From positions 1-46,361 of IMG/VR virus record IMGVR_UViG_3300048571_000019: a DNA stretch of 46,361 nt, one strand, 5' to 3'. This DNA comes from a virus. Below, piece after piece: positions 1 through 46,361 of the stretch (its first letter is position 1; every line of letters begins with the position of its first letter). The translations under genes and the position numbers were made by a program. The notes below the pieces were generated by a model, which was given only the letters and a program-made list of their open reading frames with translations, had not been told where the DNA came from and ran no database searches.

Positions 1-252
1 GATCGGCGGTATCTCGGTTCTGATGCGGACGATTGGCACACTGGCGACTTCATGCTTGACGCGATGGTCCCGATTAGTTGGACACATACGCAATTGCTAG
101 GCGTTGCGGGCGATATTCGCGCGTGGTTCACTAAGGATTTAATCTTGGGTGGTTTAGTTAGGATTGAAAAGACACCCGCCGTCACTGTTGCATATCGTGA
201 CGGCGGTTTTATGCGTTTGCCCGTTGCGGTTAATTGGCGGGCCGTGGGTTAG
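1..252 (+). CDS. Partial protein upstream of the tail tube gene (5' end outside window)
   Basis: The reading frame is open from the first base and ends at a TAG; 83 residues are visible. The visible part has no motif I recognise, but it is mixed alpha/beta in character with several aromatic residues. In siphophages the gene immediately before the tail tube protein is commonly a tail completion or tail terminator protein, so that is the contextual guess. The start codon lies outside the window. Confidence 0.6.
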   Translation, partial: DRRYLGSDADDWHTGDFMLDAMVPISWTHTQLLGVAGDIRAWFTKDLILGGLVRIEKTPAVTVAYRDGGFMRLPVAVNWRAVG

Positions 253-584
253 ACTGCATAAGAGTGGCGCGGCAATGCGCTTCCGACAAATTCCTTTGCA
301 TAAAAATCTATTTTAGTTACGAAAAAACCGTTATCCGACGCAAACTCACTGACCGCTAACATAAAATCATCGGGGTGCATTTTGCGGGGCGGGTCTGGTT
401 CTTTTTTTGGTGCAAATAGTTCAAATTCACTTTCGGTAACGTAGTAACCACTCCTATCGCCCCCACAAAGCCAGTACATATCGTATCCATTATTTGATGT
501 GAGTTCCACAATATCACCGATATTAAAACGATGATTGTTTGTGTTTTTAGTAATCCTAACCTTATCGCCTACCTTAAATTCCAT
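249..584 (-). CDS. Small KOW/SH3-like protein, moron on the opposite strand
   Basis: A 111-residue protein beginning MEFKVGDKVRI, a pattern typical of small SH3/KOW-like barrels, followed by GDIVEL and a C-terminal alpha/beta part. An upstream in-frame GTG would add three residues, but GGAG lies 8 bases before the chosen ATG, which favours it. It is the only leftward gene in the tail module, inserted between a probable tail completion gene and the tube gene, and its end overlaps the preceding stop. That is the typical placement of a moron (an independently expressed accessory gene). Function unknown. Confidence 0.7.
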   Translation of the reverse strand: MEFKVGDKVRITKNTNNHRFNIGDIVELTSNNGYDMYWLCGGDRSGYYVTESEFELFAPKKEPDPPRKMHPDDFMLAVSEFASDNGFFVTKIDFYAKEFVGSALPRHSYAV

Positions 585-612
585 ATCCCGCACTCCATTG
601 TTTGCGCCTCTT

Positions 613-641
613 TTGCACCGTTACACCATACGCGCTATACT
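613..641 (+). promoter_or_regulatory. Promoter for the tail tube gene
   Basis: TTGCAC, 17 bases, then TATACT: a good sigma70-type match. It lies about 50 bases upstream of the major tail protein and in the gap created by the leftward moron, where rightward transcription would need re-initiation. The portal promoter at 36093 has the same TTGCAC -35 box and the same spacing. Confidence 0.65.
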
Positions 642-691
642 GTCAACAGTTAATTTCACGCCCCATTGCGGGCTAAACAAAGGCTAGCAAT

Positions 692-1159
692 ATGGCACAC
701 GATACCTACGCAGGCGGCAGAGTTTACGTTTCCAGCACAACCCAAGGCGCGGACCTGCTGCAAGCTGGTTTTGAAGCCCTGACTTGGATTGAAATCAAAC
801 CAGTCGTCACGCAACCCGGCCTTGGCATCGACTACACCCCAGTCGATCAAACATACCTGACCGGACTAACCCAAACTAAGCCGGGTTCTGGCAAAGTCAA
901 GGGCGGCGATCTTGTGTGCGGTAACATTCCCGACGACGCTGGGCAGGTTATCCTCAAGGGCATGGCTGGCACTGCTGTTGAGCGGGCATACAAGGCCACT
1001 CGCGCCACTACCAACACTGCGGGCGCTTTCCTCACTGAAACCGTCTATTCCCGTTGCGTTGTCGTATCTATGGGCGACGAAGGCGGCGGCGTGGACGATA
1101 TCAACGCGCCTAAATACACGATGGCTTTCAACCAGAAGCCAATCTACGTCGTCGCCTAA
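692..1159 (+). CDS. Major tail (tube) protein
   Basis: A 155-residue protein rich in beta-forming residues and glycine, starting MAHDTYAGGRVYVS, preceded by AAGG 8 bases before ATG. It is followed by the two tail assembly chaperone frames and the tape measure gene, the invariant siphophage order, so the tube assignment rests mainly on position, size and composition. Such proteins polymerise into the hexameric-ring tail tube through which DNA passes. It has its own promoter, consistent with a highly expressed structural gene. A direct family match cannot be checked here. Confidence 0.75.
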   Translation: MAHDTYAGGRVYVSSTTQGADLLQAGFEALTWIEIKPVVTQPGLGIDYTPVDQTYLTGLTQTKPGSGKVKGGDLVCGNIPDDAGQVILKGMAGTAVERAYKATRATTNTAGAFLTETVYSRCVVVSMGDEGGGVDDINAPKYTMAFNQKPIYVVA

Positions 1160-1206
1160 TATCACTTATGGGCGATAATCGCTAAACATAGCTGGAGGGC
1201 TATTAA

Positions 1207-1614
1207 ATGGACTTGTCTAAGCATATTATTTATGATGCAGAGTTTCCTGTTGTTATTGTTCCGCCTAGTGGGGACGATAAAGGCGTGGTGTTTTATGTCA
1301 CGTCTTTGCAGTCTAAGAATATCCAAAAGATTGAACGTGATGAGCGCAACAAACTATTGGTTATGAAAAACTCACGCGGCGATAAGGGCTTGGCATCGAC
1401 AGACCTTGACGCCGTGGAAACGATTGAGCGGTCAAAGATCATGGCCACGTTGTCGCGGTGGGAATGGAACGGCAATTCGTTTGGCGATCTTGGCAAAGAC
1501 CCTGCATTTACGCCTGAAAACCTAGCGGCTATTGTTGATCATGACAACACTCAATGGATTGTTGATTTGCTCTATGCCGGGGCGGCTAACATCGGAAATT
1601 TTACGCAGAAATAA
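1207..1614 (+). CDS. Tail assembly chaperone, short form (lambda gpG-like)
   Basis: A 135-residue soluble protein with GGAG 9 bases before ATG. The size, the position between tube protein and tape measure, and the frameshift signal at its 3' end all fit the short tail assembly chaperone that coats the tape measure protein during tail assembly. The C-terminal third (ENLAAIVDHDNTQWIVDLL) is helical. The last codons contain a slippery heptamer that would send a fraction of ribosomes into the overlapping -1 frame (see separate entries). Confidence 0.82.
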   Translation: MDLSKHIIYDAEFPVVIVPPSGDDKGVVFYVTSLQSKNIQKIERDERNKLLVMKNSRGDKGLASTDLDAVETIERSKIMATLSRWEWNGNSFGDLGKDPAFTPENLAAIVDHDNTQWIVDLLYAGAANIGNFTQK

Positions 1615-1629
1615 CGCGGCAATGCGTTA
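1596..1629 (+). promoter_or_regulatory. Programmed -1 frameshift signal
   Basis: The heptamer A AAT TTT (1596-1602) is read in the chaperone frame exactly as the X XXY YYZ slippery consensus. Nine bases downstream a hairpin can form: TAACGC (1612-1617) with GCGTTA (1624-1629), loop of six bases, including the zero-frame stop codon. After slipping back one base the ribosome enters a frame open from 1602 to 1979. Slippery site, spacer and stem-loop are arranged as in the lambda G/GT system. Confidence 0.8.
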
Positions 1630-1979
1630 ACTACGTAACCATTTACACCAAGTACGATATATCGGACGGGGTGGCATATGGTAACAAGCCCGAAGGTATG
1701 ACGCAGCGAGAACTAAGAACACTCGCGGGAATGGCTGATAAAATACCAGACAACCACGTTGATATTGAGTATCACTATTTGATTGAGTGGTTCTGGGACT
1801 TGCGGTCATATGTATCTGATAATTACACGCCGTTAACGCCTGATTGCGTTCCTAAATGGTTGCCCGATAAATACCCAAGCCGCGAAGAATGTGATATAAT
1901 CCTTGCAATGGATTTGGCATTCCGCAAAGGCATGGCGGCAACGGTTGCGGCTAATGAACAAAAGAGGCGTGATAAATGA
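1602..1979 (+). CDS. Tail assembly chaperone extension (gpT-like), made by -1 frameshift
   Basis: The frame is open without a stop from the slippery site to 1979, giving a predicted 257-residue fusion (132 codons of the short form plus 125). A GTG at 1671 would give a free-standing 102-residue protein, but it lacks a well-spaced ribosome site and would discard the conserved open stretch 1602-1670. The extension is helical with an IEYHYLIEWFWDLRSY segment. In lambda the equivalent T domain recruits the tape measure protein to the tube subunits. The end overlaps the tape measure start by ATGA. Confidence 0.78.
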   Translation, partial: YAEITRQCVNYVTIYTKYDISDGVAYGNKPEGMTQRELRTLAGMADKIPDNHVDIEYHYLIEWFWDLRSYVSDNYTPLTPDCVPKWLPDKYPSREECDIILAMDLAFRKGMAATVAANEQKRRDK

Positions 1980-3919
1980 CTGATGTAGCGTCTCTTAGTG
2001 TATCGGCGACAGAAACAGGCGTTGCAAAGGTCGATAGCGCGTTGTTGGGTCTTGCTAAAAGCGCGGGCGTAGCAGAGGCGGCAACTGGTCGGTTCTCGGC
2101 GGCATCGCAGAAAGCGGCTAGGGATAACTACACCGCTTGGCAGTCGGCTGGATCGGCACTACCTGCATTTTCATCGGCGATTGGTAAGTCGTCGCCAATC
2201 GTTCGCGGCGCTGGCGTTGAGATGAAAAACTACGGGATGCACACTGCCAACGTATTCGCGCAGTTGAACGATATCGGCATGATGATGGCGGCAGGTCAAA
2301 ACCCGTTGCAGTTGGCCTTGCAGCAAGGTACGCAGCTTAACCAAGTCTGGGGGCAGATGGGCGGCAAGATCGGTGCCGTTGGCGCTGTATTGCAAGGCGC
2401 GTTTATGTCATTGCTAAACCCGCTGAACTTAGTCACCATTGGCGTCATCGCAGGCGGCGCGGCATTGATGAATTATTTCACATCGGCGGGGGCTGGCGCT
2501 AAGACGTTCAAGGAAAACCTAGACGAACTAGAAAGCGCAATCGGCACTCTGAACGATGTAACTAACATGTATTCAGAGGATGGCCTTGCCAAGCTGAAAG
2601 AGAAGTACGGGTCGCTAAATGACGACGTGATGAAGTTGATCGAAAATCAAAAGATACTGGCTTTAGATGAGTCGGCTAAAAAACTCAATGCCGTTCTGGC
2701 TTCAATGAGTGAAACTATTGGTGATGGGTGGCTAACGTCAACTAGCGGCGATATGGCTGACATATTCGAAATGTCGCATAGGGAAGCCGCGTTCCTTTAT
2801 GGCGAGTTGATCAATATCAAAAATCTTAAGACTTTTGATGAGCAGTCTGCGGCTCTAGGTAAAATGCGAGATCAGCTTTCAATAGCCACTGACGGGTTTA
2901 CTAAAATGACCGATGAACAGTCGGCCATGTTTGGTAAACTAGTCATTGCTGAAGGACAAATTCTAGAACTCGAGCAATCAACGCGCAAGGCTGAAAACGC
3001 GGCGATTGATCTAACCGCATCGGCACCGGGCGCGGGATGGATGGCGTCGGCAATCAGCGAAACAAATATGCTTATCGGAAAGCTGACAAAGGCTAAGGCG
3101 GTTTCGGATGGATTGCGCAACGTTAAAATGGGCGATCTTGCGTCTCAATACGGGCAATATGGCGCGGGCAGAACATCGGGTGAAAAGCTAAACCGTGACG
3201 CTGGATCGCTATACGGCGGAAATGGTAACGTTCTTGACGGCATGGGGTACTATGACACGTCCAGCGGTGCGAGTGGCGGCGGCGGTGGGTCTGACCCATA
3301 TCAAGCTAATCTTGATCGGCTTATGTCTTCACTAATGACTGAGCGCGAAACCGTCGAAAAGTGGTATGCTGACAACGAGGTCATTCTAAACGACCGTCGG
3401 GCAATGGAGTTGCTAGGCGCGGCTGGTCATAAAGAGGCTATGCTTGATCTGGAACGTCAATACCATGAGAAGTTAAAAGGCATCCGTGAAACAAGCGATC
3501 AATTCAGCTTAGACAGCGCGGCAAGCCTATTCGGCAATCTTAACTCAATGTCGGGTGGCGGTTACGATGGCCTATTGCGCGCGCAACGGTCATTCGCGGC
3601 GGCATCGGCACTGATTAGCACATATAAGGGCGCGGCTGATGAATTGGCGCGACCTACCGCGACGCCTTGGCAAAAGTTTGCATCGGTCGCTAAGGTTATC
3701 GCCACGGGCATGGGGTTTGTAAGCGCAATCAAGGGCGGCGGGTCTGGCGGCGGCGGGTCTAGCAAAGCGCCCACATCAGTTGGCGGTGCGGCGGCTGAAC
3801 CTACACGCACGACGACGGTTAGTTTCCAAGGTGATCCGTTCATGGTCGCAATCGCTGAAAGTGTTATGTCGCAGATGTATGAGGCTAGCGGCAATGGTAG
3901 GGTGTTGATCAAAGCATGA
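1976..3919 (+). CDS. Tail tape measure protein
   Basis: A 647-residue protein, the longest of the tail module, directly after the chaperones. It has an N-terminal helical region rich in Ala, Gly and Gln, a hydrophobic segment around residues 148-168 (LNLVTIGVIAGGAAL), charged coiled-coil-like stretches, glycine-rich linkers near residues 430-440 and 580-595, and a short C-terminal domain. This is the usual plan of the phage tape measure, which sets tail length and may aid DNA passage through the inner membrane. By the usual ~0.15 nm per residue rule the tail would be about 100 nm; that figure is an inference. Translation is coupled to the chaperone by ATGA overlap. Confidence 0.88.
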   Translation: MTDVASLSVSATETGVAKVDSALLGLAKSAGVAEAATGRFSAASQKAARDNYTAWQSAGSALPAFSSAIGKSSPIVRGAGVEMKNYGMHTANVFAQLNDIGMMMAAGQNPLQLALQQGTQLNQVWGQMGGKIGAVGAVLQGAFMSLLNPLNLVTIGVIAGGAALMNYFTSAGAGAKTFKENLDELESAIGTLNDVTNMYSEDGLAKLKEKYGSLNDDVMKLIENQKILALDESAKKLNAVLASMSETIGDGWLTSTSGDMADIFEMSHREAAFLYGELINIKNLKTFDEQSAALGKMRDQLSIATDGFTKMTDEQSAMFGKLVIAEGQILELEQSTRKAENAAIDLTASAPGAGWMASAISETNMLIGKLTKAKAVSDGLRNVKMGDLASQYGQYGAGRTSGEKLNRDAGSLYGGNGNVLDGMGYYDTSSGASGGGGGSDPYQANLDRLMSSLMTERETVEKWYADNEVILNDRRAMELLGAAGHKEAMLDLERQYHEKLKGIRETSDQFSLDSAASLFGNLNSMSGGGYDGLLRAQRSFAAASALISTYKGAADELARPTATPWQKFASVAKVIATGMGFVSAIKGGGSGGGGSSKAPTSVGGAAAEPTRTTTVSFQGDPFMVAIAESVMSQMYEASGNGRVLIKA

Positions 3920-4710
3920 GCATAGTCATTGTATCAGGTGCGCAAGGTACAAGCGGGGCTAACCTGCTATATCGAAACCTATTCCTTGAGGGGACATTAA
4001 CCGGGGGTAATGAAAGCCCAAGCAATCCAGTTGAAAATGCGGTTAGCGGCGAAACTTGGGATTATTGGTCACAATCTATAATTGGCGGGACTATTCAAGT
4101 TGATTTAGGTTCGGCGCAATCATGTGACGGCATAGGGTTTTCTTCTCACAACGCAGGTACAAGCGGTTCAAGGCTTGACATTCAGCACTCATCTAACGGA
4201 TCAACTTGGACCAACATAGTCCAGTATTCTCCACCTGATAATTCCGCAATCTTTATTTCGTTTCCGTCTACATCGGCCCGATATTGGCGCGTATTGGCAG
4301 ACGTATCTATTTGCTTCATCGGCGTTATTATCCTAGGCCAGCGTTTACAATTCCCGGCTGGTGTTTTGACTGGTCACACGTCAATGCACAATGCCAAAAA
4401 ATCAAAGCTAATGAATACGACTACTGTTTCAGGTCATCACAGAAACAACCGTATCACCCGCATGGGTATTGAGGGTAAGATTGACTTTGGTCTGGTTGCC
4501 ACGTCTTTCGGTGATGGTGCATTCCAAGAGTTTAAGGACCATTACAACGCGGGCAAGATATTCTTCTACGCCGGGTCGCCATTGAACTACCCCAAAGATA
4601 CGGCGCTTTGCTGGCGTCCAGAAGCTGCGGGCGATATATCCCCGTCATACCAAGAGGGCGGCACGTTGATGGACTTGTCTATGGAGGTAAGCGCGTTTGT
4701 CGATACGTGA
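3916..4710 (+). CDS. Minor tail protein with discoidin-like N-terminal domain
   Basis: 264 residues. The first half looks like an F5/8 type C (discoidin) jelly roll: an early unpaired SGETWDYW region, IQVDLGSAQSCDGIGFSSHN, then RLDIQHSSNGSTW and ARYWRVLAD. Such domains bind carbohydrate or other surface ligands. The second half (from about residue 150) reads like a distal tail or tail-tip protein. It sits between the tape measure and the hub-like protein, where distal tail proteins are found, and overlaps both neighbours, suggesting coupled translation. A role in first contact with the cell surface is plausible but inferred. Confidence 0.7.
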   Translation: MSIVIVSGAQGTSGANLLYRNLFLEGTLTGGNESPSNPVENAVSGETWDYWSQSIIGGTIQVDLGSAQSCDGIGFSSHNAGTSGSRLDIQHSSNGSTWTNIVQYSPPDNSAIFISFPSTSARYWRVLADVSICFIGVIILGQRLQFPAGVLTGHTSMHNAKKSKLMNTTTVSGHHRNNRITRMGIEGKIDFGLVATSFGDGAFQEFKDHYNAGKIFFYAGSPLNYPKDTALCWRPEAAGDISPSYQEGGTLMDLSMEVSAFVDT

Positions 4711-6457
4711 GCCTTTTGACCTAATCGAACTAGATATGGACTATTGCAGCCGCACGTTTGGCGTTGCGCCTTGCACGGCTGCATTGGGTGGTGTTGTTAC
4801 TCGCAAGTGTTTTAATACGTTTGCGACGTGCAAAGACTTGGCGAACTTCAATAAGACCGTATTGACTTACAAGTTTGTAACGCCAACGCCTAGCTATCCC
4901 AAGGGTGGAACGGTATTCCCTTACTTGGTGTCAGTGTCGGGGGCTAGTGCGACTGTCAACATTGCGGGCAGCGATGATAAACTTGATGCACTCGGGTCGC
5001 GCGGTACTGTATCGGCCACATTCAGCGATCACCCATACCATGACAGGTTCATGGATAAGTACGCAAGAGAGCGCGTTACAGGGGCGGCGGTACTTGGTGG
5101 CGTGGGGTATAACCCGAATGACCGTGGCACGTTCTGGACCAAATTCAAGGCGCGCAATCCTAACTATGCGGGCCGTCCTATGCGTAGGATTAGCGGTTAC
5201 ATTGTTGACGGCGTTGTCACGATTGCATCAACTCGGCATTTTGTAATCAGCGAGATAGTCGGGCCGGATGATAACGGGTCAGTCGATATCAAAGGCAAGG
5301 ATATTCTGTTCTTGGCTGATAACGACAAGGCAGTCGCGCCTAAGACTAGCCGGGGCATTCTGCTAACGGCGGTAACTGCGGCGGCTGGTCAGGTGTTTAC
5401 ACTAAACCCTGCGGGCATCGGTTCGGAATATGCGGCCAGTGGTTTTGCGACTATCGGGTCGGAGTTGGCGGCGTTCACTCGGTCGGGCGACGTTGTAACT
5501 CTCACAGAACGAGGCGTAAACGGCACTGTGGCGGCGGTTCACGGTATCAATGACGCATTCCAGCAAACATATTCGCCGCGACGTGTTCGGATTGATTTAG
5601 CTATTGCCGATCTATTGATCAACTATGCGGGCGTTAGTGCTGCGTTTGTACCTGTTGCGGCTTGGGCGGCTGAGGTTGCGCGGTGGGCACCTACTTTGAT
5701 GGTTTCGACCGACATTCTAAAGCCTGAAGGTGTTAGCAAGCTAATTGGTGAACTTGCGGTTCTTGGCATTAGTATTTGGTGGGATGATGTATCGCAAGAA
5801 ATCGGCCTAAAGATCAATAGACCGCCTGACACTGACGTTGTGAAGGAAATCACTGACCGAAATAACATCGTGTCAATATCGCAAGAGGACCGCGACGAGG
5901 ACCGATTGACTGAGGTTGTGTTTTATTCCCGCGTTATCAATCCAACGCAATCGACAACCGACGAAAAGAACTACTATTCGGGAGCAAAGCTAATTGATGC
6001 GGACGCTAAATCACCGAATAGTTATGGTGATACTAAAATCAAGACCATTCATTGCCGATGGTTAAACCACGGTGATGATGCGTTGGTTAAGATTATGTCA
6101 AAGCGTTTGTTGAATAGGTTCAACAAACAACCCGTGCGATATGAGATTACAGTTGATATTAACGACGATACGGAATTGACTGAGATTATCAATACGACTT
6201 CTTATGTGTTGACTTCGGACGATGGAGGCGGTCGTGCGCAGTTAATGCAGGTTATTAAGCGTGAGGAAGTTATCAACGGTCATCATGTTAAACTGACAGC
6301 CCAGTCATTTGCGTTTGACCAAAGATATGGGTATATTACAGAGAACTCGCGGCCTGTTTATACGTCAAGTAGCACGGCGCAGAAAAATAGGGGCGCATAT
6401 ATGGTAGGGCCTAGCTTGGTATTCGGTGACTTCCTCGGCGCGTATAGGTTTATCTGA
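4697..6457 (+). CDS. Tail hub / minor tail protein
   Basis: 586 residues starting at TTG, chosen because GGAGG lies 9 bases upstream and the frame before it overlaps the previous gene by only 14 bases. The protein begins SIREPFDLIELDMDYC and has clustered cysteines in the first 50 residues (C-x-R near 14, C-T near 25, C-F near 35, C-K near 41), followed by beta-rich domains and a region (residues 390-420) with many acidic residues. Length and position after the distal tail protein fit a baseplate hub or tail-associated protein. No catalytic motif for a tail lysozyme or peptidase was seen. Confidence 0.65.
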   Translation: MSIREPFDLIELDMDYCSRTFGVAPCTAALGGVVTRKCFNTFATCKDLANFNKTVLTYKFVTPTPSYPKGGTVFPYLVSVSGASATVNIAGSDDKLDALGSRGTVSATFSDHPYHDRFMDKYARERVTGAAVLGGVGYNPNDRGTFWTKFKARNPNYAGRPMRRISGYIVDGVVTIASTRHFVISEIVGPDDNGSVDIKGKDILFLADNDKAVAPKTSRGILLTAVTAAAGQVFTLNPAGIGSEYAASGFATIGSELAAFTRSGDVVTLTERGVNGTVAAVHGINDAFQQTYSPRRVRIDLAIADLLINYAGVSAAFVPVAAWAAEVARWAPTLMVSTDILKPEGVSKLIGELAVLGISIWWDDVSQEIGLKINRPPDTDVVKEITDRNNIVSISQEDRDEDRLTEVVFYSRVINPTQSTTDEKNYYSGAKLIDADAKSPNSYGDTKIKTIHCRWLNHGDDALVKIMSKRLLNRFNKQPVRYEITVDINDDTELTEIINTTSYVLTSDDGGGRAQLMQVIKREEVINGHHVKLTAQSFAFDQRYGYITENSRPVYTSSSTAQKNRGAYMVGPSLVFGDFLGAYRFI

Positions 6458-6975
6458 TGGCAACTTATACAACTATTTTAGACACTCAATTAGACCCTGA
6501 TGCGCCACTAACGTCGCTACTTATGTATCAGTTGCGGGATAATGCCTTGGCGATTGCTGAGAGCGATACCACAGTCCCCGCCGCTTATCAGATCGGCCAT
6601 AGGTTGCTAGGGACATTGACCACAACTAGCGGATCGACCGTCACGTTGTCGGGGTTGGTGTTGACGCCTTATCGGTTTTTGAAGTGCGTGTTTAACGGTA
6701 CAGGGTCAAATAGTAACTCTACAACTCACCAAATAGGCGGTGCTCAAGTGGTTTCATTGCCTTTAGCAACTGATCGGGCATGGGGTATTGTTGAAATTGA
6801 TCTTTTCAATGGAACGGGTTTTGCCGCAATGTCTATAAATAACGCCAATCCCGGTGGTGCAATAGGTGGTGTTTATGGCATCAGAACGTCACTTACAACG
6901 GCATCAACTGCGGTTAGTGCTGTGTCAAGTGGTGCATTCGGCGCTGGATCAGTCCGCGTCTATGGGGTGCAATGA
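6457..6975 (+). CDS. Small tail fibre / tail tip protein
   Basis: 172 residues. A short N-terminal adaptor-like segment (ATYTTILDTQLDPDAPLTS..YQLRDNALAI) is followed by a Ser/Thr/Gly-rich beta region. The first part resembles the N-terminus of many short phage receptor-binding or fibre proteins that attach to the tail tip. It overlaps the hub gene stop by one base. It is the last clear structural gene of the tail operon, as expected for a fibre. The receptor cannot be inferred. Confidence 0.55.
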   Translation: MATYTTILDTQLDPDAPLTSLLMYQLRDNALAIAESDTTVPAAYQIGHRLLGTLTTTSGSTVTLSGLVLTPYRFLKCVFNGTGSNSNSTTHQIGGAQVVSLPLATDRAWGIVEIDLFNGTGFAAMSINNANPGGAIGGVYGIRTSLTTASTAVSAVSSGAFGAGSVRVYGVQ

Positions 6976-7286
6976 TGGGAACTGAAATCATCATCGACGC
7001 CAACACTGGTGAAGTGACAACGCGGGAATATACAGACCCGCCTTTCGACATCGTAGCATGGCGCGCAACACTCCAATGCACCCCCGCGCAAATGCGTCTA
7101 ACTCTACATCGCGCCGGACTGCTTACCACAGTGCAGGCAATCGCTGACAGTGACCCAGAGGCTAAAATTCTATGGGAATACGCGACCCAAATCATTCGCA
7201 ATTCGCCATTCATTGACGCACTAGGATCGGCGTCGTTTACACCAACGCAAATTGATGATCTATTCGTCGCGGCAATGTCCGCATGA
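6972..7286 (+). CDS. Small protein following the fibre gene, possible fibre-assembly or structural factor
   Basis: 104 residues (103 if the second of the two adjacent ATG codons is used). It begins with a short beta segment (IIIDANTGEVTTREYTD) like the small proteins found after phage fibre genes, then a helical region (PAQMRLTLHRAGLLTTVQAIAD, IDDLFVAAM). It overlaps both neighbours by ATGA-type junctions. A chaperone or virion role would be a guess from position. Confidence 0.6.
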   Translation: MMGTEIIIDANTGEVTTREYTDPPFDIVAWRATLQCTPAQMRLTLHRAGLLTTVQAIADSDPEAKILWEYATQIIRNSPFIDALGSASFTPTQIDDLFVAAMSA

Positions 7287-7579
7287 TTGATCTAATCACC
7301 CCCGACGACTTCGCATCAGACCCCTACACTGGCGGGCTTAATCAGATGGGCCATGCCGTACTAGGTGGCGCTTTGGCGCTGTTTATGGGCTACTGGGCGG
7401 GCGTTCTTATTATCGGGTGGGAAGCGTGGCAACTCAAGCGCAAAGGTGCGCTACGGGCCGATTACTGGGCTGATCTATCGTTCTGGGCCATTGGCGTGTT
7501 TATGTTTCAATGGGAGTACTTCTTGCCGTTCATTGCTGGTTTGGGCTTTACATGGATGATCTATATTGACCGCCGCTGA
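7283..7579 (+). CDS. Small membrane protein of the lysis region
   Basis: 98 residues with hydrophobic segments around residues 23-45 (HAVLGGALALFMGYWAGVLI) and 66-95 (LSFWAIGVFMFQWEYFLPFI, FTWMIYID). It is rich in tryptophan. The gene overlaps both neighbours and opens the run of membrane proteins that precedes the muramidase. A holin-related role is possible from context only; the family is not recognised. Confidence 0.65.
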   Translation: MIDLITPDDFASDPYTGGLNQMGHAVLGGALALFMGYWAGVLIIGWEAWQLKRKGALRADYWADLSFWAIGVFMFQWEYFLPFIAGLGFTWMIYIDRR

Positions 7580-7982
7580 ACTGTCATACCAACTAGGCGC
7601 GCGGGTTAATTACATCGACAGGCATCGGCCTTTGTTGCTACAGGTGCAATACGCGCTATTCGCCGTGGGTTTATTCTTCTACACGGCGGGACGCGCGCAA
7701 CCGGGTGTTTTTCAGGCGTCAACGTGGGGCAATCTAGCCCATGAAATGCCCGCCGCGTTTTGGGGCGCATTTAATGCATTAGCCGCTATGATCACAATTC
7801 TAGGATTGCTAAAGCCTGTCAATTCTAAAATGGTTGCAGTCGGTGCTAGTTTCCAAGTCTTGCAATTCGGCGCAATCGCTACATCGTGCATTCTATATCA
7901 AGGCGATTACGGAATAGGCATCTATTCAATCTGTCTGGTATTGCTGCACTCCAAAATCCTATACGAATCGGCAAGGTACTAA
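7566..7982 (+). CDS. Multi-pass membrane protein of the lysis region
   Basis: 138 residues with a TTG start that overlaps the preceding gene by 14 bases. Four hydrophobic segments can be seen, about residues 25-45 (VQYALFAVGLFFYTAG), 62-80, 87-107 (MVAVGASFQVLQFGAIATS) and 112-130 (GIGIYSICLVLLH). The function is unknown; together with its upstream neighbour it may modulate membrane permeability. Translation is probably coupled to the upstream gene because no clear ribosome site precedes the TTG. Confidence 0.6.
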   Translation: MTAAELSYQLGARVNYIDRHRPLLLQVQYALFAVGLFFYTAGRAQPGVFQASTWGNLAHEMPAAFWGAFNALAAMITILGLLKPVNSKMVAVGASFQVLQFGAIATSCILYQGDYGIGIYSICLVLLHSKILYESARY

Positions 7983-7984
7983 AT

Positions 7985-8203
7985 ATGCCAATTATTGACG
8001 GTGACTTTGCAAGATGGTTTATTGACGCATACGGACTTCCCGCCGCTTTGGCGGTTTTTGTCTTGTGGAAATCAATGGGAAAGACTGACACCAAACAAGA
8101 CGTGGCGCGCGAATTAATCACCAAAATTGACAGCCTATCATCTAACGTGCAGGATGTAAGGGAGCGAGTTGCTAAGATAGAGGGGAAGCTAGATGCTAAA
8201 TGA
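7985..8203 (+). CDS. Single-pass membrane protein with coiled-coil tail, possible holin or accessory
   Basis: 72 residues: a hydrophobic segment near residues 16-29 (YGLPAALAVFVLWK) then a charged heptad-like helix (LITKIDSLSSNVQDVRERVAKIEGKL). One membrane span plus a coiled coil resembles XhlA-type phage membrane proteins and some small holins. It overlaps the muramidase start by 11 bases, which ties it to lysis. Confidence 0.62.
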   Translation: MPIIDGDFARWFIDAYGLPAALAVFVLWKSMGKTDTKQDVARELITKIDSLSSNVQDVRERVAKIEGKLDAK

Positions 8204-8738
8204 CGCATCGCTAAATCTAATTAAGAAGTGGGAAGGTTTCCGCGCCAAGGCTTATCAAGATAGCGTTGGTGTTTGGACCATCGGTTATGGCACGACTGTA
8301 AACGCGGGCGTGGGCATTGATCCTAGGGAAGGTATGTGCATCACGGAAGCGCAGGCTCTGGGGTATCTTAACGCCGCTGTGACAAAGTTTGCAACTAATG
8401 TTTCCAAGTCACTTACGGCACTGGCTAACGAAAACGAGTTTGGCGCTATGGTTTCATTGGCTTACAATATCGGGCCAACGGCATTCAAGCGGTCTAGCGT
8501 GTTACGGCTATTCAATAGCGGCGATAAGAAAGAAGCGTCTGATGCGTTCCTGCTATGGAATAAAGCGGGTGGCAAGGTTCTCAAAGGTCTTAGCAATCGT
8601 CGTGCGGATGAAAGGTTGCTATTCCTAACGCCCGTTAAGTCGTTTGCACCATCCGAGCCACTACCGAAACCGCCCGGCAACAATTGGCTTGCGGTGATTA
8701 TCGCGGCTATTCTACGCATGTTTGGAAAGGTTAAGTGA
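8193..8738 (+). CDS. Endolysin: T4-type muramidase (GH24) with C-terminal hydrophobic tail
   Basis: 181 residues. Glu14 (KKWEGFR), Asp23 (YQDSVG) and Thr29 (WTIGYGT) reproduce the E-8aa-D-5aa-T spacing of the T4 lysozyme catalytic triad, so it should cleave the MurNAc-GlcNAc bond of peptidoglycan. LVSLAYNIGPTAF and SNRRADERLLF are also typical of the family. There is no N-terminal signal or SAR segment. Instead, after a Pro-rich linker (PSEPLPKPPGNN), residues about 163-178 (WLAVIIAAILRMFG) are hydrophobic followed by KVK, which could form a membrane anchor. AGGGG 8 bases before ATG supports the start. Confidence 0.93.
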   Translation: MLNDASLNLIKKWEGFRAKAYQDSVGVWTIGYGTTVNAGVGIDPREGMCITEAQALGYLNAAVTKFATNVSKSLTALANENEFGAMVSLAYNIGPTAFKRSSVLRLFNSGDKKEASDAFLLWNKAGGKVLKGLSNRRADERLLFLTPVKSFAPSEPLPKPPGNNWLAVIIAAILRMFGKVK

Positions 8739-9004
8739 TGGACTTTGGCGATGCTATCCGTGCAATGAAAGACGGAAAGAGAGTTGCTCGGGAAGGATGG
8801 AATGGCAAGGGTATGTTCTTGTTTTTGGTTAACGGGTCGACGTTTACTGTAAACCGTGAACCTTTGCTATCAATCATGGGTGAAGGAACGCAAATTCAAT
8901 ATCATGCGCATATTGATATGAAAACAGCGCAAGGCTATGTCGTCCCTTGGCTTGCAAGTCAATCGGATATGCTTTCAGATGACTGGTGCGAGGTGTGTTT
9001 GTGA
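8738..9004 (+). CDS. tad2: Tad2 (DUF2829) anti-Thoeris protein
   Basis: 88 residues that match the DUF2829/Tad2 pattern from end to end: FGDAIRAMKDGKRVAREGWN, KGMFLFLV, YHAHIDMKTAQG, VPWLASQSDMLSDDW. Tad2 proteins form tetramers that sequester the cyclic-ADP-ribose-type signal made by Thoeris ThsB and so block this abortive defence (established for characterised family members). ATG at 8738 is preferred over the GTG one codon earlier because the family starts with M-x-F-G and GGAAAGG lies 7 bases upstream. The gene sits between endolysin and holin, sharing stop/start bases with both, so it would be transcribed with the late lysis genes. Binding specificity for this copy is unknown. Confidence 0.9.
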   Translation: MDFGDAIRAMKDGKRVAREGWNGKGMFLFLVNGSTFTVNREPLLSIMGEGTQIQYHAHIDMKTAQGYVVPWLASQSDMLSDDWCEVCL

Positions 9005-9183
9005 TGGACTACGCACCGATTGCGCGCATCATTATTCGTTACGCTGTGGGCTTGATTGTGGGCGCTGATGCGGCTGGATTGATGGCCGCTGACCCTGATA
9101 TGGTAACGGTTGCCGCCGTTGCTATCGGCGGCGCTGTGGAGGTTCTATATTCACTCGCCAAGAAAAAAGGATGGGCGACGTGA
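9004..9183 (+). CDS. Putative holin, Pam3-gp28-like
   Basis: 59 residues: MDYAPIARIIIRYAVGLIVGA, a short polar turn with ADPDMV, a second hydrophobic helix (TVAAVAIGGAVEVLYSLA) and a basic KKKGWAT tail. The two-helix plan with an ADPD turn and KKGWAT end resembles the small holins called Pam3-gp28-like. Holins time lysis by opening the inner membrane so that a soluble endolysin can reach the wall. TGATG overlap with tad2 gives coupled translation. Confidence 0.72.
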   Translation: MDYAPIARIIIRYAVGLIVGADAAGLMAADPDMVTVAAVAIGGAVEVLYSLAKKKGWAT

Positions 9184-9416
9184 AAAGACTAACCCCAGTC
9201 CTATTCCCCGTCGCGTGGCCCGGTCCTGATTATGCCGAGGGGCTATATATCGGCAAGGATGGTGACGCACACGTGGTATGGGCTGAAATCCCGGACGGTA
9301 GCGGCTGGAAAGTGCAGGCTGTTTATGAGGTATCACCAATGGCATATGCGCATATGTCGGAACAACTGCGGCGGCAACACGTTAGAATGAGTGGGGTTGA
9401 CGGTGATTTGGTTTAA
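9180..9416 (+). CDS. Hypothetical small protein in the lysis region
   Basis: 78 residues from GTG (start favoured by AAGGA 8 bases upstream and a 4-base overlap with the holin stop); an ATG nine bases earlier is an alternative. Begins MKRLTPVLFPVAWPGPDYAEG. No signal peptide, transmembrane segment or known motif is evident. It is mixed beta with DAHVVWAEIPDGSGWKVQAVYEV and ends in a helix. It lies between two candidate holins; function unknown. Confidence 0.6.
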   Translation: MKRLTPVLFPVAWPGPDYAEGLYIGKDGDAHVVWAEIPDGSGWKVQAVYEVSPMAYAHMSEQLRRQHVRMSGVDGDLV

Positions 9417-9753
9417 CGTCCTAGGCGGATTAGCGGGAAAGCTGGCAGATGCTTACACGGCAAAGGCCAATGCGCAGACCGATGAGGCGCGTATTGCGGC
9501 TGATGTGACAATTGCGCAACTACAGGCAAGGCAAGCTGCGGTGATTGCAGGAGGGAGGTGGATTGCGCCAGTTCAGGCGGCTTTTGCAGTTATGTTCTTG
9601 ATTTACTACGGTAAATTGCTGATTTGGGATAAGGTTCTTGGTCTGGGCGTCACGGATGGGTTGTCACCAAGTCTGGAAAATCTGGGAATGATTGTAATTT
9701 CTTTCATATTTTTGCAGGCGGGTGTAAAAGGGGTGTTGACAGGTCGGCATTGA
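9403..9753 (+). CDS. Putative holin-like membrane protein
   Basis: 116 residues from GTG at 9403 (GGGG six bases upstream); an in-frame GTG at 9391 would add four residues. An amphipathic Ala-rich helix (residues 8-50, LGGLAGKLADAYTAK, IAADVTIAQLQARQAAV) is followed by two hydrophobic segments (WIAPVQAAFAVMFLIYYGKLL and LGMIVISFIFLQAGVKGVL). This resembles holin proteins with three hydrophobic regions found near lysozymes in alphaproteobacterial phages and gene transfer agents. It closes the lysis cassette. Confidence 0.65.
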   Translation: MIWFNVLGGLAGKLADAYTAKANAQTDEARIAADVTIAQLQARQAAVIAGGRWIAPVQAAFAVMFLIYYGKLLIWDKVLGLGVTDGLSPSLENLGMIVISFIFLQAGVKGVLTGRH

Positions 9754-9764
9754 TGGGGTAGAAC
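9736..9764 (+). promoter_or_regulatory. Promoter before the micropeptide and structured RNA
   Basis: TTGACA, 17 bases, TAGAAC. It overlaps the last codons of the preceding membrane protein and would start transcription near 9771, serving the 35-codon ORF at 9804 and the structured region behind it. The -35 box is perfect; the -10 box is 4 of 6. Confidence 0.5.
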
Positions 9765-9803
9765 GAATGCACTGAAACAAACAAAACCTTGGAGGGTTTA
9801 GAT

Positions 9804-9911
9804 ATGGTCTTCGCTTTTATCGCACTTTCGTTCTTCGCTGCAATCGACGCTGGCATGGTTCCACCTGATGCAAACTGGCATCCGACTAAGGGCGTTTCCG
9901 CGTCCGAGTGA
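9804..9911 (+). CDS. 35-residue hydrophobic micropeptide
   Basis: A short ORF with a strong ribosome site (GGAGGG, 7 bases before ATG). The peptide starts MVFAFIALSFFAAIDAG, which could be a membrane or signal segment, then a short hydrophilic tail (MVPPDANWHPTKGVSASE). The strong ribosome site and isolated position behind a promoter support real translation. It could be a small lysis-related peptide or a leader peptide for the following RNA; neither can be proven. Confidence 0.5.
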   Translation: MVFAFIALSFFAAIDAGMVPPDANWHPTKGVSASE

Positions 9912-9948
9912 TTAAGACAGGGGCGCGGCTGTAACGCGCAAAACTATG

Positions 9949-10032
9949 ACTGCGGTGTGATGTAATTGGTGAACGGTAAACCAGCCCCATTGCGGGTATT
10001 CCTAGATGCAGGTTCGAATCCTGCCCGCAGTT
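9949..10032 (+). ncRNA. tRNA-like element (T arm and acceptor clear, other arms not)
   Basis: ACTGCGG (9949-9955) pairs perfectly with CCGCAGT (10025-10031). This is stacked directly on a perfect T arm, GCAGG-TTCGAAT-CCTGC (10008-10024), with the GGTTCGAATCC B-box. Following the 5' acceptor strand are T8-G9 and an AATTGGT D-loop-like stretch. The 52-base middle is the length seen in class II (Leu/Ser) tRNAs. However I cannot form a proper D stem or a five-pair anticodon stem with a seven-base loop and T33, so it may be a degenerate tRNA or the tRNA-like part of the surrounding structured RNA. Confidence 0.45.
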
Positions 10033-10436
10033 ACTAAATATCCGCATTTGTGGCGGGTTGCATTTGAACTAAGGGTTAGATCACCTGCGTAGCAAAGTAT
10101 AGCCATAGGCATCAATGCAATCCACCAGAAACGCGGTATCATAAATTGTATGTATGCGCTTGACGTTGCCATCGGCGATTCCGACGAGTTAATTCTGCGC
10201 TACGTCAAAATATCGGAATAAGGCAATATGCCGCGTTTCTACCATTGCCCGATGACCGGGTGACAATACAAGGTGCATAGACCCCGTTAATGCTAGTTAG
10301 GGTTTCTATGCGGTTGTGGCCGCGCTTGATCCGTCGCGGGATATAAGTCTGTATGGACCGGAAGTTGTAAGCCGGACATCTCACAGGGTAAAATGCATCG
10401 GGTCCAATCGGTGTTGCTAACGGATTTTCAATTATT

Positions 10437-10464
10437 AAACCCCGTCTTTTTAGGCGGGGTTTTT
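10437..10464 (+). terminator. Strong Rho-independent terminator
   Basis: AAACCCCGTC (10437-10446) pairs with GGCGGGGTTT (10453-10462) around a six-base TTTTTA loop, followed by T residues. It ends the structured non-coding region and isolates the next gene cluster. Confidence 0.85.
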
Positions 10465-10595
10465 CATGTTACAATGCACATGCGGTTTTCCCGATTGTAT
10501 CCCGTGATGATACCTCCTAGTCAAAGACAATCGGAACCTTTACAACCTTGATAAAATGTGATTAGGTGTAAGCATTGCAACCTATGGAGGGTTAA

Positions 10596-10859
10596 ATGCT
10601 TAAAATCGCCTCACTATTAACCATCATTGCCGCGCCCGCTTATGCGCTGGACTGTATGCCCCGAGCCGACGCATACGAACAACTGGACGCCAAAGGATAT
10701 GAGCCTGTATTTATTGGAGACGCAGAAGCCGCGACAATGGTCGTTTGGGTGCATCAAACAGAGGGTTGGATTACGATTATTGACACGCATGACGGGCAGT
10801 CTTGTCTAGTTGCGGCAGGTCTTGATTGGCAGTTTCGCGCGCTAGGTGATCCGGTATGA
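10596..10859 (+). CDS. Secreted small protein of unknown function
   Basis: 87 residues. The N-terminus MLKIASLLTIIAAPAYALDC is a textbook signal peptide with a probable cut after AYA, which would put the mature protein in the periplasm. The mature part has two cysteines (CMPRADAYEQL and QSCLVAAG) that could form a disulfide, and a beta-rich middle (MVVWVHQTEGWITIIDTHDG). GGAGGG six bases before ATG gives strong initiation. In the 5' leader CCTCC (10513-10517) could pair with this GGAGG, a possible but unproven translational switch. Function unknown; superinfection exclusion would be one idea for a secreted phage protein. Confidence 0.75.
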   Translation: MLKIASLLTIIAAPAYALDCMPRADAYEQLDAKGYEPVFIGDAEAATMVVWVHQTEGWITIIDTHDGQSCLVAAGLDWQFRALGDPV

Positions 10860-11080
10860 ACGCAGATGATGTAACGCCAACTACGCCAATCAATTACGCA
10901 AAAGACCCCGTATTCCAACAATTCCAATACTTCATGCGATTGGCATTTGAGGAAGGTTATCGCGCGGGTAACATTGGAGTAACTACACCAAACGAGTGGC
11001 GCAATGACTGGATGAATAGCACAGGGCGTAGGTTCCTGCTAGAGAATGGACTAATCTCTGGTAAGGATGATTACAAATGA
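10856..11080 (+). CDS. Hypothetical protein
   Basis: 74 residues, coupled to both neighbours by ATGA overlaps. Contains a helical core (DPVFQQFQYFMRLAFEEGYRAG) and NEWRNDWMNSTGRRFLLENGLI. No family recognised. Its position just before the metallophosphoesterase suggests shared transcription. Confidence 0.65.
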   Translation: MNADDVTPTTPINYAKDPVFQQFQYFMRLAFEEGYRAGNIGVTTPNEWRNDWMNSTGRRFLLENGLISGKDDYK

Positions 11081-12174
11081 CATCATACAATGAAGAATAC
11101 CTAACAAGTCCAAAGAAGTCATTCAACGTTAACGAATACGCATCGCATCATGGTATTACAGTGCAAGCTGCATGGTCAAAGCGTAAACGCGCCAAAGCCC
11201 GCGCTACAGTCGATCCAGCAATCACCCGCGCAATGTCCGCTATCGGCACTAACATGGTTCCTAGCGTTGTTTGGGATAAGACGCAGCCGGGTTATAGTGT
11301 TCTTCTCAGGCCATCGGTTGCGGATGCTTCATCAGTTGATTGGGCGGAAGTGTTTTCAAACATTCCAGCGTATCGGCCTAATCCAGTTTCACCTATCGGC
11401 AATGATCTATTTGCCGTGTATCCACTCTATGACGCTCATATCGGCATGTTGGCTTGCGGCAAAGAAACGCGCGGGCAAAACTATGATCTTAAACTTGCCG
11501 CAAAAGATATGTTGCAAGCATTCATTGACGTATCCGCCCTAGTCCCTTGCGCCGATAGGGCTATGATCATCCTTGGTGGTGACACTCTACACATTAATGA
11601 CGAAAGCAAAGAAACTCTAGCATCTAAACATAAGATGGACACTGACGGGCGTTATGAAAAGGTAATTGACAGCGCAATCGAGATGGTTTGCCATTCTATC
11701 GAGTATCTTTGCGAAAGACATGCAAAGGTTGAGGTTGTCACTATTCGAGGTAACCATGATGAAAACTCGCACGTTGCATTAAAGGTCGCGCTAAAGCAGC
11801 GTTACCGACTAAGTGATCAAATCAGCTTTCCAACTGTTTCTGGCATGGATAAATCGGAAGTATTCTGGACACGGCACGGCAAGTCATTGGTCGCTATTCA
11901 TCACGGCGACAAGGCCCCGCCACAGCGCCTTTGCATGATCATTGCAGACAAGTGCGCAGAATGGTCTAACACAACTGACAGGCACGTTTTGACGGGCCAC
12001 AAGCACACGTTGCACGTCCAAGACTTCCCCGGCGTTACGCATCACACATTGCGCGCGTTTGCACCTCCAGACGCTTACGGTTCTATGTTTGGCGGGCGAC
12101 GGTCTTTGACTGCAATGGTTTTTGACGCTAAGAAGGGTTTAATCTTAACAGCACATGAACCTATTCTAAGATGA
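11077..12174 (+). CDS. Calcineurin-like metallophosphoesterase with N-terminal helix-turn-helix
   Basis: 365 residues. An N-terminal HTH-like stretch (FNVNEYASHHGITVQAAWSKRKRAK) precedes a calcineurin-fold phosphoesterase with the metal-binding blocks in order: DAHIG, GGDTLH, GNHDE, HHGD and TGHKHT. These supply the Asp, Asn and His ligands of a dinuclear metal site that hydrolyses phosphomonoesters or phosphodiesters. Similar proteins occur in many phages near replication or accessory genes. The substrate (nucleic acid end, cyclic nucleotide or protein) cannot be read from sequence. The HTH part suggests it works on or near DNA. Confidence 0.88.
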   Translation: MTSYNEEYLTSPKKSFNVNEYASHHGITVQAAWSKRKRAKARATVDPAITRAMSAIGTNMVPSVVWDKTQPGYSVLLRPSVADASSVDWAEVFSNIPAYRPNPVSPIGNDLFAVYPLYDAHIGMLACGKETRGQNYDLKLAAKDMLQAFIDVSALVPCADRAMIILGGDTLHINDESKETLASKHKMDTDGRYEKVIDSAIEMVCHSIEYLCERHAKVEVVTIRGNHDENSHVALKVALKQRYRLSDQISFPTVSGMDKSEVFWTRHGKSLVAIHHGDKAPPQRLCMIIADKCAEWSNTTDRHVLTGHKHTLHVQDFPGVTHHTLRAFAPPDAYGSMFGGRRSLTAMVFDAKKGLILTAHEPILR

Positions 12175-12299
12175 CATGGCACCTAATCAACAATGAAATC
12201 CACGTCATGCGCGGTTATGAGCGTGTGGCGTTATTCAAGCGCGACGACTTCCCGGATATGATTTTGGCAATGTGTAAAGTATTGAAAGAGGTGAGGTAA
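12171..12299 (+). CDS. 42-residue hypothetical protein
   Basis: MTWHLINNEIHVMRGYERVALFKRDDFPDMIL.. starts within the ATGA that ends the phosphoesterase and its TAA shares a base with the next ATG. The tight packing on both sides is strong evidence that it is translated. The sequence reads as a small beta hairpin plus helix. No family recognised. Confidence 0.6.
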   Translation: MTWHLINNEIHVMRGYERVALFKRDDFPDMILAMCKVLKEVR

Positions 12300-12637
12300 T
12301 GGCTAAGTGGAGTGATGTAACGCCATGGGTGATTGATCATCGCGCGCCCGTTACTAGCGACGGTGGTCCATCATCATACTACGACTTCCAGCCGGGATGG
12401 GTGACGTTCAATGACTTCATGGAATACAAGGCCAAGACGCAATGGCATGGATATTCCCTGCACCTAAAAGACATTGGCAAGGCTATCTGTCGGTTTGGCG
12501 TCAAGGCTGGCACAACCGACGCATATGACGCGCGAAAGATTATCTATAGCGGATTGAGGTTGCTAGGAATGATTGCGGGCAAAGAGGCAATGCGATCTGA
12601 ATTGCTAAAGCTGCTAGATGATCCGCAGTTTAAATAA
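12299..12637 (+). CDS. Hypothetical protein
   Basis: 112 residues with GAGG 8 bases before ATG. Tryptophan- and tyrosine-rich N-terminal half (WSDVTPWVIDHRAP, SSYYDFQPGWVTFNDFMEYK) and a helical C-terminal half (AYDARKIIYSGLRLLGMIAG, AMRSELLKLLDD). Not recognised. It is the last gene of this rightward accessory cluster and is followed by a terminator. Confidence 0.68.
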   Translation: MAKWSDVTPWVIDHRAPVTSDGGPSSYYDFQPGWVTFNDFMEYKAKTQWHGYSLHLKDIGKAICRFGVKAGTTDAYDARKIIYSGLRLLGMIAGKEAMRSELLKLLDDPQFK

Positions 12638-12674
12638 ACGCTAGTATGTCCTAGTATTCGCTATTAGTTGTTAG

Positions 12675-12711
12675 AAAACCCCGGACAGTCTTGCGAGTTG
12701 TCCGGGGTTTT
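12675..12711. terminator. Bidirectional terminator between converging operons
   Basis: AAAACCCCGGACA and TGTCCGGGGTTTT form a 13-pair stem around a short loop. The A tract on one side and T tract on the other make it functional in both directions. It lies between the rightward accessory cluster and the end of the leftward replication operon. Confidence 0.88.
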
Positions 12712-12719
12712 GTATCAGA

Positions 12720-12890
12720 TCACCAGCCGCGATTTTTTCTTTCTTTCTGCAACTCAATAAGAACTACTTTTCTTTCTTCTTTGTCACCGATAAATAACGG
12801 AGCGGCAATCTGCATTTGAACCACACGTATAGATGCTGCAAGTTGGTTGTCCGAAATTGACTTAATTTGGTTTATCTTATATACGTTCAT
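12720..12890 (-). CDS. Small helical hypothetical protein at the end of the leftward operon
   Basis: 56 residues starting MNVYKINQIKSISDNQLAASIR. The start was chosen because AAAGGAG lies 8 bases before this ATG; two upstream ATGs are too close to it or lack a site. Mostly helical, ending in a basic run (LQKERKNRGW). It is the last gene before the terminator of the long leftward operon. Function unknown. Confidence 0.55.
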   Translation of the reverse strand: MNVYKINQIKSISDNQLAASIRVVQMQIAAPLFIGDKEERKVVLIELQKERKNRGW

Positions 12891-12974
12891 GGTCATATCT
12901 CCTTTTTCCATAACCAACCATACCCAAAACGAAAACCGCCCGCAACAAATTTCTGCATCGCGGGCATATTTATT

Positions 12975-14060
12975 TTACACCCTTGTCGGCATCACGACGA
13001 ACACAACTCCGTCATCATCACTAGGAATAATGATGATAGGATCACTACTTCCGCCCATTTTCAGCGTTACGTCATCTCCGTTGCAAAGCGTCAAACACTC
13101 GGCTAGGTACTTCGAGTTAACCCCAATGACCAACTCATCGCCCGTGTATTCCGCGTCAACAAACTCCTCTGCATCGTTGCCGTTAGCGCCTTTAACCGTC
13201 ATAGCAATCTGCGCATCACTCGCCGTCAAAGTAACCGCCCGCGCGCGTTCATCAGATACCAATGCGACCCTGTTAGCCGCCGACTTCATAACCGACGCAC
13301 TGGCAATCAACACGTTCCGGTTGTTCTGTGGAATAACGCGGGTATAGTCAGGGAACACGCCTTCGATAACCTTAGACACAACCGTCGTGCTGCCATGCTG
13401 AAAACGGATCTTCGTTTCGCTGATAGACAATGACACGTCGCCAATATCTGACAAACCGCTAATCAGCATGACGGTTTTAGTTGGAACAATAACACCCGCA
13501 AACGCATCGCTATGACCGTCATAATCCGCCAATGCCAAGCTTCGACCGTCTGTTGCAACGGCTTTTATTTTGCCGTCTGCGTTGTGCAGGTAAACGCCGT
13601 TCAGGTAGTATCGCGTTTCCTCTGTGGACATTGCAAACTTGGTTTTATCGAACAGGCGTTTAAATTCAGCGGCTGGAATGTCAAACTCGCTTTCGTATTC
13701 GTTTGACGCCATGATAGGGTAATCTTGAACACCTAGCGTTGCTAGGTTCGTTTTAAACCGACCTGCCTTAATTGTCAGCTTGTTATCAAACAACGTCATA
13801 TCAATCAGCGCGCCCGATGGTAACGACTTCACAATGTCAAATAGCATTGCCGCGTTTACGGTTGTTTCCCCCGGTTGCAGTACCGTTGCCGCGCAACTGC
13901 CAGTGAATTCGATGTCAAGATCAGTCGCGCGGGCTTTTAGGTATTCGTCCGCTGAAATAACGATATTCGCAAGGATTGGAATAGTGTTCTTGCGGTTTAC
14001 TACCGGGATAAGTTTAGCCAGTAGGTTTAGCAGGTCTTGGCGTTCTGTGGTTAGTTGCAT
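12975..14060 (-). CDS. dnaN: DNA polymerase III beta subunit (sliding clamp)
   Basis: 361 residues, the size of bacterial DnaN. Recognisable features are the N-terminal LLNLLAKLIPVVNRKNTIPILANI, the second-domain FKRLFDKTKFAMSTEETRYYLNGVYLH, ATDGRSLALAD, FPDYTRVIP (hydrophobic pocket region) and a C-terminus ending VVMPTRV, like the VMPMRL end of host clamps. The homodimeric ring tethers polymerase III and other partners to DNA. A phage-encoded clamp without any polymerase in view implies loading on the phage genome by the host clamp loader, or redirection of the host polymerase. The start overlaps the upstream gene by 10 bases. Confidence 0.95.
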   Translation of the reverse strand: MQLTTERQDLLNLLAKLIPVVNRKNTIPILANIVISADEYLKARATDLDIEFTGSCAATVLQPGETTVNAAMLFDIVKSLPSGALIDMTLFDNKLTIKAGRFKTNLATLGVQDYPIMASNEYESEFDIPAAEFKRLFDKTKFAMSTEETRYYLNGVYLHNADGKIKAVATDGRSLALADYDGHSDAFAGVIVPTKTVMLISGLSDIGDVSLSISETKIRFQHGSTTVVSKVIEGVFPDYTRVIPQNNRNVLIASASVMKSAANRVALVSDERARAVTLTASDAQIAMTVKGANGNDAEEFVDAEYTGDELVIGVNSKYLAECLTLCNGDDVTLKMGGSSDPIIIIPSDDDGVVFVVMPTRV

Positions 14061-14314
14061 TCTATAGCCTCCTCGGCATTGATATCATCATCGAAGTCAC
14101 TAGAAGCCATTTCTTCGGCTTTTTCCATAGCTTCCTCTTCGCATCGTGCAGTCACTTCATATTTTTTTGTTTCATATATAACACCAGAAACAGTAACGTC
14201 CCACTCTTTTTCTTTCATTCCAGCCCATTCATCCCATAATCCTTCCTTTTGAAGTAATGCGTTTGCCTTACCAGCGCCACGTTGATTGATTAGGTCGTGT
14301 AGGTTAACTGTCAC
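14051..14314 (-). CDS. Small acidic hypothetical protein
   Basis: 87 residues: a short helix (DLINQRGAGKANALLQKEG), a beta pair (WDVTVSGVIYETKKYEVTAR) and a strongly acidic helical tail (CEEEAMEKAEEMASSDFDDD). Overlaps both clamp and thyX genes. The strand-helix end resembles small DUF-type domains that follow phage genes, but no function can be assigned. Confidence 0.65.
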   Translation of the reverse strand: MTVNLHDLINQRGAGKANALLQKEGLWDEWAGMKEKEWDVTVSGVIYETKKYEVTARCEEEAMEKAEEMASSDFDDDINAEEAIECN

Positions 14315-15084
14315 AAAATATCCCCATCTACATATGCCGCGTAACTCACTGGAAACGCTTGCTTGACCTTATCAGCAATCAATCCAGCAAGCAAGCGCGT
14401 TTGTGATTGTGTGTGCGCATCAAGTCGCATCTTTAGCATATTCATGAAAGCGTCCAAACTACCGGACCAACGCCACCGGGTCATGTGGCACAACGGCAAA
14501 ACCATGCGCGCCTCTTCTGGTGCTACAAACTGCAATAGATCGTGGTATGCGTCCCCGGAAGTGTGTACAGCCTCAAACCATGCAAGATTGGCGGCGTCTT
14601 GACCATCAATGCCGAGATAATCGCCAGCCCCCTGCTTCACATTATCCGCAATCCCATGCCACTGTTCGGGGTTAAAATATACAGGTTCGCCCTTAATATA
14701 GCGGCGGCTAACCTCTGACATGCGCAGATATTCGTGTTTGACCATTTGACGCGCAACGAAAACAGGGGCCTCAATAACAAACGACAAGAAGCAATGACCA
14801 AACGGTGCGGCATGTGGTGCAGCGGTTCGCCACTTCCATAGGTTAGCGGGTGTCAGATTATCCAGAATATACAGATATTCCGCCTTGGTCATGCCGCGCA
14901 CAAGGTACTTGATCAGGTTTTTTTGTGCATTATTTAAGATCGGTTGTTCCCGTGATACGCACTCAAGATCAACCCAATACCATCCTTGTGGTTCAACGTC
15001 CGCGTCATTGTCAAACGATACCTTTGCGGCCTTGACCACTTCTAGGTCATTGCCCATTACGTCAACTAGTTTTGCGGTTATCAT
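14311..15084 (-). CDS. thyX: Flavin-dependent thymidylate synthase with altered signature
   Basis: 257 residues, a normal ThyX length. ThyX makes dTMP from dUMP using FAD, NADPH and methylenetetrahydrofolate. The hallmark 14-residue motif RHRxxSxNExSxRY appears at residues 116-129 as KHEYLRMSEVSRRY: His, Glu, the second Ser, Arg and Tyr are kept, but the first Arg is Lys, the second is Glu, the first Ser is Arg and Asn is Ser. Other family features are AAKVSF near residue 20, FVARQMVKH, and a C-terminal HTQSQTRLLAG equivalent to the Q-x-x-x-R region. It belongs with dUTPase and ribonucleotide reductase in a dNTP-supply set. Confidence 0.88.
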   Translation of the reverse strand: MITAKLVDVMGNDLEVVKAAKVSFDNDADVEPQGWYWVDLECVSREQPILNNAQKNLIKYLVRGMTKAEYLYILDNLTPANLWKWRTAAPHAAPFGHCFLSFVIEAPVFVARQMVKHEYLRMSEVSRRYIKGEPVYFNPEQWHGIADNVKQGAGDYLGIDGQDAANLAWFEAVHTSGDAYHDLLQFVAPEEARMVLPLCHMTRWRWSGSLDAFMNMLKMRLDAHTQSQTRLLAGLIADKVKQAFPVSYAAYVDGDIL

Positions 15085-15254
15085 TTCAACGCTTCCTTTG
15101 CTTCATCTATAAGCCAATCCAATTCACCACCATCAGTGTATAGAGTATTTCGGATTGCAATTTCTTCCAACGCCTCAATCATCTTATCCATGCAGTCGGC
15201 AGTTTCCTTGTATCCGCATATTCTATAATAGGCTGATCTTTGTTTCGGAGTCAT
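15081..15254 (-). CDS. 57-residue hypothetical protein
   Basis: Starts MTPKQRSAYYRICGYKETADC and continues as one acidic helix-rich chain ending WLIDEAKEALK. GGTGA lies a few bases upstream of ATG and both ends form ATGA overlaps with neighbours, which argues for real translation. No family recognised. Confidence 0.6.
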   Translation of the reverse strand: MTPKQRSAYYRICGYKETADCMDKMIEALEEIAIRNTLYTDGGELDWLIDEAKEALK

Positions 15255-15370
15255 TTATTCACCAATCTTAATGCGAGTAAGTACAGCGCCCGGCGAAGGT
15301 CACGCGGCATCATTGCCAGAGGCCCAAGTGGATGCCCGAGGCGTGTTTCGATTATTTGACGTGAGGTCAT
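15251..15370 (-). CDS. 39-residue basic hypothetical protein
   Basis: MTSRQIIETRLGHPLGPLAMMPRDLRRALYLL.. is linked at both ends by ATGA overlaps to flanking genes. Net basic with a helical C-terminal half (RDLRRALYLLALRLVNK). The chain of overlaps is the main support. Function unknown. Confidence 0.55.
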   Translation of the reverse strand: MTSRQIIETRLGHPLGPLAMMPRDLRRALYLLALRLVNK

Positions 15371-15678
15371 GATGCGTCTTTCTTGAATGGGGCGAGGGCG
15401 GCGCGAGTGTTGCGCAATAGGTCGCCATCTTCACCGCACGACGACAGGTATTCTGATTGCTCTCTTACCGCCTCCAGCAGCGCCCGCACCTCTGGCAACT
15501 GCATTGCTGCGGCAAGAAGTTCGGCGTCGGTGAATGTGGTAGGTAGGTCGCGTATGGCGGTTGCGCATTCGTCGCAAGCAAATCGTTCTGGATATAAGAA
15601 TAAAATGTCAGACCGATCTTTGCAGACTTTCGCCGCCGATTCACGCATAGCCAGTGCGGCTAGGGGGTTGTCACTCAT
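15367..15678 (-). CDS. Hypothetical protein
   Basis: 103 residues with an N-terminal helix (LAALAMRESAAKVCKD), a CDEC pair near residue 35 that with the upstream Cys could bind metal or form a disulfide, and a long helix (TDAELLAAAMQLPEVRALLEAVREQSEYL). Common composition for short phage proteins of Gram-negative hosts, family not identified. ATGA overlap downstream. Confidence 0.65.
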   Translation of the reverse strand: MSDNPLAALAMRESAAKVCKDRSDILFLYPERFACDECATAIRDLPTTFTDAELLAAAMQLPEVRALLEAVREQSEYLSSCGEDGDLLRNTRAALAPFKKDAS

Positions 15679-16126
15679 GGTCTTTTCCTTTCGGGATAGC
15701 TGCGAGGATTACTGCAGGTATAAAATCTGATAACGTGTTTGCAATCGCCGCAGCTTCCCTCATCCCATCAGCCCGCGCCGCCGCAATCATCCGATCAAGC
15801 GCGGCCTTGATGTCGGCGGGGGTGAGGGCGCGGATTGCTGATGCATCATATGCGCAACAAGTGTGAGGCATTGGACAGTCCCCATTGCATCCGCCGCAAT
15901 CTATTTCCCGAGCCGCCGCCTCATAAGCCGCAGCCGTTTCAGCTTGGGATCGTTCTAGGGCGGCAGATAGGGCGCGAAGGGCTTCATACATGGAATGTGC
16001 AGCGTCATTCATCCCTTCGATGTCGTAGAGTTCAATCCCCCCTGTATTGTCACCGCCATCTGGCCGTGCCGCTTCTAGGTAATCTTCCCATAGCTCAGCT
16101 ACCGCTTCTGGTATGATGTCGGTCAT
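15671..16126 (-). CDS. Hypothetical protein with cysteine cluster
   Basis: 151 residues from the ATG that has AAGG 9 bases upstream (MTDIIPEAVAELWED); upstream in-frame starts would run into the preceding gene. Mostly alanine-rich helix with a compact Cys/His segment (DCGGCNGDCPMPHTCC) in the middle that looks like a metal site. The C-terminal part (ALTPADIKAALDRMIAAARADGMREAAAI) is helical. No family recognised. Confidence 0.62.
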   Translation of the reverse strand: MTDIIPEAVAELWEDYLEAARPDGGDNTGGIELYDIEGMNDAAHSMYEALRALSAALERSQAETAAAYEAAAREIDCGGCNGDCPMPHTCCAYDASAIRALTPADIKAALDRMIAAARADGMREAAAIANTLSDFIPAVILAAIPKGKDHE

Positions 16127-16154
16127 TTGCATTATCCTTGTGCGGTCGCTGCAC

Positions 16155-16616
16155 TCATTCCTGCACCCAATCATCTGCCGCGATAATCCGCGCTTTCAAA
16201 TCAGCGGGGCAATCCTTAATCAATGCGCCAGACTTAACTTTCGCATCAGCCTCGGCCTTTGCCGCAGCATAATGTTCTGGCGTCATAACCAAACGGGCGG
16301 CAGCATGATAACGAACAACGCCATCAACTCGGCAGATAAAGCCATTGTGAATTTCCTTCGGTGGAGTGGCAGGTTCGCGGGGTTCTTTAGGGTCATGTGG
16401 CGCGTCAGGGATGCCAGTTTCATGGCACTTCTCGCTGTAGCACTCTGGATTAGGCTTGCCGTTATCGTCGGTCCAAGGGGTCGCCAATGCTTGACCCACG
16501 CTGAAACCAATCACAATCAACGCGCCAAGCCACATTAGAACCTTGCGTTCATGGCGCGCTTGTTCGCCATGATCACGGCGGCGGGTTTCATAACGATCAT
16601 CTGTCAACTTATTCAT
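16155..16616 (-). CDS. Single-pass membrane protein
   Basis: 153 residues. A basic cytoplasmic N-terminus (YETRRRDHGEQARHERK) is followed by a hydrophobic segment (residues 27-46, LMWLGALIVIGFSVGQALA) and a C-terminal domain with cysteines (NPECYSEKCHETG, FICRVDG, IKDCPAD). By the positive-inside rule the domain should face the periplasm, where disulfides could form. It overlaps the upstream gene by 8 bases. Role unknown. Confidence 0.65.
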   Translation of the reverse strand: MNKLTDDRYETRRRDHGEQARHERKVLMWLGALIVIGFSVGQALATPWTDDNGKPNPECYSEKCHETGIPDAPHDPKEPREPATPPKEIHNGFICRVDGVVRYHAAARLVMTPEHYAAAKAEADAKVKSGALIKDCPADLKARIIAADDWVQE

Positions 16617-16995
16617 TGTCGTATTCCTCTACATAAATGTTTTTCACGTCCGACACATACCAAACGCCGTCGCCGTTGTCAACAACTTTGCCGTTTGAAT
16701 ATGCCGTTAGTTTATCGCACAATCCATCCGCATAGGCCATCTCGCACACGTCCGAATACCCATGAAATACACCAAGAGGCGGCTTAATGTCCTCTGGCTT
16801 GATCTGCGATGATGGTCTAAGACGTACCGCAAACCACTTAGGATATGATCGGCGGTTTTCCGTCACTACAGCCGTGAATTCAGTGCCTTCGCGGTTATGA
16901 ATTGCGCCGTATGGAATGTAGCATTCCGACTGGTCTGGTAGTGTTCCAATCCAGCCATCGCCAGTGTCTCGGGATAGGGTTAGTGTTGTGATCAT
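16609..16995 (-). CDS. Hypothetical protein
   Basis: 128 residues, beta-rich in the first half (ITTLTLSRDTGDGWIGTLP, EFTAVVTENRRSYPKWFAVRL), acidic C-terminus (NIYVEEYDNE). Coupled upstream by ATGA overlap. Not recognised. Confidence 0.62.
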   Translation of the reverse strand: MITTLTLSRDTGDGWIGTLPDQSECYIPYGAIHNREGTEFTAVVTENRRSYPKWFAVRLRPSSQIKPEDIKPPLGVFHGYSDVCEMAYADGLCDKLTAYSNGKVVDNGDGVWYVSDVKNIYVEEYDNE

Positions 16996-17195
16996 GTTTT
17001 AAATCCTGTAAATTTAATATTAAGTGTTGAGTATTGGCGGCGAGTTACGTCACCCCATATTTGGTTAAACATGTTAACCGCACTTACTTTATCATCATTG
17101 GATAGCGCACCTAAGGCGTATGCTGCGTTTTCAACTGGGCTGCGGTATCGCATTTGCATCATTGATCTAATGTTAGCGCGGTCATTTTCGTTCAT
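16992..17195 (-). CDS. Hypothetical protein
   Basis: 67 residues, helical N-terminus (NENDRANIRSMMQMRYRSPVENAAYALG) and a short C-terminal strand region. ATGA overlaps on both sides. Not recognised. Confidence 0.6.
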   Translation of the reverse strand: MNENDRANIRSMMQMRYRSPVENAAYALGALSNDDKVSAVNMFNQIWGDVTRRQYSTLNIKFTGFKT

Positions 17196-17503
17196 GTTTC
17201 TTGTCCTTCGTTCATAAATAAATGTGGGTTTTTATCCGCAAACATTTGTGCAGTTTTCTTTAATTCATCTAATGTTAGAAATTCATAATTCAAAGTGCGC
17301 CAAGTGAACCCACTTTCTTTTCCAGTACGGTCTGCGAATTGCAATTTAAGTGGTTGATGCCAAACATTTTTTGCTTTTTTTGGCGAATAATCTGTACTAC
17401 AAATAATACTAAATATAGATGAGTGAGTATCGGTACATTCTGCAAAAGGCCATCCGCGCTTTACATTAAACAACCTAGGCTGGACTTTCCATTTTATTTT
17501 CAT
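17192..17503 (-). CDS. Hypothetical protein
   Basis: 103 residues starting MKIKWKVQPRLF; this ATG has GGAG six bases upstream, so the in-frame TTG twelve bases earlier was rejected. Contains basic and aromatic residues in the first half and a helical end (LDELKKTAQMFADKN). It is the first gene after a hairpin that follows the reductase gene. Locally more AT-rich than the neighbours. Not recognised. Confidence 0.62.
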   Translation of the reverse strand: MKIKWKVQPRLFNVKRGWPFAECTDTHSSIFSIICSTDYSPKKAKNVWHQPLKLQFADRTGKESGFTWRTLNYEFLTLDELKKTAQMFADKNPHLFMNEGQET

Positions 17504-17521
17504 GTTTTTCTCCAATAAATA

Positions 17522-17547
17522 AGCCTGCCCTATTTCTAAGGCAGGCT
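17522..17547 (-). terminator. Hairpin downstream of the reductase gene
   Basis: AGCCTGCC and GGCAGGCT pair over 8 positions around a ten-base loop, between the reductase stop and the next leftward gene. On the minus strand it is followed by a T-rich stretch interrupted by A, so it may be a partial terminator or a processing signal rather than a full stop. Confidence 0.5.
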
Positions 17548-17565
17548 AGTTAGGTTGTCAAGTGG

Positions 17566-20085
17566 TTACTCGCAAGACCTGATCAACTGCCCGGTTTCAG
17601 GATCAACGCGCATCTCACATGCGCCGTAATCCTCCGCCGTTTCTTCTTTCACGCTCAATACACTGCCCGTCACATCATTAGGCCTATACGTCGTGCATCC
17701 TTTGCAACCCAACTCCCACGCCTGCAAATACACATTCTTAAAGTCATCGAATGAAATATCTTCAGGGCAGTTAATAGTCTTGCTAATAGAGCTATCCACC
17801 CAACGCTGAGCAGCAGCTTGCATACGTACGTGATCAATCGGCAATAGCGTCTGCGCCGTAACAAAACTATTCGGCAATGGCTCGCCCGGCCTTGCGCGTT
17901 TCCATTTATCAACGGCATAATCGCGCACAGTTTCAGTGATCTTTGACCCGTCTTTCTGCAAAACCTTGCGTTCATATTCCAGCGCGAAAATAGGCTCAAT
18001 CCCGCTGGATACGTTACCCGCATACAACGAGATCGTTCCAGTTGGCGCAATCGATGTCAATAATGCGTTGCGAATGCCACAAGTTTCAATCATACCGCGA
18101 ATGTCTTGATCCATGCCGATCATGTTACCGCTGTCAAGATATTTATCCGCGTCAAACAACGGAAACGCGCCTTTCTCAATGGCTAGGTCAATGCTGGCAA
18201 GGTATGCCATCCGCGCAACAAACTTCATCAGTTTATGAATCCACTCAACGCCTTCATCTGACCCATAAACAACGCCGCCAAGAGCCATTGCGTCCGCAAC
18301 GCCTGTTACACCTAGTCCAATGCGCCGCTTGGCCTTGGCCTCGGCTTCCTGCTCGGGCAATGGAAACCGAGATACGTCCACGACGTTATCCATCATGCGC
18401 ACGGCAGTTCTAATCGCATTTCCTAGCATCTTATAGTTGATTGAAAAATCATCATTCAAGAATGCCGGAATGTTCATACTGCCAAGCAAGCAAGCCCCGT
18501 ATGGCGGCAATGGTTGCTCGCCGCAGTTATGGACAACAATAAAGTCCGCAATAAAGTTGTGAGTATCTTCAACCGTCATATCATAAACGTCAGATACGGG
18601 GCCTTGGGATATAGATAAAACACAAGCAGAATTTTGATTTTTCATGTTTGATCGCAAATATTCCGGCATAGGAATAACGTCCTTAGATCCATGATTAGAC
18701 CAAGGAGGACTTACAAAACAGTGCTTTCCATAAGTCTCGTTATAATCATTAACCATATGATTATTATCGCACTCATACCTAGTTAGTGTTGCGTGTTTTG
18801 AGTGATCAATAACTTCAAAATTATCAATGTTATTGTTATATGTATTACCATCAATATGATGGACATCATCACTTTCTGACAGTTCACCAAATACTGCACC
18901 TGCAATCATTCTGTGTTCCATGCGGTACGCTCTATTATCTTCAGTAGATAATTTCACACCAGAGTATGCAGCACCTCTCCGCGCCCTACATAGATGAATT
19001 AGTTTGTCGCCAATCTTCAAATCTTTGGCTTCCACCCAACCAACTCGATCTACAAAAATCTTATGGCTTGGAGTGCATACTAATTCTTTGCCAGATCTCA
19101 CTTTAATACGGATAGTTTCAGAATTCTTCTTAGATACCCAAGATGCAGTGGCCTTTTTAATACCAAGAGAACCATCTGACAACATAGTATAAACCATAGT
19201 TGGTTCGGTAATATCCTTAATCTTTACACGGCCATTAATTGTTTCCACAAGGCTATCAGGATGCAGACACGGATTAGTCGCCGCAATGGTTTCGCAATAT
19301 GACAGGTTGTTAGCCTTGTTAATCCGGTCAATAAAGATCACTCCGGGTTCAGCATAAGCATAGGTCGCTTGCGTGATATGATCCCACAATCCACGCGCCG
19401 AAACAGTGCGATAAACCTTGCCTTCAAACACAAGATCAAACTGCGCGTTATCTTTAACCGCCTGCATGAAATCATCCGTCACCAATACAGACAAGTTAAA
19501 CATGCGAAGCCTGCTAGGGTCGCGCTTGGCGTCGATAAACTTGAAAATGTCGGGATGGTCAACTCGCATGGTCGCCATCATCGCGCCACGTCTAACACCC
19601 GCTGACATGATGGTTTTGCACATTGCATCCCATACGTCCATAAACGACAACGGCCCGCTAGCAGTCGCAGCAACGCCCTTTACAGGCGCATCAACAGGCC
19701 GCAACGTGCTAAAATCATAGCCAATACCGCCGCCTGCTTGCATGGTAATGGCGGCTTCTTTCAACGCGTCCATAATGCCTGACAAGCTATCTTGCACCGT
19801 ACCCATGACAAAACAGTTGAATAGCGTAACATTCCGATCAGTGCCAGCGCCCGCATTAATCCGTCCCGCCGGAATAAACTGAAAACGCTCTAGAACAGAA
19901 TAAAACTTATCGGCCCAAAGCGCGCGGTCTGTTTCAGGTTCTGACAATGCCCACGCAACACGTCGCCAAGTGTCTTGCACTGTTTTGTCGATAGGCGTTC
20001 CGTCTTGTTCCTTTAGACGGTATTTCATATCCCAAATCTGCTCGGCCATTGGGTTTTTAAATGGGTTATAGTTTGCGGTTGTCAT
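17566..20085 (-). CDS. nrdJ: Ribonucleotide reductase, B12-dependent class II type, interrupted by an intein
   Basis: 839 residues encoded, 591 after predicted intein removal. Ribonucleotide reductase converts ribonucleotides to deoxyribonucleotides. Matches to NrdJ include FNCFVMGTVQDSLSGIM, QAGGGIGYDFSTLRP, GVRRGAMMATM, HPDIFKFIDAKRD, NPCGEQPLPPYGACLLGS, RRIGLGVTGVADAM and PTGTISLYAGNVSSGIEP. No small subunit (NrdB) gene is seen, agreeing with a class II enzyme that uses adenosylcobalamin. The C-terminus carries two cysteines (GACEMRVDPETGQLIRSCE) suited to the redox relay. The intein occupies residues 273-520 and falls between P272 and the catalytic cysteine. Start ATG shares ATGA with the dUTPase stop. 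Confidence 0.92.
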   Translation of the reverse strand: MTTANYNPFKNPMAEQIWDMKYRLKEQDGTPIDKTVQDTWRRVAWALSEPETDRALWADKFYSVLERFQFIPAGRINAGAGTDRNVTLFNCFVMGTVQDSLSGIMDALKEAAITMQAGGGIGYDFSTLRPVDAPVKGVAATASGPLSFMDVWDAMCKTIMSAGVRRGAMMATMRVDHPDIFKFIDAKRDPSRLRMFNLSVLVTDDFMQAVKDNAQFDLVFEGKVYRTVSARGLWDHITQATYAYAEPGVIFIDRINKANNLSYCETIAATNPCLHPDSLVETINGRVKIKDITEPTMVYTMLSDGSLGIKKATASWVSKKNSETIRIKVRSGKELVCTPSHKIFVDRVGWVEAKDLKIGDKLIHLCRARRGAAYSGVKLSTEDNRAYRMEHRMIAGAVFGELSESDDVHHIDGNTYNNNIDNFEVIDHSKHATLTRYECDNNHMVNDYNETYGKHCFVSPPWSNHGSKDVIPMPEYLRSNMKNQNSACVLSISQGPVSDVYDMTVEDTHNFIADFIVVHNCGEQPLPPYGACLLGSMNIPAFLNDDFSINYKMLGNAIRTAVRMMDNVVDVSRFPLPEQEAEAKAKRRIGLGVTGVADAMALGGVVYGSDEGVEWIHKLMKFVARMAYLASIDLAIEKGAFPLFDADKYLDSGNMIGMDQDIRGMIETCGIRNALLTSIAPTGTISLYAGNVSSGIEPIFALEYERKVLQKDGSKITETVRDYAVDKWKRARPGEPLPNSFVTAQTLLPIDHVRMQAAAQRWVDSSISKTINCPEDISFDDFKNVYLQAWELGCKGCTTYRPNDVTGSVLSVKEETAEDYGACEMRVDPETGQLIRSCE
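18526..19269 (-). mobile_element. HNH-type intein in the reductase gene
   Basis: A 248-residue in-frame insertion (residues 273-520). It starts with Cys (CLHPDSLVET), has the splicing block B as LVCTPSHKI with the T-x-x-H pattern, and ends with block F/G (VYDMTVEDTHNFIADFIVVHN) followed by Cys+1 of the extein: all residues needed for splicing are present. Between the blocks is an HNH homing endonuclease (DVHHIDGNTYNNNIDNFEVI..HATL). The DNA is more AT-rich than the host gene (for instance 16 G/C of 60 at 18781-18840), as expected for a recent selfish insertion. Confidence 0.92.
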
Positions 20086-20513
20086 TTCCCTGTTGATCCC
20101 ATCCCGTTTGCGCCGCGTTTAGTTTCGCTCAATTCGTCCACCTCAATAAATTCCACTTGATCAACAATCCGCAACATGGCTTGCGCTACACGTTCGCCGA
20201 CTTCTGGCATAATCCAAGTATGTCCATCATCGCGGATAAGTTTAACCATCACTTCGCCGCGATAATCAGCGTCAACAATGCCAACCGAGTTGGCTAGACG
20301 TGTATGATGATTAAACCCATGCCCGCTACGGCTGTAAACCTCTAGGACATAACCTTGTGGAATGTCGAAAGCTAGTCCCGTGTTATACAACGCAATGCCC
20401 GGCCCTACGTACGTTCGTTCAATCGCCACAAGGTCAAAACAAGCCGCGCCGTCTGATTGGTATTTTGGAATAACAGCGCGCGGGTCAAGCCGCTTTACTT
20501 TCAATTGCATCAT
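20082..20513 (-). CDS. dut: Deoxyuridine triphosphatase (dUTPase)
   Basis: 143 residues from MMQLKVKRLD. All five trimeric-dUTPase motifs are visible: ACFDLVA (I), VYSRSGHGF (II), SVGIVDADYRGEVMV (III), GERVAQAML (IV) and RGANGMGSTG (V, the glycine-rich C-terminal arm, here with Met in place of the usual stacking Phe). It hydrolyses dUTP to dUMP, keeping uracil out of DNA and feeding ThyX. The reading frame extends 24 codons upstream into the preceding gene, but homology begins at the chosen start. Confidence 0.93.
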   Translation of the reverse strand: MMQLKVKRLDPRAVIPKYQSDGAACFDLVAIERTYVGPGIALYNTGLAFDIPQGYVLEVYSRSGHGFNHHTRLANSVGIVDADYRGEVMVKLIRDDGHTWIMPEVGERVAQAMLRIVDQVEFIEVDELSETKRGANGMGSTGK

Positions 20514-20565
20514 ATAGTGTCCATGTTGGGGTGAATTGTCATTATGTAGTGTTTTGGCGGCGGTG

Positions 20566-21102
20566 TCAATCTGTGGGCGGTGCATATGTGATCTGTTCAG
20601 ACTTGATTGTTGCCAGTGACATTCTGGATCGGCTAATCTTTATTGAAAAGTCGGACCGTATGCGCTCTAGTGTGTCAACAGCCGCCACAGCCCGCCGATA
20701 GTCGTGAACCATGCGCCTCGCCCAGCATTCCATGCGATAAGCAATAGCAGCAATAGCTTCCTCTTGTGTAAGTTTGGCCCATGACATTCCACTGCCATTT
20801 AAAACAAATCGGCCTTTGGTGCCAAAAGTGTTCCAGACGTATCCCGGCGCGCCTTGTTCCCATGGCTGTTTTGTAGCTTCACGGTAAGCATGTTGCGCAA
20901 CCCATGCCCCTTTTGGTGTCAACTTAACAACTGGATGTGCGGTCAAAGCAATGCAGTCCGGGTATCCATCGCAATCATTTTCCCAACTTGCGCGCCACCG
21001 ATGCAATTCAGGCGCATCTCCAAGATCGTCATGACCATAGTATCTGATGTCAGTTGGGTAAACCTTTGTCAGTGTATCGACTTCGCTAAAATCCCAAGTC
21101 AT
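20566..21102 (-). CDS. Hypothetical protein
   Basis: 178 residues, slightly basic C-terminus (FSIKISRSRMSLATIK). Middle part has many Trp/Tyr (WRASWENDCDGYPDC, APGYVWNTFGTKGRFVLNG) followed by a helix (EEAIAAIAYRMECWARRMVHDYRRAVAAV). Overlaps its upstream neighbour by ATGA. No family recognised. Confidence 0.65.
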   Translation of the reverse strand: MTWDFSEVDTLTKVYPTDIRYYGHDDLGDAPELHRWRASWENDCDGYPDCIALTAHPVVKLTPKGAWVAQHAYREATKQPWEQGAPGYVWNTFGTKGRFVLNGSGMSWAKLTQEEAIAAIAYRMECWARRMVHDYRRAVAAVDTLERIRSDFSIKISRSRMSLATIKSEQITYAPPTD

Positions 21103-21344
21103 TTCACAACCCCCCGATAGCTAAACTTCCCGCCATCAATGCGCGCCTGACACAGCACAATCAGCCCTAACTCGTGATATGACCACGCCTGCTTGCCGAT
21201 CTTAGTGTTGCCAATCAAATCCGCCCAATCGCCTTGATGATATTCAATAACCGTTCCGCGCGGATTTTGTCGAATGCCGTCGATACCCATAACCGCGTTT
21301 TTAAACGCGCGGGATTTTTCTTTGTGCGTGATGATGCTGATCAT
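21099..21344 (-). CDS. Hypothetical protein
   Basis: 81 residues, basic N-terminus (IITHKEKSRAFKNAVMGIDG), a short hinge with NPRGTVIEYHQGDW and a helical-strand end. Joined to both neighbours by ATGA overlaps. Not recognised. Confidence 0.6.
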   Translation of the reverse strand: MISIITHKEKSRAFKNAVMGIDGIRQNPRGTVIEYHQGDWADLIGNTKIGKQAWSYHELGLIVLCQARIDGGKFSYRGVVK

Positions 21345-21574
21345 TCCGCAAACTCCTCATATGCGGCATCAATAAGTGCCGACTTGGTTTCTCCAGTTAA
21401 TCCAACAATCTTGTGGCCGAAAATCTCGATGTAGTCAATCTCAATCTCATCAATTTCAGTCCAAGGCGGCTCGTCGCTGTCATGCGCCGATGATCCACCA
21501 TTCGACATGAAAGCGCGGGCAGTCACCTCAATCTCAATGCGAAACGTGCGATCTTCTGTGTAGCGTGGCATCAT
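21341..21574 (-). CDS. Acidic hypothetical protein
   Basis: 77 residues, strongly acidic in the middle (EPPWTEIDEIEIDYIEIFG) with alternating Ile and acidic residues suggesting an amphipathic strand. AAGGGAG lies upstream of ATG. This is the first leftward gene beside the divergent promoter region at 21575-21691. The acidity is reminiscent of DNA-mimic or inhibitor proteins, but that is speculation. Confidence 0.62.
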   Translation of the reverse strand: MMPRYTEDRTFRIEIEVTARAFMSNGGSSAHDSDEPPWTEIDEIEIDYIEIFGHKIVGLTGETKSALIDAAYEEFAE

Positions 21575-21639
21575 GTACTCCCTTGTTTATACACAACCAA
21601 TAACACCACAACGCCGCCCATGCAACAACTATTTATCAG

Positions 21640-21668
21640 TTGACACGGGGTTTTCGTTCGTTTATGGG
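21640..21668 (+). promoter_or_regulatory. Promoter for the helicase-methyltransferase island
   Basis: TTGACA, 17 bases, TATGGG, in the 117-base divergent gap. It would start transcription just before the helicase gene. On the other strand a TATAAA is seen about 20 bases before the leftward ATG, without a clear -35 box. Confidence 0.5.
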
Positions 21669-21691
21669 TGAGGGACACAAGAGGGATACAC

Positions 21692-23077
21692 ATGACAATC
21701 GACATTCAAGAATATAGGCGGTTTATTGCGTCACGCGCTACAACAACTGAGGCCAGTGGGTTCGCGCCTAAGTCAATCAATGACCGCGCCAAGGTGCATC
21801 AAGTCAACGCGCTGGAATACGCCTTGAACAAAGGCAAGTCGGCAATGTTCCTTGATACTGGCCTAGGCAAATCGTTCATTGAGTTAGAGTTTGCCCGCCA
21901 GTGCGCCGAAGAAACTGGCAAACCGTCGCTAATCCTAACGCCACTCGCCGTTGCTGGCCAGATGGTGCGCGAAGGTAATAAATTCGGTATTGACGCGCGA
22001 CAGATCAAAGAGCCGGAAGAAGTCGGCGCGGGTGTTATGGTTATGAACTATGATCGCGTGGGCAAACTTGATCCGTATAAGTTTGGCGCGGTTATTCTTG
22101 ATGAGAGTAGTATCTTAAAGTCGTTTGGTGGCAAGACGCGCCTACAATTGCAAGACATGTTTAAGGACACGCCTTATCGTTTATGCGCCACCGCAACGCC
22201 AAGCCCGAATGATTATGTCGAATTGGGTAACCACGCCGAGTTTCTCGGTATTATGTCCCAAGGTGATATGCTGACACGTTGGTTTATCAAGGATCAAACG
22301 TCGACACAGAACTGGCGATTGAAAGGCCATGCCGCGCCATTTTTCTGGCAGTGGTTAGCTTCATGGTCACGTTGCGCAACTTTGCCAAGCGATCTTGGTG
22401 GCGATGATACTGGGTATATATTGCCTGAAATTATTACCAAAATTCACACAGTCGCAGCGGATAGATCAGAAAATACTGACGGGCTTTTATTCCGCATACC
22501 TGAACTATCAGCAACGTCATTCCATGCCGAAAAACGCCTAACTATGCGCGACCGGGTGGCTATTGCGGCGGAAATTGCAACACATGACAGTCCCGTCACT
22601 GTTTGGTGCGAAAGTAACGATGAAAGCGCATTACTTGCTAAGTTAATCCCAGATGCGCGCGAACTAACCGGATCAATGACACCTGAACAAAAAGAGGAAT
22701 TAATCCTTGGATTTATTGACGGAAAATATAGGGTTCAAGTTGTAAAGCCAAAGTTGGCAGGCTTTGGAGTTAATTATCAACACTGTGCCCATGCCGTATT
22801 CGCGTCTATCAGCTACAGTTATGAGCAACACTACCAAGCGAAAAGACGTTCGCAAAGGTTCGGTCAAACTGAACAAGTCCGCAATGACATTGTTATTGCG
22901 GATACTGAAAAGGCAATCTGGGATGCTGTAAACGTAAAGTCTGAAAAACATGAAACAATGAAGCGCGAAATGGCTCTAGCTATGCAGAAAGAACAGCTTG
23001 TATCTGGCGTACGAGTGGAATACGGTGATAAGTATAAAGTTGAATTTCCTGAATGGTTGAAAGGTAATAACCAATGA
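21692..23077 (+). CDS. SF2 (SNF2-like) helicase/ATPase
   Basis: 461 residues starting MTIDIQEYRRF (GAGGG upstream; an earlier in-frame ATG lacks a site). Helicase motifs in order: Walker A DTGLGKS (55-61), motif II DESS (137-140), motif III ATATPSPND (from 166), and C-terminal motifs V/VI in LAGFGVNYQHC and RRSQRFGQTEQVRNDIVI. The order and the RSQRFGQ motif fit SNF2-type translocases rather than processive DNA helicases. The stop overlaps the methyltransferase start by ATGA, implying stoichiometric co-expression and a joint function in modification or access to phage DNA. Confidence 0.9.
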   Translation: MTIDIQEYRRFIASRATTTEASGFAPKSINDRAKVHQVNALEYALNKGKSAMFLDTGLGKSFIELEFARQCAEETGKPSLILTPLAVAGQMVREGNKFGIDARQIKEPEEVGAGVMVMNYDRVGKLDPYKFGAVILDESSILKSFGGKTRLQLQDMFKDTPYRLCATATPSPNDYVELGNHAEFLGIMSQGDMLTRWFIKDQTSTQNWRLKGHAAPFFWQWLASWSRCATLPSDLGGDDTGYILPEIITKIHTVAADRSENTDGLLFRIPELSATSFHAEKRLTMRDRVAIAAEIATHDSPVTVWCESNDESALLAKLIPDARELTGSMTPEQKEELILGFIDGKYRVQVVKPKLAGFGVNYQHCAHAVFASISYSYEQHYQAKRRSQRFGQTEQVRNDIVIADTEKAIWDAVNVKSEKHETMKREMALAMQKEQLVSGVRVEYGDKYKVEFPEWLKGNNQ

Positions 23078-24105
23078 CTGATAATGTGCCGTCGTGGCAA
23101 GGTAAATACTGGAAACTGTTTAATGCTGATTGCATTGAAATCATGGCCCAGATGGAAGATAACTCAATCGACTTCGCAGCATATTCTAGCCCGTTTTCGT
23201 CGCTTTATGTATATTCAGACAGTGAACGAGACTTAGGCAATGCACACTCTCACGATGACTTCTTTGTAGGTTTTGACTTCTTTGCAAGTGAATTGTTCCG
23301 AGTCATGAAACCCGGAACCGTGATCTGCGATTATGTCAAAGACCTACTAATGTTTCAAGGATCAAGTGAAACGGGAGAGTCCGGCATTATGCCGTTTTCT
23401 GATATGGCTGTCTCAGCTTATCGTAAGGCAGGTTTTACACTTCGCAGTCGCACAACAATCTGGACTGATCCAGTGCGGGAACGATCAAAGACAAACGCGG
23501 ATAGGTTGCTACATAAATCAATTGGTGAAAATAGCCGAGTTGTAGGAACTGGCATGCCTGAATATATCCTAGTCATGCGAAAAGACAGTCGCGGCGGCAA
23601 GGTCGGGGAAGCAGTTAAACACGCAATTGACACGCATCGAACTAAGTCTGTTGATACACAAGCTGATGAAATTGCGCGGGAACAATCTGCGAGGTTAGTG
23701 CGCGCTGGTCTTATTGAAAATATTAATCCTGAACTTATTGAAGAACTAGCAGAGGCTTGCAAGTTTCCAGTTAAGCGTTGGAGTGAGTGGGCAAGCCCGA
23801 TCTGGCTTGATAACAAATCAAGCGATACGTTAACAAAGCATTTCAGCGGTGGACGTTTTAAGGGTTCTGAAAAAGATGAGCGCCACCTAACTCCGACACC
23901 ATTGGCCTATATGGATCGTTGTCTGAATTTGTATAGCAACCCTGGAGACGTAGTGTTTGATCCTTTTAGTGGTATCGGATCGACTGGAACTGTAGCGGTC
24001 AAGAACTATCGTAAGTTTATTGGAACGGAACTTAAGCCAGAATATGCCGAGTGGGCTGCTAGGTTTATCGGTGAAGCTGAGGCAACACAGGGTCAGTTGA
24101 TCTAA
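23074..24105 (+). CDS. DNA methyltransferase (N4/N6-type) with SSPF catalytic motif
   Basis: 343 residues. The catalytic motif IV is SSPF (38-41) instead of DPPY or SPPY, and the SAM-binding motif I is DPFSGIGSTG (296-305) near the C-terminus: the motif IV-first order of beta-class amino-methyltransferases. Around residue 150 LHKSIGENSRVV.. and PEYILVMRK match the usual core. A variable helical insert (residues 175-240) may be the target recognition region. SSPF suggests N4-cytosine-like chemistry, but the base cannot be decided. No cognate restriction nuclease is next to it, so self-protection of phage DNA is likely. Confidence 0.9.
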   Translation: MTDNVPSWQGKYWKLFNADCIEIMAQMEDNSIDFAAYSSPFSSLYVYSDSERDLGNAHSHDDFFVGFDFFASELFRVMKPGTVICDYVKDLLMFQGSSETGESGIMPFSDMAVSAYRKAGFTLRSRTTIWTDPVRERSKTNADRLLHKSIGENSRVVGTGMPEYILVMRKDSRGGKVGEAVKHAIDTHRTKSVDTQADEIAREQSARLVRAGLIENINPELIEELAEACKFPVKRWSEWASPIWLDNKSSDTLTKHFSGGRFKGSEKDERHLTPTPLAYMDRCLNLYSNPGDVVFDPFSGIGSTGTVAVKNYRKFIGTELKPEYAEWAARFIGEAEATQGQLI

Positions 24106-24121
24106 AATTCACCCACTTATT

Positions 24122-24158
24122 CACCCGCGCATCATTTAGTTGTTGCGCGGGTGTTTTT
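24122..24158 (+). terminator. Terminator of the helicase-methyltransferase operon
   Basis: CACCCGCGCA (24122-24131) pairs with TGCGCGGGTG (24144-24153), followed by five T. It begins 17 bases after the methyltransferase stop. A weak TTGCGC-17-TATGTA promoter for the next small gene overlaps its distal arm. Confidence 0.85.
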
Positions 24159-24197
24159 ATTTGGTTATGTATGGGTATCAGGTAAAGGAGATACGCC

Positions 24198-24359
24198 ATG
24201 GATATCAAACAAACAGTCGCAGAAATCCGAAAGATCAATAATAAAATGCGTGATTGCAAAAACAGCATTAGACTGGTTCGGTTATCGGATCGTCTTTGGG
24301 ATTTACAGGCAAGATATCAATCACTGTTGCGCCAAAACGGCTTGACGCCTGTTTCATAA
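24198..24359 (+). CDS. 53-residue helical protein
   Basis: Starts MDIKQTVAEIRKINNKMRDC and continues as a basic, coiled-coil-like helix ending LLRQNGLTPVS. AAAGGAG seven bases before ATG is an excellent ribosome site. The gene lies between two terminators, so it should have its own promoter (candidate TTGCGC-17-TATGTA at 24143-24171). Small size and independent expression suggest a regulator or inhibitor; unproven. Confidence 0.6.
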   Translation: MDIKQTVAEIRKINNKMRDCKNSIRLVRLSDRLWDLQARYQSLLRQNGLTPVS

Positions 24360-24364
24360 AAAAC

Positions 24365-24394
24365 AAACCCGCGCCATTCAAAAGCGCGGGTTTT
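24365..24394. terminator. Bidirectional terminator
   Basis: AAACCCGCGC (24365-24374) and GCGCGGGTTT (24384-24393) pair around a nine-base loop with A and T tracts on either side. It separates the rightward small gene from the 3' end of ssb on the other strand. Confidence 0.85.
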
Positions 24395-24402
24395 GCTTTA
24401 CA

Positions 24403-24831
24403 TCAAAAAGGCACCTCATCCCCGTCATCATATCGCGCAGTGCAGTTTGCAGATCTATCAACACCATCCGACTGCCCACTGTCACGCGATCCTCCGCCGC
24501 CGAGCAACGTCAACACGCCGCTAAACGGGCGCAAAACAATCTCTGTGGTGTATTTATCCGCGCCGGATTGATCCTGCCATTTACGCGTTTCAAAACACCC
24601 GGAAACAAAAACTTTTGATCCCTTAGATAGATATTTCTCAGCAATACCGGCAGCACCGCCCCAAATTACAATTGGAATCCAAGATGTTTTCTCCTTTAGA
24701 ACTCCGGTTGTTTTTTCCTTCCATTTTTCTGTTACTGCGATAGAAAAGTTGGCCACTTTATCTCCATTTTGCATAGTTCTTATCTCAGGGTCTTTACCTA
24801 AATTCCCGATAAATTGGCATTGGTTTAGCAT
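24403..24831 (-). CDS. ssb: Single-stranded DNA-binding protein
   Basis: 142 residues. The OB-fold is clear (LNQCQFIGNLGKDPEIRTMQ, KVANFSIAVTEKW, TSWIPIVIWGGAAGIAEKYL, KGSKVFVSGCFETRKWQD), followed by a Gly/Ser/Asp linker and an acidic tip DDGDEVPF. The tip is the docking peptide that recruits replication and repair partners, so this SSB could engage host proteins. It coats single strands during replication and recombination. The start overlaps the end of the upstream HNH gene. Confidence 0.95.
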   Translation of the reverse strand: MLNQCQFIGNLGKDPEIRTMQNGDKVANFSIAVTEKWKEKTTGVLKEKTSWIPIVIWGGAAGIAEKYLSKGSKVFVSGCFETRKWQDQSGADKYTTEIVLRPFSGVLTLLGGGGSRDSGQSDGVDRSANCTARYDDGDEVPF

Positions 24832-25469
24832 TTGGTAATCCTTTTAAAGATGTCGCCTTGCCTCACGTGAAGCGCAGCGTGTTCAGATGAAGTCATGGGC
24901 GATAGATTTGATAGATCGTTGTTTTTCTTATCACCATCAATATGGTGAACATGGATATCAGTGGGTAGTCTTAAGCCTAAGTTATTCTCTACTATGTATC
25001 TATGGTGAAGTCTACTAGCCTTATCACCATTAAATGAACTTGCAGTGTACGATAGGTATCCTTGAGATGTTATAGTAACTCCACCTTTCCAATTATGATT
25101 TTTTGGACCAATTCTAGATCTTAACTTATCCTTTGAATATTCAGATAATTTCTTTCCAGTTCTATTTTTTGACATTTTTATTTTAGCTGTTTCTCTACTT
25201 AAACCAATGGATACAGATTCCGATAAACTTCTAATTTCTATTTTATTTTTTTTCAATATCCTAATGACATGGGTGCTTGATATTGAGTTAATAATTCCGA
25301 CTTCCTTAGAAGAAAGTCCCGAAATATACTCGATACATACTTTATCATATATGCTATCATATTTCATTGAGGAACATTTCTTGCTGCAAAATCTTCTATT
25401 CATAAAGGTATGATCTGTTGATTTGGGATGTTTGAAATACTCAATTCCGCATTTTTCACACAGTTTCAT
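24825..25469 (-). CDS. Free-standing HNH endonuclease, probable homing element
   Basis: 214 residues from MKLCEKCGIEYF. An N-terminal Cys4 zinc ribbon (CEKCG..CSKKC) is followed by a helix-turn-helix-like part (GLSSKEVGIINSISSTHVIRIL), a basic NUMOD-like stretch (AKIKMSKNRTGKKLSEYSK, NHNWKGG) and a C-terminal HNH motif (HVHHIDGDKKNNDLSNL..SSEHAALH). The DNA is markedly AT-rich (14 G/C of 60 at 25201-25260), pointing to recent arrival. It sits between a replication gene and ssb. GGAG of its ribosome site is inside a terminator-like hairpin (see next entry), as in regulated phage homing endonucleases. Confidence 0.85.
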   Translation of the reverse strand: MKLCEKCGIEYFKHPKSTDHTFMNRRFCSKKCSSMKYDSIYDKVCIEYISGLSSKEVGIINSISSTHVIRILKKNKIEIRSLSESVSIGLSRETAKIKMSKNRTGKKLSEYSKDKLRSRIGPKNHNWKGGVTITSQGYLSYTASSFNGDKASRLHHRYIVENNLGLRLPTDIHVHHIDGDKKNNDLSNLSPMTSSEHAALHVRQGDIFKRITKC

Positions 25470-25499
25470 AAAAAAAGTCTCCATCATTTAGAAGGAGAC
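25470..25499 (-). terminator. Terminator-like hairpin that includes the HNH gene's ribosome site
   Basis: On the minus strand GTCTCC and GGAGAC form a six-pair stem with an eleven-base loop followed by seven T, then the HNH ATG. The GGAG of the 3' arm is the only good Shine-Dalgarno. Transcripts from the upstream gene would either stop here or read through with the ribosome site masked. Confidence 0.7.
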
Positions 25500-25527
25500 C
25501 TTAGCACTCTTAAGTGTAAGTGTCAAG

Positions 25528-26148
25528 TTACATCGGCATGTCATCTTCATCAGGCGGGGGAGCATCCGCCGTTGTCGCCAACTCAGTCAATTCCGCCATG
25601 TTAGGCTTTACCTGTTCTCGGTATTCCTTGCCGTCACCATTCCACCATGCAGTAAACGCCGCCTTTCCCTTAGCCGCTGCCGCGCGGGCGAGTGGCATAG
25701 GGTCAAACTCTGGTGCGGGTGATGGTGCTGGTGTATCAGCAGTCTTAGGTGCATCTTTTAGCCGCTTCACAGTGTAAGGCTTACGGCTTTGCTTGGTCGC
25801 AGTCAACGCCATAGTCATATCTGCGTCCATGCCACTCATATGGCTAATACGAATACCGCCAACAGCAAGACCGCCCCACGTCACTGTAGGATCACGGTAT
25901 AGCGTCAAACTGCGACCTGCATATGCCGCGCCGTCCTTGCCCCAAACACTCACAAGAACGCGCCGCATCGACTTGCACGGAAAAAACGGTTTCCCGTTAT
26001 CGCCTTGATATGAAATCGCAATCGGTTGCTCAGTGCTGGACGTGTTAGCACTAACGCGGGTAATTGTGATTGTCTTAGGACCGCCGATTAGATCGTCGGC
26101 ATTCATCTGGTTTGACTTAGGGTCAATTGTTGCGCTTAGGTCGGTCAT
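25528..26148 (-). CDS. Putative recombination/replication accessory protein, family unknown
   Basis: 206 residues. Residues 1-135 form a beta-rich domain (ADDLIGGPKTITITRVSA, QPIAISYQGDNGKPFFPCK, MRRVLVSVWG, AGRSLTLYRDPTVTWGG, GGIRISHMSG) followed by a Pro/Ala linker and a short helical end with an acidic tip (PPPDEDDMPM) similar in plan to the SSB tail. This type of protein is often found next to YqaJ exonuclease genes in phages, so an annealing or DNA-binding partner is suspected. This is inference from context; no known annealase motif was seen. Confidence 0.65.
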   Translation of the reverse strand: MTDLSATIDPKSNQMNADDLIGGPKTITITRVSANTSSTEQPIAISYQGDNGKPFFPCKSMRRVLVSVWGKDGAAYAGRSLTLYRDPTVTWGGLAVGGIRISHMSGMDADMTMALTATKQSRKPYTVKRLKDAPKTADTPAPSPAPEFDPMPLARAAAAKGKAAFTAWWNGDGKEYREQVKPNMAELTELATTADAPPPDEDDMPM

Positions 26149-26831
26149 ACTTCAATATCCTCATATGTTTTCCGTTCAGTATGGATAACGTCACCTTTAG
26201 ACCACTCACTAACACCACTTACAACAGCATTTACTTTCGCCTCAAACTTAGTCGCCGCATCAACAATTGCCGCCTGAATTACAGGGTCAGGATAAACCCG
26301 GATAATAACCATCGGCATACCGCCGCAATAACTGATGAAGTCCAACCACTTCCGGCCAGTAACCAATAAACCCGTCTGGCATTGCAGCACATAATCAACC
26401 GGAATACTGCAATCGCCAGTCAGTACATGCTCGGCAATTGTCTGGACCTGATACTTCTGGCGGCGCGCTTTAACCTCAATCAATCCATCATCGCCAACTA
26501 ATCCATCCGGCGAATAACCAATCGTAAACCCCCATTCGTCGTTCGTGGTAAACCCGCACTCCGTCACATCGCCGCGATGTTTCGAATACGCAATCCGCGC
26601 GTCAATCTCATCGTCCATACCGCGCAACATATCATCGCCAATATATGTTGGTTCGGTGTATCCCGTAATACGTTGCGCCGCTAACTCGTAAACATGCGTC
26701 CGGGTTTTGTCGTTATCCGCAACCTTAAGTGTCGGTGTTAAGATCAGCTTAACCTCACTCGCCGTTAGCAATCCGCAACGTGCCTCGTGCCATGCCTCTG
26801 TTCCTTGTTCTACGTCGTGAATTTTAATCAT
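26145..26831 (-). CDS. YqaJ-type (lambda exonuclease-like) viral recombinase nuclease
   Basis: 228 residues from MIKIHDVEQGTEAWHEARCG (GGAGG upstream; a longer frame exists but lacks conservation). Motifs of the lambda exonuclease/YqaJ fold: QGTEAWHEARCGLLTASE, TYIGDDMLRGMDDE, then the PD-(D/E)xK site GYSPDGLVGDDGLIEVKARR with the catalytic Asp and E-x-K. The enzyme resects double-stranded DNA 5'-3' to leave 3' strands for annealing or packaging-linked recombination. Adjacent to a DNA-binding candidate and ssb, it forms a probable two-component recombination set. Confidence 0.9.
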   Translation of the reverse strand: MIKIHDVEQGTEAWHEARCGLLTASEVKLILTPTLKVADNDKTRTHVYELAAQRITGYTEPTYIGDDMLRGMDDEIDARIAYSKHRGDVTECGFTTNDEWGFTIGYSPDGLVGDDGLIEVKARRQKYQVQTIAEHVLTGDCSIPVDYVLQCQTGLLVTGRKWLDFISYCGGMPMVIIRVYPDPVIQAAIVDAATKFEAKVNAVVSGVSEWSKGDVIHTERKTYEDIEV

Positions 26832-26832
26832 A

Positions 26833-27039
26833 TCATAACCTCCAAACCTCTTGATTGTCATCATTGTATTGCAATTGATAACCGCAATGACACACATAGT
26901 CTTTGTGGTGAGCGCCGCCACAATATCCACACTTCACAAAAAGGTGACTATACCAAGACATACATGCGGCGCGGATTCGTCTTTCCATCTCTGTGTCTGA
27001 TACTTTTGGCGTCTTGTGTTTTGATCTTTTAACTTCCAT
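26833..27039 (-). CDS. Small zinc-ribbon protein
   Basis: 68 residues. Two Cys pairs (KCGYCGGAHHKDYVCHCGYQL) make a plausible zinc ribbon after a basic N-terminus (VKRSKHKTPKVSDTEMERRIR). Tucked directly upstream of the exonuclease. Possible nucleic-acid or protein adaptor; function not known. Confidence 0.65.
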   Translation of the reverse strand: MEVKRSKHKTPKVSDTEMERRIRAACMSWYSHLFVKCGYCGGAHHKDYVCHCGYQLQYNDDNQEVWRL

Positions 27040-27070
27040 ATCAGAACCTCCATTCTATTCTTATCGTGTA

Positions 27071-27394
27071 TCACTTACCCAACGCGATTGCAACAGCTTC
27101 TTGCGCGTTTCTTGCTATGCCAGCACGTCCACCATGCGAAATAACTACCTCATGAAACCGCAACTGATCTGGTGTAGCGCGACCTGTTGCCGTCTTGCAT
27201 TCAACCGCATAAAAACAACCATCAGGCGCAACCCCGATAATATCTGATCCACCCTTGCCGCCAACTCCAAACCGAATAACCCTGCCCGATCCTGTTCTAT
27301 CCGGCAATGCCCCGCAGTTATTCCGCCATGCCAAACAACCAGCCTCGGATAATCCGATCATGCAGTCGTTTAATACGTTACCCTCACTTCGCAT
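27071..27394 (-). CDS. VRR-NUC nuclease
   Basis: 107 residues, a single-domain VRR-NUC protein. Catalytic PD-(D/E)xK residues: Asp51 in GGSDIIGV, Glu65 and Lys67 in YAVECKT, then TPDQLRFHE. Single-domain phage VRR-NUCs can act on Holliday junctions or other branched DNA. It lies next to the helicase genes, so it may process replication or recombination intermediates. Confidence 0.9.
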   Translation of the reverse strand: MRSEGNVLNDCMIGLSEAGCLAWRNNCGALPDRTGSGRVIRFGVGGKGGSDIIGVAPDGCFYAVECKTATGRATPDQLRFHEVVISHGGRAGIARNAQEAVAIALGK

Positions 27395-27545
27395 CCTTCA
27401 ACTCCGCTATTGTTTGACCGTCGCGTTTCAATATCCTAACCGTGTCTTTCGTGTAGCCATTATCACGGCACCAATCCCTAATCATCTTGACGCAATCGTC
27501 AGTCGTATCGCTGCAAACAGCAACTAGCTGGCCGGATTTAAGCAT
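27384..27545 (-). CDS. 53-residue hypothetical protein
   Basis: Starts MLKSGQLVAVCSDTTDDCVK within the last codons of the helicase gene and overlaps the VRR-NUC start. A short strand-helix-strand plan with two Cys (VCSDTTDDCV, RDWCRDNGY). Coupled translation is likely because no separate ribosome site exists. Not recognised. Confidence 0.5.
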   Translation of the reverse strand: MLKSGQLVAVCSDTTDDCVKMIRDWCRDNGYTKDTVRILKRDGQTIAELKDAK

Positions 27546-28935
27546 TGGCGCGCGCATTGAATACATGAGAGGCCCATCCGTGCGGGTTTTTCATACCCCT
27601 AGCCTTTCCCTGTGCAATCAATTCCGCAAGTGTTTTTGCGCGGCCTTGGTCTTGGCGTATTGACTTTGCTTCTAGTCTTTTAGCTTCCCTATCTACTTCT
27701 AATAACTCACCTTCTATCTCTTCTACACTGCGACCAATAATCGGATAAACAAAACCGCAATTAGGACATACAGATGATGGGCGATGCACAAAGTAGCATT
27801 CCCCGCACTGGCGCGTTGGGTCTGTCTTTTCTCCACCCTTCCTTTTTTCTCTGCCTTCTAATGTCCAGTCACGATCATCGTCCGGCAAGCCATGCCGATC
27901 AATGTTTCCGGCATGATCAAATATATACGCAAGATCATCTTTCATTCTTAAAACCCTGCCGTTTTTCTGCATTTGCCAAGGAAGTGATTTTGTAGGAGCA
28001 AGATCGCTCATGCATTCAATTGTAACATTCATATTAGCGGCGGCTGATAAATCAAAACCAAATGCCATAAGTGAACAATTCGAAAGAGATAGAATTTCAC
28101 GTCTTGCCAGAGCTTTTACTCTTCTTGAAATTTCTTCATCTTTCATTTCACCGCTAACATGTGCAGCAGGTATTCCTGCATCCCTAAACGACTGCGCGAT
28201 CATTTCTGCATGTTTTATAGATGTTCCAAATGCAATGTTTATCTTGCCAAGAGCATGGGTTTTATAGTGATTAACCGCGTTACCTATTAAAACCCTATCA
28301 GATGTCATCAAATCATCTAACTGTGATTTGTTGTAGTCACCACCCGATGATTTAACACTGCTAAGATCAGGTTTATTTGGCGCAAATAATCTATAATCAC
28401 TCAACCTCTTATTATCAATCAACCACTTAACGCTAGGACCGCAAACCATATCTTCAAACCAATCGCCCATTGGCTTTCCGTTCGTCTTTAGTGGCGTTGC
28501 AGATAATCCAATAACCCACGTTCCAGCCGCTCGATACGAACTTATAACACGGTCAATCTCATCACCCCCAAAGTGGCATTCATCAACAAACAAAATATCA
28601 GCGCGTGGTGCATTATCCAACCGCCTTGATAACGTGCCACTCGTTGCCAAGTGAACACTCGCGAACGGATTGCTAGGATATCCAGCCGCAACATATCCGT
28701 ATGGTATGCCGTAGTTATCCATCGTCTTGGCAGTTTGTTTCAACAACTCGCGCCTCGGCACCATAAAAACGCATCGGCTTCCCTTAGCAACTGCCGATTG
28801 TATCATGTAACTGCCCATGATCGTCTTGCCGCTTCCAGTGCTTGCCTGTAGCAGTGTTGACTTAACACGGCGCATACTTCCTCGCACCCGTTCAATCAAC
28901 TCGGATTGATCCGGGAATAACTTTATGTCATTCAA
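27538..28935 (-). CDS. SF2 DEAD/DEAH-type helicase with zinc ribbon
   Basis: 465 residues. Walker A ASTGSGKT (31-38), motif II DECH (118-121), motif III SATP, and motif VI QKNGRVLR. A C-terminal Cys4 segment (CGECYFVHRPSSVCPNCG) and a final basic helical tail follow. This is the usual phage restriction-type/UvsW-like SF2 helicase shape, suited to unwinding or remodelling replication forks and recombination intermediates. It partly overlaps the primase-helicase upstream and a 53-residue gene downstream. Confidence 0.9.
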   Translation of the reverse strand: MNDIKLFPDQSELIERVRGSMRRVKSTLLQASTGSGKTIMGSYMIQSAVAKGSRCVFMVPRRELLKQTAKTMDNYGIPYGYVAAGYPSNPFASVHLATSGTLSRRLDNAPRADILFVDECHFGGDEIDRVISSYRAAGTWVIGLSATPLKTNGKPMGDWFEDMVCGPSVKWLIDNKRLSDYRLFAPNKPDLSSVKSSGGDYNKSQLDDLMTSDRVLIGNAVNHYKTHALGKINIAFGTSIKHAEMIAQSFRDAGIPAAHVSGEMKDEEISRRVKALARREILSLSNCSLMAFGFDLSAAANMNVTIECMSDLAPTKSLPWQMQKNGRVLRMKDDLAYIFDHAGNIDRHGLPDDDRDWTLEGREKRKGGEKTDPTRQCGECYFVHRPSSVCPNCGFVYPIIGRSVEEIEGELLEVDREAKRLEAKSIRQDQGRAKTLAELIAQGKARGMKNPHGWASHVFNARANA

Positions 28936-31576
28936 AACCTATATCCTCTTCAACGATATCAACGATTACCGCCGCCGCAACCTCAATCACTCCACCCAAC
29001 GGAACCGCCGTTACCTTGCTATTCCAACCGGGGCCGAAATACGTCGCACGGTTGCCCGCGTTGTTCGCGCCCGGATAATCCCCAAGCGTTCTACTCCAAA
29101 CAGCCCAAGGCGTATCTTGCAAAACACGGCGCAATGGCGGGCTATTGTTCGCAATCAATAACTCGCCGTCCTTGATCTTAATTCCATAACCCGACAACCC
29201 CTTGACCGCCGCATCAAACCCTATGCCGTTCGTTATCGCCGCCCTAGATACCAACTCACCAATCGAACTCTCACGACCCATTCCGCCGTCGTCATACCTA
29301 ACGCGCGCAGTCATAATAGTTTGCATCAACTTTTCCGCATCACCAATATCCTTGGCCGCGCGATGCCAATCCCAATTCTGCGACTGCATCCACTTCTCTG
29401 CCTCATCTTTGCTTATAACCCGGTTAGATGTCAGGCTGTACGCGCCAGCAATCAACGGCCCTATCTGATCACCGTCGCGGCGTGATCCAAGTATCTTAGC
29501 CGCCGCCAACGTGAATGTGTCAACATTCTTTAACAGAGCGTCAATATTCCCAACCGTCCGAGCCATTAACCGCGCCGGGAAATCAACACCGATCACGTCA
29601 ACAATCATTCGCTGCAATTCCGCAAACCGATCTTCCGCGCCGTCCGTCCGATCTTGAACCAACTCAAGCGACGTGATCCGATCCTTATCCGCGCCTTGTT
29701 CAATCCTAGGGTTAATCGCCGCGAAACAGAAACACGACCTTAGCTGAAACGTCGCGTTCGCGTTCTCTACCATAGAACCAGACGACGAACGACGCGCTGC
29801 GAAGAATATCTTTTCCATCTCGCTACGGCTTGACGCGTTTTCGCTCTCGGCCTCGTCCATGATGAACGGTCTACCACTCGCACCCAATGACTTACGCATA
29901 CCCGCCTCAGTAGTTCCACCATCGCGCTTGATTGCAATGTCACCCAACGCAGCATTAACAATATCGTCCATAACTGTTGACTTGCCGCTCCCCTTTGGAC
30001 CCGTCACGACGATGTGCGACCGCCATGTCAGCGCCGATCCTACAGCCGCGATCACAACCCAACCGCATAGCAAGTCGGCATACTGTGGCCGCTTCCATGA
30101 AAGACGCTTACAAATACCCCTGAACTCGCTGGCTTCCTTGTTAGTCAGTGGTTCACAGTCCAACCCGATAACCCTAGGCCCAGCCTCATATACTGACTTC
30201 GACTTATAGTCGCTAGGGTGGCAACGGCGATCACCCGCGACCACAACGTCGCCGCAATTCACAACCACGCCCGAAACGTCACGCCACGCCCCAACACCCC
30301 TTACGTTGTCAGCTTGGAATACTCCCTTGCGGTGGCATATGTCTATCAGTTGCGCGCTGGCATAGCTGCAAATATCGCTATCACTCGTCTTACCGTCACT
30401 GCCATAGTGGCGTTCCCAGAACTGCCTAGGCGCTAGTCTGTATAGGTTCTGAATACGGGCAAGCGATGACGCCCCCAATTCCACAATCTGCCCCGACGCC
30501 CTCGGGAAGAAGAAATACTGACCGCGACTGTGACCCAACGGCCTTACCACGTCCATAGGCTCATCTGCCTCATCCGGCACGTCATGCGCCCGATCATCCG
30601 CAACAGGTTCCCAGTCATCAACATATTCACGCTCTACAACTGGGGCGGCGTTCAATCCATCCCTAACCGCATCAATGCCGTCGCTGCAATGAATGTCATT
30701 CCAATCCGTCCGCTTGTGTGTATCATCCGCATCGACAACAGGCCAAACAACCTGCGCACCCCCGATAGCAACAGCCGCCGCGTTCGCCGCCTCAATACCG
30801 GGGTTTACAGACTTAACGCCCACAACAGTCCATTGGTCATTATCCGCACAGATAACAATCCTAGCGTCTGGATACTTGCCGCGCATCGCAACAGCAACAG
30901 CCTTAAGGTTGCCAGCGTTGAAAGCGACAATCACAGGCCAGCCCATTGCCTCACGAACAGATGCACCCGTCGCAAAACCCTCGACTATCGCAATCGTCCC
31001 AAGATCATCGCCGCGCTTCGCAATCGAAAAATAACTGCCCGCAACGTCGCTGTCAGTCATAAACCGCTTAGTGCCGTCCGGTTGGATAAACTGCAAACCC
31101 ACAACCGAACCGTCACGCATCAACGGAATAACCAGAGCATTACCAAACACCCTTGCACCATGCGCGCCTATGTTCTTGCGGTTTAAGTAAACCTCCGACC
31201 CAGTCGCCTTAGCCATGCCTGCAATCATCGCAGTGGCCTTGGCAGCGGCCCTAGTGTGAGCGTCTACAGCAGCAGCCTCACGCGCCCGCTTAGCCTCTAT
31301 AGCGCGCGCCTTATACATCGCCCGATCATCCGCGCTAACGCCTCGCTTGGTTTTGCTATGCCATGAGATAGTCTGGCCGTCTTTCCACGACTTAAACCAA
31401 CCAACCGCAAACCCGTCATGATGCACGGTTAGCTTGTATGCGCCGTTCGTCGTGCGCGCCTTGTCACCTTCTAAACGATACCTGTGAATGCGGTCATCTG
31501 CTACAACGTCACCCGACGCCATACCCAAACCCGCATCACGCATTGCCGCCCGAAAATCTGAAATCTGATCCTGCAT
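28928..31576 (-). CDS. Primase-helicase (Toprim primase plus SF3/D5-like ATPase)
   Basis: 882 residues. The N-terminal half has a Toprim primase: Glu in IVEGFATGASV (about 199), the ADND block (244-247) and DWND (291-294). After a linker, an ATPase domain has Walker A GPKGSGKST (526-534), IMDEAESEN as Walker B, and FAAINPRIEQGADKDRI. This is the P4-alpha/D5-like fusion used by many phages to prime and unwind at an origin. It is the first gene of the leftward operon, next to the putative origin region. No canonical zinc-binding primase domain is seen at the N-terminus. Confidence 0.9.
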   Translation of the reverse strand: MQDQISDFRAAMRDAGLGMASGDVVADDRIHRYRLEGDKARTTNGAYKLTVHHDGFAVGWFKSWKDGQTISWHSKTKRGVSADDRAMYKARAIEAKRAREAAAVDAHTRAAAKATAMIAGMAKATGSEVYLNRKNIGAHGARVFGNALVIPLMRDGSVVGLQFIQPDGTKRFMTDSDVAGSYFSIAKRGDDLGTIAIVEGFATGASVREAMGWPVIVAFNAGNLKAVAVAMRGKYPDARIVICADNDQWTVVGVKSVNPGIEAANAAAVAIGGAQVVWPVVDADDTHKRTDWNDIHCSDGIDAVRDGLNAAPVVEREYVDDWEPVADDRAHDVPDEADEPMDVVRPLGHSRGQYFFFPRASGQIVELGASSLARIQNLYRLAPRQFWERHYGSDGKTSDSDICSYASAQLIDICHRKGVFQADNVRGVGAWRDVSGVVVNCGDVVVAGDRRCHPSDYKSKSVYEAGPRVIGLDCEPLTNKEASEFRGICKRLSWKRPQYADLLCGWVVIAAVGSALTWRSHIVVTGPKGSGKSTVMDDIVNAALGDIAIKRDGGTTEAGMRKSLGASGRPFIMDEAESENASSRSEMEKIFFAARRSSSGSMVENANATFQLRSCFCFAAINPRIEQGADKDRITSLELVQDRTDGAEDRFAELQRMIVDVIGVDFPARLMARTVGNIDALLKNVDTFTLAAAKILGSRRDGDQIGPLIAGAYSLTSNRVISKDEAEKWMQSQNWDWHRAAKDIGDAEKLMQTIMTARVRYDDGGMGRESSIGELVSRAAITNGIGFDAAVKGLSGYGIKIKDGELLIANNSPPLRRVLQDTPWAVWSRTLGDYPGANNAGNRATYFGPGWNSKVTAVPLGGVIEVAAAVIVDIVEEDIGFE

Positions 31577-31599
31577 TGCGCCTCCAAGCTACAAAACAG

Positions 31600-31629
31600 A
31601 CACTACACCCAAACGCGGCAAATCGTCAA
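31600..31629 (-). promoter_or_regulatory. Promoter of the leftward replication operon
   Basis: On the minus strand TTGACG, 18 bases, TAGTGT; the start point would be about 17 bases before the primase-helicase ATG, which has GGAGG four bases upstream. Confidence 0.5.
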
Positions 31630-31635
31630 GAGCAC

Positions 31636-31931
31636 ATAACCGTTTTCGCAAAACATGCCCGAAACCCGCCAAAAACACCACTGCGCTAACCGAAAACACC
31701 TAACTTTACTGCAAAATCGCATGTTTTCAAAACGAAATTATCCAATGAAATCAACAAAACCCAAAAAACGGTTATTTTTTCTGCCTTTGTTTTCAACGAC
31801 ATAACCATAACCGTTTTAAAAAGACATAATAGGCGCTACACACCATTGGCAATGAATATAGTTTCTTTATATTCATTTCCAATGGCTTCTTATACAGTAC
31901 ATTTTCACGGTTTTTTAGGTTAGGCGGTTAT
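31636..31931. repeat. Repeated ATAACCGTTTT motifs in the divergent control region
   Basis: Exact copies at 31636-31646 (+), 31765-31775 (-) and 31807-31817 (+), with a shorter CGGTTAT at 31925-31931 (-) and TAACCG near 32051. The second and third copies form an inverted pair. Nothing in this 595-base gap (31577-32171) is coding; it is AT-rich. Such repeats can be initiator-binding iterons or repressor operators. Confidence 0.6.
31843..31885. repeat. 18-bp near-perfect inverted repeat
   Basis: Arms 31843-31860 and 31868-31885 match at 17 of 18 positions around a seven-base loop. No T tract follows in either direction, so it is not a classic terminator. It lies at the centre of the divergent gap, consistent with an origin cruciform or a dimeric protein site. 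Confidence 0.75.
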
Positions 31932-32171
31932 TTTTAGAAAATTATGAAACAGCCCTTACTTACTTACTTTTCTAAAAAGTTAATAATAATAAGTGCTTAC
32001 GTGCTGTGTCCGGCCTGAAAAAAATATCACTTAGACCTAACTTTTTCACTAACCGTAATATAAAATCAGGTTATGTGCGTTTTTGAACAGTAGATTGTGC
32101 ATTTTTGCGCGTTGCCAATTGTTATCTGATATGTTACATTGATTACACATGTATAAATTCAGGGTTTCAAA

Positions 32172-32621
32172 ATGATACTTGACGCAACAACTCACTCATC
32201 GAATGAAAAATGGTCAACAACCAAAGCACTGGCAAAGTTGATCAATCCTTTGCCGTTCGGGCAATCTATATCAATAGAATGGTTTGTTGACGAAAATGGG
32301 AAAAGACTTAGCCCAATATACTTGCAAAAATTCATATCAAGCGCGACAAAAAACAGATACCTATTTCAGTCTCGCTTTATTCGTGGAAACCTCATCATAA
32401 CGCGCATTGCCGAAGGTGACATTCTAGCCAAGCGAAAATCAGGTGTAACTCCTACATGGCCATTCTGCTTTATGAAAATAGGTCAAACCATCATCATGAA
32501 ACAAGGACAGTATGGAAAATCAAATCCGCAAACATACGCTCACACTGTTGCCGCGCAATCAAACATGAGGTTCACAACATCCAAGCAAGGCGATGATTAC
32601 TATATCACTAGAACCTCTTGA
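32172..32621 (+). CDS. Unknown protein beside the putative origin
   Basis: 149 residues with AGGG seven bases before ATG. Basic, aromatic-rich, beta-containing sequence (ALAKLINPLPFGQSISIEWFVD, KFISSATKNRYLFQSRFIR, GNLIITRIAEGD). No recognised DNA-binding motif, but charge, position at the divergent control region and lone rightward orientation beside the replication operon make a DNA-binding regulator plausible. A 12-base near-duplicate (TGTGCGTTTTTG at 32074, TGTGCATTTTTG at 32096) lies in its upstream region. Confidence 0.6.
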   Translation: MILDATTHSSNEKWSTTKALAKLINPLPFGQSISIEWFVDENGKRLSPIYLQKFISSATKNRYLFQSRFIRGNLIITRIAEGDILAKRKSGVTPTWPFCFMKIGQTIIMKQGQYGKSNPQTYAHTVAAQSNMRFTTSKQGDDYYITRTS

Positions 32622-32647
32622 CACCACCCGCGCCGTCATGCTATACC
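32618..32647 (+). promoter_or_regulatory. Promoter for the small gene at 32670
   Basis: TTGACA, 18 bases, TATACC. It overlaps the preceding stop codon and lies just before the gene, which has a GGGG ribosome site. Expected to start the rightward packaging operon. Confidence 0.6.
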
Positions 32648-32669
32648 TACATCAACCAAGGGGCACATC

Positions 32670-32849
32670 ATGACGCGCGCAGAATTTATCAACGCTAACC
32701 GCCAAACAAACACCGTTCTAGTGTATGCGTTCGGTCGTCCGTCGTTCCGCATTACCGCAAAGTCAAAGCACATCGTCTCTGACAACTGCGTGGTATACAA
32801 CGGATCAATAACCCCCCTAGACGGCTATACCGTGGCGCTGCGTCCATGA
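32670..32849 (+). CDS. 59-residue hypothetical protein
   Basis: MTRAEFINANRQTNTVLVYAFG.. basic and beta-like, ending DGYTVALRP. Preceded by a promoter and GGGG eight bases upstream; stop overlaps the next ATG (ATGA). The SH3-like small proteins of phages share this style, but no assignment is made. Confidence 0.6.
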   Translation: MTRAEFINANRQTNTVLVYAFGRPSFRITAKSKHIVSDNCVVYNGSITPLDGYTVALRP

Positions 32850-33274
32850 GCCTATTCGATTGGGTATCTGGGCCATACGTAAAACCAATGCCGGATAACT
32901 ATCAGGACGTGTACAGGCGCGCGCTAATCAAGCAATGGGATGCAGACCTAGAAGCTATCCGATCACTCGGAATTTACCCACCGTGGCGATTGGAACCCGA
33001 CGATCTGCACAAAGACGAATATCGCTTGCTTGCCGCATGTGCCGATCATGGTGGCGTGTTATGGGCAGACAATAACACCGACCTATGCCTAACCACAACC
33101 CGTGGCATAGGTCTAAAGGCAATCGGTAACGCAAAGGCCGTAATTGCAAAGTGTCAAGACTTAGGGTATATTACGTGCATGTTCAATGGCACAAGCTTTA
33201 CAATCAACGCAACACCGCTAGGAATGAACATGCTCGAAGATTACGAGGACCAGAAAGAGGCGGGGATTTTGTGA
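32846..33274 (+). CDS. Hypothetical protein, possibly winged-helix
   Basis: 142 residues. The second half (DEYRLLAACADHGGVLWADN, AVIAKCQDLGYITCMFNGTSFTINATPLG) has the helix-helix-beta-hairpin character of winged helix domains. Located two genes before the terminase subunits, next to a tandem repeat. A role in packaging or regulation is possible; not proven. Confidence 0.6.
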   Translation: MSLFDWVSGPYVKPMPDNYQDVYRRALIKQWDADLEAIRSLGIYPPWRLEPDDLHKDEYRLLAACADHGGVLWADNNTDLCLTTTRGIGLKAIGNAKAVIAKCQDLGYITCMFNGTSFTINATPLGMNMLEDYEDQKEAGIL

Positions 33275-33283
33275 ATATAATCA

Positions 33284-33374
33284 GTATTTTGCACGATCGG
33301 TCTCGTATTTTGCACGATCGGTCTCGTATTTTGCACGATCGGTCTCTTGCACGATACCCCTTCTCTTGCACGAT
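33284..33374. repeat. 21-bp tandem repeats upstream of the terminase genes
   Basis: Three perfect head-to-tail copies of a 21-bp unit GTATTTTGCACGATCGGTCTC (33284-33304, 33305-33325, 33326-33346) plus two more TTGCACGAT cores at 33347 and 33366. Core-to-core steps are 21, 21, 16 and 19 bases, close to two helical turns. Location just before a probable small terminase makes a packaging recognition site (pac or cos) the best guess. Confidence 0.85.
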
Positions 33375-33397
33375 AGGTGCAATGCTGAGAGCAGCAA

Positions 33398-33739
33398 ATG
33401 GCTAATCCAGACCCAGCCCCAGAATACCGATGGAAACCCGGCCAATCTGGCAACCCCGGCGGGATTAATTCCGAAACGCATCGTCTTATCAAAGACAGTG
33501 CCGAGAAAGCCGCTCGATTGCAGAACCTGTTAATCGAGGGCGTGTTGGCGAAAATAGAGATGGTCCAGCCGGAAGCACGGGAAGAATTGTTGCGCGCGGA
33601 CATTAACAAGATCATTGGCGATGCGCTGGACCGTCACCTAGGCAAGGCCACGCAACCTATCGACAACACGTCCAGCGATGGCACTATGACGCCTACTGTG
33701 ATTAATCTGGTGCCTGTTGGGGTTAAGCCAACAGAATAA
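33398..33739 (+). CDS. Probable small terminase subunit (DUF5681-like N-terminus)
   Basis: 113 residues. YRWKPGQSGNPGGINSETHR is the DUF5681-type opening seen in proteins encoded before phage large terminases. A helix (DSAEKAARLQNLLIEGVLAKIEMVQPEAREELLRA) and a polar tail follow. Position before the large terminase, with two short genes in between, and next to the tandem repeats supports DNA recognition for packaging. Small terminases diverge strongly, so this is a contextual call. Confidence 0.62.
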   Translation: MANPDPAPEYRWKPGQSGNPGGINSETHRLIKDSAEKAARLQNLLIEGVLAKIEMVQPEAREELLRADINKIIGDALDRHLGKATQPIDNTSSDGTMTPTVINLVPVGVKPTE

Positions 33740-33765
33740 ATCTGCATTGGTGGCGATTATTTTTC

Positions 33766-33793
33766 TTGCATAGCGCGGGGGATGGTGTAGTCT
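33766..33793 (+). promoter_or_regulatory. Promoter for the small gene at 33820
   Basis: TTGCAT, 16 bases, TAGTCT, followed by GTATGTAT. A similar TTGACT-17-TGGTCT-GTATATAT lies before the gene at 34179. The shared TCTGTATRTAT extension suggests co-regulation. Confidence 0.45.
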
Positions 33794-33819
33794 GTATGTA
33801 TCAACAGGAGATATATACC

Positions 33820-34107
33820 ATGAACATCACCATCACTAACTGCGCAAACCGCACCATCGAAGCAGTAATCTTCGGCCTGCATCTTGGTGGAAATAGCGCT
33901 AATCAAACCGTAAAAGTCGAAAACATCGCCACTTTTGCAAATGAAAATCCTACCCTCTCACCTCAGGTAATTCTATGGGCTGAGGGAGGAAAGACGTGGG
34001 CCAAGGGGTTTCGCGCTACCAAACATCACGCTACTTTATCAGTAGGCGTTCTCTGCCGCATTGGAGCTGGCCCAGATGGCGACAGAACCGTATGGGAAAG
34101 AAAATAA
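33820..34107 (+). CDS. Hypothetical small protein with own promoter
   Basis: 95 residues starting MNITITNCANRTIEAVIFGL, beta-rich with KTWAKGFRATKHHATLSVGV near the end. AGGAGA eight bases before ATG; a longer frame was discarded because it lacks a site. It is an independently promoted insert between terminase genes, so it may be a moron. No family recognised. Confidence 0.6.
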   Translation: MNITITNCANRTIEAVIFGLHLGGNSANQTVKVENIATFANENPTLSPQVILWAEGGKTWAKGFRATKHHATLSVGVLCRIGAGPDGDRTVWERK

Positions 34108-34116
34108 TATAACCCA

Positions 34117-34145
34117 TTGACTGCACCGCTAATCCGGTGTGGTCT
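34117..34145 (+). promoter_or_regulatory. Promoter for the small gene at 34179
   Basis: TTGACT, 17 bases, TGGTCT, then GTATATAT. It is similar to the element at 33766 in both hexamers and in the downstream GTATRTAT. Confidence 0.45.
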
Positions 34146-34178
34146 GTATATATAGAAACTCAAACAGGGATGATGAAG

Positions 34179-34340
34179 ATGACACGCCGCGAAGCAAGAA
34201 AACTAGCTGAACTTGCAACAAAACTTGAGGCATCCATGCTAAATGATATGGGGCCAGATGAATACAAATCATACATGGAAATGCCACAAGATCACAGGTT
34301 TAAGATTGTTTGCGCAGCTTTATCATCGACACTAACCTAA
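34179..34340 (+). CDS. 53-residue hypothetical protein
   Basis: MTRREARKLAELATKLEASML.. a single charged helix then MGPDEYKSYMEMPQDHRF. The start is uncertain: ATGs nine and six bases upstream are in frame, but AGGG is best spaced for this one. Followed directly by a terminator, which overlaps its stop codon. Function unknown; perhaps a second moron. Confidence 0.55.
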   Translation: MTRREARKLAELATKLEASMLNDMGPDEYKSYMEMPQDHRFKIVCAALSSTLT

Positions 34341-34357
34341 GCCCCTTCGGGGCTTTT
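34340..34357 (+). terminator. Terminator before the large terminase gene
   Basis: AGCCCC-TTC-GGGGCT followed by TTT, overlapping the last base of the preceding stop codon. It isolates the two small promoted genes from the large terminase. Confidence 0.75.
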
Positions 34358-34390
34358 GCCTTTCGGCCGCGCCCATGCTAACAATATCGC

Positions 34391-35632
34391 ATGGAAGTTA
34401 ACGTCCAAATCCCGCAAGCCCTAGCGCCCGTGTTTGCCCCGCCTATAGGCGCTGTGGCATATCGTGGCGCATACGGTGGCCGGGGTAGCGCCAAAACCCG
34501 CACGTTCGCCCGCATGGTGGCCGTACGCGCCCTAGTGTTTGAAACTATGGGACTACGTGGAGCAATACTATGTGGCCGTGAATTTATGGGATCACTGGCT
34601 GACAGTTCTATGGAAGAGCTGAAGTCAGTCATTCAAGAGGATGATTGGTTAGCGGCTCACTTCTCTATCGGCAAAGAGTACATCCGCACCAAGTCCGGCA
34701 ACATATGGTTTCTATTCGTCGGTCTGCGTCATAACCTAGACAGCCTCAAGTCCAAAGCCAAAGTCCTGCTAACTTGGATTGACGAAGCTGAAAACGTATC
34801 AGAGCTGGCATGGCGAAAGCTTATAGCTACAGTCATGCGCGAACCGAACTCCGAGATATGGCTAACGTGGAACCCGGAAAGCGAGGAAAGCGCAACCCAC
34901 AAGCGTTTCCGGGTATCATATGACCCCAAGCGCATGGTCATAGTCGAATGTAACTATTCCGATAATCCATGGTTTCCGCAGGGCCTAGAAGATGAGCGCA
35001 AGGCAGATCTGGAGTTTCGCCCGGATACTTACGATCACATATGGGAAGGCCAGTTTCTAACGCTCACAGAGGCCCAGATCATGGCGGGAAAATATGAGAT
35101 CAAAGAGTTTGAAGTTGACGGCCCCGGATGGCAAGGGCCATACCTAGGCGGCGACTTTGGATACTCGCAAGATCCTACTGCCGCAATTCGATCATGGGTC
35201 AAAGACAACTGCCTATACATCGACTATGAGGCGGGCGGAACTAGAATTGAGATTGACGATATTGTCAGTCGCGTATCTGCCAGTATTCCAGAATATGACA
35301 AGCATGTGAGCCGTTGGGATAGCGCGCAACCCGGCATGATCTCGCATATTCAGCGCAAGGGCTTTCACCGGGCTATCGGTTGCGTCAAGGGCAAGGGAAG
35401 CGTCGAGGACGGTATTCAGTTTATCCGCTCATTCAAGCGCGTTTACATACACCCACGTTGCATTCAAACGGCGCGGGAGTTCAGGCTGTACTCGTGGGAA
35501 ATTGACAAGCTATCTGGAGCGATCAAGCCCAAGCCCGTCGATGCAAACAACCACTACATCGACGCGCTTAGGTATGCGTTAAACCCGATTATGAAGCATG
35601 TAGGGATCAACTGGGCGGCGCTAGGATCGTGA
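34391..35632 (+). CDS. terL: Terminase large subunit
   Basis: 413 residues. ATPase: Walker A GGRGSAKT (29-36) and Walker B LLTWIDEAE (127-134). Nuclease: Asp255 in GGDFGYSQDP, Asp310 in RWDSAQP and Asp391 in YIDALRYAL, the RNase H-like acidic triad. The overall pattern fits the Terminase_3 (PBSX-like) family. The protein packages DNA through the portal and cuts concatemers. No clear ribosome site precedes ATG; a weak TTGCCT-17-TAACAA element ends a few bases before it, so the message may be nearly leaderless. Confidence 0.95.
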   Translation: MEVNVQIPQALAPVFAPPIGAVAYRGAYGGRGSAKTRTFARMVAVRALVFETMGLRGAILCGREFMGSLADSSMEELKSVIQEDDWLAAHFSIGKEYIRTKSGNIWFLFVGLRHNLDSLKSKAKVLLTWIDEAENVSELAWRKLIATVMREPNSEIWLTWNPESEESATHKRFRVSYDPKRMVIVECNYSDNPWFPQGLEDERKADLEFRPDTYDHIWEGQFLTLTEAQIMAGKYEIKEFEVDGPGWQGPYLGGDFGYSQDPTAAIRSWVKDNCLYIDYEAGGTRIEIDDIVSRVSASIPEYDKHVSRWDSAQPGMISHIQRKGFHRAIGCVKGKGSVEDGIQFIRSFKRVYIHPRCIQTAREFRLYSWEIDKLSGAIKPKPVDANNHYIDALRYALNPIMKHVGINWAALGS

Positions 35633-35653
35633 TACTACGCGGAATAGGGGGCG

Positions 35654-36046
35654 CTATTTCGCCACCTCTTTCATTGCGACCCCGTTAATATGGGGAATGC
35701 CGTTGATTGTTTCGATGTCGAAGGTGTAGTTTGTCCAAAACCTAGGGGAGTGCCAAAATCCACCACCGTCACTTCGATACCAAACCTGTTTCACCACTGG
35801 CATCGCATCCAACTGTTTCTGCAGCGCCTCAATATGCGCCGTGATCTGTTCGCGCGTCTGTGCCATTGGTTCGTGATCCTCAATAATGCGGTATGCGATG
35901 ATGTCGCAATTCCCGACATCATGCGACCATCTGATGTAGTGTCCGTAACCATTAGCAATCCTTCCATTTTTCTGCTCATACTCCACCCGCGTCTTATCCG
36001 ACTTGATCGGACATTCGCCACCGTTCCATTCGATCCAGTTTGCCAT
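35654..36046 (-). CDS. Moron: hypothetical protein on the opposite strand between terminase and portal
   Basis: 130 residues. Starts MANWIEWNGGECPIKSDKTRVEYEQ, a short beta domain found as a repeated unit in various phage proteins (W-I-E-W-x-G-G-x-C-P). A helix (REQITAHIEALQKQLDAM) and a second small domain (FDIETINGIPHINGVAMK) follow. The only leftward gene in the head module; independently expressed accessory genes are typical here. Function unknown. Confidence 0.68.
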   Translation of the reverse strand: MANWIEWNGGECPIKSDKTRVEYEQKNGRIANGYGHYIRWSHDVGNCDIIAYRIIEDHEPMAQTREQITAHIEALQKQLDAMPVVKQVWYRSDGGGFWHSPRFWTNYTFDIETINGIPHINGVAMKEVAK

Positions 36047-36092
36047 AACTAACTCCTATACCACTCCACACAACCCATACCACAACCCCGCT

Positions 36093-36121
36093 TTGCACGT
36101 CAAGCCCCTTTCGCATATAAT
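36093..36121 (+). promoter_or_regulatory. Promoter of the portal/head operon
   Basis: TTGCAC, 17 bases, TATAAT: a perfect -10 box, 5 of 6 at... the -35 has the same TTGCAC as the tail tube promoter. Located 24 bases before the portal ATG and beyond the leftward moron. Confidence 0.75.
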
Positions 36122-36144
36122 CGCAACAAACAAAGGGCGCGCGC

Positions 36145-37554
36145 ATGATCACTGACGGTTTCCAAAACGTACTGGCTGGCCTATCCCCCGCGCGGGATAA
36201 GGCAATGAATGCCAGCTATGCAAAGTCACTATGGACCACTGCACAGTTTGAGGCGGTCTATTCCGATAGTCCAGCCGCCAAAGCCGCTATTGACCAAATA
36301 CCCGACGATAGTTTTCGCAAGTGGCGCGTATGGCAGGGCGATGATCCGCAAGTCAACTTGTTGGAAAAACTGGAAAAGAAACTAAAGATCAAACAAACCC
36401 TGAACTGGGTCGATAAGATGAGCCGCCTTTATGGCGAGTATTATGCTTACATCGACGTAGGCCAAGCGCAGGAAAAACCACTAGACCCGGCAACCGTTGG
36501 CAAGGATGGCTTGCGGTTTGTCATTCCTATGTCACCTTTGCAGCTAACCGTGGGTGATTGGGAAAACGACCCGTTATCGCCGGAATACGGACGTCCTAAG
36601 TATTATACCGTATCTGGCAGCGATCAGGGCATGGTGCAAATCCATCCTAGCCGGGTAATCCGCATGTTCGGCACTGAAACGCCGTCGCAGGGTTTCGGGT
36701 TTCAGCGTGGCGAGAGTGTGCTGCAATATCTTATGACATCGGTCATGCAATACGATAGCGTCATGGCTAACGTGTCGTCATTGATCTATGAAGCCAAGGT
36801 TGACGTTATCCAATATCCGGGATTGTCGCAGGTTCTGGACGGTGGCGAGCAAGAGGCCGCTTTTCTTAAAGCGCAAAACCTAGCGATGATGATGAAGGCC
36901 ATCAACGGCGTGTTGCTTCTGGAGGGCGCAACGTCAAAGGATGGCGTCGGCGCGGTCTACTCGCAAAAGCAAATGTCATTCGCCACGTTGCCGGATCTTA
37001 TTGACCGTTTCCAAGCGCAATTAGCTGGCGCTGCAAACTCCAACCGTTCGCGTATGTTTGGGGTATCGTCTGGCGGGCTTGGTAGTAACGGCACGTTGGA
37101 ATTGTCAACATATTATGACTTCATTAATTCGCGGCAAACTAACTACCTTGAACCAGCGCTGACTATCCTTGATGAGTGCATTATTCGTTCGGCGCTAGGC
37201 TCACGGCCAGAAGACCTTTGGTATGAATGGTCATCGTTGTGGCAGATTAGCGATAAGGAACGGGCGGACATTGGCGCGCAGTTGGCTAACGCGGCTAAGA
37301 CGTTGGCCGATGCGGGTATCTTGCCTGCCGAGGTATTGAGTGAGCCTGTAACTCTGGCATTGGTTAACGCGGGAGTATTCCCCGGCCTTGATCAGTCGCT
37401 TGGTGATTTTATCGAAGGCGGCGGCGAGATTGATCCTGAGCCTGTAGTCGAGGAACTGCCGCCAGTCGCACCTAAGCCCGCTGTTAAAGATGAGTTGCCA
37501 GTTATTGACCCGACATTACAGCTATTGACCGATTACCTAAGCGGGGAAAAATGA
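36145..37554 (+). CDS. Portal protein (DUF1073-like)
   Basis: 469 residues directly after the terminase. Features in common with DUF1073-type portals: AKAAIDQIPDDSFRKWRVW, VDKMSRLYGEYYAYIDVG, FVIPMSPLQLTVGDW, RVIRMFGTETP, LLLEGATSKDG, RMFGVSSGGLGSNG and a long helix near the C-terminus. The dodecameric portal is the vertex through which DNA is packaged and to which the tail attaches. The C-terminal tail is Pro/Glu-rich. No Acb1-type fused domain is seen. Confidence 0.85.
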   Translation: MITDGFQNVLAGLSPARDKAMNASYAKSLWTTAQFEAVYSDSPAAKAAIDQIPDDSFRKWRVWQGDDPQVNLLEKLEKKLKIKQTLNWVDKMSRLYGEYYAYIDVGQAQEKPLDPATVGKDGLRFVIPMSPLQLTVGDWENDPLSPEYGRPKYYTVSGSDQGMVQIHPSRVIRMFGTETPSQGFGFQRGESVLQYLMTSVMQYDSVMANVSSLIYEAKVDVIQYPGLSQVLDGGEQEAAFLKAQNLAMMMKAINGVLLLEGATSKDGVGAVYSQKQMSFATLPDLIDRFQAQLAGAANSNRSRMFGVSSGGLGSNGTLELSTYYDFINSRQTNYLEPALTILDECIIRSALGSRPEDLWYEWSSLWQISDKERADIGAQLANAAKTLADAGILPAEVLSEPVTLALVNAGVFPGLDQSLGDFIEGGGEIDPEPVVEELPPVAPKPAVKDELPVIDPTLQLLTDYLSGEK

Positions 37555-39563
37555 ATACAGTTGAACTCGCTGCAATTATCGCCGTTGCTAAACGCGAAGT
37601 CGAGTTGCGCGTTACTGAGAATGGCGCGGTAAAGGGCGATCAGGGTTTAATCGGACCGACTGGCAAGGAAGGCCCGCAAGGCCCGCAAGGCGATAGGGGT
37701 CCGCAAGGTAGCACAGGCCCACAAGGGCCTAAAGGCGATACGGGGGCCAAGGGTGACAAAGGCGATACAGGGCCACAAGGCGAAACCGGACCCAATGGTA
37801 ATGACGGCAAAGACGGCGCGGCGGGTAACAACGGCGTTTCGATACGTGACGTTTATGTTGATCCTGATGATGGTGACTTGTACGTTGAACTAACCAACTC
37901 GCGGTTAATCAATGCTGGCCACGTTAAGGGCGAGGACGGGAAGCCGGGCAAGGATGGCCGCAACGGGTTTACGGGCGGCGGTGGTAGTAGCACGGGCGGC
38001 GCGTCACTGCCTGCTGGGGGATCGACTGGGCAGGTCTTGGCTAAGGCGAGCAATGCCGATCAGGATGTGTCTTGGCAGACGGTATCGGGAAGCGGCGTCG
38101 CGGATGGTGACAAGGGCGATATTACTGTGTCGGGCGGCGGTACTGTCTGGACTGTTGATCCGGGCGCTGTAACGCTTGCCAAGATGGCTGACATATCCAC
38201 GGCCACGCTGATAGGCCGTACCACGGCTGGAACGGGTGTTCCAGAGGCGCTTACCGTAGCGCAGACCAAGACAATGCTGGCCTATACCCCGGCTGATATC
38301 GGGGCGGCTACGGCGGCGCAAGGCACACTGGCATCGACTGCGGTTCAGCCTGCTGCATTGGCGGGTTATCAGCCGTTAGATAGCGATCTGACAACGATTG
38401 CTGGATTGACTGCCACAACTGACAACTTCATTCAGTCCAAGGCTGGCGCGTGGGCATCTAGGACCGTTGCGCAGGTTAAGAATGACCTAGGCTTGACTGG
38501 TACGAACAGCGGCGATCAGGCTTCGATTGTCGGGATTACTGGCACCAAGGCGCAGTTTGATACGGCTGTTACCGATGGTAACTTCATGTATATAGGTGAT
38601 GCGCCTACTGCCCACACGCACGTTGCGGCGGATGTAACGGACTTTGCTTCTGCGGTTGCCGCAACTGCGGCTGTGACGGCTAACACTGCCAAGGTGACTA
38701 ACGCAACCCACACGGGCGAGGTTACGGGCGCAACGGCATTGACCATTGCAACGGGCGTAGTAAGCAACTCCAAGCTTGCAACAATGCCCGCAAACACGAT
38801 CAAGGGCAACAATACCGGATCGGTTGCGGCACCTGCTGACCTAACCACGGCACAGATTAAGACGTTGCTTGCCTATACCGCGTCCGATCTATCGCTTGCG
38901 GCTATTGCGACTAGCGGATCGGCATCTGACTTAACGGCGGGATTGTTACCATCGGCGCAGTTTAACAACATATCGCACGGGTCACGCGCGGGCGGTTCTC
39001 TTCACGCTATTGCAACGACTAGCGTTGACGGCTTCATGTCTGGCGCTGACAAGACCAAGCTAGACGGCATTGATGCTGGTGCGCAGGTCAACGTTGGCAC
39101 TGATCTAGCATACACGGACGCATCGCGGCTTCTGGCATCATCTACTGGCGCTGATGTAACCTTGCCGCTTGTCACTACTGCCAACGCTGGCCTTGCTCCT
39201 GCATCGGGCGGGGGTACGACTAACTTCCTACGGGCGGACGGCACTTGGGCGGCACCTGCTGGTGGTGGCGGTGGTGGTGCAACGGGTGGTACGGCAACAC
39301 TAAATTTCGGCACTGGGACAGGATCGGCTACATCGACAGCAACAGTCACTGGGCAAGCGTCGATTGGCGCTTCGTCAAGAATTAGGGTATGGTTTATGGC
39401 AGTAGCAACGGCTCACCATAATGCCGAGGAACACGGGCTTATATTCCCTACACGTGTAGGATTATCAGCCGGGAATATCGTGGCAGGGGTCGGATTTACG
39501 ATTTATGCCGAAACAGAATTGCAATTGACGGGCGATGTGTCGGTCTGCTGGGAATGGAGTTAA
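37551..39563 (+). CDS. Collagen-like fibre protein
   Basis: 670 residues. After a short helix, residues about 29-95 are an almost continuous run of Gly-X-Y triplets (GPQGPQGDRGPQGSTGPQG...), which should form a collagen triple helix, followed by a hydrophilic helix-strand region (VSIRDVYVDPDDGDLYVEL). The rest is low-complexity Ala/Thr/Gly-rich fibre repeat (VTVSGGGTVWTVDP, LASTAVQPAALAGYQP, ATHTGEVTGATALTIATGVV) as in phage long fibres, ending in a compact beta domain. ATGA overlap with the portal places it in the head operon rather than the tail operon. Confidence 0.8.
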   Translation: MNTVELAAIIAVAKREVELRVTENGAVKGDQGLIGPTGKEGPQGPQGDRGPQGSTGPQGPKGDTGAKGDKGDTGPQGETGPNGNDGKDGAAGNNGVSIRDVYVDPDDGDLYVELTNSRLINAGHVKGEDGKPGKDGRNGFTGGGGSSTGGASLPAGGSTGQVLAKASNADQDVSWQTVSGSGVADGDKGDITVSGGGTVWTVDPGAVTLAKMADISTATLIGRTTAGTGVPEALTVAQTKTMLAYTPADIGAATAAQGTLASTAVQPAALAGYQPLDSDLTTIAGLTATTDNFIQSKAGAWASRTVAQVKNDLGLTGTNSGDQASIVGITGTKAQFDTAVTDGNFMYIGDAPTAHTHVAADVTDFASAVAATAAVTANTAKVTNATHTGEVTGATALTIATGVVSNSKLATMPANTIKGNNTGSVAAPADLTTAQIKTLLAYTASDLSLAAIATSGSASDLTAGLLPSAQFNNISHGSRAGGSLHAIATTSVDGFMSGADKTKLDGIDAGAQVNVGTDLAYTDASRLLASSTGADVTLPLVTTANAGLAPASGGGTTNFLRADGTWAAPAGGGGGGATGGTATLNFGTGTGSATSTATVTGQASIGASSRIRVWFMAVATAHHNAEEHGLIFPTRVGLSAGNIVAGVGFTIYAETELQLTGDVSVCWEWS

Positions 39564-39566
39564 ATC

Positions 39567-41033
39567 TTGGGAATTAAATTTGAGGGTTTGACAGGCATTA
39601 CCGCTGAAGTCAATGCCGCTAACCAAATCAAAGTCGTGCCCGAAACGGACGCATCGACCAACCCCGGCAACGTGGGCGGCGTTCGTGCGTTTGGTGAAAA
39701 TGATCAAGGCTTGATTACTGGCATTACCTCGCTGGCATCGCCTGAAATTGACGTTGATTACCGGATGCGCGTCGCTCAAGACACCATGCTTGATGAGGAA
39801 GTGTTCAGCTACGTTTCGCAAAACACGGGTAAACACAACCTTAACGCCACGACTATGGCCGCGTCATTTACGGCGGGTCAATACACGTCAAACTCGGCGT
39901 CTATCACCACGATCACAACCGGAACGCAGCTTGCCACTTATGCTTACTTCCCAAATATCGGCGCGAATACGCTGGCCGCTGATTTCGAACTGGGTTTCTC
40001 GGCACAACCGACGACTAACTCGTTTGTTGAGTTTGGCTTGGGTCTGCCGGGAGGCGCAACGGTTGCACCAACTGACGGCGTGTTCTTCCGTCTATCGTCG
40101 GCAGGCTTGCAGGGCATTGCATCGAACAACGGCACAGAGACTAGCACGGGTGTTTTCCCACTAGCGGCTGGTTCGGGCGTTTGGGCGTACATTAACAACA
40201 AGCGTTATCAATTCATCGTTTACATGGGCGCTGTCAAGGCTGAATTTTGGGTGAACGGCGGAACTGGCGCGGTCAAGCTAGGTCAAATTCCGCTTCCTGC
40301 TGGCCAAGCGCGTATGTGTATGGCGCAAGGCTTGCAGGCTTTCCACAAGCACCGTATCGTCGGCGGCGCGGCGGGCGGCGTGTTGCAATCGTTCCTTGGC
40401 GCTTATTCGGTACGTCTTGGCGGTGCTAATATCAGCACTCTGGCAAGTACGCTAGGCAATCGGATGTATGGCTCTTATCAAGGGCAATCAGGCGGCACTA
40501 TGGGCAGCTTGGCAAACTATGCAAACAACACTAACCCAACTGCGGCTGTACCGACGAACACGACTGCGGCGCTAGGTGTAGGTCTTGGGGGTCAGTTTTG
40601 GGAAACCGACACTCTCGCCGTCACGACTGACGGGATTATCCAATCCTACCAAGTGCCCCAAGGCACGGCAAACGTTCCCGGTCGGCGTCTTGTCATTCGC
40701 GGATTGAAAATTCAGACCTACGTTCAGACCGCGCTAACGGGCGGCGGTTATGTTGCGCAATGGTGCTTGGCGTTCGGTCATACGGCGGTTTCCCTAGCAA
40801 CGGGTGAAGCGGGTAACACCAAGGCCCCGCGACGTATCCCGCTTGGCATTCATGGCGTACCAGCCGCCGCCGCTGCTAACTCTACGCTTGGCGATATCAT
40901 GATGGATTTCGGGGACGCGCCGATCTACGTAAACCCCGGCGAGTTTATCCAATGCGTAAAGAAAAAGGTCGGAACCGCGCCAACTGCGGGCACGTTAGCT
41001 TACACAATCACTTATCTGTACGGGTGGGAATAA
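39567..41033 (+). CDS. Virion structural protein, possibly a head fibre or decoration component
   Basis: 488 residues from TTG with GGAG seven bases upstream. Mainly beta-rich: a short N-terminal segment (GIKFEGLTGITAEVNAAN), a lectin/LamG-like middle (FELGFSAQPTTNSFVEFGLG, YQFIVYMGAVKAEFWVNGG) and a Gly/Thr/Ala-rich end with a Trp-rich terminus. It is next to the collagen-like fibre. Likely exposed on the virion. The precise role is unknown. Confidence 0.65.
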   Translation: MGIKFEGLTGITAEVNAANQIKVVPETDASTNPGNVGGVRAFGENDQGLITGITSLASPEIDVDYRMRVAQDTMLDEEVFSYVSQNTGKHNLNATTMAASFTAGQYTSNSASITTITTGTQLATYAYFPNIGANTLAADFELGFSAQPTTNSFVEFGLGLPGGATVAPTDGVFFRLSSAGLQGIASNNGTETSTGVFPLAAGSGVWAYINNKRYQFIVYMGAVKAEFWVNGGTGAVKLGQIPLPAGQARMCMAQGLQAFHKHRIVGGAAGGVLQSFLGAYSVRLGGANISTLASTLGNRMYGSYQGQSGGTMGSLANYANNTNPTAAVPTNTTAALGVGLGGQFWETDTLAVTTDGIIQSYQVPQGTANVPGRRLVIRGLKIQTYVQTALTGGGYVAQWCLAFGHTAVSLATGEAGNTKAPRRIPLGIHGVPAAAAANSTLGDIMMDFGDAPIYVNPGEFIQCVKKKVGTAPTAGTLAYTITYLYGWE

Positions 41034-41036
41034 CAC

Positions 41037-41288
41037 ATGGCTAAAGTCACGGTCACATCGACTGGCGTTCAAATCCTAGACGGTACGCAGACGACTAACA
41101 CGCTGGTCACTGTCGGAAACACGCCAATCCGGCATGGTACTGGCACCATTGGCGCGCGGGCATTTGACGACCTGTCTCCACTAGGCGCGGGTCAATACAT
41201 CATCTTTCCGCCCGGTGTTAGGGTGACGCTATACGCGCTCGCCGCCAAAACTCAAGCGTTTGTATTCACTGAGGGCTTCGGCGTATGA
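41037..41288 (+). CDS. Small virion-like beta protein
   Basis: 83 residues with beta-strand periodicity (AKVTVTSTGVQILDGTQTTNTLVTVG, PGVRVTLYALAAKTQAFVF). Three bases separate it from the gene upstream and it overlaps the one downstream, so it is transcribed and perhaps translated as a unit with the fibres. Decoration protein is a reasonable guess. Confidence 0.6.
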   Translation: MAKVTVTSTGVQILDGTQTTNTLVTVGNTPIRHGTGTIGARAFDDLSPLGAGQYIIFPPGVRVTLYALAAKTQAFVFTEGFGV

Positions 41289-44200
41289 AAGTTATCGGGC
41301 TGGGCGTTAATAATCGTATCGGCCAGTCCGGTAGCAATTTTGGCAAGTTTAAAACGGGCACACTAACCGCGCCTGTAGCATCCGGCACACTGCCCAGCCA
41401 ATCACTACAGCAAGGCGTCGGCGTAGTAGCCTACACATCGTCCGGCGCGTTCACTGGCCCCGTTTCTAGCTGGTCTATGACTGGCGGCGCGGCTGGTATT
41501 TCAATCAATACCTCGACTGGCGTGATATCTGTTGACAGGGCTGTTGTGGCAGTCAGCACTTACAGCCTATCCGTTACAGCGACTAACGCGGCGGGGTCTT
41601 CTTCGCCTGTTGGTTTTTCGTTGAATGTATTTTCTGCATCCGCGTCAACTATTGGCTTCCGGGCAACGCTGGATAGCGGAACGACTGGCGATATTTACGT
41701 TGCAAAGACGGGTAATGATAGCAACCCCGGAACGTTTGCACTACCTAAGCTGACCATTGGCGGCAGTAATGGGGCTATTTTTGCGGCGACAACTGGGCAA
41801 GAAATCAAGGTTCGTGCTGGTACTTATCGGGAGCAATTCGACCTATCGCCTAAGCAACTAATCCTATCTCGTTATGGCACGGAACGGGTTATTGTCTCTG
41901 GAGGCGAACCTCTAACTGGCGGCGTGGCGTGTACTATTGCAGACTTGCCAGACGTAGGCGCAAACTGGGCAAGCATTTATAAATTCACCGTAACAACCAC
42001 ATCTATTGCATCTGGCGATGGTCGTGCTGCTTTGGTTTCAGAAGGTGAAACGCCACTAGCCTACGCAATGGCTTGGGCAGTTGATCCCCGGTTCCCCAAC
42101 CTTTCGGACGCAACAAGCCAATTCGTTATTGCTGACAGTGTTACAACCGCACCAAATCCGGCACCAACTGCCGGGCGTGAGGACTTCATTATGGGGTATA
42201 CTTACCCCGCGCTTACTGACCTTTACACCCAAACACAACTACAGCGCGGATATGTTCACACGCACGGTTATCCAAACGTAAACGGTCAATTCCCTGTCAC
42301 GTCATACAATACCACAACTAAATTGCTTAGCCTTGACGGTTCTTCAGGTGAAAAAGCATACTATGCGGCGGCAACTGATCCTTATCAAAAAGCTTTTGCA
42401 ATCGGTAACGTCCTGCCAGCAATGAAGCGCGGGTCATGGGGTTTTATCACAAGCGGCGCTACCACGGTTATATATGTATGGCCATTTAGCACAGGAAGCA
42501 TTGCGTCCGGGATGCAATATGCTTCGCGCGTTACTGGCATAACCCTAGGGACGAATACAGAAGTCAGGGGTATTGAAGCCACTATGGTGGCGTCTACTGC
42601 TGATAACTTCCAGCCCGGATACGCAATTGAAGCTGGCGGAACAACGAAGAAATCAAATCTAAGGATTAAAAACTGTCGAGTGTTTAACACTTGGCGCAAC
42701 GCATTCAACGCATACGGCGGCATCTGGATTGGTAATACTGACGACTTCCTAATGGAAGATGTAACCATAGATAACGCATACGGCGCATTTGGTTTCTTTC
42801 TACAAGGCAACGGAGATGGTGGGCAAAGGGCTAGAATTCGTCGTGTATTAATAAACGGTTCAGCTAAATCTCCTGCACGTCTATTTAATCAGTTTAATGC
42901 CTTTGTGTCTAACCTGTACGTCGTTGATCCGTCCGGTCTTGCTGCCCATGCTAACAAAACTAACTTCTACCAATATAACGACAAGGTGATGTATCACAAC
43001 TGCTTCTTGGGGGGCGCATCTGGTTACCTAACTTGGCAGGAAACATCCCGCATTGCAGTTGTCGGTTGCTTTGTACCATCGAATTATAAGGGCGATGACT
43101 TCCGCGCTATCGAAGACCAAAACGGAACAGCGCCAACGCCAGCTTCTGCACTAGGACAGTCTGGCGCATCGTATATCTTGCGAAACACGACCGTGCCTTT
43201 CTTTGTAAACCCTAACGCAACTGAAAGTTTGGGATTAGGTAACTCGGCACGGCCAGAGGTAACATTTACTGTTGCGGCTAACGTCTTAGGGGGCGTTGTA
43301 CTTGGAGCCGGAGCTCCACCATTAGACCGCGCGGCGGGTAACTATTTCACGACTGGCAGCGTTCTTGATGCAAGCGATACACTGTCAACTAACACGGCAA
43401 CTTACACAGATCACATCACGGGCGACGTGTCTTACAAGGCGACCGCTCCAATTCGTTCTGTTGCAACAACTAATATCAGCGCAGAAATCGCGGTAATTAA
43501 GTCTTGGTTCCCTGATATTAGCAATGCGGAATTTGACAAGGATATTTACGGCAATACGGTAGACTGGGCGGCAGTAAAACCCGGCGTTTCAAACGATTAT
43601 GATGCAAACTTTGGACTTGCGCCAATCCTGATCGAAAAGCCAAGCGTTACAGGCGCCCCTATCCTTGGAGGAACGATGGGCACCACGCCTTATTTCATCA
43701 TCGCAAACCCATTCCCGACAATTACGGCCAAGTGGCAAAATAGCACTGACGGCGTGACTTGGACGGATATTTCAGGCGCAACGGGCGCGACTTATGTCCC
43801 AGTCGCTGGCGATGTAGGCAAGTTTGTTGCGCGGTTGTTTACGGGTTCTGGGATTAGCTTTAGAACGCAATCGGCAACTCCTGTTGCGTCAAGTTATCCG
43901 TTGTCTGATCCTGCAAGCATGGTTGTCAAAACGCAAGCTGGCGTTGGATCGCCAATCACGATGCAAGATGAAACCGCTTCTTATACATCAACAGGCAAGC
44001 CTTTGATGGTTGTGGTATCGCAGCGGGCGGGTACTGCCGCAGATAGTACCGTCACAGTTACAGTAGGAACTCCGGGTCGCGGTTATGGAACCGGAACGTC
44101 TCTAACTCAACAGGCATTCCAGCGCCGCACACAAAGTCAGTCACATGTTTTCTTGCTTCTTGCACCATCCGCTGGAACTGTCAGCGTTCAGGTGCAGGGA

Positions 44201-44566
44201 AGCTTGACTGCAAACTCTTGGCGCATTCAGGCTTATGAAGTGGGTGGGCTGACAAGCATCGGGTCGCCTTCTTATGTTGGTGGGTCTAACGTCACGACCC
44301 TTACAAGCAACCTGACCACAACCATCGGCAACTCCGGCGCATTCTTTGTTGCCACTCGTGTTGACGGCGATACGGCGGCTAACCCGCTATCTGTAACGGG
44401 TTCCGATCCTCTCGTTACGGCAACCACGGGCGGCGTTTCTACATCAAACGACCTTGCTATCGGTACGGTATATGGTCGCGCGCCATCTGCCGGGACGATC
44501 ACGAAAACGTTCTCTTATCCAACTTCTCGCAACATCAGCATTATCGGCCTAGAGTTGAAATCATAA
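41285..44566 (+). CDS. Large fibre/spike with Ig-like, beta-helix and C-terminal domains
   Basis: 1093 residues. An N-terminal Ig-like domain (putative Ig family: ISINTSTGVISVDRAVVAVSTYSLSVTATNAAGSSS) leads into a right-handed beta-helix region with YVAKTGNDSNPGTFALPKLTIG, KVRAGTYREQFDL and repeated N-rich turns (LRIKNCRVFNTWRNAFNAYGG, DDFLMEDVTIDNAYGAFGFF), the DUF1565/pectate-lyase-like shape of tailspikes and depolymerases. Near residue 790 a second Ig-like segment (ITAKWQNSTDGVTWTDISGATG) and a distinct C-terminal beta domain follow. Catalytic residues cannot be assigned. Location in the head operon is unusual. Confidence 0.75.
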   Translation: MKVIGLGVNNRIGQSGSNFGKFKTGTLTAPVASGTLPSQSLQQGVGVVAYTSSGAFTGPVSSWSMTGGAAGISINTSTGVISVDRAVVAVSTYSLSVTATNAAGSSSPVGFSLNVFSASASTIGFRATLDSGTTGDIYVAKTGNDSNPGTFALPKLTIGGSNGAIFAATTGQEIKVRAGTYREQFDLSPKQLILSRYGTERVIVSGGEPLTGGVACTIADLPDVGANWASIYKFTVTTTSIASGDGRAALVSEGETPLAYAMAWAVDPRFPNLSDATSQFVIADSVTTAPNPAPTAGREDFIMGYTYPALTDLYTQTQLQRGYVHTHGYPNVNGQFPVTSYNTTTKLLSLDGSSGEKAYYAAATDPYQKAFAIGNVLPAMKRGSWGFITSGATTVIYVWPFSTGSIASGMQYASRVTGITLGTNTEVRGIEATMVASTADNFQPGYAIEAGGTTKKSNLRIKNCRVFNTWRNAFNAYGGIWIGNTDDFLMEDVTIDNAYGAFGFFLQGNGDGGQRARIRRVLINGSAKSPARLFNQFNAFVSNLYVVDPSGLAAHANKTNFYQYNDKVMYHNCFLGGASGYLTWQETSRIAVVGCFVPSNYKGDDFRAIEDQNGTAPTPASALGQSGASYILRNTTVPFFVNPNATESLGLGNSARPEVTFTVAANVLGGVVLGAGAPPLDRAAGNYFTTGSVLDASDTLSTNTATYTDHITGDVSYKATAPIRSVATTNISAEIAVIKSWFPDISNAEFDKDIYGNTVDWAAVKPGVSNDYDANFGLAPILIEKPSVTGAPILGGTMGTTPYFIIANPFPTITAKWQNSTDGVTWTDISGATGATYVPVAGDVGKFVARLFTGSGISFRTQSATPVASSYPLSDPASMVVKTQAGVGSPITMQDETASYTSTGKPLMVVVSQRAGTAADSTVTVTVGTPGRGYGTGTSLTQQAFQRRTQSQSHVFLLLAPSAGTVSVQVQGSLTANSWRIQAYEVGGLTSIGSPSYVGGSNVTTLTSNLTTTIGNSGAFFVATRVDGDTAANPLSVTGSDPLVTATTGGVSTSNDLAIGTVYGRAPSAGTITKTFSYPTSRNISIIGLELKS

Positions 44567-44631
44567 CACCTAATTTGCAAAACCGCCGTAATAACCTCAT
44601 ACTAACCACAACTGAATTTAGGGCTTGACAA

Positions 44632-44988
44632 ATGGCAGTTATCGCTAAAACGAACATGACTTCTAACACCTCCGTTACGGTCACGTCCACGACTATGACG
44701 GCATCCGATACCTTCGTCTATGACCCATCGCGGCGAGCGTTCCTTGAACTGCGCAACACGACTGGCGGCCCATTGTCACCTGTCATCGTAGGTTCAACTA
44801 ACGCGCCTGTATTCGTCGCGGGTTATGGTTCAGCGCCTGTAGCAGGCGGATATACGGCTATCGGCGGTATTCCTGCCACGACTGGCCGGGTGTGTATTGA
44901 ACTCGCTGCAATCTCGCAATGGCTTAACGGCACTATCACCGTCACGGGTGGCACGGGTCTAACCGCAACAATCTTTGAGTTTGCATGA
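44632..44988 (+). CDS. Small structural protein
   Basis: 118 residues, Thr/Ala/Gly-rich beta pattern (TSVTVTSTTMTASDTFVYDP, ISQWLNGTITVTGGTGLTATIFEF). Flanked by the large spike and the protease; stop shares bases with the next start (TGATG). Decoration or head-fibre attachment protein is possible; no family confirmed. Confidence 0.6.
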   Translation: MAVIAKTNMTSNTSVTVTSTTMTASDTFVYDPSRRAFLELRNTTGGPLSPVIVGSTNAPVFVAGYGSAPVAGGYTAIGGIPATTGRVCIELAAISQWLNGTITVTGGTGLTATIFEFA

Positions 44989-45974
44989 TGATGAAATTTC
45001 AGGACCGGGCAACGATTGGCGCGACTAAGGACACCCAAGACGGGTATCTTATCGCCACGTCAAAAATTGCCCGCACTGGCATTCAAATCTATCGCGCGGA
45101 TGAAGTCGGCCTCATGGGTTCCGGTCCTGTCCGCGTATACCGTCCTGAGAATGAAGTATTCAGCAAGGACGCCCTAGCATCATTGCTACACGCGCCCGTC
45201 ACTCTGAACCATCCTAAAGAGTTGGTCACTTCGGACAACTGGGCGCAACTGGCAAAAGGCGAGGTATCGACCGACATTCTTCGCGATGGTGACTATCTTG
45301 CCGCATCGCTGATTATCAAGGACACGGACACGACCGTATCTGCGAAAACGACCCATAAAGAAGTCAGTCTAGGTTACACCGCTAATGTTACATTGCGGGA
45401 TGGAATTTCTGATCGTGGCGAACAATACGACGCGATTATGACTGATTTTAACTACAACCACTTGGCATTGGTCCCTAAAGGCCGAGCAGGTGAGCAAGCC
45501 CGCATTGGTGACAGTGCGACCAACTGGGGCGCAAGCCCTGTAACCACGAAGGGGCCAGAAATGGACTTTAAATCGCTGGTATTCGGGGATAAAGCCATTA
45601 ACGTGGCAGTCACCGATGCCGATAAACTCATGGCAATCATTGCCGACAAAGAAACCGCAATCGGAACGTTGAAAGCGGAACTCGCGGACGCACTGTCCAA
45701 GGTTCTGACCGACGAACAACTCGCCGCCAAGGTTTCGGCTATGGCTGAGGCCGCTACCAAGCGGGAAGCCGTACGCGCTAAGTTTGGCGATGAGGCAATC
45801 AAAGACGCCTCTGACGCTGAAATCGCGGGCATGTTCCGGGTCATTGGTGACGCATCCGCCAAAGACGACACCGCGCGCAAAACCATTGCCGATATGAAGG
45901 CAAAAACTGTTGTAACTGATAACGGCCAAGCCGCATACCTTGCCCGCTTGGCATCCGCTTGGAAGGGTGAATAA
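44985..45974 (+). CDS. Head maturation protease/scaffold fusion (DUF2213-like)
   Basis: 329 residues. The N-terminal part (LASLLHAPVTLNHPKELV.., KEVSLGYTANV, NHLALVPKGRAG) fits the DUF2213 prohead protease-like family, where His and Ser residues near TLNHP and EVSLGY form the active site. From about residue 190 a charged coiled coil (DKLMAIIADKETAIGTLKAELADALSK) would be a scaffold. It is followed by a decoration-like gene and, outside the window, probably the major capsid gene. Protease and scaffold in one chain is common in phages. First of three ATG codons used. Confidence 0.85.
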   Translation: MMMKFQDRATIGATKDTQDGYLIATSKIARTGIQIYRADEVGLMGSGPVRVYRPENEVFSKDALASLLHAPVTLNHPKELVTSDNWAQLAKGEVSTDILRDGDYLAASLIIKDTDTTVSAKTTHKEVSLGYTANVTLRDGISDRGEQYDAIMTDFNYNHLALVPKGRAGEQARIGDSATNWGASPVTTKGPEMDFKSLVFGDKAINVAVTDADKLMAIIADKETAIGTLKAELADALSKVLTDEQLAAKVSAMAEAATKREAVRAKFGDEAIKDASDAEIAGMFRVIGDASAKDDTARKTIADMKAKTVVTDNGQAAYLARLASAWKGE

Positions 45975-46361
45975 TGCCTAACGTACAATCCTCTTACACC
46001 GAAAATATGAGCGCAGCCCGCGTTGGTCAGATTGCCAACGAAGAGCCATCGACGCTTATTTCGCGTGAAGTCCAGACCGCCGCAATCACTTTCGGTAAGG
46101 TAGTCAAGCAAGGTACGGCTGACCGCCAAATCCAAGCTGCAACCGCCGCCGTGGACGTGTATCGCGGCATTACCGTTCGTGATCGTTCGGTAAACCCTGC
46201 AACCCCTGAAGGCTGGTCAGTCAATGAGACTTGCCGCGTGATGACTAAGGGTGTGATCTGGGTAACTGCGGGCGCTACGGTGGCCGCTGGAGCTGCTGTC
46301 TATATGGTGGTGGGCACTGGCCAAGCTGGTAACTTCACGTCATCGGCAGCGTCTAACCTCA
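45974..46361 (+). CDS. Decoration / structural cement protein, DUF2190-like (3' end outside window)
   Basis: 129 residues visible. MPNVQSSYTENMSAARVGQIAN, SREVQTAAITFGKVVKQGTAD, YRGITVRDRSVNPAT, CRVMTKGVIWVTAGATVAAGAAVYM follow the pattern of the DUF2190-like head decoration/cement proteins that trimerise on capsid shells. The ATG overlaps the protease stop by one base. The major capsid gene is expected just downstream. Confidence 0.78.
   Translation, partial: MPNVQSSYTENMSAARVGQIANEEPSTLISREVQTAAITFGKVVKQGTADRQIQAATAAVDVYRGITVRDRSVNPATPEGWSVNETCRVMTKGVIWVTAGATVAAGAAVYMVVGTGQAGNFTSSAASNL

Follow-up and report, generated by a model that had tools for sequence, protein, structure and literature searches.

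A structured RNA family absent from Rfam in uncultured phages and its possible tRNA-like role

The acceptor stem and T-stem of a tRNA together comprise 12 bp, and the put sites of phage HK022 and the EAR element are RNAs that give processive antitermination. Viral tRNA-like structures (TLSs) contain a pseudoknotted acceptor arm in which only N73-CCA and N1 are conserved, and Trp identity resides in the discriminator, the anticodon, and the first acceptor pair (PMC9976931). The phage RNA GOLLD has been described as having a conserved 3′ part and a variable 5′ part, with a linker that sometimes holds tRNAs (PMC12286853).

Here we analyzed a non-coding region in the window, that is, the whole 46,361-nucleotide stretch of DNA corresponding to positions 1 to 46,361 of IMG/VR virus record IMGVR_UViG_3300048571_000019. 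The window carries tailed-phage genes for a terminase large subunit, portal, head protease, tape measure, tail fibre, endolysin, exonuclease, ribonucleotide reductase, primase, and helicases, and the RNA region is placed 3′ of the lysis genes and 5′ of a small secreted-protein-like gene and an exonuclease gene. In addition, the ribonucleotide reductase large-subunit gene (17566-20085, minus strand) contains an HNH endonuclease-like stretch at residues ~308-440, which may be an intein or other insertion. blastn searches of annotated phage records found no stretch similar to the RNA region or to its conserved part, module W, and two other loci with W had no blastn match at high identity among annotated phages.

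A first-pass annotation had read positions 9912-10464 as a non-coding, structured RNA associated with tRNAs, either GOLLD, ROOL, a divergent relative, or a new class. This interpretation is partly supported. We found no credible ORF at 9912-10464, a structured, tRNA-associated phage RNA is what the data describe, and the new-class option survives. Like GOLLD and ROOL, the RNA is phage-encoded near tRNA genes, large, and modular, and has a conserved 3′ part; in contrast to them, W is only ~100 nt, often stands alone, and matches no covariance model. The identification with GOLLD or ROOL is not supported: in the window, every Rfam model stayed below its cut-off, the only matches above cut-off in the relatives were real tRNAs, and the GOLLD and ROOL models gave no match at the gathering cut-off in the window or relatives and none at E<=5 for 9700-10650. 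HEARO, OLE, tmRNA, and group I intron, which had also been listed for checking, gave no Rfam or ARAGORN match.

A modular region downstream of the lysis genes

Relatives of the window were found via the upstream holin-like protein. At the equivalent place, loci L002 to L007 carry non-coding stretches assembled from exchangeable blocks, and real tRNA genes lie between the blocks in L003 (Trp), L004 (Leu, Leu, and Trp), L006 (Thr), and L007 (Met). The proposed single region is structured, but it is a string of exchangeable modules and not one uniform fold (Table 1), with degenerate or real tRNA genes plugged in between the modules. We infer that the predicted transcript of the region is a modular phage RNA that codes for no protein and is of the tRNA-island kind. 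Single-sequence folding of the region was mildly unusual (z = -2.2; 2 of 100 shuffles). Since this is only slightly better than shuffled sequence, the case is made by comparison with relatives, and the strong evidence for structure is comparative; compensatory base changes across homologues, the check that had been suggested for this RNA, are abundant.

Table 1 Features of the RNA region in the window.
Feature	Positions	Strand	Remarks
Promoter-like TTGACA-17-TAGAAC	9736..9764	+	Consensus only; scan did not list the box
Short ORF (35 aa) before the RNA, with ribosome-binding site	9804..9911	+	Similar short ORFs in L002, L004, L005, and L044
5′ hairpin A (GCGCG/CGCGC)	9920..9939	+	Sequence kept in L002-L005
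Module T, degenerate tRNA-like element without CCA	9949..10032	+	27.5 bits vs Rfam tRNA cut-off of 29
Module U, two-state domain	10042..10240	+	5′ strand 10042-10061, middle strand 10117-10136, 3′ strand 10231-10240
Module V, two hairpins (10246-10265 and 10275-10311)	10246..10311	+	Exchangeable among relatives
Module W, new RNA family	10312..10435	+	Model R1, 80.5 bits for window copy
W P1	10320-10324/10335-10339	+	5 bp, covarying
W crossing loop	10325-10327	+	3 nt
W pseudoknot	10328-10334/10420-10426	+	7 bp
W P2, stem of varying length	10349-10386	+	
W P3	10395-10400/10409-10414	+	6 bp; UCCA at 10403-10406
W G-CCA position	10427-10430	+	TTTC in window copy
Intrinsic terminator	10437..10462	+	11 pairs

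Several elements of the earlier drawing were recovered, namely the GCGCG/CGCGC hairpin, the 7-pair stem at 10275-10281/10305-10311, and the strong terminator. The TTGACA-17-TAGAAC promoter held in part: the box is present, but the 35-aa ORF separates it from the RNA. The short ORFs before the RNA modules in the window and in the relatives listed in Table 1 encode ~33-36 aa behind a strong ribosome-binding site, and their products share a hydrophobic start and a P-x-x-x-G-R-P-V-V-T-A-S-E-like end. Likewise, the proposed tRNA-like element is real but degenerate. This element, module T, keeps the acceptor and T arm of tRNA (Rfam RF00005) and lacks a CCA and a proper anticodon arm; its score lies below the gathering cut-off, and ARAGORN called no tRNA in it. 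Module T also occurs in L003 and L044, and L004 has a version whose middle is longer; L002 and L005 lack it.

Some features of the relatives are recorded here as separate observations. A further non-coding block (GTCGCCTGAATGTTTACAGGATAGCTAGG...) is common to L004 (~6200), L005 (~4480), and L044 (~2690), where it is found close to the end of the RNA region; the window lacks it. The phage tRNA-Trp genes of L003 (5995-6068) and L004 (6117-6190) have apparent acceptor-stem mismatches. L003 carries a truncated W immediately 5′ of its tRNA-Trp gene, and L004 has no W.

Module U was found in 15 copies in 12 records, all built from three strands that form covarying helices. Helix A joins the middle strand to the 5′ strand over ~19 positions; in it, 85.6% of cells were paired versus 71% after shuffling (0 of 1000 shuffles), and the changes at two conserved 1x1 mismatches are linked (G.G with U.U and C.A with U.U). 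In 13 of 14 copies, the final 8-10 nt of the middle strand also pair with the downstream third strand (helix B). Because one strand is shared, helix B cannot coexist with the outer part of helix A. Both helices are intact in the window copy. Two stems drawn earlier correspond to them: the 13-pair stem at 10127-10139/10228-10240 (AGAAACGCGGUAU/AUGCCGCGUUUCU) has helix B as its 10-bp core, and that at 10055-10067/10112-10123 forms the inner portion of helix A. The pair-type count of module U was not above that of shuffles, since the copies fall into few sequence types. With native sequences only, the computed energies of the two states differed by 2.3 kcal/mol or less in 8 of 12 copies, including that of the window. 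Module U resembles a conserved switch between conformations, or else an exchange of strands as the RNA folds.

Structure and distribution of module W

A 19-nt segment from the 3′ block (CGCGCTTGATCCGTCGCGG) was present in 16 viral stretches, several of them with unrelated gene contexts. Further pattern scans added members, one of them (L093) through a pattern allowing a long insert, and the covariance model R1 detected exactly one W copy in each of 22 IMG/VR phage records. W therefore occurs in at least 22 uncultured phages, in gene contexts that differ widely.

When 13 W copies were aligned, three pairs of P1 and all six pairs of P3 showed changes on both sides. In P1 and P3 taken together, 99.1% of cells were paired against a shuffled mean of 83.4, and double-changed cells numbered 31 against 9.1; none of 500 shuffles reached any of the measures, and sliding the partner columns by 1-3 destroyed the signal. 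RNAalifold predicted P1 and P3 independently and without help. The pairing includes many G-U but no A-C pairs, indicating that the plus strand is the RNA. The W loop GAUCCGU is complementary to a downstream ACGGAUC. This pseudoknot is nearly invariant, and every copy that has a full 3′ strand retains its complementarity; L006 shows a compensatory change, the only one, from U-A to C-G (GACCCGU/ACGGGUC). The pseudoknot is thus well supported, the single compensatory event being strong but not final evidence. P1, P3, and all 7 pseudoknot pairs are intact in the window copy.

When isolated intact W copies of L043 and L052 were compared with Rfam, nothing was found at E<=10. The exact W pattern, which would miss about half of the known members, had six matches in 84,980 cellular species, all of them chance matches in coding sequence. 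In 385 genomes from the class of an alphaproteobacterial MAG, model R1 gave one weak match with P3 and the pseudoknot broken; neither search yielded a convincing cellular copy. When two pseudoknot positions were relaxed to N, only coding, non-member matches appeared, indicating that the exact members are not due to chance. Matches set aside as coding or otherwise due to chance were L033, L035, L039, L045, L048, L049, L054, L055, L057, L058, L061, L062, L113-L118, L120, and L122-L124. As a self-cleaving ribozyme or known riboswitch, W was rejected for want of a family match, and searches of a literature collection found no description of such an RNA. Whatever its role, W is a selected RNA family absent from Rfam.

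The positions of W in the records vary. In the window group, it lies 3′ of lysis genes alongside other RNA modules; in L052 and L053, it is convergent to lysis genes; and in L038, it lies behind an HNH gene. W sits within large tRNA arrays in L051 and L093, and ends ~10 nt or less from a tRNA gene in L003, L034, L041, and L059, this spacing of about 5-10 nt being like that between tRNAs in L004. In L042, W is upstream of a packaging operon whose large subunit is a Terminase_6 protein, and L032, L043, L047, and L060 are related loci; no tRNA was found in these five records.

Two observations concern tRNA genes near W. The big array around W in L093/L128 (record G021) includes a tRNA whose anticodon is CUA; ARAGORN calls it Pyl, and it is probably an amber suppressor. 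In L038 (~11270-11320), a tRNA 3′ half (GGTTCGAATCC...CCGCACC) lies between the HNH gene and W; it may derive from a tRNA that an insertion has split, or be what remains of an attachment site.

Possible tRNA mimicry and rival explanations

W invites comparison with the TYMV-type TLSs of plant RNA viruses. Both have a pseudoknotted acceptor-like arm ending in N-CCA, the pseudoknot of W being the 7 pairs described above, and both present an invariant anticodon-like triplet in a hairpin loop. They differ in that W lies in DNA phage genes and TLSs in RNA genomes, in that W has two extra hairpins inside the pseudoknot and a loop of 8-9 nt, and in that there is no sequence or Rfam similarity. G-CCA stands immediately 3′ of the pseudoknot strand in 19 of 22 copies, although two of the W scans set no condition on the 3′ end; it is lost in the window copy, L003, and L044. 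UCCA in the P3 loop is invariant in the 20 copies that have P3.

We give roughly 45% probability to the reading that W works, as a predicted transcript, as a tRNA-like structure. P1 and the pseudoknot are able to stack because there are zero nucleotides between them and the crossing loop has 3 nt, and the stack would form a 12-bp imitation of the acceptor plus T-stem that bears the G-CCA tail in most copies. Such a helix could be acted on or bound by tRNA-handling enzymes, namely RNase P, the 3′ trimming and CCA-adding enzymes, and EF-Tu, and perhaps by a synthetase such as TrpRS. W carries G73, UCCA, and G1-C72, and the invariant UCCA together with the G-C end pair suggests a putative Trp identity. 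The closeness of W to tRNA genes in many records also fits this reading. In the window copy, where the fold is kept without G-CCA, either CCA addition would be needed or the copy may be partly decayed. The fuller version, in which DNA phages use a pseudoknotted mimic, probably of tRNA-Trp and often placed in tRNA islands, as a means of engaging host tRNA enzymes or anti-phage tRNA nucleases or of acting as a decoy for them, is more doubtful.

Several findings stand against mimicry. W is not a cloverleaf although it often lies among tRNA genes, and its P3 loop has 8-9 nt instead of 7, with no T-loop; P3 as a tRNA T-arm was ruled out, as the covarying register gives an 8-nt loop. The base after CCA (A) is also conserved, so that conservation passes the expected end. 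Moreover, the pseudoknot has a single compensatory event, W of the terminase group has no nearby tRNAs, a real tRNA-Trp is also present in L051 and L093, and three copies, that of the window among them, lack G-CCA. If W is a tRNA mimic, the pseudoknotted acceptor arm of plant RNA viruses also evolved in DNA phages, and the tRNA islands of phages hold not only tRNAs, which is relevant to the question of why phages have tRNAs at all. W can be used at once as a covariance model, and the U domain is a further conserved RNA element, one with two states.

The best of the rival explanations, though an unlikely one, is that W acts in cis, as an RNA modifying RNA polymerase for processive antitermination, so that long untranslated RNA stretches and late operons are read through terminators. 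Like put and EAR (epsC), W is a short structured RNA near promoters: promoter-like boxes, read by eye, precede it closely in L051 and L059 and by ~100-150 nt in L056, L032, and L043, and it precedes packaging operons or tRNA arrays. However, W is often distal: in the window group, the promoter is ~550 nt away and the terminator follows W directly. Moreover, antitermination leaves G-CCA and the tRNA adjacency unexplained, and Rfam gave no EAR match, put being compared by description only.

Less probable still is that the whole region forms one large ornate RNA of independent origin that acts like GOLLD or ROOL, as a self-assembling scaffold carrying tRNAs. The conserved 3′ part, the variable 5′ part, and the tRNAs inside would fit, but there is no Rfam match, the modules shuffle freely, and W occurs without U or T in many records. 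We regard as equally improbable that the region of this phage is a decaying tRNA island, in which tRNA and RNA-module remnants joined by recombination have little present function. Module T, which falls under the tRNA cut-off and lacks CCA, the missing G-CCA of the window W, and the rearrangement of modules between close relatives are in line with decay; against it, the window keeps P1, P3, and the 7 pseudoknot pairs of W, as well as both U helices and the terminator. Finally, one copy per record and a location upstream of terminase genes in five records would suit a DNA-level packaging or recombination site whose inverted repeats only resemble RNA, but this is very improbable, as the many G-U and absent A-C pairs indicate strand-specific RNA pairing and the positions of W range from lysis genes to tRNA arrays.
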